Assembly (NCBI GenBank): GCA_029932985.1
Contig: JAOZPA010000005.1
Coordinates: 5,364 to 38,487, forward strand
From: Campylobacterales bacterium
Lineage (GTDB): Bacteria > Campylobacterota > Campylobacteria > Campylobacterales > JAOZPA01
Length of the DNA stretch: 33,124 bases
Direction of reading: 5' to 3'
This document shows, piece by piece, positions 1-33,124 of the stretch; the first letter of the stretch is position 1; each line of letters starts with the position of its first letter. The position numbers and the translations under genes are program-made. The notes below the pieces were generated by a model that was not told where the DNA came from, made no database searches, and was given only the letters and a program-made list of their open reading frames with translations.

Positions 1-53
1 TTGACCAAGGTGAGCTTGATGATATGAATATTATCTATCCATTTAAAAATTAG
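1..53 (+). CDS. C-terminal end of an unidentified protein (5' end outside window)
   Basis: One frame stays open from the left edge (codons start at base 3) and ends at TAG 51-53, giving the tail DQGELDDMNIIYPFKN. The two other forward frames hit stops at once. The short gap and the hairpin at 110-133 fit the end of a gene here. Too little is visible to name a family. This is an inference from the open frame and context only. Confidence 0.4.
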   Translation, partial: DQGELDDMNIIYPFKN

Positions 54-109
54 ATGTTATTTAATTTCTAATCCTTAGAACTATTATTTGGCAAAAGTAC
101 CATATCATA

Positions 110-133
110 GAGGTGAAATGAAAATTTCATCTC
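110..133 (+). terminator. Hairpin, possible transcription terminator
   Basis: GAGGTGAAAT (110-119) pairs with ATTTCATCTC (124-133) over 10 bp including one G-T pair, closed by a GAAA tetraloop. The following bases are CC then a short A/T stretch (AAATTTT), so the U-tract is weak. It sits after the gene ending at 53 and before the gene at 177, the expected place for a terminator. Confidence 0.45.
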
Positions 134-165
134 CCAAATTTTAGCTAATATTAATAAAATTAGTG

Positions 166-171
166 TAAAAT
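166..171 (+). promoter_or_regulatory. Possible -10 box very close to the start codon
   Basis: TAAAAT preceded by TG (extended -10 style) ends only five bases before the ATG at 177. If used, transcription would begin at or near the ATG, giving a leaderless message. No Shine-Dalgarno sequence is visible before this ATG, which is consistent with that, but the box could be chance in AT-rich DNA. Confidence 0.3.
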
Positions 172-176
172 AACCT

Positions 177-572
177 ATGGAAACTTTAATAACTATTCTC
201 ATCATCTTTGTAATAATCGAATTTTTAGAAGCTAGGTGGCAAAAAAGCGATAACTTAAACCAAGTTTTGTTAAAAAATTATGCCCTTTATAAACAATATG
301 GATTACCCAGCTATCTTCTAGCAAATATTAGCTTTTTTTATACTCTTGCTATCGTATTTTCTTTAAATAATTTTACTTTTTGGATAAATATGATTGTTGT
401 TTTAAAATTTATAGATATAAGTATGAAACTATATCTTTTTCAAAAAATTGATAAAGATGGTAAAGATGCAATATTAAATTTTTTCCCCGAAAACCTCTCT
501 ATGCAAAGTGGATTTATCTACATAAATACGATAACTTATAGCCTAAGTATGCTTTTCGCTCTTTTCCTCTAA
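177..572 (+). CDS. Small multi-pass membrane protein of unknown function
   Basis: This is a 131-aa protein with about four hydrophobic segments: roughly residues 3-17, 45-63, 66-78 and 112-131. A polar loop, rich in Lys, Asp and Asn, lies between the third and fourth. I recognise no enzymatic motif. The start is the first ATG of the frame and has no evident ribosome-binding site. It is followed by the mqnE promoter, so it is probably a single-gene unit. It looks like a lineage-specific inner-membrane protein; nothing in the sequence or neighbours points to a role. Confidence 0.7.
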   Translation: METLITILIIFVIIEFLEARWQKSDNLNQVLLKNYALYKQYGLPSYLLANISFFYTLAIVFSLNNFTFWINMIVVLKFIDISMKLYLFQKIDKDGKDAILNFFPENLSMQSGFIYINTITYSLSMLFALFL

Positions 573-590
573 TAATTTAAGTTTGTGTTG

Positions 591-598
591 TGTATAAT
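591..598 (+). promoter_or_regulatory. Extended -10 promoter for mqnE
   Basis: TGTATAAT (591-598) is a perfect extended -10 element 27 bases before the mqnE ATG. A leader of about 20 nt would result. No convincing -35 box is visible, which is common in this phylum. Confidence 0.6.
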
Positions 599-625
599 TA
601 GCATAAATTTATAAAAAAGATTGAT

Positions 626-1690
626 ATGCAAAAAATTATAGAAAAAATTAAAAATAAACAGAGATTAAATCACAACGAGGGTTTAAAGCTTTATGAACTT
701 GACCTTTTTACTTTAGGAGAGTTGGCAAATAATATTAGAAGAGAAAAATTTAATAATAAAGCTTTTTTCAATATAAATCGACATATAAATCCTACCAATT
801 TTTGTAAAGATGTTTGCAGTTTTTGTGCCTTTTCGGCAAATCGTAAAAATCCAAATAGTTATACTATGAATCAAGATGAAGTGGTAAAAATTGCTCAAAA
901 TGCCGTAGATATGGGGGCAAATGAGGTTCATATAGTTTCTGCCCACAATGATAAAGCTGGATATGATTGGTATTTTGAAATCTTTTCAGCGGTGAGGGGA
1001 CAGTTTGCTAATCTTCATATAAAAGCCCTAACTGCTGCTGAGATTCATTTTTTGGCAACTTTTAGTGGAAAAAATTATGATGAAGTGATTGATGATATGA
1101 TAAAAAGTGGAGTGGATTCGATGCCTGGAGGTGGAGCGGAGATTTTTGATGAGAAGATTCGAGCAAAAATTTGCAAAGGCAAAGTTAAATCAGATGAGTG
1201 GTTAGAGATTCACAAACTTTGGCACAAACGGGGCAAATACTCAAATGCGACGATGCTTTTTGGTCATATAGAGGAGCGGACTCACCGAATCGACCATATT
1301 TTGAGGCTTCGAGAGTTGCAAGACCAAACAGGAGGATTTAATGCTTTTATCCCTTTAGTTTATCAACGAAAAAATAATTATCTCAAAGTTAAAAATTTTT
1401 TAAGCTCCCAAGAGATTTTAAAAACCTATTGTATTAGCCGAATTTTGCTAGATAATATTCCACATATCAAAGCTTATTGGGTCACTTCAACTATTAATTT
1501 AGCCTTGATTGCTTTGGAATATGGAGCTGATGATTTGGATGGGACGATTGGTCGTGAATCGATAAACTCCGCCGCTGGGGCAAAAAGTATGAATGGAATG
1601 GAGCTTGAGGAGTTTGTATCACTCATCAAAGATGCAAAATTTCAGCCAATCCAACGAGATAGTTTGTATAATGAACTCAAAAGATATTAA
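626..1690 (+). CDS. mqnE: Aminofutalosine synthase MqnE (radical SAM)
   Basis: MqnE joins chorismate-derived 3-[(1-carboxyvinyl)oxy]benzoate to the adenosyl moiety of SAM, giving aminofutalosine in the futalosine route to menaquinone. The 354-aa length fits the family. The radical-SAM cluster motif CxxxCxxC is C60, C64 and C67, inside NPTNFCKDVCSFCAF, which is the MqnE form rather than that of MqnC. A Gly-rich SAM-binding stretch (MPGGGAEIFD) and the conserved MLFGHIEE segment follow. The start is ATG with a weak leader but a clear -10 upstream. MqnC is the main alternative, but the HINPTN context favours MqnE. Menaquinone by this route is typical of Campylobacterota. Confidence 0.93.
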   Translation: MQKIIEKIKNKQRLNHNEGLKLYELDLFTLGELANNIRREKFNNKAFFNINRHINPTNFCKDVCSFCAFSANRKNPNSYTMNQDEVVKIAQNAVDMGANEVHIVSAHNDKAGYDWYFEIFSAVRGQFANLHIKALTAAEIHFLATFSGKNYDEVIDDMIKSGVDSMPGGGAEIFDEKIRAKICKGKVKSDEWLEIHKLWHKRGKYSNATMLFGHIEERTHRIDHILRLRELQDQTGGFNAFIPLVYQRKNNYLKVKNFLSSQEILKTYCISRILLDNIPHIKAYWVTSTINLALIALEYGADDLDGTIGRESINSAAGAKSMNGMELEEFVSLIKDAKFQPIQRDSLYNELKRY

Positions 1691-1704
1691 AAAATAAAAC
1701 GATG

Positions 1705-1745
1705 AGGCATAAGTGAATTTGAATTTTTAAACCCACTCATTGCCT
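1705..1745. terminator. Imperfect stem between convergent genes
   Basis: AGGCATAAGTG (1705-1715) is nearly the reverse complement of CACTCATTGCCT (1734-1745), with one bulge and one mismatch and an 18-base A/T-rich loop. It lies between the 3' ends of mqnE and the reverse-strand deacetylase gene, so it may end transcription from both sides. The large loop makes this weak. Confidence 0.28.
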
Positions 1746-1750
1746 TTCTT

Positions 1751-2650
1751 TTACCTCATCATCCTCTCTATTGTCATTCTCACATTTTTTGCCAAAGCAT
1801 TCACATCATATCCACCTTCGAGCATAAAAATAAAAGGAACATCGGCACAATTCAAAATATTTGTAACTATCTGTTCAATCCCCGCCGTCGTGACATTTAA
1901 AGATGCCAATGGGTCACTTTCGTGCAAATCATACCCAGCCGAAACCAAAATTATATCGGGTTCAAACTCATCGATTAGGGGTTGTAACTCATTTTCATAA
2001 ATATCCAAAATCATCTCATCACCACTTTCTGGCATCAAAAGATGATTCGAGGTGAACCCCTCACCCTCACCAATTCCTATCTCATCCTCCATCCCCGTAC
2101 CTGGAAAACACATCGTTTGGTGGGAGCTAAAATAGAAAACCGTATCATCCTCATAAAAAATATCCTGTGTACCATTTCCGTGGTGAACATCAAAATCTAT
2201 AATAAACACCTTTTCATAACCCTGTTTTTGTGCATATTTAGCTGTAATTGCGATATTATTAAAAAGGCAAAAACCCATCGCCATATCTTCGGTGCAATGA
2301 TGCCCTGGAGGTCGAACAGCACAAAATGCCCTATCAATCTCACTATTTTTAATCGCATCAATCGCCACTACTCCAGCCCCCACTGCCGTAATTGCAGACT
2401 GATAGGAATCTATCGAATTCACAGTATCACTATTTATCGGCTCACCATCCTTAATCTTTTGAATATGAAAAAACGGATGAACCATCTCTAATAACTCCTG
2501 CGAAACAGCAATCGGCTTTAAAAGCACTAACTCATCTTTCAAATCCTCCAACACCTCCTCAATCGCCACCAATCGCTCACTAGATTCAGGATGCCCAAAA
2601 CCCGTATCATGCAAAAGATAAATCTCATCATATATGTAACCCACTTGCAT
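1751..2650 (-). CDS. Histone deacetylase family (HDAC/acetoin-utilisation type) amidohydrolase
   Basis: This 299-aa Zn-dependent deacetylase has all expected active-site residues: the charge-relay pair H117-H118 in RPPGHH, zinc ligands D154 and H156 in DFDVHHGNGTQ, the third zinc ligand D246 in HESDPL, and the catalytic Tyr281 in LEGGYD. Known bacterial relatives remove acetyl groups from small molecules such as acetylpolyamines or from acetyl-lysine in proteins. The substrate cannot be told from sequence. The ATG is preceded by AAAGG at good spacing. It is a single gene facing mqnE and shares a divergent promoter region with the gene at 2718. It is probably a soluble cytoplasmic enzyme. Confidence 0.9.
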   Translation of the reverse strand: MQVGYIYDEIYLLHDTGFGHPESSERLVAIEEVLEDLKDELVLLKPIAVSQELLEMVHPFFHIQKIKDGEPINSDTVNSIDSYQSAITAVGAGVVAIDAIKNSEIDRAFCAVRPPGHHCTEDMAMGFCLFNNIAITAKYAQKQGYEKVFIIDFDVHHGNGTQDIFYEDDTVFYFSSHQTMCFPGTGMEDEIGIGEGEGFTSNHLLMPESGDEMILDIYENELQPLIDEFEPDIILVSAGYDLHESDPLASLNVTTAGIEQIVTNILNCADVPFIFMLEGGYDVNALAKNVRMTIERMMR

Positions 2651-2661
2651 TTTTTAACCTT

Positions 2662-2686
2662 TATAATATTTAGAATATTATATAAT
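2662..2686. promoter_or_regulatory. Divergent promoter with perfect 9-bp palindrome
   Basis: TATAATATT, TAG, AATATTATA (2662-2682) is a perfect inverted repeat. It contains a TATAAT for the reverse-strand deacetylase gene (2682-2677) and overlaps a second TATAAT (2681-2686) for the forward gene at 2718. The two -10 boxes therefore share one symmetric site, which could also be a repressor operator. Because it is made mostly of A and T, chance remains possible. Confidence 0.5.
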
Positions 2687-2717
2687 CATTTTTTAAAATA
2701 AAACTTAAAGGGGTCAC

Positions 2718-3023
2718 TTGAAACTGTTTATAGAGTGCAAATCTTTACTTTTGCAAAAGGCTTTAGAAAATTTTTTGAGTGATTTTGAGCTGATTCAAAA
2801 TGGTTATGATTTTAAAATTTGCGATGATGAGGGGCTGATAGATGATAAAATGGTTTTTGTAATAGCCCCAAACGGAAATTTAACTGTACCATTTTCAAAA
2901 GAGAAATTGATAAAAAAAATAACAGAATTTGAACCTAAAAGCTTGGAAGATATATTAAATATGATGTTTGATAATTTTAAAAAAGAGGTTTTTGAGGTGA
3001 TAAAAAAATATGAAAAGGGTTAG
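2718..3023 (+). CDS. Small conserved-looking cytoplasmic protein, function unknown
   Basis: This 101-aa acidic, soluble protein starts at TTG behind AAGGGG. The N-terminal half alternates short hydrophobic strands with polar turns (residues 1-55, including MVFVIAPNG). The C-terminal half is helical and Lys/Glu-rich, ending in EVIKKYEKG. It has no signal peptide or membrane segment, and I do not recognise a family. It lies 78 bases before the AAA-ATPase gene and could share its transcript. Its coding sequence carries one copy of a 16-bp element (2866-2881) whose inverted copy lies just downstream. Confidence 0.65.
   Translation: MKLFIECKSLLLQKALENFLSDFELIQNGYDFKICDDEGLIDDKMVFVIAPNGNLTVPFSKEKLIKKITEFEPKSLEDILNMMFDNFKKEVFEVIKKYEKG
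2866..2881 (+). repeat. Copy 1 of the CCCCAAACGGAAATT element
   Basis: CCCCAAACGGAAATTT lies inside the 101-aa gene, where it encodes part of APNGN. The exact 16 bases recur inverted at 3054-3069, and 15 of them recur directly at 23030-23044. It is GC-richer than its surroundings. Function unknown. Confidence 0.6.
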
Positions 3024-3053
3024 TATTTGGCAACGCACCCCAATCAAAAAGAA

Positions 3054-3069
3054 AAATTTCCGTTTGGGG
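3054..3069 (-). repeat. Copy 2 (inverted) of the CCCCAAACGGAAATT element
   Basis: AAATTTCCGTTTGGGG is the exact reverse complement of 2866-2881. It lies in the untranslated gap before the ATPase gene. Its TTTGGGG can also pair with CCCCAA at 3039-3044 to form a small loose hairpin that might end the upstream transcript. Confidence 0.6.
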
Positions 3070-3101
3070 ACTTAAAGCTAAAAAATTTAAAGGAGAGAAA
3101 G

Positions 3102-4814
3102 ATGAAAAAAAAGATACCTTATGGGATAAGTGATTTTAAATTAATAAGGGAGGAGAACTATTATTTTATAGATAAAACAAGATTTATCCTTGAAGTTGAA
3201 AATAGTGATAGATATATAATGTTTCTTCGTCCACGGAGGTTTGGGAAGTCGCTTTTTTTGGCGATTTTGGAAGCTTATTATGATAAATTTTATAAAGATG
3301 ATTTTGAACTGTTTTTTAAAGATAGTTATATTTTTACTCACAAAACAAAAGAGGCGAATAGTTATCATATTTTGAAGTTTGATTTTAGTGCTATTGATGT
3401 AAGGCGAGTTGAGGAGAGTTTTTTGTATTATCTAAATAAAGTTTTGAATAATTTTAAAAGTAGGTATCGTTTGAATTTTAGTTTTGATTCAACTAATCCA
3501 ATGGATAAGATAAATGGAATTTTTTCATATTTTCATCTTAATCCAAATGAGAGTTTATATGTGATGGTAGATGAATATGATAATTTTGCAAATAAACTAT
3601 TTTTGCAAAATCAATCCTCATATAAAAATATAATAAGTGATAAAACAGCTTTTTTTAAGCAATTTTTTACTATTTTGAAAGTGGGAGCTAGTGGAAATTC
3701 TGCTCCAATAAAGAGGATGTTTATCACAGGTGTAACTCCTATGACTATGTATGATGTTACAAGTGGATTTAATATTGCTAGTAATATTTCGATGGATAGA
3801 AATGTCAATGATATGGTGGGAATAACCCAAAAAGAGTTGGAGCAAATATTAGAGGATTTTGGTTTAAATGATTCAAAGTTTAATACTCAATACTTAGCAT
3901 TACTAAAAGAGTGGTATAATAATTATATTTTTAATGAAAATACAACAGAGGGAATTTATAATACAGATATGATTTTGTATTTTATCAAAGAGTATCTAAA
4001 AATAGGTAAAATTCCAAAAGATTTGATAGATATAAATGTCCGAAGTGATTATAGCAAATTACGGCATTTAATCTACACAAATCATAAATTAAATGGAAAT
4101 TTTGAGATATTAAAAAACTTAATCTCCAAAAATACCACAAGCATAGATTTACTAGTCAAAGATTTTAGTGCATTAGATTTAATCAAAGAGGAGAATTTTA
4201 AATCACTCCTATTTTATCAGGGTTTAATTACAATAAAAGAATCAAGATTAGATTTAACTCTACAAATTCCAAATGAGACAATCAAAAGAATAGATATAGA
4301 TTTTTTAAAAGATTCCCTCGCACTTGAAAATATATTCACCCTAAAAACATCAAAATTATCTGATTATTTAAAAAATTTCGCATTAAATGGAGATTTAGAG
4401 ACCTTTAAATATATAGCAAAAGAGATAAAACATCAAACCTCCATAAGAGATTATATCGATGGAGAAAATGGTGTAAAAATGATTTATATCGCTTACCTCT
4501 CACTAACTTCCTATTTTGTAATCAAAAGTGAAGCGGAGCTAAATAAAGGTTTTTGCGATATTTTGATAAAACCTCTAAATCCCTATGTTGAGTATTTTGC
4601 AATTGTAGAGTTAAAATATATCAGCAGAAAAGTAAAAGGTAAAAAATTAAAAAAAGAGATTGAAACAAAAAAAGCAAAAGCGATTGAACAATTAAATAGA
4701 TACCAAAATGATGAAATTGTAGAGTTTTACAAAAATAACGGTAAAATACTAAAAAAAATTATCATAATATTTTACGGCTGGAAAATGATTTTATGCGAAG
4801 AGATTAATACATAA
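3102..4814 (+). CDS. AAA-ATPase-like protein with C-terminal PD-(D/E)XK nuclease-like domain
   Basis: This is a 570-aa member of the widespread family that couples a predicted AAA-ATPase to a DUF1703-type PD-(D/E)XK domain. The N-terminus has the family signature PYGISDFKLI, then Walker A in RPRRFGKS (K49, S50) and Walker B in VMVDEYD (D157, E158). The C-terminal quarter holds the nuclease-like core: an Asp in GFCDILIK, then the AIVELK strand and a long Lys-rich helix. I chose ATG 3102 because AAGGAG lies before it and the conserved domain begins at once. An upstream in-frame TTG at 3027 would add 25 residues unlike the family. Such genes often occur in several copies and are suspected of defence or mobile-element roles, but the function is not established. 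Confidence 0.8.
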   Translation: MKKKIPYGISDFKLIREENYYFIDKTRFILEVENSDRYIMFLRPRRFGKSLFLAILEAYYDKFYKDDFELFFKDSYIFTHKTKEANSYHILKFDFSAIDVRRVEESFLYYLNKVLNNFKSRYRLNFSFDSTNPMDKINGIFSYFHLNPNESLYVMVDEYDNFANKLFLQNQSSYKNIISDKTAFFKQFFTILKVGASGNSAPIKRMFITGVTPMTMYDVTSGFNIASNISMDRNVNDMVGITQKELEQILEDFGLNDSKFNTQYLALLKEWYNNYIFNENTTEGIYNTDMILYFIKEYLKIGKIPKDLIDINVRSDYSKLRHLIYTNHKLNGNFEILKNLISKNTTSIDLLVKDFSALDLIKEENFKSLLFYQGLITIKESRLDLTLQIPNETIKRIDIDFLKDSLALENIFTLKTSKLSDYLKNFALNGDLETFKYIAKEIKHQTSIRDYIDGENGVKMIYIAYLSLTSYFVIKSEAELNKGFCDILIKPLNPYVEYFAIVELKYISRKVKGKKLKKEIETKKAKAIEQLNRYQNDEIVEFYKNNGKILKKIIIIFYGWKMILCEEINT

Positions 4815-5456
4815 ATGAAATATGCAATATTTTTTTTTACTCTTTTATTAACAATTTTATATTTTATTTTTGTATTAAATTCCAATATGAAATATCTATT
4901 AATTTGGTTTGCTATTAATTTTTTGATATTCACTATCGCATATTATTTTAATAAACCATCAATGATATTAGGAAAAAATAGAGATGGGATTTGTAACAAA
5001 TTTCTGATGATAATAAATCTTCCTTGGATACTATTTACACAGATTATATTTCGTATGCAAGTATTCTGTATAAAAGAGGATTTTGCCAATAAAATTGCTC
5101 ATACGAATATATGGATTTCAAGACGACCTTTGGAAAATGATAATCTTGATAAATTTAGCCTTGTAATAGATTTAACAGCAGAATTTACTAGAGATTTAAA
5201 TGCCAAAAATTATATCTGTATACCAAATTTAGATGCTCATTATCTAAAAAATATAGAGATAATAGATAAAAAATTTAAAAATTCTAATATTTTGGTTCAT
5301 TGTGCAAATGGTCATGGTCGTTCATCTATTTTTGTAGCTTTACTTATGCTAAAATGGAACTATGCAACTAATATAAAACAAGCACTTGAGATGATAAAAG
5401 CTAGTAGAAAGTTTGCTGTGCCAAATCGTAATCAAATTAGCAAAATTAAAATTTAA
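4815..5456 (+). CDS. Membrane-anchored dual-specificity phosphatase-like protein
   Basis: The 213-aa protein starts with hydrophobic segments at about residues 3-21, 26-44 and 65-79, so it is anchored in the inner membrane. A cysteine-phosphatase domain follows. The P-loop HCANGHGRS fits HCxxGxxR(S/T), with nucleophile C163 and R169, and the Asp in PNLDAH (D140) may be the general acid. This family removes phosphate from Tyr/Ser/Thr or from lipids; membrane anchoring makes a lipid or envelope substrate plausible, but that is inference. The ATG follows the stop of the ATPase gene directly, and rsmD begins 12 bases after its end, so it is probably translated in one operon with both. Confidence 0.75.
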   Translation: MKYAIFFFTLLLTILYFIFVLNSNMKYLLIWFAINFLIFTIAYYFNKPSMILGKNRDGICNKFLMIINLPWILFTQIIFRMQVFCIKEDFANKIAHTNIWISRRPLENDNLDKFSLVIDLTAEFTRDLNAKNYICIPNLDAHYLKNIEIIDKKFKNSNILVHCANGHGRSSIFVALLMLKWNYATNIKQALEMIKASRKFAVPNRNQISKIKI

Positions 5457-5468
5457 AAAAGGGAGAAT

Positions 5469-6047
5469 ATGAAAAGTAATTTAAGTTACAATATAATAGC
5501 GGGGAGGTACAAGGGGAAAAAACTTTTGCTTCCAGCTTTGCCATCTACGAGGGCTACCAAAAATAGGGTGCGAGAATCATTTTTTGATACGGTGGCTTTT
5601 GATATTGAGGATAAAAATTTTGTAGAGGTTTTTGGTGGAAGTGGGTCTATGGGTTTAGAGGCGGTGAGCCGTGGAGTGCAACACTCCTATTTTATCGAAA
5701 AAAATAGAGAAGCTTTTAAGGTTTTAAGGTCGAATTGCCAAATAATAAACCCCAATTCCACGACGGCGATTTTGGGTGATAGTTTTGATGAGTTTAAGAA
5801 TATTTTATCAAATTTAGATGGTAAAACAATTTTTTATTTTGACCCACCATTTGAGATTCGAGAGGGGATGAAAAATATTTATGAGAAAACTGAAAAATTG
5901 ATAACTCAAATTTCCCCAAATATCGGATTTTTAATAGCAATCGAACACCGAACCAAGCACAAAATGAGTGAAAAGATAGGTATCTATGAAAAACTAAAAA
6001 CCAAAAAATTCGGCAATAGTTCTATAAGCTATTATCAAAAATTATGA
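5469..6047 (+). CDS. rsmD: 16S rRNA (guanine-966-N2)-methyltransferase RsmD
   Basis: RsmD methylates N2 of G966 in 16S rRNA during 30S assembly, using SAM. The 192-aa protein shows the family's N-terminal IIAGRYKGKKL, then TRATKNRVRESFF, the SAM-binding loop VFGGSGSMGLEA (54-65) and the catalytic DPPF (125-128). The length is normal. The ATG lies behind AGGGAG. Its stop overlaps the start of the next gene (ATGA), showing translational coupling with the sulfatase-like protein. Confidence 0.92.
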   Translation: MKSNLSYNIIAGRYKGKKLLLPALPSTRATKNRVRESFFDTVAFDIEDKNFVEVFGGSGSMGLEAVSRGVQHSYFIEKNREAFKVLRSNCQIINPNSTTAILGDSFDEFKNILSNLDGKTIFYFDPPFEIREGMKNIYEKTEKLITQISPNIGFLIAIEHRTKHKMSEKIGIYEKLKTKKFGNSSISYYQKL

Positions 6048-7954
6048 ATCTAGTTAAAAAACTTTTTAAATATTATCTCTGGATGGTGGCGATTTTTTTT
6101 ACTGGGCGAGTGATTTTATTTGGTCTCTATTTTGATAGGTTCAAGGATAGTGGTGTGGATTATTGGCTGAGTTTTCTCTATGGTTTGAGAATGGATACGA
6201 TTATCGCTTCGCTTTTTTTGGTGCTTCCTATGTTTGCCCTCACTCTTACCCCCAAGATTTACAAAAATGGCATTAACCTTTTTTTACGCTATTATTTTTT
6301 AGTCATTTTCTCACTTATTTTGTATATCGAAAATGCCAATCTGCCTTTTATGGCTCAATATGATGTGCGACCAAATTATCTTTTTGTGGAATATTTGAGT
6401 TATCCAAAAGAGGTTTTTTCTATGCTGATTGAGGATTATTTGCCCCAGCTCTCAGTTGCTTTTTTGATAATCCTTGCTTTTATTTATCTATTTCTAAAAT
6501 TTTCAAAAAAAGCGTGGATTGAGATTTTGGAGATTAATTATCTAAAACGAGCTATGCTTTTCATCCCACTATTTATTATTTTGTTTGTGGGAATTCGTTC
6601 ATCTTTTGGACACCGCCCAGCAAATATTAGTGACGCTTTGTACTCAAATAGTCGGATAGTCAATGAAATTACAAAAAATTCAATTCATAGCATCATCTCG
6701 GCAATCTATTCAAATCAAAAATATGGGACAGACATCGATAAATATGGAAAGATGGAGATAAAAGAGGCGATAGGACGAGTGGAAAAGAGGTTAAATATTG
6801 AGTCACTGGATGATAATTTTCCATTTTTTAGGGTAGAAAAAACCCATTTCAAAGTCCCCCAACCGAAGAATTTAGTTATCTTTTTGCAAGAGAGTATGGG
6901 GGCTCAATTTGTAGAGGTTATCGGTGGGGAGAGTGGGATTACACCAAATCTCAATAGACTTAGCAAAGAGGGAATTTTATTTCAAAATCTCTATTCAAAC
7001 GGCACAAGAAGTGTAAAGGGAATCTCTGGAATGGTTTCAGGAATTTTTTCAGTCCCTGGTGAGGGGGTGGTCAAAAGAGATAAATCACAACAAGATTTTT
7101 TCACAATCGCTTCACTTTTAAAACCTCACGGTTATCATACAATGTTTATTTATGGTGGTGAGAGTCGATTTGACAATATGAAAAGTTGGTTTTCTGGAAA
7201 TGGATTTGATGAGATAATAGACCAGTCAAGTTTTGAAAATCCAGAATTTGTGGGGACTTGGGGGGTGAGTGATGGGGATTTAGTAGAGAAAGCTCATCAA
7301 CATTTTAGTTCACTTTATAAAAAAAATCAAAAATTTGCATCTGTTATTTTTTCAACATCTAACCACCCTCCATTTGATTTTCCTCAAGATAAGATAGAGT
7401 TGATTCAAGGAGTCAAGGCAAAAAGTGTCAAAAATGCGGTAAAATATGCAGATTTTACGATAGGTCAATTGATTAAAAAAGCCAAAAAAGCAAACTATTA
7501 TAAAGATACGATTTTTGTGATTGTTGCAGACCATAATGTGCGAGTTTTTGGAGATGATTATTTGCCTGTGGATAAATTTCGGATTCCTGCTCTGATTTTG
7601 GGTGATGTAAAGCCTCTTGATGTTCAAAAACTTACGACCCACCCTGATATTTTGGCAACAGCCCTTGATTTGATAGGATTGGATTTGAAATACCCAATTT
7701 TGGGAAAATCGATTTTTGATGATAAAAAAAATGATATTTCACTTATGCAGTTTTATAAAACTTATGCGTTGAGGGTCAAAAATCAAGTGGCAATTATTCG
7801 TCAAGGCAAAAAAACATTGACTTTTGAGTATAAAGATAAAAAGTTAAAAAAAATATCTCATAATAGTGAACTTGAAAAAGATTTATTGGCTTTTGTAATT
7901 GTTTTAAATTATCTTTATGAGAAACGATTATTTACTTCTAAAAATCAGAATTAG
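6044..7954 (+). CDS. LtaS-like membrane sulfatase-family phosphotransferase
   Basis: This 636-aa protein has five N-terminal membrane segments (about 8-28, 50-69, 80-98, 136-152 and 170-186) and a large periplasmic alkaline-phosphatase/sulfatase-fold domain (from about 270). Catalytic features match lipoteichoic-acid-synthase-type enzymes: E283 in FLQESMG, the nucleophile Thr321 in NGTRSV, H441 in SNHPPFD, and D496-H497 in VADHN. In Gram-negative bacteria such proteins move phosphoglycerol or phosphoethanolamine from phospholipid to glycans or lipid A. The acceptor here is unknown. It overlaps rsmD by four bases. The 'sulfatase' fold name does not imply sulfate chemistry. EptA is less likely because the Thr context and Cys pattern differ. 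Confidence 0.85.
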   Translation: MNLVKKLFKYYLWMVAIFFTGRVILFGLYFDRFKDSGVDYWLSFLYGLRMDTIIASLFLVLPMFALTLTPKIYKNGINLFLRYYFLVIFSLILYIENANLPFMAQYDVRPNYLFVEYLSYPKEVFSMLIEDYLPQLSVAFLIILAFIYLFLKFSKKAWIEILEINYLKRAMLFIPLFIILFVGIRSSFGHRPANISDALYSNSRIVNEITKNSIHSIISAIYSNQKYGTDIDKYGKMEIKEAIGRVEKRLNIESLDDNFPFFRVEKTHFKVPQPKNLVIFLQESMGAQFVEVIGGESGITPNLNRLSKEGILFQNLYSNGTRSVKGISGMVSGIFSVPGEGVVKRDKSQQDFFTIASLLKPHGYHTMFIYGGESRFDNMKSWFSGNGFDEIIDQSSFENPEFVGTWGVSDGDLVEKAHQHFSSLYKKNQKFASVIFSTSNHPPFDFPQDKIELIQGVKAKSVKNAVKYADFTIGQLIKKAKKANYYKDTIFVIVADHNVRVFGDDYLPVDKFRIPALILGDVKPLDVQKLTTHPDILATALDLIGLDLKYPILGKSIFDDKKNDISLMQFYKTYALRVKNQVAIIRQGKKTLTFEYKDKKLKKISHNSELEKDLLAFVIVLNYLYEKRLFTSKNQN

Positions 7955-7964
7955 TTTCATCGGT

Positions 7965-7984
7965 TTGGGGGCAGTAACCCCCAA
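7965..7984. terminator. GC-rich hairpin between convergent genes
   Basis: TTGGGGG (7965-7971) pairs perfectly with CCCCCAA (7978-7984) around the loop CAGTAA. It lies between the 3' ends of the forward sulfatase-like gene and the reverse mltA, so it may stop transcription from both. There is no real U-tract on either side. Confidence 0.55.
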
Positions 7985-8000
7985 TATCTAGTATATTAAT

Positions 8001-9290
8001 TTAAAATTCGGGCTTGAGATTTGGCAAATCATAGATTGAACTATTATCATTTTCGATACTCTCCTCCTCCTCAACAATATCCTTTAGCAACAACTCCTCA
8101 ACTACCATCTCCTCCTCTTGCAGTGAGTGTACCTCTTCAAAAACCAGCTCATTCTCCTCTATATTTTGAATAGGTTTTTTCTGAATCTCATTTAATGCCA
8201 AATAATCATCTTTAGTCTGAACTCGCTCAATTGCTTTGTGCATTTTAAGGGGCATCAAAATTATCATATTTCCCCTATTATTCATCCCCATAGCCATATC
8301 TTTAGCGGAAACTCCTGAACCATAATAGACATCTGCACGGACATGACCTTTGATGGCATTTCCTGTATCGTGGGCAAACATCATCCTATTTATATATTTA
8401 TCCATTCCGTCATTGTAGGTGTAAAGCATCACAGGAGCACCCAATGGGATATATCTTTGGTCGATAGCGATGGAGAATTCTGGAGTGAGTTCGACCCCTG
8501 CACTGCCGATGGAGTTATGGCGATGTTGCTCTTTGAAAAAAATATAACGGCTGTACTGGTTATAGACTTTATCCGCTTGAGAGGGGAAGTTTCTAGCAAA
8601 TTTTTCTGCATTTGTTCTGTCGTAGATACCATATTTTTTTATCACTTTGAGTTTTAAATCTTCGGTGATTCCACCATTAAAAGCCATACCGTTATTGTTG
8701 TCATAGCCCAATTTTACGACTCCTCCGCTATACATATATATTGTTCCTGAGCCTTGGAGATGGAGTTGGTAACGGTCGTAACGATTATCTACATAGCAGA
8801 TAATTTTTGAGTTGATGACTTTTTTGTTGATATTTCGTCGGCTTAGTGTTTTGGAATATTGGGTTTGAGGGGTTGCATAGATTGGATATTTAAATCTTTT
8901 GGTTTGTGATACACTTCCAAAGGCTCGTGATTCATAATAGCCTGTAATTCTCCCCTTTTCTGTGCCATTGTCATTATTTATGATGTAGGGGACAAAATTG
9001 GTTTCAAAGAATTTTTGAGAATCAGAGATTCGGTAATTGTCTATCTCTTCACAAGCCTCTTCAAAATTTTCATCAATATCTCCTTTACAACTTTTTTTAA
9101 AAATTTCATAAGATTTATGAAAATTCTGCTTATCCCACCTTGGAACTCTTTGAAATGAAACCTGTGTTAAATTATCTGCATAAGTTTTATTAAAACTAGG
9201 TTGATTTAACCCAAAATTATAACCCTTAAAACTACATCCAGTGACAAGTAGCAAAATTGCTACAATAGATATAAATATTGATTTAAACAT
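8001..9290 (-). CDS. mltA: Membrane-bound lytic murein transglycosylase A (MltA), lipoprotein
   Basis: MltA cleaves the MurNAc-GlcNAc bond of peptidoglycan, forming 1,6-anhydro-MurNAc ends. The 429-aa protein starts with a lipoprotein signal peptide; the lipobox LVTGC puts the lipidated Cys at 19, giving an outer-membrane anchor. Family hallmarks are ITGYYE (116-120), LHLQGSG (176-182) and the C-terminal 3D domain: FAHDTGNAIKG with D308, then HVRADVYYGSG with D320. From about residue 360 there is an extra Glu-rich tail of roughly 70 residues beyond the usual catalytic core, perhaps a protein-binding extension. It stands alone on the reverse strand, with its promoter likely in 9300-9360. Confidence 0.92.
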   Translation of the reverse strand: MFKSIFISIVAILLLVTGCSFKGYNFGLNQPSFNKTYADNLTQVSFQRVPRWDKQNFHKSYEIFKKSCKGDIDENFEEACEEIDNYRISDSQKFFETNFVPYIINNDNGTEKGRITGYYESRAFGSVSQTKRFKYPIYATPQTQYSKTLSRRNINKKVINSKIICYVDNRYDRYQLHLQGSGTIYMYSGGVVKLGYDNNNGMAFNGGITEDLKLKVIKKYGIYDRTNAEKFARNFPSQADKVYNQYSRYIFFKEQHRHNSIGSAGVELTPEFSIAIDQRYIPLGAPVMLYTYNDGMDKYINRMMFAHDTGNAIKGHVRADVYYGSGVSAKDMAMGMNNRGNMIILMPLKMHKAIERVQTKDDYLALNEIQKKPIQNIEENELVFEEVHSLQEEEMVVEELLLKDIVEEEESIENDNSSIYDLPNLKPEF

Positions 9291-9627
9291 AATAATACCG
9301 CCTTTCTTAATTTTTTTAAGCTTTTAGCTTATATATAATTTGATTTTGTAATTTTCTCATAAAGCTTATTATTGTCTTATAAATTATATATTGAGATATT
9401 TTTTTTACTAGAGAAATAAGATAGATATGAAAAATATGGTTAAAATTGTAACATTTGGTAGCAAATATATTTTATAATTTTAAATTTAACTTTTTATACT
9501 GAAACTATTTTTTCAAAAAAATTTAATTTTCTTTGCCAATAATATTTATTTAAGATTTTAAAAAAGATTTTAGAAGATATAGGTTATACTGTTGAGAGAA
9601 TTAGAAATTAAATAACATCCAATTTTT
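9291..9627. other. Divergent intergenic region (mltA / fic)
   Basis: These 337 bases are very AT-rich and hold no supportable gene. On the reverse side an A/T-rich TATATA-like box around 9331-9340 may serve mltA, with AAAGG before its ATG. A small stem AAGCT-TTT-AGCTT sits at 9318-9330. On the forward side a -10-like TATACT is at 9585-9590. I see no other motif. Confidence 0.6.
9585..9590 (+). promoter_or_regulatory. Possible -10 box for fic
   Basis: TATACT lies 37 bases before the fic ATG and would give a leader of about 30 nt. No clear -35 box stands at the right distance. Confidence 0.4.
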
Positions 9628-10395
9628 ATGACAAATAATAGCATATCTTATTTAATTCCTATTCCTAAGCAGAAAAGAAAAAGGCTGATTAACATGCAAA
9701 AATTAAATGAATTATCACTAAAGCAAAGAGAATCACTTTTTAGGCAATTGAGGGTATCAATTACTCATCATTCAAATGCGATGGAGGGGACTACTCTCTC
9801 TTATGGGGAGACAAAAGAGTTATTAGAAAATGGGAATACTGCAAAAAATAGACCCATTGGAGAACAACTTGTCATATTGGGATTTGCTAAAGCTTATGAT
9901 GTAATAATTCGTGAGGCGATGAATAAAGAGAATATTATAAATAGTAGTTTTATCAAAGACATTCATACTATTATGTTTGAAGATGCTTTGCAAATTTCAC
10001 CTTTTTTTGTTTCTACTCCTATCGGTGCATATCGGCTTGATGAAAGATATATAAAGGGTGTTGATATAAAACTATCTGCTCCAAATAAAATCTCTAATGA
10101 TATTGAAAATTTGCTTTATACATTTGATAGTAACAGTATGAACCTGTTGGATATATCGGAATTCCACATAGCATTTGAAAAAATTCATCCTTTTGCAGAT
10201 GGAAATGGTCGAGTGGGTAGATTATTGATGGCATATCAAGCAATACAAAATAATATTATTCCGCCATTAATTAAAAATGAGCATAGAGATGATTATTTGA
10301 AAACAATAAATGATAAAAATGAATTGACTTTTTTTCTTGAAAAATCTATCGAAAATAGTCTAAAATTAATTGCAATAATAGAAAAAAAGGGATAA
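9628..10395 (+). CDS. Fic-domain protein, likely AMP-transferase with built-in inhibitory helix
   Basis: Fic enzymes usually transfer AMP from ATP to a hydroxyl of a target protein. The 255-aa protein carries a complete Fic core motif, HPFADGNGR at residues 187-195 (catalytic H187). N-terminal to the core is SNAMEG (S49-G54), which fits the inhibitory pattern (S/T)xxxE(G/N), with E53 expected to block productive ATP binding. This is the self-contained, class II-type arrangement, so no separate antitoxin is required. The start is uncertain: ATG 9628 has no Shine-Dalgarno sequence, and ATG 9694 (residue 23) has a weak one. The RNase R gene begins two bases after the stop, suggesting co-transcription. 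The target protein is unknown. Confidence 0.88.
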   Translation: MTNNSISYLIPIPKQKRKRLINMQKLNELSLKQRESLFRQLRVSITHHSNAMEGTTLSYGETKELLENGNTAKNRPIGEQLVILGFAKAYDVIIREAMNKENIINSSFIKDIHTIMFEDALQISPFFVSTPIGAYRLDERYIKGVDIKLSAPNKISNDIENLLYTFDSNSMNLLDISEFHIAFEKIHPFADGNGRVGRLLMAYQAIQNNIIPPLIKNEHRDDYLKTINDKNELTFFLEKSIENSLKLIAIIEKKG

Positions 10396-10396
10396 T

Positions 10397-12331
10397 TTGA
10401 AAGAGTTTATATTAAATTTACTAGTGGGTGTGGAGAAGAAGAGTTTGAAGAGTGATGAATTTGAGATTATTACAAAATTAAAAAAAATCAAAGCTTTAAA
10501 AAGTGATGATGAGAAATATATTTTAAATTCACAATTTCGACTAGGGACGGTGGATGTGACCAAAACTGGCTTTGGATTTTTGGAGCAGTTTAACAGCAAC
10601 AATCGGGATTTGCTTATAGAGGAGAATGATTTAAAAAATGCCCAAAGTGGTGATATTGTGTTGGCAAGTCAGACTAAAAGTCGTGGTCGCCCCAAAGCCA
10701 AGGTTGAGCTAATACTTCACAAAGATATTACAATCCAAGTGGTTTATACTCAAAAAAATAGCTCTGGGATTATAGGGATTGATATTAAAACTCAAAATAT
10801 CGTACATCTAAGAGAGTCGCAAAAATCTCTAAAAAAACTTCCACCTCAAACGATTCTCAAACTTGACACGATGGAATCAAAAATTATAGAGGTTATTGGT
10901 GTGCTTAAAGACCCCAAAACCGATGAGAAAATATCATTGGCAATGTATGACAAAAGTGATGAATTTAGCAAAGCTGCAAAAAGTGAGGCTTATAGTTTTG
11001 GCGATTATATAGATGGAGATATGTATGAGGAGCGAATCGATTTACGAGCTTATGACTTCTGCACCATCGACCCCCTCACCGCTAAAGATTTTGATGATGC
11101 AATATACTATGAAAAAAATGAAAAGATTTTATATGTGGCAATTGCAGATGTGAGTGAGTATGTATTTCCGTTAGGGGCGATTGACAAAGAGGCTTATAAT
11201 CGTGGATTTTCCATCTATCTTCCTCATAAATCTATCCCGATGTTGCCACGAAATTTGAGTGAAAATATTTGCTCACTAAAACCAAATGTGGATAGATTAG
11301 CTTTTGTATTTCAAATATTTTTTGATGAAAATATGAATGTAATTGATGAAAAACTGGGTGAAGCTATCATAAACTCAAAGCGACGATTTAATTACGATGA
11401 AGTTGATAAAATTTTGGAAGATAAAAAAGCAAGTTCTCAAATAGATAAGCAGATTTTGAAATTTTTACAACCTTTACAAAAAGATATGAATATTGTGCGG
11501 TCACGGCGACTTAAAAAAAGTTTTGATTTGAGTAGTGATGATGTGAGAATGGAGCTTGACAAAAATCATAATTTAATTGGTTTAAATATAGAAAAAGAGA
11601 CCCCAAGCCACCATTTGATAGAGGATTGTATGTTGTTAGCAAATCAAGCAGCTGCTAAGATATTAGATAATGGGATTTATAGAGTTCACGCTGAACCAAG
11701 AGAGTCAAAAATCAATCAACTTTTATCAAATTTAGCAGATGTCGGGGTAGTAACTCAAAAAGAGCATAAATCTCTCTATCCACTATTTAATGAGTTGCAA
11801 AAGGAATCATCGGTGAGGGGATTTGAGTCCCATTGTGACAGACTAATTATAAGAGCTCAACAAAGTGCAAAATATAGTAGCGAAAATATTGGACATTTTG
11901 GTTTGGGATTTAAAGATTACACCCATTTCACCTCTCCAATTCGGAGATATAGTGATTTAGTTTTGCATCGATTACTTAAATTAAAACTTAAAAATGATGA
12001 GAATAGATTAAAATATCAACTTAAAAATATTTCACAAATTTGTGATAAAATCAGTAAATTAGAGCGGGAATCTGCAAGAGTTGAGTGGGATTTTAAAGAT
12101 AGAAAATTTGCAAGGTGGGCTAAAGAGAATATTGGTAAAAAAGTGATGGCAACGGTGGTGGATTTGCATAAAACTCCAATGGCAGTGCTTGAAGATGAGG
12201 ATTGTTATTCGGCAAGAGTTTTTGTAATAGCTCATCGAAATTTGAATCTGTTTGAAAAGATAGAGGTTGAGATAATTGAGAGCGATATTATTAGTAAAGA
12301 TATTCGTGTAAATTTAATTGAGAGGATATAG
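10397..12331 (+). CDS. rnr: RNase R/RNase II family 3'-5' exoribonuclease
   Basis: The 644-aa protein is shorter than enterobacterial RNase R but near the usual Campylobacterota length. After N-terminal cold-shock-like OB regions (about 45-200) comes the RNB catalytic domain, with the metal-binding Asp cluster in TIDPLTAKDFDDA (D225, D231, D233, D234) and the conserved HFTSPIRRYSDL segment. The C-terminal S1 region (about 570-644) is divergent and lacks the basic tail of E. coli RNase R. It degrades RNA processively from the 3' end, including structured RNA. The TTG start is supported by AAAGGGA at good spacing. It is tightly linked to fic upstream and maf downstream. Confidence 0.9.
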   Translation: MKEFILNLLVGVEKKSLKSDEFEIITKLKKIKALKSDDEKYILNSQFRLGTVDVTKTGFGFLEQFNSNNRDLLIEENDLKNAQSGDIVLASQTKSRGRPKAKVELILHKDITIQVVYTQKNSSGIIGIDIKTQNIVHLRESQKSLKKLPPQTILKLDTMESKIIEVIGVLKDPKTDEKISLAMYDKSDEFSKAAKSEAYSFGDYIDGDMYEERIDLRAYDFCTIDPLTAKDFDDAIYYEKNEKILYVAIADVSEYVFPLGAIDKEAYNRGFSIYLPHKSIPMLPRNLSENICSLKPNVDRLAFVFQIFFDENMNVIDEKLGEAIINSKRRFNYDEVDKILEDKKASSQIDKQILKFLQPLQKDMNIVRSRRLKKSFDLSSDDVRMELDKNHNLIGLNIEKETPSHHLIEDCMLLANQAAAKILDNGIYRVHAEPRESKINQLLSNLADVGVVTQKEHKSLYPLFNELQKESSVRGFESHCDRLIIRAQQSAKYSSENIGHFGLGFKDYTHFTSPIRRYSDLVLHRLLKLKLKNDENRLKYQLKNISQICDKISKLERESARVEWDFKDRKFARWAKENIGKKVMATVVDLHKTPMAVLEDEDCYSARVFVIAHRNLNLFEKIEVEIIESDIISKDIRVNLIERI

Positions 12332-12874
12332 ATGTTAATTTTAGCTTCAAATTCTACCACAAGAGCTGAGATTTTAAAAGGGGCAGGTATTGAGTTTATC
12401 CAAAATGGGGTAGATTTTGATGAGGATAGTTTGCCCTATAAAATTCCTAAAGATTTCGTATATTATGCCACAAAAGGAAAACTTGAAACCGCGGTGAGGG
12501 GACTAGGGCTGGAGATTCCAATTTTGGTGGCAGATACGGTAGTTACGGCAAATGGTGAAATTTTGAGAAAGGCAAAAGATAAAGATGATGCGAGGAAAAT
12601 TTTGGAACTTCAAAGTGGAAATAAAGTTTCGATTATAACTTGTATGATTTATAAATCTAAGGAGAAAGAGTTTTTGAATTTGGCGGTGACGGATTATCTG
12701 TTTGAAAAATTTGATGAGGTGGAGCTTGAAGATTATTTGAAAACTGATGAGTGGCGAGGAAAGGCTGGGGCTTGTATGGTGGAGGGTTTTTGCCAGAGAT
12801 ATATCAAAAAAGTTGTGGGTTATGAGTCAACGGCGATGGGGCTTTGTGTGGAGAATTTGCTGGAGTTTATTTGA
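12332..12874 (+). CDS. maf: Maf-like nucleoside triphosphate pyrophosphatase
   Basis: Maf/YhdE-family enzymes hydrolyse non-canonical or canonical NTPs to NMP and PPi and are tied to septum formation and nucleotide clean-up. The 180-aa protein has the signature LILASNSTTRAEIL near the N-terminus, the catalytic VADTVV (D68) and the C-terminal EWRGKAGACMVEGF and VVGYESTAMGL, which are divergent forms of the usual GKAGGY and VVGLP blocks. That divergence leaves substrate preference (dTTP/UTP against m7GTP) open. The ATG comes directly after the stop of the exoribonuclease gene. Confidence 0.85.
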   Translation: MLILASNSTTRAEILKGAGIEFIQNGVDFDEDSLPYKIPKDFVYYATKGKLETAVRGLGLEIPILVADTVVTANGEILRKAKDKDDARKILELQSGNKVSIITCMIYKSKEKEFLNLAVTDYLFEKFDEVELEDYLKTDEWRGKAGACMVEGFCQRYIKKVVGYESTAMGLCVENLLEFI

Positions 12875-12950
12875 AAAAAGGGGTTAGAATCTGAATAGTA
12901 GCTTAAAAAAATATTTTTCTTAAATTAATTTATCGGTTTTTTTGTAAAAG

Positions 12951-12978
12951 TTGATTTTAACTAAAAAGATTATATAAT
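12951..12978 (+). promoter_or_regulatory. Promoter of the seven-gene sensor cluster
   Basis: TTGATT (12951-12956) and TATAAT (12973-12978) are separated by 16 bases, a good sigma-70-type promoter. It would start transcription near 12985, about 25 bases before the first gene, whose ATG at 13011 follows AGAGG. It is the only convincing promoter seen before the terminator at 20800. Confidence 0.65.
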
Positions 12979-13010
12979 ACGAATTAATTTTTATCAAGAG
13001 GATATTTTAG

Positions 13011-14120
13011 ATGAAATGGGAAGGTTTAGGAGATATAAATCTATTAATTGTCGAAGATGATCCTTTTAATATGGAACTTGCTACTACTATATTTCAAGAG
13101 ATTAGTTCAATTAATATTTTTCGTGCTTATAATGGGCAAGAGGCTTTAAAAATTTTGCAACAAGAAGATATAAGTATGATGATATTGGATATTCACATGC
13201 CTATCTTAAATGGTTTTGATACACTCAAAGCTACGAGAAAACAGCTTAAATATAATTTTATTCCTGTTGTCGTGGTGACTGGTGAAGAGGTTGAGATGGA
13301 GAAATCTTATGAGCTGGGGGCTGATGATTTTGTATCTAAGCCATACAATCCAGTGGAGCTTAAATCGAGAGTTTTTACTCATCTCAAAAAATCAAAATAT
13401 CGAGAAAAATTTTATAATTTAAATCAAAGTATGGAGAAAGAGATTGCGCTGAAAAATAAGCAATTATTACAAAGTATGGCAGATTTAGAAAGTATTCAAA
13501 AAAAACTTTTTTACAGAATGGGTCAAATTGTAGATTTCAAAAAGAATTTTGGGAATAACAAAAGAGTAGCAGTTATTTCTAAACAGTTTGCTTTAAGACT
13601 TGGATTAAGTAAAGAGGAAGCTGATAATATTTTTTATGCGGCGATGATAAGAAATTGGGGACTTTTAGCACTTCCTGATGAAATAGCCAATCAAAATGAG
13701 CGTTTAATGCAAAGAGATAGGCGGATGGTGGAAAAATTTATCCTATCTGGGAGCAAACTTCTAAAAGATGTAGCACAAACAGAATTTTTAAAAGTTGTAG
13801 ATTCTGTATTGACTCAATATAAAGAAAACTATGATGGTAGTGGCTATCCCAATAAATTAAAAGATAATCAAATTAGCCAATATGCTACAATTGTGGCAAT
13901 TGCAGAGACTTTTGATGCTCTTTTATCCTCTCGAAAATATAGATATAAAAATAAATTTACGGCAAATGAAACTAAAACAATTTTAAAAACAAATAGTGGT
14001 CGGCGATTTAAACCAAATATAATAAAAGTGTTTTTAAATAATTACAATGAGTTTATTATAACTAGAGAAGGTTTAGTCAGAAGAGAGATGAAAAAACAAG
14101 AAAAAAATAAAAAGGGGTAA
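13011..14120 (+). CDS. Response regulator with fully degenerate HD-GYP domain (paralogue 1)
   Basis: The 369-aa protein has a receiver domain (1-125; acidic pair in VEDD, phospho-acceptor D60, K110), a coiled-coil linker (about 130-170) and an HD-GYP-like domain (170-350). The GYP motif is kept in YDGSGYP, but the metal ligands are gone: the HD pair reads R214-N215, the next His is F243, the HHE motif reads Y270-K271-E272, and the late Asp is E299. Phosphodiesterase activity against cyclic-di-GMP is therefore unlikely; the domain more likely binds a ligand or partner. This resembles the use of a degenerate HD-GYP response regulator (HnoD) as an allosteric regulator in the Shewanella nitric-oxide system. 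It is the first gene of the operon; the FIST gene follows after two bases. Confidence 0.85.
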   Translation: MKWEGLGDINLLIVEDDPFNMELATTIFQEISSINIFRAYNGQEALKILQQEDISMMILDIHMPILNGFDTLKATRKQLKYNFIPVVVVTGEEVEMEKSYELGADDFVSKPYNPVELKSRVFTHLKKSKYREKFYNLNQSMEKEIALKNKQLLQSMADLESIQKKLFYRMGQIVDFKKNFGNNKRVAVISKQFALRLGLSKEEADNIFYAAMIRNWGLLALPDEIANQNERLMQRDRRMVEKFILSGSKLLKDVAQTEFLKVVDSVLTQYKENYDGSGYPNKLKDNQISQYATIVAIAETFDALLSSRKYRYKNKFTANETKTILKTNSGRRFKPNIIKVFLNNYNEFIITREGLVRREMKKQEKNKKG

Positions 14121-14122
14121 AT

Positions 14123-15256
14123 ATGAAAAGTGTGATGGTTCATTCCTATTCAATTAAAGAGTTATTGATTCAAATAAACAAAAAAAGAAAAGAGGGTTTT
14201 AAGCCCACTATGGCATTTGTTTATGCTTCAGTTTCTCATAATATTAGAAAACTTGTAGCGGAACTAAGTGGTTATCCATTTATGATTTTTGGGGCTACTA
14301 CTGTTGGTGAGATTTTTGCAAATGAAGAGTTTGGAGTCAATAGCAAAGATGAGAGTATTATTTGCCTACTTTTAGAGGTTAATCCAAAAGCCGTAGGAAT
14401 TAAACTGTTTCAAACAGAGGATAGAGATGCATTTGAGATGGGTCAAGAGGTTGCAAAATGGTCAAAAAGTAAATTCAAAGACCCCGCAATCATAACTGCC
14501 ACTTCTGGACTTTTATTTGATAACGATGCATATACTCAAGGAATTGTAAAAGCTGGAGTTGAGTATGCTTTTGGTGGATTAGCTGGAGATGATATGATAC
14601 TAAAAGATACATTTGTATTTTCAAAAGAGAATTTTTCTAGCCATGGTGTCATTGCTTTGGCAATAGATAGAGAAAAAATAGAGATTGTTGGCTCAAGAGC
14701 TTTTGGCTGGGCAGGGATTGGTCGAGAGCGAATTGTAACAAAAGCTCATAAAAATATTGTATATGAGATAGATGGCAAACCTGCAGTTGATTTTTATAAA
14801 AGTTATCTTCATATCACAAGTGCAGATATGCCCCAAACGGGAATTGAGTATCCACTTGAGGTAATTATGAAAAATAAACAGGTCGTTTATCGTGCGGTTT
14901 TGGGGATTGATGACAAGGCTGGAGCATTGATATTTGGTGGGCATGTTGAACTTAAATCAAGAGTAAGAATCTCCGCTCCTAGAGGTAAGGTTATAATAGA
15001 CCATGTTACGGAAAGTATCATACAGGCTAAAAAAGATGCAAATGATTTCAAACCAGAATTAGCTTTGGTTTTTCCATGTTGCTCCAGAAAACAAGTTTTA
15101 GGAAATTTTACCATAGATGAGGTAACAGCTGCTTATAAAGCGATAGGTGCGCCACTTGTAGGATTTTTTGCTTATGGTGAAATTGGAGCATTTCCTGGTG
15201 GTTATGGTTTTCACAACGAAACATTTGTGACTGCACTTTTGAGAGAGAAGGAGTAA
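14123..15256 (+). CDS. FIST-domain sensor protein (FIST_N plus FIST_C)
   Basis: The 377-aa cytoplasmic protein shows the FIST architecture: FIST_N over about 25-220 (YASVSHNIRKL, FGATTVGEIF, FGGLAGDD) and FIST_C over about 225-370 (VFPCCSRKQVLG, GFFAYGEIGAFPGG). FIST proteins are predicted small-ligand sensors, and some (NosP) are haem-based nitric-oxide sensors that control a neighbouring hybrid kinase. The direct neighbour here is such a kinase, only three bases downstream, so a sensor-kinase pair is a sound inference. Haem binding cannot be confirmed from sequence. The ATG follows AAAAGGGG. Amino acids are the other ligand proposed for the family. Confidence 0.88.
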   Translation: MKSVMVHSYSIKELLIQINKKRKEGFKPTMAFVYASVSHNIRKLVAELSGYPFMIFGATTVGEIFANEEFGVNSKDESIICLLLEVNPKAVGIKLFQTEDRDAFEMGQEVAKWSKSKFKDPAIITATSGLLFDNDAYTQGIVKAGVEYAFGGLAGDDMILKDTFVFSKENFSSHGVIALAIDREKIEIVGSRAFGWAGIGRERIVTKAHKNIVYEIDGKPAVDFYKSYLHITSADMPQTGIEYPLEVIMKNKQVVYRAVLGIDDKAGALIFGGHVELKSRVRISAPRGKVIIDHVTESIIQAKKDANDFKPELALVFPCCSRKQVLGNFTIDEVTAAYKAIGAPLVGFFAYGEIGAFPGGYGFHNETFVTALLREKE

Positions 15257-15259
15257 CTT

Positions 15260-17353
15260 ATGACAAAAATAAGTATGACAAAAACAGAAAAAATAAAATC
15301 AATTATTGCATCATTGCCTACATTTAAAAACAAAGATGTAATACTTCGAGAACTTACACACATTCAAGAGGATAATGATAAAACATATCAAAAATATGTG
15401 AAGGCAAATGAGGATAAATTAACTCTCTCCCATCTTCTCTCAAAAGTAAATGATGAGCTGGAGGATTCTCTAGTTAATGAAAAACGATTTATTGCATCAG
15501 TTTCTCATGAGTTGCGAACTCCATTGACTGCGATTTTGGGATATAGTGAGCTTTTGGATGATACAGCTTTAAATAATAAACAAAAACGATACCTTGATAG
15601 TATAATTCAAAGTTCTAACCATCTTCTTTCATTAATTACTGACCTTTTAGATGTTGCTAAATTAGAAGATAATAGAATTGAGCTTAGCCCACGAGAGGTA
15701 GATTTGGATGATATTTTAAATGATTGTGCAACTTTAATCACCTCAAAAATTAATAAAGATGTTGACTTTTTTGTAGATATTCCACTGCTTGATTATACAA
15801 TTATGGCAGATGATAAACGGGTAAAACAGATTTTTGTAAATCTTTTATCAAATGCAGCGAAATTTACAAGTAAAGGTTCGATTCGATATTATGTGAGTGC
15901 ATTAGATGAATTGGATAATAATAAATTGAGAATTGTTGTGAATGTTGATGATACGGGTAATGGTGTGCCTAAAGAGGTGGAATCAACTCTATTTGACCCA
16001 TTTCAATCGACCGATAAAACTCAAGGAACAGGGCTGGGACTTTTTATATCTCAACAATTAGCTGGAATGATGGATGGTGAGATTACTGTTACTTCACGAG
16101 AGGGGATTGGAAGTAGTTTTAAAGTTTCTATTATAGTACAAAGAGGTGAGAAAAAGGAGATTGGGGCATCTTTGAAAGGGGTAAATATTATGATGTTTTC
16201 CCATAGAGATGAGTTTGTCAATAGACTTTCTAAAGAGTTTATGCACTTAGGGGCAAATTTTTTAAATCATGATATAACTACGGGTGATTTAACTTCGTCA
16301 CTTGTGCAGATGGTTGTAAGTGGAAGATTTTATGATATTGGAATTTTTGATTTAGATATATTTAACAAATATACAAATTATATAGCAGGAACTCTAAAAG
16401 CGGTAAATAAAGATATAAAATTGGTAGCTCTTGCTGGAAAAGATAATGACGAATCTTTGGCTGAGTTTGATAAAGTTATAAATAAACCAATTACCCATCA
16501 GCGATTCATTAAAGAGACTGAAGAGATTTTTGAGTCTGAATTTTTTAATACAGAGGAGGAGGTTAGTTATAGTGACCTTCGAGTTTTGATTGTGGAGGAT
16601 GTGGAGCTTAATCGTGAATATGAAAAAGAGATGTTGGATAATTTCTTTTCTATATCGTGTGACACTGCAATTCATGGAGCGATGGCAGTAGAAAAAGTCC
16701 AACAAAATGAGTATGATGTTGTTTTGATGGATATGAGAATGCCTGTGATGGATGGATTAGAGGCGACGGAAAAAATTAGAACATTTAATAAAGATTTGCC
16801 GATTATTTGTATGAGTGCAAATGTTTATAAAGAGGATAAGATGGCAGCAGAAGATGCTGGTATGAATGATTTTATCGAAAAACCCCTTGATAAAAAAGAT
16901 ATTGAAACGAAATTGATAAAAATAATAAATGGTGATTTTAAGAGATATGATGATACAGAAATAACATCTTCTCAATCTTTTGCACCTGCAATTAACTCAG
17001 AAACTCCAGAAGCTAAGCAAGAGTCCACTTCAGAGGAGCTAAGAGAGATTGCATTGTCTCATCTTAAAAGTAATTTTAATGATGCTATTGCAAATAAACT
17101 TTTTGGCAAAGCGGTGATGAGTGTCACAGAATATAGAGATAGAGTTGTTACAAACTTTGCAAATAAAGATATAAAAGAGCTTATTGAAGATTTTCATGCC
17201 CTAAAAGGGGTTCTTGCAAATATTGGTCTAAAAGAGTTGTCTGATGAAGCAGGGGATTTACAAAAATTAGCAGAAGATGGTAATTTTATGTTGATAATTG
17301 ACCCTAAAGAGCATCTTTTGAAATATATAAATCTTTTTTTAACGACTAGCTAA
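15260..17353 (+). CDS. Soluble hybrid histidine kinase with pseudo-receiver, receiver and HPt domains
   Basis: This 697-aa protein has no membrane segment or recognisable sensor domain. In order: a short helical N-terminus; HisKA with SHELRTPL (H83); an ATPase domain with N-box N194 and N198, DDTGNG (230-235) and GTGLGL (256-261); a receiver-like region (about 307-420) that keeps an Asp in IFDLDIF and K409 but lacks the acidic pair; a full receiver (about 440-550; acidic E446-D447, D491 in LMDMRMP, K541); an acidic linker; and an HPt domain with HALKG (H646). The expected relay is H83 to D491 to H646, then to the separate response regulators. Lacking its own sensor, it probably takes input from the FIST protein. 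AGGAG precedes the ATG. Confidence 0.92.
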   Translation: MTKISMTKTEKIKSIIASLPTFKNKDVILRELTHIQEDNDKTYQKYVKANEDKLTLSHLLSKVNDELEDSLVNEKRFIASVSHELRTPLTAILGYSELLDDTALNNKQKRYLDSIIQSSNHLLSLITDLLDVAKLEDNRIELSPREVDLDDILNDCATLITSKINKDVDFFVDIPLLDYTIMADDKRVKQIFVNLLSNAAKFTSKGSIRYYVSALDELDNNKLRIVVNVDDTGNGVPKEVESTLFDPFQSTDKTQGTGLGLFISQQLAGMMDGEITVTSREGIGSSFKVSIIVQRGEKKEIGASLKGVNIMMFSHRDEFVNRLSKEFMHLGANFLNHDITTGDLTSSLVQMVVSGRFYDIGIFDLDIFNKYTNYIAGTLKAVNKDIKLVALAGKDNDESLAEFDKVINKPITHQRFIKETEEIFESEFFNTEEEVSYSDLRVLIVEDVELNREYEKEMLDNFFSISCDTAIHGAMAVEKVQQNEYDVVLMDMRMPVMDGLEATEKIRTFNKDLPIICMSANVYKEDKMAAEDAGMNDFIEKPLDKKDIETKLIKIINGDFKRYDDTEITSSQSFAPAINSETPEAKQESTSEELREIALSHLKSNFNDAIANKLFGKAVMSVTEYRDRVVTNFANKDIKELIEDFHALKGVLANIGLKELSDEAGDLQKLAEDGNFMLIIDPKEHLLKYINLFLTTS

Positions 17354-17371
17354 TTGGAAAAGGGTGAAATT

Positions 17372-18445
17372 TTGAATTGGAATGAATTTGATAATATAAA
17401 AATATTAATCGCAGAGGATGATATATTTAATAGAGAATTTTTAGTATCTATGTTTATAGAGTATGAAAATTTTGAAATTCTTGAAGCTCAAGATGGGCAG
17501 GAAGCTTATGAAAAGATTTTGAAATATCCTCTTGATGTGATTTTACTAGATGTGCATATGCCAAAAAAAAATGGACTTGAGATAGTAAAAGATATGAGAA
17601 AGATGGAGAAATTTACATCAGTCCCCGTAATCGTGATAACTTCTGACAAGCACGATAAAACAAAAGCTCTGGAGTATGGGGCAAATGATTTTTTGCCAAA
17701 GCCTTATGATACGATGGAGCTAAAGGTTAGAGTTTATAATCAAGTAAAACTGCGAAAATATTCTCAAAAATTAGAGGAGCAGGTGGCTATAAAAACTCAA
17801 CAGTTGAGAGCAAAGATGAGTAAGATTGAGGAAACTCAACGGAAATTACTTTTGAGAATTGCTCTTTTTAGTGAAAAGCAGATGACAGATAAATCAAGTC
17901 ATAAAGTGGAAAAAATTGCAATTTATACAAAATATTTATCTCAAATGTGTGGGCTTTCTGCTGATAAACAGGAAGATATTTACTACTCATCTGCGCTTCA
18001 TAATATAGGTTTTTTTGCTTTACCAAACGAGATAAGAACAAAAAAAGGTCAATATAATGCTCGTGAGAGGGCAGAGATGCAAAAACATATTGGATATGGA
18101 AGCAAATTTTTATCAGGACTAGAGGAGACTGATTTGGTGAGAATTGCAAAACCGATAATATCACAATATAGTGAAAACTGGGATGGAAGTGGTTATCCAA
18201 AGGGATTAAAGGGAGATGAAATTTCTATCTATGCTAGAATTGTCACAGTTTGTGTACATTTCAATGCACTTACAACTCCTCGAGATTATAGAGAAAAAAA
18301 AGTTTTATCAGATAAAGAGGTTTATTCATCTATGAAAAGTGAATCTGGAATAACTTTTGACCCTATTTTACTAAATGTTTTTTTAAAAAATTTCAAAAAA
18401 TTCATACAAATAAAAGATAAATTAATTAAAAAGGTATCAAATTGA
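17372..18445 (+). CDS. Response regulator with partly degenerate HD-GYP domain (paralogue 2)
   Basis: From TTG 17372 the protein has 357 aa and its start aligns exactly with paralogue 1; AAAGGG lies eight bases before it. An earlier TTG at 17354 would add six residues without a ribosome-binding site. The receiver has D60 in LLDVHMP and K110. After a coiled coil, the HD-GYP domain keeps H210 of the HD pair (D becomes N211), the following His (H239 in KHIGYG) and the WDGSGYP motif. It replaces the two His of HHE with Y266-S267 (E268 stays) and loses the late Asp (V295, with N298 nearby). Catalysis is unlikely because four of six ligands are lost. It overlaps paralogue 3 by four bases, so both are probably translated together. 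Confidence 0.85.
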   Translation: MNWNEFDNIKILIAEDDIFNREFLVSMFIEYENFEILEAQDGQEAYEKILKYPLDVILLDVHMPKKNGLEIVKDMRKMEKFTSVPVIVITSDKHDKTKALEYGANDFLPKPYDTMELKVRVYNQVKLRKYSQKLEEQVAIKTQQLRAKMSKIEETQRKLLLRIALFSEKQMTDKSSHKVEKIAIYTKYLSQMCGLSADKQEDIYYSSALHNIGFFALPNEIRTKKGQYNARERAEMQKHIGYGSKFLSGLEETDLVRIAKPIISQYSENWDGSGYPKGLKGDEISIYARIVTVCVHFNALTTPRDYREKKVLSDKEVYSSMKSESGITFDPILLNVFLKNFKKFIQIKDKLIKKVSN

Positions 18446-19509
18446 TAGACTGGGAAAGCTTTGGAAATGTATCCATACTTAGTGTAGAGGATGATGGATT
18501 TAATCAAGAATTAGCTTCTGCGATTTTTGAAGAGATAGAAAATGTAACAGTTTATAGAGCTGAAAATGGAGAGGAAGCTTTAGATCTTTTGAAAAACATC
18601 TATGTAGATGTAATTTTACTCGATTTAATGATGCCAAAAATGAATGGATTTGAAACTTTAAAATCATTAAAATCAGATGAAAAATTAAGCTCAATTCCTG
18701 TAATTGTGGTTACTTCAAAAGAGGAGGAGAAAAAAACTACCTATAAATTGGGTGCAAATGATTTTATCTCTAAGCCATACAATCCAGAGGAGTTAAAATT
18801 AAGAACCTTTACTCACTTAAAGATGAAAAAATTTGCAGATATTTTAACAGGTATTAAAACTTCATATAAAAGTGATGATGCAAGTGGTTCAAAAAACTTT
18901 TCTGAATTAAAAGAGATTTTGGAAATTGTGGATAGCTCACAAAAACAGTTACTCTTCAAGCTAGGAAATCTTTCCCATGAAGATGAAACAAAAGATAGTA
19001 ATGCTTCTAAGCGATTAGGGGAATATGCTAAATATTTAGCAAAACTTCAAGGCTTGAACTCTAAAGATATAGAGAATATCTATTATTCTATGTCTATTTA
19101 TGATATAGGTTTTTTACGAATTCCTAAAGATATTTTGATTAAAAAATCTTATGGAGAGATTAGAAAGCATCCAGAACTTGGTGTTGAAATTTTAAAAGAT
19201 TTAAAAGAGACAGCACTTATTAAAATGGCAAAAGAGATAACATATATGCATCATGAAGATTGGGATGGTAATGGTTATCCACGAGGAATTAAAGAGTATG
19301 AAATATCAATTTATGCTAGAATCGCCTCAATTATTGATTATTTTGATGAGCTTACAACTAAGAGGTCTTATAGTGAAACTCTTTTATCTTCAAGTGAAGC
19401 TTTGGATGTTATGAAAAGAGAGCGAGGTTCAAAATTTGACCCTGCACTTTTAGATATGTTTATCAATAATTTTGATGAATTCATATCAATAAAAAAAAGA
19501 TATTCCTAA
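18442..19509 (+). CDS. Response regulator with nearly intact HD-GYP domain (paralogue 3)
   Basis: The 355-aa protein begins at TTG inside the TTGA overlap with paralogue 2. The receiver has D61 in LLDLMMP and K111. The HD-GYP domain keeps D221, H243 (RKHPELG), H270-H271-E272 in HHEDWDGNGYP and D299 in IIDYFDEL, but the first His of the HD pair is Tyr220 (IYDIGF). Five of six classical metal-ligand positions remain. Reduced or altered phosphodiesterase activity is possible, so this is the best candidate for an active output of the three. The REC to HD-GYP linker is Ser/Lys/Asp-rich and differs from the coiled coils of the other two. Confidence 0.86.
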   Translation: MIDWESFGNVSILSVEDDGFNQELASAIFEEIENVTVYRAENGEEALDLLKNIYVDVILLDLMMPKMNGFETLKSLKSDEKLSSIPVIVVTSKEEEKKTTYKLGANDFISKPYNPEELKLRTFTHLKMKKFADILTGIKTSYKSDDASGSKNFSELKEILEIVDSSQKQLLFKLGNLSHEDETKDSNASKRLGEYAKYLAKLQGLNSKDIENIYYSMSIYDIGFLRIPKDILIKKSYGEIRKHPELGVEILKDLKETALIKMAKEITYMHHEDWDGNGYPRGIKEYEISIYARIASIIDYFDELTTKRSYSETLLSSSEALDVMKRERGSKFDPALLDMFINNFDEFISIKKRYS

Positions 19510-19524
19510 AATAAAGGTATTGAG

Positions 19525-19953
19525 ATGTTGGCTAGAAACTATAATCCACTTTTAATTAAATTATTAAAAAAAGACCATCAGCAACTTTTTGCAATCTATG
19601 GAGATATATTAAATCTTCTTAAAAAAAATGCAAATTTTACAGAGATTCAAAATCTATTAGATGAGTTAAAAGTGGTATTATCTATGCACATAGATTTTGA
19701 AAACTCTCAACTATATTCATATCTTAAAAATATTTATAAAGAGGATAAAGCTAAATTATCATTTTTAAATGGTGCAGATAGAGATATGGGTGAAATTGTA
19801 GATATTGCTTTAAGATTTATAGATAAATTTTCAGAATATGAAGTTTTTATAAAGCAAAAAAAAGAGTTTGAAGAGGAGCTAAAACTTATAGGAGATGTTT
19901 TAGTAGATAGAGTTGGATTTGAGGAAAATCGACTCTATACATTATATAACTAA
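19525..19953 (+). CDS. Hemerythrin-like HHE-domain protein with incomplete ligand set
   Basis: The 142-aa all-helical protein has the hemerythrin/HHE layout: H18 in KKDHQQL (helix 1), H55 and E59 in MHIDFE (helix 2), and the C-terminal FEENRLY block (helix 4). In helix 3 the His is replaced (ADRDMGE, about residue 86), and the helix-4 His four residues before the EE pair is Arg129. A normal diiron O2 site is therefore doubtful; it may bind one metal, bind differently, or act as a scaffold. Hemerythrins commonly sense O2 or NO in signalling operons, which fits this cluster. The ATG follows AAGG; it lies 15 bases after paralogue 3 and 11 before the ODP gene. Confidence 0.75.
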   Translation: MLARNYNPLLIKLLKKDHQQLFAIYGDILNLLKKNANFTEIQNLLDELKVVLSMHIDFENSQLYSYLKNIYKEDKAKLSFLNGADRDMGEIVDIALRFIDKFSEYEVFIKQKKEFEEELKLIGDVLVDRVGFEENRLYTLYN

Positions 19954-19964
19954 GGAGGTTTAAT

Positions 19965-20759
19965 ATGAAATTAGGGAATAGGGAATATAATCTAAAAACA
20001 GATGCGGTCTTGCTTTTGCAAAAAGGAAATCATTCTGTTTATTGGATTGGAACAGATAGTGAAGCGGTACTTAGAAACAATATTTATTTAATCAAAGATG
20101 GTGATGAGGGGATGGTGGTAGATTGTGGGAGCAGAGATGATTTTAAATCGACTTTATCTCGAATTAGACAAATTATGCCAATTAGAAATATCAACAGACT
20201 TTTTATCAATCATCAAGACCCAGATGTAAGTTCAGGAATGGTTGATTGGCTTAAATTAAATCCAAATATCGAGGTCATAACTTCTCCAAATATTAATGTA
20301 TTGATAAAACATTACGGGGTGGGAGATTATAAATACTTTAATACTCAACGAAATCCATCATTAACATTTAAATCTGGTGAAATCTTAGATTTTATCCCCT
20401 CACCATTTATGCACTCTCCAGGGGCAGTTACAATATATCATAGAACATTAAAAACACTTTTTTCGGGTGATATTTGGGCAGCTATAGCTATGGAATGGGA
20501 TTTGATTGTAAAAGGAGATTTTGATGAGCATATTGAATCTATGGATTTTTTCCATACCGATTATATCGCATCAAATAAAGCTTCACGAAATTTTTTAATT
20601 AATTTTAAAGACAAAGAAGTAAATAATATTTTTCCTCAACATGGTAGCATAATTACCAAAAAAAATGTGAAAAAAGCGATGAGATATTTAAGAGACTTAA
20701 AATGTGGGACAGATTTTTTCAAAGAAATTTCAGATGAAGAGCTTAGTTTTATGAATTAA
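19965..20759 (+). CDS. Diiron beta-lactamase-fold protein of the ODP/flavodiiron family
   Basis: The 264-aa protein is a stand-alone metallo-beta-lactamase-fold domain without the flavodoxin part of flavodiiron proteins. Expected iron ligands are all visible: H83, D85 and D87 in NHQDPDVSSG, H150 in PFMHSPGA, D169 in FSGDIWA and H226 in PQHG. The HxDxD form in place of HxExD is the type known from ODP, the oxygen-binding diiron protein that works with chemotaxis proteins in Treponema denticola. A role as O2 (or NO) sensor feeding the phosphorelay is inferred. It has the strongest ribosome-binding site of the cluster (AAGGAGGT), so it is probably abundant. It is the last gene before a terminator. 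Confidence 0.85.
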   Translation: MKLGNREYNLKTDAVLLLQKGNHSVYWIGTDSEAVLRNNIYLIKDGDEGMVVDCGSRDDFKSTLSRIRQIMPIRNINRLFINHQDPDVSSGMVDWLKLNPNIEVITSPNINVLIKHYGVGDYKYFNTQRNPSLTFKSGEILDFIPSPFMHSPGAVTIYHRTLKTLFSGDIWAAIAMEWDLIVKGDFDEHIESMDFFHTDYIASNKASRNFLINFKDKEVNNIFPQHGSIITKKNVKKAMRYLRDLKCGTDFFKEISDEELSFMN

Positions 20760-20799
20760 TTTGTAATATAAGAAATATGAATTCAATAAGATGGGAATC

Positions 20800-20821
20800 A
20801 AGCCGATAAATCAGCTTTTTT
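20800..20821 (+). terminator. Terminator after the sensor cluster
   Basis: AAGC-C-GA, TAAA loop, TC-A-GCTT (20800-20817) forms a stem with one C-A mismatch, and the T run (20816-20821) follows directly. It ends the seven-gene unit about 40 bases after the ODP stop codon. Confidence 0.55.
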
Positions 20822-20872
20822 CTCACCACGTTTGTAAAAAAATAAAATTATATTTGATGTAAAGTTATTAGA

Positions 20873-20897
20873 TTTGGATAGCACAAAACTATCCAAA
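20873..20897. other. Perfect 9-bp hairpin in structured intergenic region
   Basis: TTTGGATAG (20873-20881) pairs perfectly with CTATCCAAA (20889-20897) around loop CACAAAA. Neither strand has a T run on the 3' side, so a simple intrinsic terminator is doubtful. It could end the tRNA transcript from the right or be part of a small RNA. Confidence 0.45.
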
Positions 20898-20934
20898 AAA
20901 TGTATTGTATGAATATATAATTTTATTATAAAAC

Positions 20935-20982
20935 AAAGGAGGCAAAAATGTTTTAATCTTTTTTATATACTTTAAAGGAGGC
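20935..20982 (+). repeat. Direct repeat of AAAGGAGGC (two copies, 39 bases apart)
   Basis: Copies are at 20935-20943 and 20974-20982. On the forward strand each is a perfect Shine-Dalgarno sequence followed by an ATG (20948, a two-codon ORF ATG-TTT-TAA; 20989, a 14-codon ORF running into the tRNA antisense). On the reverse strand both read GCCTCCTTT, like the 16S rRNA 3' end, just behind the tRNA CCA. No longer gene is opened by either copy. Confidence 0.6.
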
Positions 20983-20989
20983 TACAATA

Positions 20990-21066
20990 TGGTGGGTCCA
21001 CCAGGACTCGAACCTGGGACCACTCGGTTATGAGCCGAGTGCTCTAACCAACTGAGCTATGGACCC
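20990..21066 (-). tRNA. tRNA with CAU anticodon (tRNA-Ile2 or elongator tRNA-Met)
   Basis: A full 77-base cloverleaf reads on the reverse strand: acceptor GGGTCCA (21066-21060) pairing with TGGACCC (21000-20994), D arm GCTC...GAGC, anticodon stem CTCGG/CCGAG with loop CTCATAA (anticodon complementary to 21030-21032), T arm CCAGG-TTCGAGT-CCTGG, discriminator A and an encoded CCA (20992-20990). The G1-C72 pair rules out the initiator type. The GGCTCATAACC core and GGTC variable loop look more like lysidine-modified tRNA-Ile(CAU) than elongator tRNA-Met, but the assignment is not certain. Confidence 0.93.
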
Positions 21067-21085
21067 TCCGTTGTGTTGAGTCAGG

Positions 21086-21091
21086 ATTATA
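21086..21091 (-). promoter_or_regulatory. -10 box for the tRNA gene
   Basis: Reading the reverse strand, TATAAT is preceded by TTG and lies 19 bases before the mature tRNA 5' end, giving a leader of about a dozen bases to be removed by RNase P. Confidence 0.6.
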
Positions 21092-21245
21092 CAAAATATA
21101 AGCTTAGAAAATGTTTAAATTATGAAAAAATATTATTTCTTTCTTTTTTTAAACCTATCATTAATCAATTATCAATTTACTAATCTAATTTACAGAAAAT
21201 TTTTGTTAATATTTCAATAAAGAATTAACTTTAAGGAGATAAATT

Positions 21246-22208
21246 TTGCCTATAGCTATTATTTGTTCAGGCGGAGATTGTGCAGGTATGAATCCTGCAA
21301 TCAAAAAATTTGTAGATTATGCTTATGAAAAAAAAATTCAACCCTATTTTATCTATGATGGATTAGAGGGATTAATTGATAATTCAATTGAACCTGCTAT
21401 TTACGAAGATGTTTCAGGAATTATACACGACGGCGGTACTATGATTCGCTCCTCTCGCTCAAAGCGATTTTTCAAACATAAGTATAGAAAACAAGCTTAT
21501 GAAAATTTAAAAAACAATGATATAGATAAAGTAATAGTTTTGGGAGGCGATGGCTCATTTCGGGCATTTGAGCAGTTTTACAAAGATTTCAAGATTGATT
21601 TTGTCGGTATTCCCTCCACTATTGATAATGATATTTTTGGTACAGATTATTGTTTGGGAGTTGATACTGCTTTAAATATTATCAGAAAATCTATCGATGA
21701 GGTACGAGATACTTCCGCATCATTTAAAAGGGCTTGTGTTGTTGAAACTATGGGGAGAGATTGTGGTTATTTGGCTTTGGTTTCAGCTATCACATCTGGA
21801 GCTGAAATCTGTATCATCCCAGAGCTGGAATATGATTTAGATTCTCTTGGCAAAAAATTAAAAAAACAACTCAAAAATGGTCGTAGATATATTGTAGCTG
21901 TTGTGGCTGAGGGGTCAAAAAGAACCAAAATGGTAGTTAAATGGCTAGAAAATGAGATAAAAATAGAGACAAGAGCCACAATCTTAGGACATATTCAAAG
22001 AGGAGGAAATCCTACAGTTTTTGATAGAATGATGGCAACGGAATTTGTAAAAAATGCAATGGACAAATTAATAACTGGTCAAGATATAGATTTGGTGGTT
22101 GTATATAAAAATTCAAAATTTGATTTTGTGAGTATTGACTATATAAATTCTCAGAAATATATGATTAAAGATAGTTTGCTTGAGATGGCTGAAAATTTAG
22201 CAAAATAA
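21246..22208 (+). CDS. pfkA: 6-phosphofructokinase, ATP-type
   Basis: PfkA phosphorylates fructose 6-phosphate to fructose 1,6-bisphosphate. The 320-aa length and motifs fit bacterial PfkA: GGDCAGMN (9-16), ATP-site GGDGS (100-104), catalytic STIDND (D127), MGRDCGYLAL and the substrate-binding GHIQRGGNPT. Gly at 103 and the absence of Lys in the TIDND block (PSTIDND) favour ATP over pyrophosphate as donor. TTG 21246 is supported by AAGGAG at good spacing. The gene stands alone between the tRNA and a reverse-strand block. Many well-studied Campylobacterota (Campylobacter, Helicobacter) lack PFK, so its presence bears on glycolytic capacity. Confidence 0.92.
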   Translation: MPIAIICSGGDCAGMNPAIKKFVDYAYEKKIQPYFIYDGLEGLIDNSIEPAIYEDVSGIIHDGGTMIRSSRSKRFFKHKYRKQAYENLKNNDIDKVIVLGGDGSFRAFEQFYKDFKIDFVGIPSTIDNDIFGTDYCLGVDTALNIIRKSIDEVRDTSASFKRACVVETMGRDCGYLALVSAITSGAEICIIPELEYDLDSLGKKLKKQLKNGRRYIVAVVAEGSKRTKMVVKWLENEIKIETRATILGHIQRGGNPTVFDRMMATEFVKNAMDKLITGQDIDLVVVYKNSKFDFVSIDYINSQKYMIKDSLLEMAENLAK

Positions 22209-22237
22209 AAGATTATTTTTTAGTATTATTTTGGTAA

Positions 22238-22984
22238 CTATTGGATAGTTTCTATCTTTATCCATCTTTTAAATATTTTTTTACCTTTGAACTTTATAAA
22301 TATCATTTTATTTTTTATATCAATATCTAATAATTTTATTTTATCATTTCTAATTATATATCTTTTTGTTGCATTTCCATTTGGGGTGAGATAAAAATAG
22401 GATTTTTTACTTTTGATTTTAGTAAATTTAGGAGTTATTATGCTTTTTTGCAAAATTCCCTTTTTATTAAAAATTCTTATCCTCTCTATCCCACTTTGCA
22501 TAAAACTCTCTTTTTTCATTGAGATGTAGGGGATTTGATTTGAAATTTTATATATCGTAGAGATATAGGATTCTATTGATTTTTGTGAACCTATTAATTC
22601 CCGATTTTTACGACTGATTCTTAGATTTGAGATATTTGAAATAGATTTTACATATCTCTTTTTTTTTGCTGAAAACAGATAATAATCACGAAAAAGATTT
22701 ATATCTCTCACACCAATATCTACCAAAATTCCAATATCAGTAAATCCATCAAAATTATAATCTTTGAGTACAAAAAGTTCAAACTCCTTGCCACTTGTAA
22801 GAATCACAATATCTCTATCTAAATCTGTAATTTTTTGCTTCATCGCCATATCAAAAATAACATACAATGAACTATTTATCACCTCAAGTTTTGCAAATTT
22901 AGTTTTATTTATCTTAAATTTCTTTGTCTCATTTAATCCAAATACAAGAGTTATAAAACTCAAAAATAGAAATAATATTTTCAG
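22238..22984 (-). CDS. Secreted protein of unknown function, probable CTG start
   Basis: The C-terminal 240 residues are a beta-rich, Lys/Ile-rich protein with a DYNFDGFTDIGI segment, a DxDxD-like calcium or FG-GAP type loop seen in XAC2610-like proteins. The nearest ATG/GTG/TTG-type start is TTG 22963, but it gives only a stub of a signal peptide (MSFITLVFG) and has no ribosome-binding site. Extending in frame to CTG 22982-22984 gives MKILFLFLSFITLVFG, a normal Sec signal peptide, with AAGG six bases before the codon. I therefore prefer the CTG start (249 codons including stop, 248 aa), with ATT codons nearby as alternatives. It is likely periplasmic or exported. Function is unknown, and it lies downstream of the PsiE-like gene. 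Confidence 0.65.
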   Translation of the reverse strand: MKILFLFLSFITLVFGLNETKKFKINKTKFAKLEVINSSLYVIFDMAMKQKITDLDRDIVILTSGKEFELFVLKDYNFDGFTDIGILVDIGVRDINLFRDYYLFSAKKKRYVKSISNISNLRISRKNRELIGSQKSIESYISTIYKISNQIPYISMKKESFMQSGIERIRIFNKKGILQKSIITPKFTKIKSKKSYFYLTPNGNATKRYIIRNDKIKLLDIDIKNKMIFIKFKGKKIFKRWIKIETIQ

Positions 22985-23029
22985 AATAATCCTTCACTAG
23001 AAAATCCTTTGAGGCTATAGGTTTAACAA

Positions 23030-23044
23030 CCCCAAACGGAAATT
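23030..23044 (+). repeat. Copy 3 of the CCCCAAACGGAAATT element
   Basis: Fifteen bases identical to 2866-2880 lie in the 58-base gap between the reverse-strand PsiE-like gene and the secreted protein gene. This copy is outside any coding sequence, so codon constraint does not explain it. Confidence 0.55.
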
Positions 23045-23468
23045 ATACAAATGTTTTATGTTTCTTGTTTGAATGATGTGTTATAGCTGGGCAAGTTTTG
23101 CAATTTTTATCATTTGGGCTATATCGTAAAGACATTATTCTAAAGATAAAAAATACAAATATTAAAGCAAGAAAAAATCCAACCTTCATCACTTGGTCAT
23201 TAAAACTATATTTATCATTTGATACAATTAATACGACATCTCGAATAAAAAACATTATGAAACTATCAATCACCACAGAAAGTTTAATCGTCGAAGTTAC
23301 AATAAACTCTTTTATCATTCTCACAACCTCTAACAAAATCATAAAAATCAAAAATGTACTAATTACTTGAGAAATAGACAAATAATCAAGCAAAATCAAA
23401 ATAGTGATAAATACTACTCCTGTTGTTTCCAACATCATAATACTTTTTTTTCTAGTTAACTCTGACAT
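23043..23468 (-). CDS. PsiE-like (phosphate-starvation-inducible) membrane protein
   Basis: The 141-aa protein has four hydrophobic segments (about 11-28, 32-50, 65-82 and 94-111), an LLEVVRMI segment and a RDVVLI block at the third to fourth helix junction, matching the PsiE family layout. The C-terminal tail is cytoplasmic and carries CKTC, perhaps a metal or redox site not seen in all relatives. PsiE is induced by phosphate lack in E. coli, but its biochemical role is unknown. AAGGAG stands before the ATG. Confidence 0.7.
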   Translation of the reverse strand: MSELTRKKSIMMLETTGVVFITILILLDYLSISQVISTFLIFMILLEVVRMIKEFIVTSTIKLSVVIDSFIMFFIRDVVLIVSNDKYSFNDQVMKVGFFLALIFVFFIFRIMSLRYSPNDKNCKTCPAITHHSNKKHKTFV

Positions 23469-23503
23469 CTTTCTCCTTTTTGATATAAAGTAGCAAAAAT
23501 TTT

Positions 23504-23542
23504 AAAAAAAACAGAGTAAAAGGTAAGATAAGTCTCACCTTT
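23504..23542 (-). terminator. Terminator after the holin/muramidase pair
   Basis: On the reverse strand AAAGGT pairs with ACCTTT (23542-23537 and 23524-23519), with an inner AGA/TCT helix around a TAAG loop. A run of eight T follows after seven bases (23511-23504). It starts 15 bases behind the holin stop codon. Confidence 0.55.
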
Positions 23543-23557
23543 ATAATACTATTTAAT

Positions 23558-24031
23558 TTAGATTGTTGAATTACTATTGTGTTTTTGCCAATTACTTTTT
23601 CCTTGAACTTTTTCAATTGTTCTTGCACCAAAATATGCAGCTACTACTACCATTAAAAGATTTTGATAACCTTCAGCATATATTGGTTGAATCTCAAGTG
23701 CAGTTGCTGAAAAAGCCATTATTGAATAAACTATTATTAGAAAAATAAGTGAAAGTGGACGAACCATTCTCTGAATAAAAGATGAATTATTATCACTCAC
23801 CCATCTTTTTGTAGTCTCTTGGTCTATCGCAATATTTTCACGACTTGCCACCTCATACTCTCTAATGCTTAATTTTTTCATCTCAATTTCATAATTCATA
23901 CTAGCTTTAGCAATCTCATTTTCCATCTCGATTTTTTCTTCATCTGTGGTAAAATTTTTGTCGATTGCATTACCAACTGCCTCTATCACTCCTGCTCCTG
24001 CCGCTGTTGCAAATTTACTTAAAAAACTCAT
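23558..24031 (-). CDS. Holin of the GTA_holin_3TM type
   Basis: From ATG 24031 the protein has 157 aa; AAGGAG lies ahead of it, and a TTG seven codons upstream is less likely. An Ala/Gly-rich N-terminus (about 4-22), an acidic coiled-coil region (30-75) and two membrane segments (about 92-109 and 122-136) follow the pattern of the '3TM holin for gene-transfer release' family, including the MVRPLSL lead-in and AYFGART tail. Holins open the inner membrane so that a muramidase can reach peptidoglycan. Its start overlaps the muramidase stop (ATGA), so the two are made together. No phage structural genes are near. Confidence 0.8.
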   Translation of the reverse strand: MSFLSKFATAAGAGVIEAVGNAIDKNFTTDEEKIEMENEIAKASMNYEIEMKKLSIREYEVASRENIAIDQETTKRWVSDNNSSFIQRMVRPLSLIFLIIVYSIMAFSATALEIQPIYAEGYQNLLMVVVAAYFGARTIEKVQGKSNWQKHNSNSTI

Positions 24032-24498
24032 GATAATGCTCTCCTTACCCAACCAAAAAAGTATTTTCTATTTTTTGGACTTCTCTCACAAAGATATGTA
24101 TATCTAGCAATCTTCGCCAACACAAATGTGGACATAAACAAATCTTTATTAAACTCATTTAAAGCCTCTACCGTCTTCGGACCTATCGAACCATCAGCCT
24201 GAACATCCAGAACCAGTTGAGCCATCTTGCTACTCGTCCGAATCCCCGCATTCACACCAAAATCAAAAATTGACTCAGCAATCTCCTGCGACTCTATCAA
24301 ATCACCCTTGACTCTATCCCAATAATACTCCTTATAAATCTCCATAGCTCCCTCACGAGTGAGATTCCGAATATCTACATTTCGATGAGCCCGTTTGCTA
24401 ATACCCCAATTAGTTTCACCACCACTATCACTTGGGTCATTGACATAACCACCTTCATGCCTTAGCACCTTTTCAATCGCAATATAAAAATCTGCCAT
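24028..24498 (-). CDS. GH108-family muramidase (TtsA/phage-endolysin-like)
   Basis: The 156-aa protein has the GH108 N-terminal signature with catalytic E15 in LRHEGGYVNDPSDSGG, followed by TNWGIS, and a C-terminal peptidoglycan-binding part (VQADGSIGPKTVEALN). It has no signal peptide, as expected when a holin provides exit. Known relatives are phage lysozymes and TtsA, which releases typhoid toxin through the cell wall. Its ATG follows AAGGAT and it is the first gene of the pair. The promoter should lie in 24499-24600, which is AT-rich without a clear box. Confidence 0.88.
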   Translation of the reverse strand: MADFYIAIEKVLRHEGGYVNDPSDSGGETNWGISKRAHRNVDIRNLTREGAMEIYKEYYWDRVKGDLIESQEIAESIFDFGVNAGIRTSSKMAQLVLDVQADGSIGPKTVEALNEFNKDLFMSTFVLAKIARYTYLCERSPKNRKYFFGWVRRALS

Positions 24499-24637
24499 TT
24501 GTTATCCTTAAAATAGGTAATTCTAACTATTATAACAAAAAATTAATAAATCTGCTATTATTACATACAACTATTAAAAGAAATTTCAAAGATGAAAAAT
24601 ATTATTTGCCTAAAGTCCCCAAAACGCTATCTAACCA

Positions 24638-24668
24638 TTGATGATTTTTTGTAATTTTTTGATATAAT
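24638..24668 (+). promoter_or_regulatory. Promoter for the SdiA-regulated-type lipoprotein
   Basis: TATAAT (24663-24668) stands 22 bases before the ATG, with a possible -35 TTGATG (24638-24643) at a long 19-base spacing. AAAAGG then serves as ribosome-binding site. Confidence 0.5.
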
Positions 24669-24690
24669 CTTTTTTAAAAGGTTTTATATT

Positions 24691-25437
24691 ATGAAAAGAT
24701 TTTTGATTTTACTTTTAGGGATTTTTATGGGATGTATGAAAGATGAAATGATAGCAAAAATACCAGAGGCTTCGGGGTTGTGCTATTGCAAAAATAGCGA
24801 TACAATATTTGTAGCAAATGATGAGGGAAAAATTTATGAGATAGCTTTGGATGGCAAAATTTTACGAGAAAAAAAATTGGGAAAATATGATTTAGAGGGT
24901 GTGGCTTGTGATGATAAAAATAGCAATCTTCTTTTTGCCGTTGAGGGTAAGGAATCAATTTTGGTTGTAGATATGCAAAGTTTCAAAATCAAAAGAGAGG
25001 TAAAGATAGATAGAAAATATAATGGCAAGACCGTTATCAAAAAAGATAAAGAGTATGGTATCGAGGGGATTACAATAATTGATGGTAATATTTATATCTC
25101 AAATCAATCATACAAAAAATATCCAAACAAAGATGCTTCGATTGTATTTAAAATATCTGGTGTGCAATTCAAAAAAGCTAAAATCGAATCTGTGTTGGCT
25201 CATAATTTTGTGGATATTGCAGGTCTTAGCTATTTTGATGGATTTCTATATATGGTGAGTGATAAAAAAAATCTCCTAATTCAATATGATATAGATTCTA
25301 AAAAAGTGGTAAAAGAGATAAAATTACCAGAATTTGCTCAAGAGGGAATCACATTTGATGGCAAAGGAAATATCTATTTTGCAGATGATGAGGGAAGAAT
25401 TATGAAATATAAGATGAATTCTCTAATTAAGGATTAG
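24691..25437 (+). CDS. SdiA-regulated-domain lipoprotein (beta-propeller)
   Basis: The 248-aa protein has a lipoprotein signal peptide ending in IFMGC, with lipidated C15. The rest is a repeated beta-strand pattern with short Gly/Asp turns. Hallmarks of the SdiA-regulated (YjiK-like) propeller are visible: EASGLCYCKNSDTIF, YDLEGVACDD, YGIEGITIIDG, DIAGLSYFDG and AQEGITFDGKGNIYFADDEG. Such proteins sit on an outer or inner membrane face and are thought to bind ions or ligands, but no precise role is known. It is a single gene with its own promoter and a hairpin behind it. Confidence 0.8.
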   Translation: MKRFLILLLGIFMGCMKDEMIAKIPEASGLCYCKNSDTIFVANDEGKIYEIALDGKILREKKLGKYDLEGVACDDKNSNLLFAVEGKESILVVDMQSFKIKREVKIDRKYNGKTVIKKDKEYGIEGITIIDGNIYISNQSYKKYPNKDASIVFKISGVQFKKAKIESVLAHNFVDIAGLSYFDGFLYMVSDKKNLLIQYDIDSKKVVKEIKLPEFAQEGITFDGKGNIYFADDEGRIMKYKMNSLIKD

Positions 25438-25458
25438 AAATTAAATCTTATGCTACTT

Positions 25459-25482
25459 TTTAGGGGACTAAAACCCCCTAAA
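25459..25482. terminator. Hairpin between convergent genes
   Basis: TTTAGGGG (25459-25466) pairs with CCCCTAAA (25475-25482) over 8 bp around an 8-base loop. It separates the 3' ends of the lipoprotein gene and the reverse-strand TAXI gene, and probably ends both. The tail is only moderately T-rich. Confidence 0.55.
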
Positions 25483-25515
25483 TTCTCCTCTATTTTCATA
25501 AAAGAGAACTTAAAA

Positions 25516-26442
25516 TTACAATAATCCGTTTTCTTCAAAAACAGCTATTGCCCCTTTGTGCATTGGTGCGCCTAACCCTTCGGTGAGTGATTCTTTGGTG
25601 ATATATTTGAGGGCTGGGTGAGATTTTTTTAACTCTTCAAAATTATCCAAAAGTGCTTTTGTGATTTTTTTGACTAAATATTCACTCATATCTGCATTTA
25701 CAATTAGATTAGCTTTGACCCCGTAACTGAAAATATCTCGCTTAAGACATTTATAAGTGCCTTTTGTAATTTTACCAAAAGTGTAGTAGGGATATTTTTT
25801 TACCATTTTCCCAATTTTTTTTGAGTTTAAATTGATAAATTTTGCTTTACTCCCTGCACAAATTTTAGCAATATTTTTATTTGGGTGTCCTGTAAAGTAG
25901 AAAAAACCATCAATTTTTGATTCTAAATATAAGCGAACATCTTTTATTGCCACAGATAATCCTGTTGGAATTCTACCGTTTTTAATCCCCAAAACCTCTT
26001 TTGCCAAAAGCTCAACACTTGATTTTGTACCACTGCCTATTTTTCCTGTACTGATTTTGACATTTTCATTTAAAACATCTGCCAATTTTCCTAATTTGCT
26101 TTTTTTAGTTACAATCAAGGTTAAAAGTTCAGGATAGATAGACATTATAGTTCTTAATTTTTTATAATGTTTCGCCTTTTTTTTATTGTGATATGCAAAA
26201 TAAACTGAATCACTTTGAGCAATTGCCAAAGTTAATTTTTTCGTTCGCACCGTATGCAAAATATTATATATTGAACCTGATGTAGATTTTGCTACACATT
26301 TATGTGAATTTTGATTTAAAATACCACAAATTCCCACCGCCGTTGGATAATAAACACCCTTTGTACTACCACTACCTATCACAAGATTACCCGCCTCCAA
26401 AAAAAAAGAGAGCATCCCTAAAAGTAAAACAATTTTTCTCAT
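25516..26442 (-). CDS. TAXI-family periplasmic solute-binding protein (orphan)
   Basis: The 308-aa protein has a Sec signal peptide (MRKIVLLLGMLSFFLEA) and the TAXI start of the mature part, LVIGSGSTKGVYYPTA, followed by TSGSIYNI and the IAQSDSVYFAY binding-pocket region. TAXI proteins deliver substrates such as glutamate-like acids to TRAP transporters. No TRAP permease gene is nearby, so it either serves a distant transporter or works as a sensor. The substrate is unknown. The ATG follows AAAAGGA. Confidence 0.88.
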   Translation of the reverse strand: MRKIVLLLGMLSFFLEAGNLVIGSGSTKGVYYPTAVGICGILNQNSHKCVAKSTSGSIYNILHTVRTKKLTLAIAQSDSVYFAYHNKKKAKHYKKLRTIMSIYPELLTLIVTKKSKLGKLADVLNENVKISTGKIGSGTKSSVELLAKEVLGIKNGRIPTGLSVAIKDVRLYLESKIDGFFYFTGHPNKNIAKICAGSKAKFINLNSKKIGKMVKKYPYYTFGKITKGTYKCLKRDIFSYGVKANLIVNADMSEYLVKKITKALLDNFEELKKSHPALKYITKESLTEGLGAPMHKGAIAVFEENGLL

Positions 26443-26596
26443 TTCTAAAATCCTTTTTGTCTTGTTTTACACATTATTGCATATATGGAATAAAGAAAAC
26501 TTTAAAAAAATTAATAAGTAATAAAATGGTGTTTTAATTTATACTTACTACCTCCTACATTTGCCTACTTTAAACAAATATAAATCAAAAATAGGA

Positions 26597-26602
26597 TAGA
26601 AT
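26597..26602 (+). promoter_or_regulatory. Possible -10 box for the prmA-ftsH operon
   Basis: TAGAAT lies 35 bases before the prmA start and is followed by AAGG close to the TTG codon. No clear -35 was seen. Confidence 0.4.
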
Positions 26603-26637
26603 ATTCTCTTTTTAAATCAAAATTTAAGGTAAAAAAT

Positions 26638-27459
26638 TTGAGAGAAAACTATTATGAATTAATAATTAAAGCTCCCTTGAATTTTCACAAAACTATCAGT
26701 GATTTTTTGATGGAAAATTTTTGTGATGCAGTTGAGGTGAAAAATGACTTGATAATCGTAAGAAGTGAAGAGGATTTGGAGATGACCGATTTTGCAGTTT
26801 TGCAATTGAGCGATGCTTTGGGCGGTGGTGTGAGTACACAGGTCAATATTAAAAAAAATATTGATTGGATTGAGAGCTATAAAAAGTCGATAAAATCGAT
26901 AGAGGTTGGCAAATTTTTTATTCATCCTAGTTGGAAAGAAAAAAAAGTTAATGCTATAAATATTCAAATCGATCCTGCTTTAGCATTTGGTTCGGGGCAT
27001 CACGAAAGCACAAATAGTTGCTTGATGATGCTTGATAAATATGTCAAAAATAGAGATAAAGTTTTGGATGTTGGAAGTGGAAGTGGGATTTTGGCAATCG
27101 CATCTGCAAAACTTGGAGCAGTGGTAGATTTTTGTGATACTGATGAAGTTGCTGTTGAGAGTTCAAAACAAAATTTTAGTAAAAATTTGGTGACTTTCAA
27201 CAATTCGTGGATAGGTTCTGCAAATAAAGCAGAGAAAAAATATGATGTGGTGATTGCAAATATTATTGCAGATATTTTAATTATGATTAAAAAAGATTTG
27301 AAAAAAACTCTAAAAGCTGATGGAGTTTTGATAATGTCGGGAATATTAGATATATATTGCGATAGAGTCAAAAAAGCTTATGGTGAATTTGAGATTTTGG
27401 ATGAGATAGAAAAAAAAGAGTGGCGAACACTAATATTAAAAAGGGAGCAAAGTGAATAA
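26638..27459 (+). CDS. prmA: Ribosomal protein L11 methyltransferase PrmA
   Basis: PrmA trimethylates lysines and the N-terminus of L11 with SAM. The 273-aa protein has the family's small N-terminal L11-recognition domain (about 1-75), the linker with DPALAFGSGHHES (112-124), the SAM motif LDVGSGSGIL (143-152) and a catalytic-region IANIIAD. The TTG start is supported by AAGG seven bases before it. Its 3' end overlaps ftsH by eight bases. The prmA-ftsH pairing is, to my knowledge, conserved in Campylobacterota. Confidence 0.92.
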   Translation: MRENYYELIIKAPLNFHKTISDFLMENFCDAVEVKNDLIIVRSEEDLEMTDFAVLQLSDALGGGVSTQVNIKKNIDWIESYKKSIKSIEVGKFFIHPSWKEKKVNAINIQIDPALAFGSGHHESTNSCLMMLDKYVKNRDKVLDVGSGSGILAIASAKLGAVVDFCDTDEVAVESSKQNFSKNLVTFNNSWIGSANKAEKKYDVVIANIIADILIMIKKDLKKTLKADGVLIMSGILDIYCDRVKKAYGEFEILDEIEKKEWRTLILKREQSE

Positions 27460-29389
27460 AGGTCAAGGTGATAACAACAATAATAACAATTTTTTTAATA
27501 AAAATCCGTTATTGGTATTTGCAATATTTTCAGTTATTGTGATAATGGTTTTCAAGTCAGTTTTTGGAGATGGTCAAGGAGATAGTTCAAGTTTTACTAA
27601 TCAGTCTAAAAGAATTCAAACCATTGAGTATTCACAATTTAAAGAGTTGATAAAAAATAATCAAATCACAGATGTTGGTATCGGTCAAAATACGATTCAG
27701 GCAAAAGCTATAAATGGTGGCATTGTTTATAGAATCAAAAAAGTGCACGGCGATCTAAAATTGCTTGAGCTTTTGGAGGAGAAGAAAATTCCCTATGGAA
27801 GTTTGAGTGAAAATACTTGGCTGATGGAGTTTATATTTTCATGGCTTTTACCAATTGGTATATTTTTTGGTATCTGGTTTTTTCTAGCTAATAAGATGCA
27901 AAAAAATATGGGTGGCGGAATGCTTGGAATGGGCAGAAGTAATAAGCTTATAAATTCTGAAAAACCAAATGTGAAATTTGAAGATGTCGCAGGGGCTGAG
28001 GAAGCGAAAGAGGAGGTCAAGGAGATTGTTGATTTTCTTAAACACCCCGATAGATACATTGAGCTTGGGGCAAAAATTCCAAAAGGTGTACTTTTAGTAG
28101 GACCTCCCGGAACTGGTAAAACTCTTCTAGCAAAAGCGGTAGCTGGTGAAGCAAATGTACCATTTTTGTCGGTCAATGGCTCTAGTTTTATAGAGATGTT
28201 TGTGGGTGTTGGGGCAAGTCGAGTGCGAGATTTGTTTGAAACGGCGAAAAAAGATGCTCCCGCAATTATCTTTATTGATGAGATTGATGCGATTGGAAAA
28301 AGTCGAGCGGCTGGGGGAATGGGTGGAAATGATGAGAGGGAGCAAACTTTAAATCAACTTTTAGCAGAGATGGATGGATTTGCTACGAATTTACCAGTTA
28401 TTGTTTTGGCAGCGACAAATCGACCAGAAGTTTTGGATGCAGCACTTTTAAGACCAGGAAGATTTGATAGACAAGTGCTTGTTGATAAGCCAGATTTCAG
28501 AGGACGAGTTCAGATTTTGAAGGTGCATATTAAGGATATTAAATTAGCTAAAGATGTGCATATTGAAGAGATTGGTAGAATGACCGTGGGACTTGCAGGA
28601 GCGGATTTGGCAAATATCATAAATGAAGCTGCACTTTTGGCTGGTCGGGCAGACAAAAAAGAGGTGGAGCAAAATGATTTTATTGAGGCGATTGAGAGAG
28701 CTTTGATAGGGTTGGAGAAAAAAAGTCGTCGAATTAATGAAGATGAAAAGAGAATTGTCGCTTATCACGAGAGTGGTCATGCTTTGTTATCAGAAATTAC
28801 AAGAGGGGCAAATCGTCTAAAAAAGCTGACTATTATTCCTCGAGGTTTGGGGGCTTTGGGTTATGCACTGCAAACTCCAGAAGAAAATAAATTTTTGCAT
28901 CAATATCACGAACTTATTGCTCAAATTGATGTGGCACTTGGAGGACGGGCAGCGGAGGAGATATTTATTGGTGAAGTTTCCACTGGGGCTAGTTCTGACC
29001 TTGACCAAGCGACCTCTGTTATCAAAAGTATGGTGGAAGTTTATGGTATGAGTGATGTGGCTGGTTTGATGGTTTTGAGTAAGCAAAATAATATGTTTTT
29101 AGGTGGTGGTAGCACAAAAGATTATAGTGAGCAGATGGCTAAAGATGTTGATATGTATGTCAAAGATTTGTTAAATGAGCGATATAAGAGTGTTTTACAA
29201 ACTTTGAAAACTTATAATGGGGCGATTGAAAATATGGTGAAAGCTTTGTATGAAGAGGAGACTATTGATGGGGAGCTTGTGCGAGAGATTATTAGAGATT
29301 ATGAGATTGATAATAATTTAGAATCGAGACTCGTAAAGAGGAAAGATTTAAAAGAGATAATGAGAGGAAAAGATGAACACAACGACTGA
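27452..29389 (+). CDS. ftsH: ATP-dependent zinc metalloprotease FtsH
   Basis: FtsH is a hexameric inner-membrane protease that degrades misassembled membrane proteins and short-lived regulators. The 645-aa protein has an Asn-rich cytoplasmic start, a membrane segment at about 19-35, a periplasmic domain, a second membrane segment (about 131-154), Walker A GPPGTGKT (217-224), Walker B FIDEID, the second region of homology ending in RPGRFDR, and the zinc site HESGH (439-443). GTG is the start, overlapping prmA, with AGGGAG upstream. The length is typical. Confidence 0.97.
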
Positions 29390-30002
29390 AATTATCGCTA
29401 AAGAGGGGTGGAAATATATTGGAATTGCTTTTTTGCTTTCGGTATTGTTTTTTATAATGGGGCTTAATTTTTTGGCTTTTCTATTGCTTTTGATTATGGC
29501 TTGTAATCTGTTTTTGTTTAGAAATCCAGAGAGAGAGCCTAGTAGTGTTGAGGATAGTGTGGTGACTTCGCCAATCGATGGAGTGGTGAACTCTATCACA
29601 CAAAATAATGATTTCAATATCATCAAAATCAACCATTCATTTTTGGATACCCATATTTTGAGGTCACCAATAAAGATGAATATTGAAAAGTCAAAAAAAA
29701 GAAATGGTCTATTTTTAAACTCAAATAGTAGAAAAGCGGAAAAACTAAATGAAACTTATGAAATTTTTGCTAATACTAAATTTGGTGAAATTATAATTAA
29801 ACTTATGCCGAGTCAATTAAGCCGAAATATAAGTTTTTTTAATAAAGATGAGTTTAATGCAGGGGCTAGATTTGGAATTTTGATGGATGGATTTTTGGAG
29901 TTACATCTGCCTAAATCTATTCAAATTTCTAGTGAGGTGGGCGATAAAGTGATTGCCCGAAATAGCATAATCGCTAAATTTAACAAAGAGGATTCCAAAT
30001 GA
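29373..30002 (+). CDS. Phosphatidylserine decarboxylase-like protein lacking the pyruvoyl Ser
   Basis: The 209-aa protein has the small (archaeal-type/Psd-related) layout: two N-terminal membrane segments (about 12-29 and 32-48), FRNPER, SPIDGVV (66-72), a central His-rich IKINHSFLDTHILRSP, and a C-terminal GARFGILMDGFLELHLP (164-180). Active enzymes have FGS at the last site, where the Ser becomes the pyruvoyl group; here the matching position reads DGF (172-174). Without that Ser the protein should not decarboxylate phosphatidylserine, so it may be a lipid-binding pseudo-enzyme. It overlaps ftsH by 17 bases. As I recall, Campylobacter jejuni has a Psd homologue at the same place after ftsH. 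Confidence 0.72.
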   Translation: MNTTTEIIAKEGWKYIGIAFLLSVLFFIMGLNFLAFLLLLIMACNLFLFRNPEREPSSVEDSVVTSPIDGVVNSITQNNDFNIIKINHSFLDTHILRSPIKMNIEKSKKRNGLFLNSNSRKAEKLNETYEIFANTKFGEIIIKLMPSQLSRNISFFNKDEFNAGARFGILMDGFLELHLPKSIQISSEVGDKVIARNSIIAKFNKEDSK

Positions 30003-30409
30003 AAAAAATATATTTAATTTTGATAGTGGCATTGTCATTAATCGCTTCTGAAAAAATTATAAAAGAGAATAATGAGACAAATAGTTCAGCTAGTAATTAT
30101 CAAGAGAGTGAAATTTTGCTTGTGGATGCAAGATTTTCAGATATGCAAAAGCTAAAGTATGATGTGGATTTTAAGATGGTAAATATTTTTAGAGATTTAA
30201 AAATTGATTCTAATCCATTAAAAAATGATTTAAAAAATTTGATTACGAAAATTGAGATTTTAAAAGGTTGGGGAAGTGATATAAACCCAAAATCTAAAAA
30301 AATTTTAAATTCATTAGTCAAAATTCTAAAATCAAAAAACTCTTATGACAAAAAATTAATAGAAAAACTAGAAACTCTCTCTATTGATTCTGCTTTAAAA
30401 TATTCTTAA
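29999..30409 (+). CDS. Small exported protein of unknown function
   Basis: The 136-aa protein begins with a Sec-type signal peptide (MKKIYLILIVALSLIAS) that overlaps the preceding stop codon (ATGA). The mature part is predicted helical, rich in Lys, Leu and Asn, with no Cys and no motif I recognise. In related genomes I would expect pssA near this position; this protein is unrelated to it. It is the last gene of the prmA operon. Confidence 0.65.
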   Translation: MKKIYLILIVALSLIASEKIIKENNETNSSASNYQESEILLVDARFSDMQKLKYDVDFKMVNIFRDLKIDSNPLKNDLKNLITKIEILKGWGSDINPKSKKILNSLVKILKSKNSYDKKLIEKLETLSIDSALKYS

Positions 30410-30428
30410 AAATCAATAAGGCAATTTT

Positions 30429-30460
30429 ATAAATTAGGGGATAATTATTTCCTAATTTAT
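30429..30460 (+). terminator. Hairpin after the prmA-ftsH operon
   Basis: ATAAATTAGG (30429-30438) pairs perfectly with CCTAATTTAT (30451-30460) around a 12-base loop. It follows the last gene by 20 bases and is the only strong stem in the 218-base gap before the next gene. It lacks a long T run. Confidence 0.45.
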
Positions 30461-30575
30461 AGCAGTTTATCAAAAAATTACTAATCACCTCTTTTCTAAT
30501 TGTCTTTACTTCTTATTTCCTTAATTCTTTTCTGTTATTGGGTAAAATTCTACTAAACTTTAATGAAAATTTTGA

Positions 30576-30581
30576 TAAAAT
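30576..30581 (+). promoter_or_regulatory. -10-like box for the ATP-grasp gene
   Basis: TAAAAT, in TTGATAAAATACTG, lies 46 bases before the GTG start. AAAGGGG follows close to the start codon as ribosome-binding site. Confidence 0.4.
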
Positions 30582-30627
30582 ACTGTTTTAAACAAAAAAC
30601 AAACTAAATTTAGACAAAGGGGTCATT

Positions 30628-32046
30628 GTGAGCAAAAAAAAGCTTCCAAAATTGGGGTTAGTATATTTAGACCATGTATTAAGATTTTTTGATAAATCTA
30701 ATTTTAAAGGTTGGTCAAAGAAAATAGAGATTGTGACTTATCACTGGGGAAAAGATAAAGATAGATTTATTCAGGAGGTAAAAAACAAAAAAATTGATGT
30801 GCTTATTGGTAATATTCCTGCGACCGCCTATGAGACTTTTAGAGAGATTTCAAAAGCTTTGCCAAATGTGGAGTTTGTGCCATCGCTAGATACTCAGTTT
30901 TCAAATAAATCAAAAGAAAATGTCACAAGATTTGCACGAAAATATGATTTAGAGATTCCAAAAACAGATATTATCTATGACAAAGAGAAAGCAACGAAAT
31001 TTTTAGAAAAAACTGATTATCCACGAATTATCAAAAAAAGTTATGGTCCATCAAATTATGGAGGATATTTTGTACACAAAGTAGATAGTGCGGATGAAGC
31101 TTTGGATTTAATAGAAGAGAAAAAATACTATCCATTATATACCCAAGATTTTATCAAAATTTCTGCAGATATTCGAGTAATGTTGATTGGTCATAAACCT
31201 GTGTGTGCATTTTGGCGACGACCACCAGAGGGTGCATGGCTGACAAACACTTCACAGGGTGGGACTATGGATTATCAAGATGTACCAAAAGAGGTTTTGG
31301 ATTTAGCAGTCAAGGCTAGTAAATCTGCAAATGCTGAATATTGGGCATGTGATATTGCGGTGGCTGAGAAAGATAATAGTATTTTCATCCTCGAATGTGC
31401 GACCGCTTTTGCTGCTTTTCCATATATCCGTGATTGGATTGGGCAATATATTATGTGGAAATTTAGTGGTGGTGAGTTCAAAAAGCCAAATATTCCTCTA
31501 TTTAATTGGGAAGAGTTAGGCAAAATGGACAGCTCAGTTCTTCGAGTTTTGCGACATATTACATTTGGAAAATACACACCGAGTAGTGATGGTGATTTTT
31601 ATACAGGTGGCAAAAATATTGAAAATAAACCAAATATTGATGATAAAAAATATAGAATGCTAAATACAAACTCTTTGTCTAAACTTTTAGAGGAGTGGCC
31701 AAGCGAAGTTTTTAATTATCAAGATAATTTTATCAAAAACAGTATGACTCAACCTCAAATTATTGATTTTATAAAAATATGCGATGATGAATCTAGTGAA
31801 TCTTTTATTGTAAATGAAAAAGAGGAAAGCACAGAAAAGGTGGAGGAGGATAGTGATAAAAAAATCAATATCAATACTGCTACAAAAGATGAATTAAAAA
31901 AACTGGGAATTAACACCAAAATTGCTAGAAGAATTATTGATTATAGAGTTGAAAATGGAGATTTTAAATCAATTTATAAACTTAGAAAAATAAAAGGAAT
32001 TGGTAAAAAAAGATTTATTGATATACAATTAGATATAAAAATTTAA
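30628..32046 (+). CDS. ATP-grasp (RimK-like) protein fused to ComEA-type helix-hairpin-helix domain
   Basis: The 472-aa soluble protein has three parts. Residues 1-95 form an alpha/beta pre-ATP-grasp domain. Residues 95-285 are ATP-grasp: YPRIIKKSYGPSNYGG (131-146) is the nucleotide lysine/Gly-loop region, DIRVMLIGHKP (181-191) and LTNTSQGG (205-212) are RimK-like, and E256 in FILECATAF is at the metal site, though the usual nearby Asn is absent. After a linker and an acidic stretch (about 385-410) come residues 411-470 with the ComEA-type HhH pair: ININTATKDELKKLG and KLRKIKGIGKKRF, a DNA-binding fold. ATP-grasp enzymes ligate carboxylates to amines; I do not know a named family with this fusion. 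The start is GTG behind AAAGGGG. Confidence 0.78.
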   Translation: MSKKKLPKLGLVYLDHVLRFFDKSNFKGWSKKIEIVTYHWGKDKDRFIQEVKNKKIDVLIGNIPATAYETFREISKALPNVEFVPSLDTQFSNKSKENVTRFARKYDLEIPKTDIIYDKEKATKFLEKTDYPRIIKKSYGPSNYGGYFVHKVDSADEALDLIEEKKYYPLYTQDFIKISADIRVMLIGHKPVCAFWRRPPEGAWLTNTSQGGTMDYQDVPKEVLDLAVKASKSANAEYWACDIAVAEKDNSIFILECATAFAAFPYIRDWIGQYIMWKFSGGEFKKPNIPLFNWEELGKMDSSVLRVLRHITFGKYTPSSDGDFYTGGKNIENKPNIDDKKYRMLNTNSLSKLLEEWPSEVFNYQDNFIKNSMTQPQIIDFIKICDDESSESFIVNEKEESTEKVEEDSDKKININTATKDELKKLGINTKIARRIIDYRVENGDFKSIYKLRKIKGIGKKRFIDIQLDIKI

Positions 32047-32054
32047 TTTATCAT

Positions 32055-32084
32055 TTCGGTACTTTATTTCACTAAAGTACCGAA
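32055..32084 (+). terminator. Perfect 12-bp hairpin after the ATP-grasp gene
   Basis: TTCGGTACTTTA (32055-32066) pairs perfectly with TAAAGTACCGAA (32073-32084) around loop TTTCAC. It lies 8 bases after the stop codon. No long T run follows (CCATATTTAAAA), so it is a terminator or an mRNA-stabilising stem. Confidence 0.6.
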
Positions 32085-32108
32085 CCATATTTAAAAAGGA
32101 TATTTGAG

Positions 32109-32747
32109 ATGGATAAAACTCTTTTACCTCCTTTGATTTTTAGAATTTTAAAAACATTTACACTAATATTTATAGCTTATATTCTATTTTTATACCGTCT
32201 TGAGCAAGATGAGATTTATGGTAATTTCTACTGGATTGAGTCACCAAATAGTTATAATTTTATGATTTTTATCTCTATATTTATAAGTGTAATGGTGTGG
32301 ATTTTAACAAAAAAATTGATTACAGGTAAAAAATTATTAAATTTAGATTCATCTTTTAAGCTTTTTTTAGAATCTCTTAGAATAATCTCTTCAGGATTTT
32401 GGTATGTGATATTGCTAATAGTTGGTTTGCTTTTTTTTCAGAATCCCCCAGCAAAAATTTTAGTAAAGCACAAAGTAAAAGTATTAGATATTTATACTCC
32501 ACAAAATCAATCAAAACCCTATAAAAGTTATATAAAAATAACCTCTTGGAGAGGGAAAAAATATGAAATATTATCTACAATTGAATGGAAAAATACAGAA
32601 AAAATTAAAAAAAATAATTTAGTAATTATATATTTAGGTATGGATTGGATGGGTCAAAAACGAGTTTTAAATATGAAACTATTATCAAAAAAAAGAGATT
32701 TGAGTTTTGATATTTTTGAGCAAATTGTCATACCAATTTATGGTTGA
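32109..32747 (+). CDS. Membrane protein of unknown function
   Basis: The 212-aa protein has three hydrophobic segments (about 9-27, 48-66 and 93-110) and a C-terminal soluble domain of about 100 residues with a beta-rich pattern (KVKVLDIY, YIKITSWRGKKYEI, NLVIIYLGMDWMG). I recognise no family. AAGGA lies before the ATG. Its last 63 bases overlap the 3' end of the reverse-strand L,D-transpeptidase gene, an unusual tail-to-tail overlap. Confidence 0.65.
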   Translation: MDKTLLPPLIFRILKTFTLIFIAYILFLYRLEQDEIYGNFYWIESPNSYNFMIFISIFISVMVWILTKKLITGKKLLNLDSSFKLFLESLRIISSGFWYVILLIVGLLFFQNPPAKILVKHKVKVLDIYTPQNQSKPYKSYIKITSWRGKKYEILSTIEWKNTEKIKKNNLVIIYLGMDWMGQKRVLNMKLLSKKRDLSFDIFEQIVIPIYG

Positions 32748-33124
32748 GTTTTTTAGATTTATTTTTTTTATCCTCATATCATAAGGAGAGATTATAACTT
32801 TGATATTCTTTTTGTTTGTTTTGGAAACTATATAAAAAAGTTCCTCAATTGCTTTATCACCAATTGGAATACACCCAACCGTTGAAGATTTTCCGTGTAT
32901 AAAAATATCTCCACCCAAATTTTTACGATTTTCCTCTTTAGCTTTTACTCTATCAAACTCATTTGGATAATTGATTTTTATTGAGAGGTGATAACTACTA
33001 TTTGGATTTAAATATTCAACTTTGTAAATCCCCTCAGGAATTTGTTTATCCCCCTCTTTTAATTTTACCCCCAACTCTCCACTAAAAGCGGTAAATGGGT
33101 AGCTTTTAAAATAGATAAATTTTT
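32685..33124 (-). CDS. YafK/YkuD-type L,D-transpeptidase, 5' end outside window
   Basis: The open frame runs to the right edge (codons from 33122), so the N-terminus is missing; 145 residues are visible. The catalytic block HGKSSTVGC matches the YkuD pattern, with His, Ser and nucleophile Cys in the known order and GGDIF before it. The edge part reads YPFTAFSGELG then KEGDKQIPEGIY, the usual lead-in of the YafK subgroup. These enzymes make or break L,D crosslinks in peptidoglycan or link proteins to it; helical Campylobacterota use related ones in cell shape. An internal TTG at 33074 would cut into the conserved domain and is not the start. Confidence 0.88.
   Translation of the reverse strand, partial: KFIYFKSYPFTAFSGELGVKLKEGDKQIPEGIYKVEYLNPNSSYHLSIKINYPNEFDRVKAKEENRKNLGGDIFIHGKSSTVGCIPIGDKAIEELFYIVSKTNKKNIKVIISPYDMRIKKINLKNSTINWYDNLLKNIKTQISFF

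Follow-up and report, generated by a model that had tools for sequence, protein, structure and literature searches.

The seven-gene signalling operon in the 33,124-nucleotide stretch of Campylobacterales DNA that we analysed (hereafter the window) is an enlarged circuit of the known nosRPK type rather than a novel class of system. Not all seven genes belong to the conserved unit, which in related Campylobacterota consists of a REC-HD-GYP regulator (RR1), a FIST protein, a hybrid kinase with an HPt domain and a further REC-HD-GYP regulator (RR3). Judging by their sequences, the HD-GYP regulators are maintained pseudo-phosphodiesterases rather than c-di-GMP-degrading outputs. Taken as a whole, the operon is best explained, with reasonable though not high confidence, as a NosP-type accessory-sensor phosphorelay with outputs that act by binding partners.

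Operon organization and conservation

All seven open reading frames lie on the plus strand in the order given by the original prediction: RR1 (13011–14120), FIST (14123–15256), hybrid kinase (15260–17353), RR2 (17354–18445), RR3 (18442–19509), a hemerythrin-like protein (19525–19953) and an oxygen-binding diiron protein (ODP; 19965–20759). The reading frames are separated by 0–15 bases, with one overlap of 4 bases. RR2 probably starts at TTG 17372, which is preceded by AAAGGG and gives an x-N-W start as in RR1 and RR3; the gap before it then becomes 18 bases. Pfam assigns REC and HD_5 to each of the three regulators, and FIST_N-FIST_C, HisKA-HATPase-REC-HPt, Hemerythrin and ODP to the other genes in turn. 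The genes are co-directional and tightly packed, with gaps of 0–18 bases or overlaps. The gene maf is found upstream of the operon; downstream are a tRNA on the minus strand (20993–21066) and then phosphofructokinase.

A single promoter and a terminator had been proposed for the operon, and each stands in part. The AT-rich window has 60 promoter-like sites against 62.4 expected, no excess over chance, so the site at 12951–12978 (plus strand) is not significant by itself. Its -10 box (TATAAT, 12973–12978) is supported by the recurrence of its position rather than by its frequency: in four relatives (L031, L035, L037 and L137), two of which are close to each other, TATAAT lies 36–40 bases 5' of the operon's first gene, and L034 has TAGAAT at the corresponding place. 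The -35 box shows no conservation across the relatives compared. The hairpin with a T tract at 20800–20821 (plus strand) falls below the criteria of the terminator scanner, but folds better than shuffled sequence (z -3.2), which makes it a plausible though weak terminator.

Searching genome contigs with the kinase revealed seven loci at 60–65% identity, all from Campylobacterota (Sulfurovum and others), followed by a drop to at most 41%. FIST is 58–67% identical among the related loci, and a search with RR3 added two more genomes carrying the operon (G349 and G367). Wherever the contigs of relatives are long enough to tell, the order is RR1-FIST-kinase-RR3; in one locus (L036) RR1 is a bare receiver of 140 residues. 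The FIST/kinase/REC-HD-GYP phosphorelay group is therefore conserved as predicted, but the seven-gene set is not. Among the loci compared, RR2 and the hemerythrin-like gene belong to the operon only in the window. ODP lies 3' in four of the eight informative loci, following RR3 in L031 (twice), L032 and L034 and the hemerythrin-like gene in the window, and is missing from this place in the other four (L033, L035, L037 and L139). The genome that carries the L035 contig (G289) has orthologues of both ODP (65%) and the hemerythrin-like protein (48%) on other contigs, apart from the operon. The operon is also lineage-restricted: among about 400 genomes of the order, RR3 matches above 50% identity turned up in just 3 apart from its own.

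FIST and the hybrid kinase

The kinase has the Pfam architecture HisKA-HATPase-REC-HPt and is cytoplasmic. Pfam recognises no sensor domain in it, and the stretch of residues from about 300 to 435 is without a match. All of its phosphorylation sites are intact: HisKA His83, REC Asp491 and HPt His646, the last at exactly the residue named in the original prediction. The HPt motif is conserved among the orthologues.

The FIST protein, a candidate accessory sensor of this kinase, scores above the Pfam cut-offs for both FIST_N (100.9 bits) and FIST_C (87.3 bits) and so belongs to the FIST family. It is not identified as NosP, as it reaches 49.3 bits with the NosP model NF041558, which has a cut-off of 450 bits. 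In addition, the C-terminal His common to two NosP sequences occupies a different column of the gapped alignment in the window FIST. For both reasons the binding of haem or NO by this protein, while possible, is doubtful. His174, His274 and Cys319 are invariant in the orthologues, and neither His is shared with the two NosP sequences examined. By sequence we found no FIST relative with a solved structure; the AlphaFold model, of moderate quality (pLDDT 59), resembles FBXO22. A partnership between FIST and the hybrid kinase is likely by analogy, as this gene order and function are established for nosRPK, and as two other campylobacterotal loci (L140 and L141) encode a fusion of FIST with PAS-HisKA-HATPase next to genes for REC-HD-GYP proteins.

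These observations leave considerable room for the same phosphorelay responding to something other than a gas, such as an amino acid, a metabolite or haem itself. Such a ligand would be compatible with our best explanation, of which it is a variant, and would agree with the distance from the NosP cut-off, with the invariant His174 and His274 that the NosP sequences lack and with the FIST of Vibrio cholerae CdpA, which is tied to haem and not to NO (PMC8846402). On the other hand, the closest characterised gene arrangement, nosRPK, is NO-responsive, and relatives of ODP sense O2/Fe. On balance we regard a non-gas ligand as quite possible, if somewhat short of an even chance.

ODP and the hemerythrin-like protein

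The operon had been credited with two iron-type O2/NO proteins, and this description suits only one of them. ODP is a genuine member of the oxygen-binding diiron protein family: it scores 191.8 bits with Pfam PF19583, above the cut-off, matches the solved Treponema denticola ODP at E 3e-43 and, when aligned with the structures 6qrq/6qnm, retains the HQDPD, H, D and H iron ligands. The helical hemerythrin-like protein exceeds the Pfam Hemerythrin cut-off (45.5 versus 25.3 bits) but not that of TIGR02481 (25.1 versus 51.75 bits), and it lacks the canonical five-His diiron ligand set. Just two canonical His are present and conserved, and an Arg precedes the C-terminal EE; the protein is a member of a conserved Campylobacterota family in which two His, one Glu and an Arg...Glu-Glu at the C terminus are conserved. 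The AlphaFold model of this protein alone is too poor for use (pLDDT 44).

The addition of ODP to the operon is real and constitutes its most distinctive part. In L031, L032 and L034 the ODP gene overlaps RR3, implying translational coupling. Six other genomes have a solo ODP (44–46% identical) directly 5' of a gene for a coiled-coil output protein, namely GGDEF-EAL (n=2), GGDEF (n=1) or PAS-kinase (n=3), with PAS as the sole known sensor among them. ODP-kinase fusions occur three times in the genome of the window, and L141 has an ODP-GGDEF fusion. The T. denticola ODP is coupled to a chemoreceptor that has no sensing module, and ODP relatives are sensors of O2/Fe (PMC7666581). Such pairings and fusions with kinases and GGDEF/EAL proteins make ODP a plausible second input to the hybrid kinase, and gas sensing by ODP is likewise plausible. 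This input would not be obligatory, because ODP is missing 3' of RR3 in half of the informative loci and sits on another contig in G289. More generally, the pattern suggests that kinases and diguanylate cyclases of Campylobacterota can use ODP as a plug-in sensor.

It is also conceivable that neither ODP nor the hemerythrin-like protein provides input to the kinase and that these are independent iron/O2 stress proteins which share the transcript by chance. In favour of this reading, many orthologous operons have neither gene, and in G289 each stands alone on another contig. The overlap with RR3 in three loci and the pairing or fusion of ODP with signalling outputs elsewhere speak against it; little can be set against it in the case of the hemerythrin-like protein. 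For the two proteins together we find this reading credible, though less likely than not.

Degenerate HD-GYP regulators

RR1, RR2 and RR3 each consist of a receiver with an intact phosphoacceptor (Asp60, Asp66 and Asp61, respectively) and a domain that matches Pfam HD_5 at E 1e-27 to 1e-29. By position RR1 is NosR-like. The best NCBIfam match of all three is the NosR model NF053512, yet their scores of 131–135 bits are below its 400-bit cut-off. We mapped onto them by alignment the eight metal ligands of the active enzyme PmGH (E185, H189, H221, D222, H250, H276, H277 and D305) as well as K225; the alignment numbering agrees with the published residues (PMC4159591). RR1 keeps none of the eight ligands, RR2 two and RR3 five. 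H189 and K225 are absent from all three regulators and the HD pair is intact in none: the HDxGK position reads RNWGL in RR1, the pair is HN in RR2, and it is YD (Tyr-Asp) in all nine RR3 sequences. The GYP motif is intact in all three, and DGxGYP is retained throughout the RR3 sequences. The idea that the operon has three c-di-GMP phosphodiesterases as outputs thus fails. With H189 and K225 lost, and at least one residue of the HD pair gone from each regulator, hydrolysis of c-di-GMP by RR1–RR3 is very unlikely.

The same kind of degeneracy is seen in the orthologues, which keep 0–1 of the eight ligands in RR1 and 2–5 in RR3. Related REC-HD-GYP proteins of other Campylobacterota (L140–L149) have 7–8, and so have four further HD-GYP proteins encoded in the window's own genome (contigs C32, C77, C176 and C185). 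In close pairs dN/dS is 0.18 for RR1 and 0.10–0.13 for RR3, compared with 0.075–0.12 for the kinase and FIST. The shared degeneracy and the purifying selection (dN/dS 0.10–0.18) are what indicates that the pseudo-phosphodiesterases are maintained; pseudogene decay is rejected on the basis of dN/dS together with the open frames. Recent triplication of one regulator within the operon can also be rejected, since RR1, RR2 and RR3 fall into separate well-supported clades. RR2 groups with two orphan paralogues of the same genome (contigs C80 and C138), each with 2 of the 8 ligands.

If the regulators do not hydrolyse c-di-GMP, they might merely compete for phosphate and buffer the signal, having no distinct outputs, with the kinase acting mainly as a phosphatase or phosphate sink. 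NosK has been inferred to be mainly a phosphatase in vivo (PMC12570481), one HPt would feed several receivers, and RR1 of L036 has been reduced to its receiver. A pure sink, however, would have no need for HD-GYP domains, and those of RR1 and RR3 are under purifying selection, so we consider this arrangement improbable. Gas-controlled degradation of c-di-GMP by three active HD-GYP phosphodiesterases, to which the strong HD_5 matches, the intact GYP motifs, the five ligands of RR3 and the HnoB and NarR outputs (PMC8846402) might lend some credit, is less probable still, because no HD pair is intact, H189 and K225 are gone from all three, the orthologues are equally degenerate (YD in 9/9 RR3) and alanine at H189, H221, D222, H250, H276, H277 or K225 essentially abolishes PmGH activity (PMC4159591).

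Proposed mechanism

In the NosP-type phosphorelay that we favour, the cytoplasmic FIST protein would bind a ligand and thereby set the activity of the sensorless hybrid kinase; in NosP relatives this ligand is NO, bound through haem. Phosphate would then pass from His83 to Asp491, on to His646 of the HPt domain and finally to the receiver Asp of RR1 and RR3 and, in this genome, also of RR2. Phosphorylation is expected to alter the binding of partners by RR1–RR3, with no hydrolysis of c-di-GMP. This kind of output has been proposed for NosR of Burkholderia pseudomallei (PMC12570481), and partner binding has been shown for other REC-HD-GYP proteins such as RpfG, in which the GYP motif is the part needed for binding GGDEF proteins (PMC3749722). 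The most likely partners are GGDEF, EAL and HD-GYP proteins of the c-di-GMP network. The genome contains 18 GGDEF, 7 EAL and four canonical HD-GYP matches, so c-di-GMP signalling exists and partners are on offer; none of its proteins matches PilZ. Where ODP is present, the kinase would receive from it a second input, that of Fe(II)/O2.

A bolder version is that the sensorless hybrid kinase is under joint control of FIST and a diiron protein for O2/Fe(II) and that all outputs are binding-only pseudo-phosphodiesterases. We think this version less likely than not, but if it were true, scaffolding would wholly replace catalysis in one branch of the c-di-GMP network. In any case, one relay has several maintained, catalytically dead HD-GYP regulators and sister operons have canonical ones, so that the function of pseudo-HD-GYP domains becomes directly testable in this relay. 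NosP-like circuits are at the same time extended to Campylobacterota.

Comparison with known systems

To our knowledge, HnoK, the kinase of the H-NOX-HnoK-HnoB/HnoD system of Shewanella oneidensis, has no HPt domain. That system resembles the window operon in having several c-di-GMP-type regulators fed by one kinase, including HnoD, which is not an enzyme but an inhibitor of a phosphodiesterase; it differs in that its sensor is H-NOX and HnoB is an active phosphodiesterase (PMC8846402). NosP-NahK-NarR of Legionella pneumophila is likewise an operon of FIST, kinase and c-di-GMP-type response regulator, but NarR is an active GGDEF-EAL enzyme (PMC11237717, PMC8846402). In the RpfC-RpfG system of Xanthomonas a phosphorelay also leads to a REC-HD-GYP protein that acts, among other ways, through GYP-dependent GGDEF binding, whereas its sensor is a membrane protein for DSF and RpfG is catalytically active (PMC3749722). 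The T. denticola ODP (TDE2498) is a homologue of the window ODP with a matching iron-ligand pattern, and it is genetically coupled to TDE2496, a signalling protein without a sensor of its own, although this partner is a chemoreceptor and not a hybrid kinase (PMC7666581).

The closest counterpart is nosRPK of B. pseudomallei, where NosP binds the kinase NosK, which in turn phosphorylates the degenerate HD-GYP protein NosR (PMC12570481). Two claims of novelty do not survive this comparison. NosP itself is a FIST protein, so FIST is no new replacement of H-NOX; and the composition is not wholly undescribed, since FIST with a kinase and a degenerate REC-HD-GYP is already present in nosRPK (PMC12570481). 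Both operons have the order REC-HD-GYP, FIST, kinase, a degenerate HD-GYP domain (HG-GTP in B. pseudomallei) and a kinase without a recognised sensor domain. The differences are that NosK is a plain kinase and the window kinase a hybrid with REC and HPt, that nosRPK has one regulator compared with two conserved and three in this genome, that nosRPK has no ODP, and that the window FIST and RR1 score far under the NosP and NosR model cut-offs. The nosRPK-type circuit is thus enlarged here by a kinase of the hybrid type that carries an HPt, by additional pseudo-HD-GYP regulators and, in part of the relatives, by ODP.

Other genes in the window

Besides the operon, the window encodes a histone-deacetylase family protein (1751-2650, minus strand) and, upstream of an RNase R-like gene, a Fic/DOC family protein (9628-10395). 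A possible phage remnant lies at 23558-24498 on the minus strand: a glycosyl hydrolase 108 endolysin-like gene, adjoined by one for a small protein that matches no Pfam family and may be holin-like.

Relatives of the operon components

In one other Campylobacterota genome (L036, 7424-7843), the orthologue of RR1 is only 140 residues long and has been reduced to its receiver domain. Two orphan REC-pseudo-HD-GYP paralogues of RR2 are found on contigs C80 and C138 of the window's own genome, and both share the HN change of RR2.

For ODP, the oxygen-binding diiron protein, we identified an ODP-GGDEF domain fusion in L141 (genome G378, 2172-3530), a candidate O2/Fe-controlled diguanylate cyclase located ~3 kb upstream of a canonical REC-HD-GYP/FIST-kinase operon. 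In each of six Campylobacterota genomes (L205-L210), a solo ODP gene stands immediately upstream of a gene for a GGDEF-EAL protein, a GGDEF protein or a PAS-kinase.

A broader Campylobacterota operon type, seen at L140-L149, contains two kinases, a hybrid one and a sensor kinase of the FIST, NIT or membrane type, together with a canonical REC-HD-GYP, an HDOD protein and often a single receiver; at L144, such an operon is followed by an H-NOX (HNOB) gene (8112-8681).
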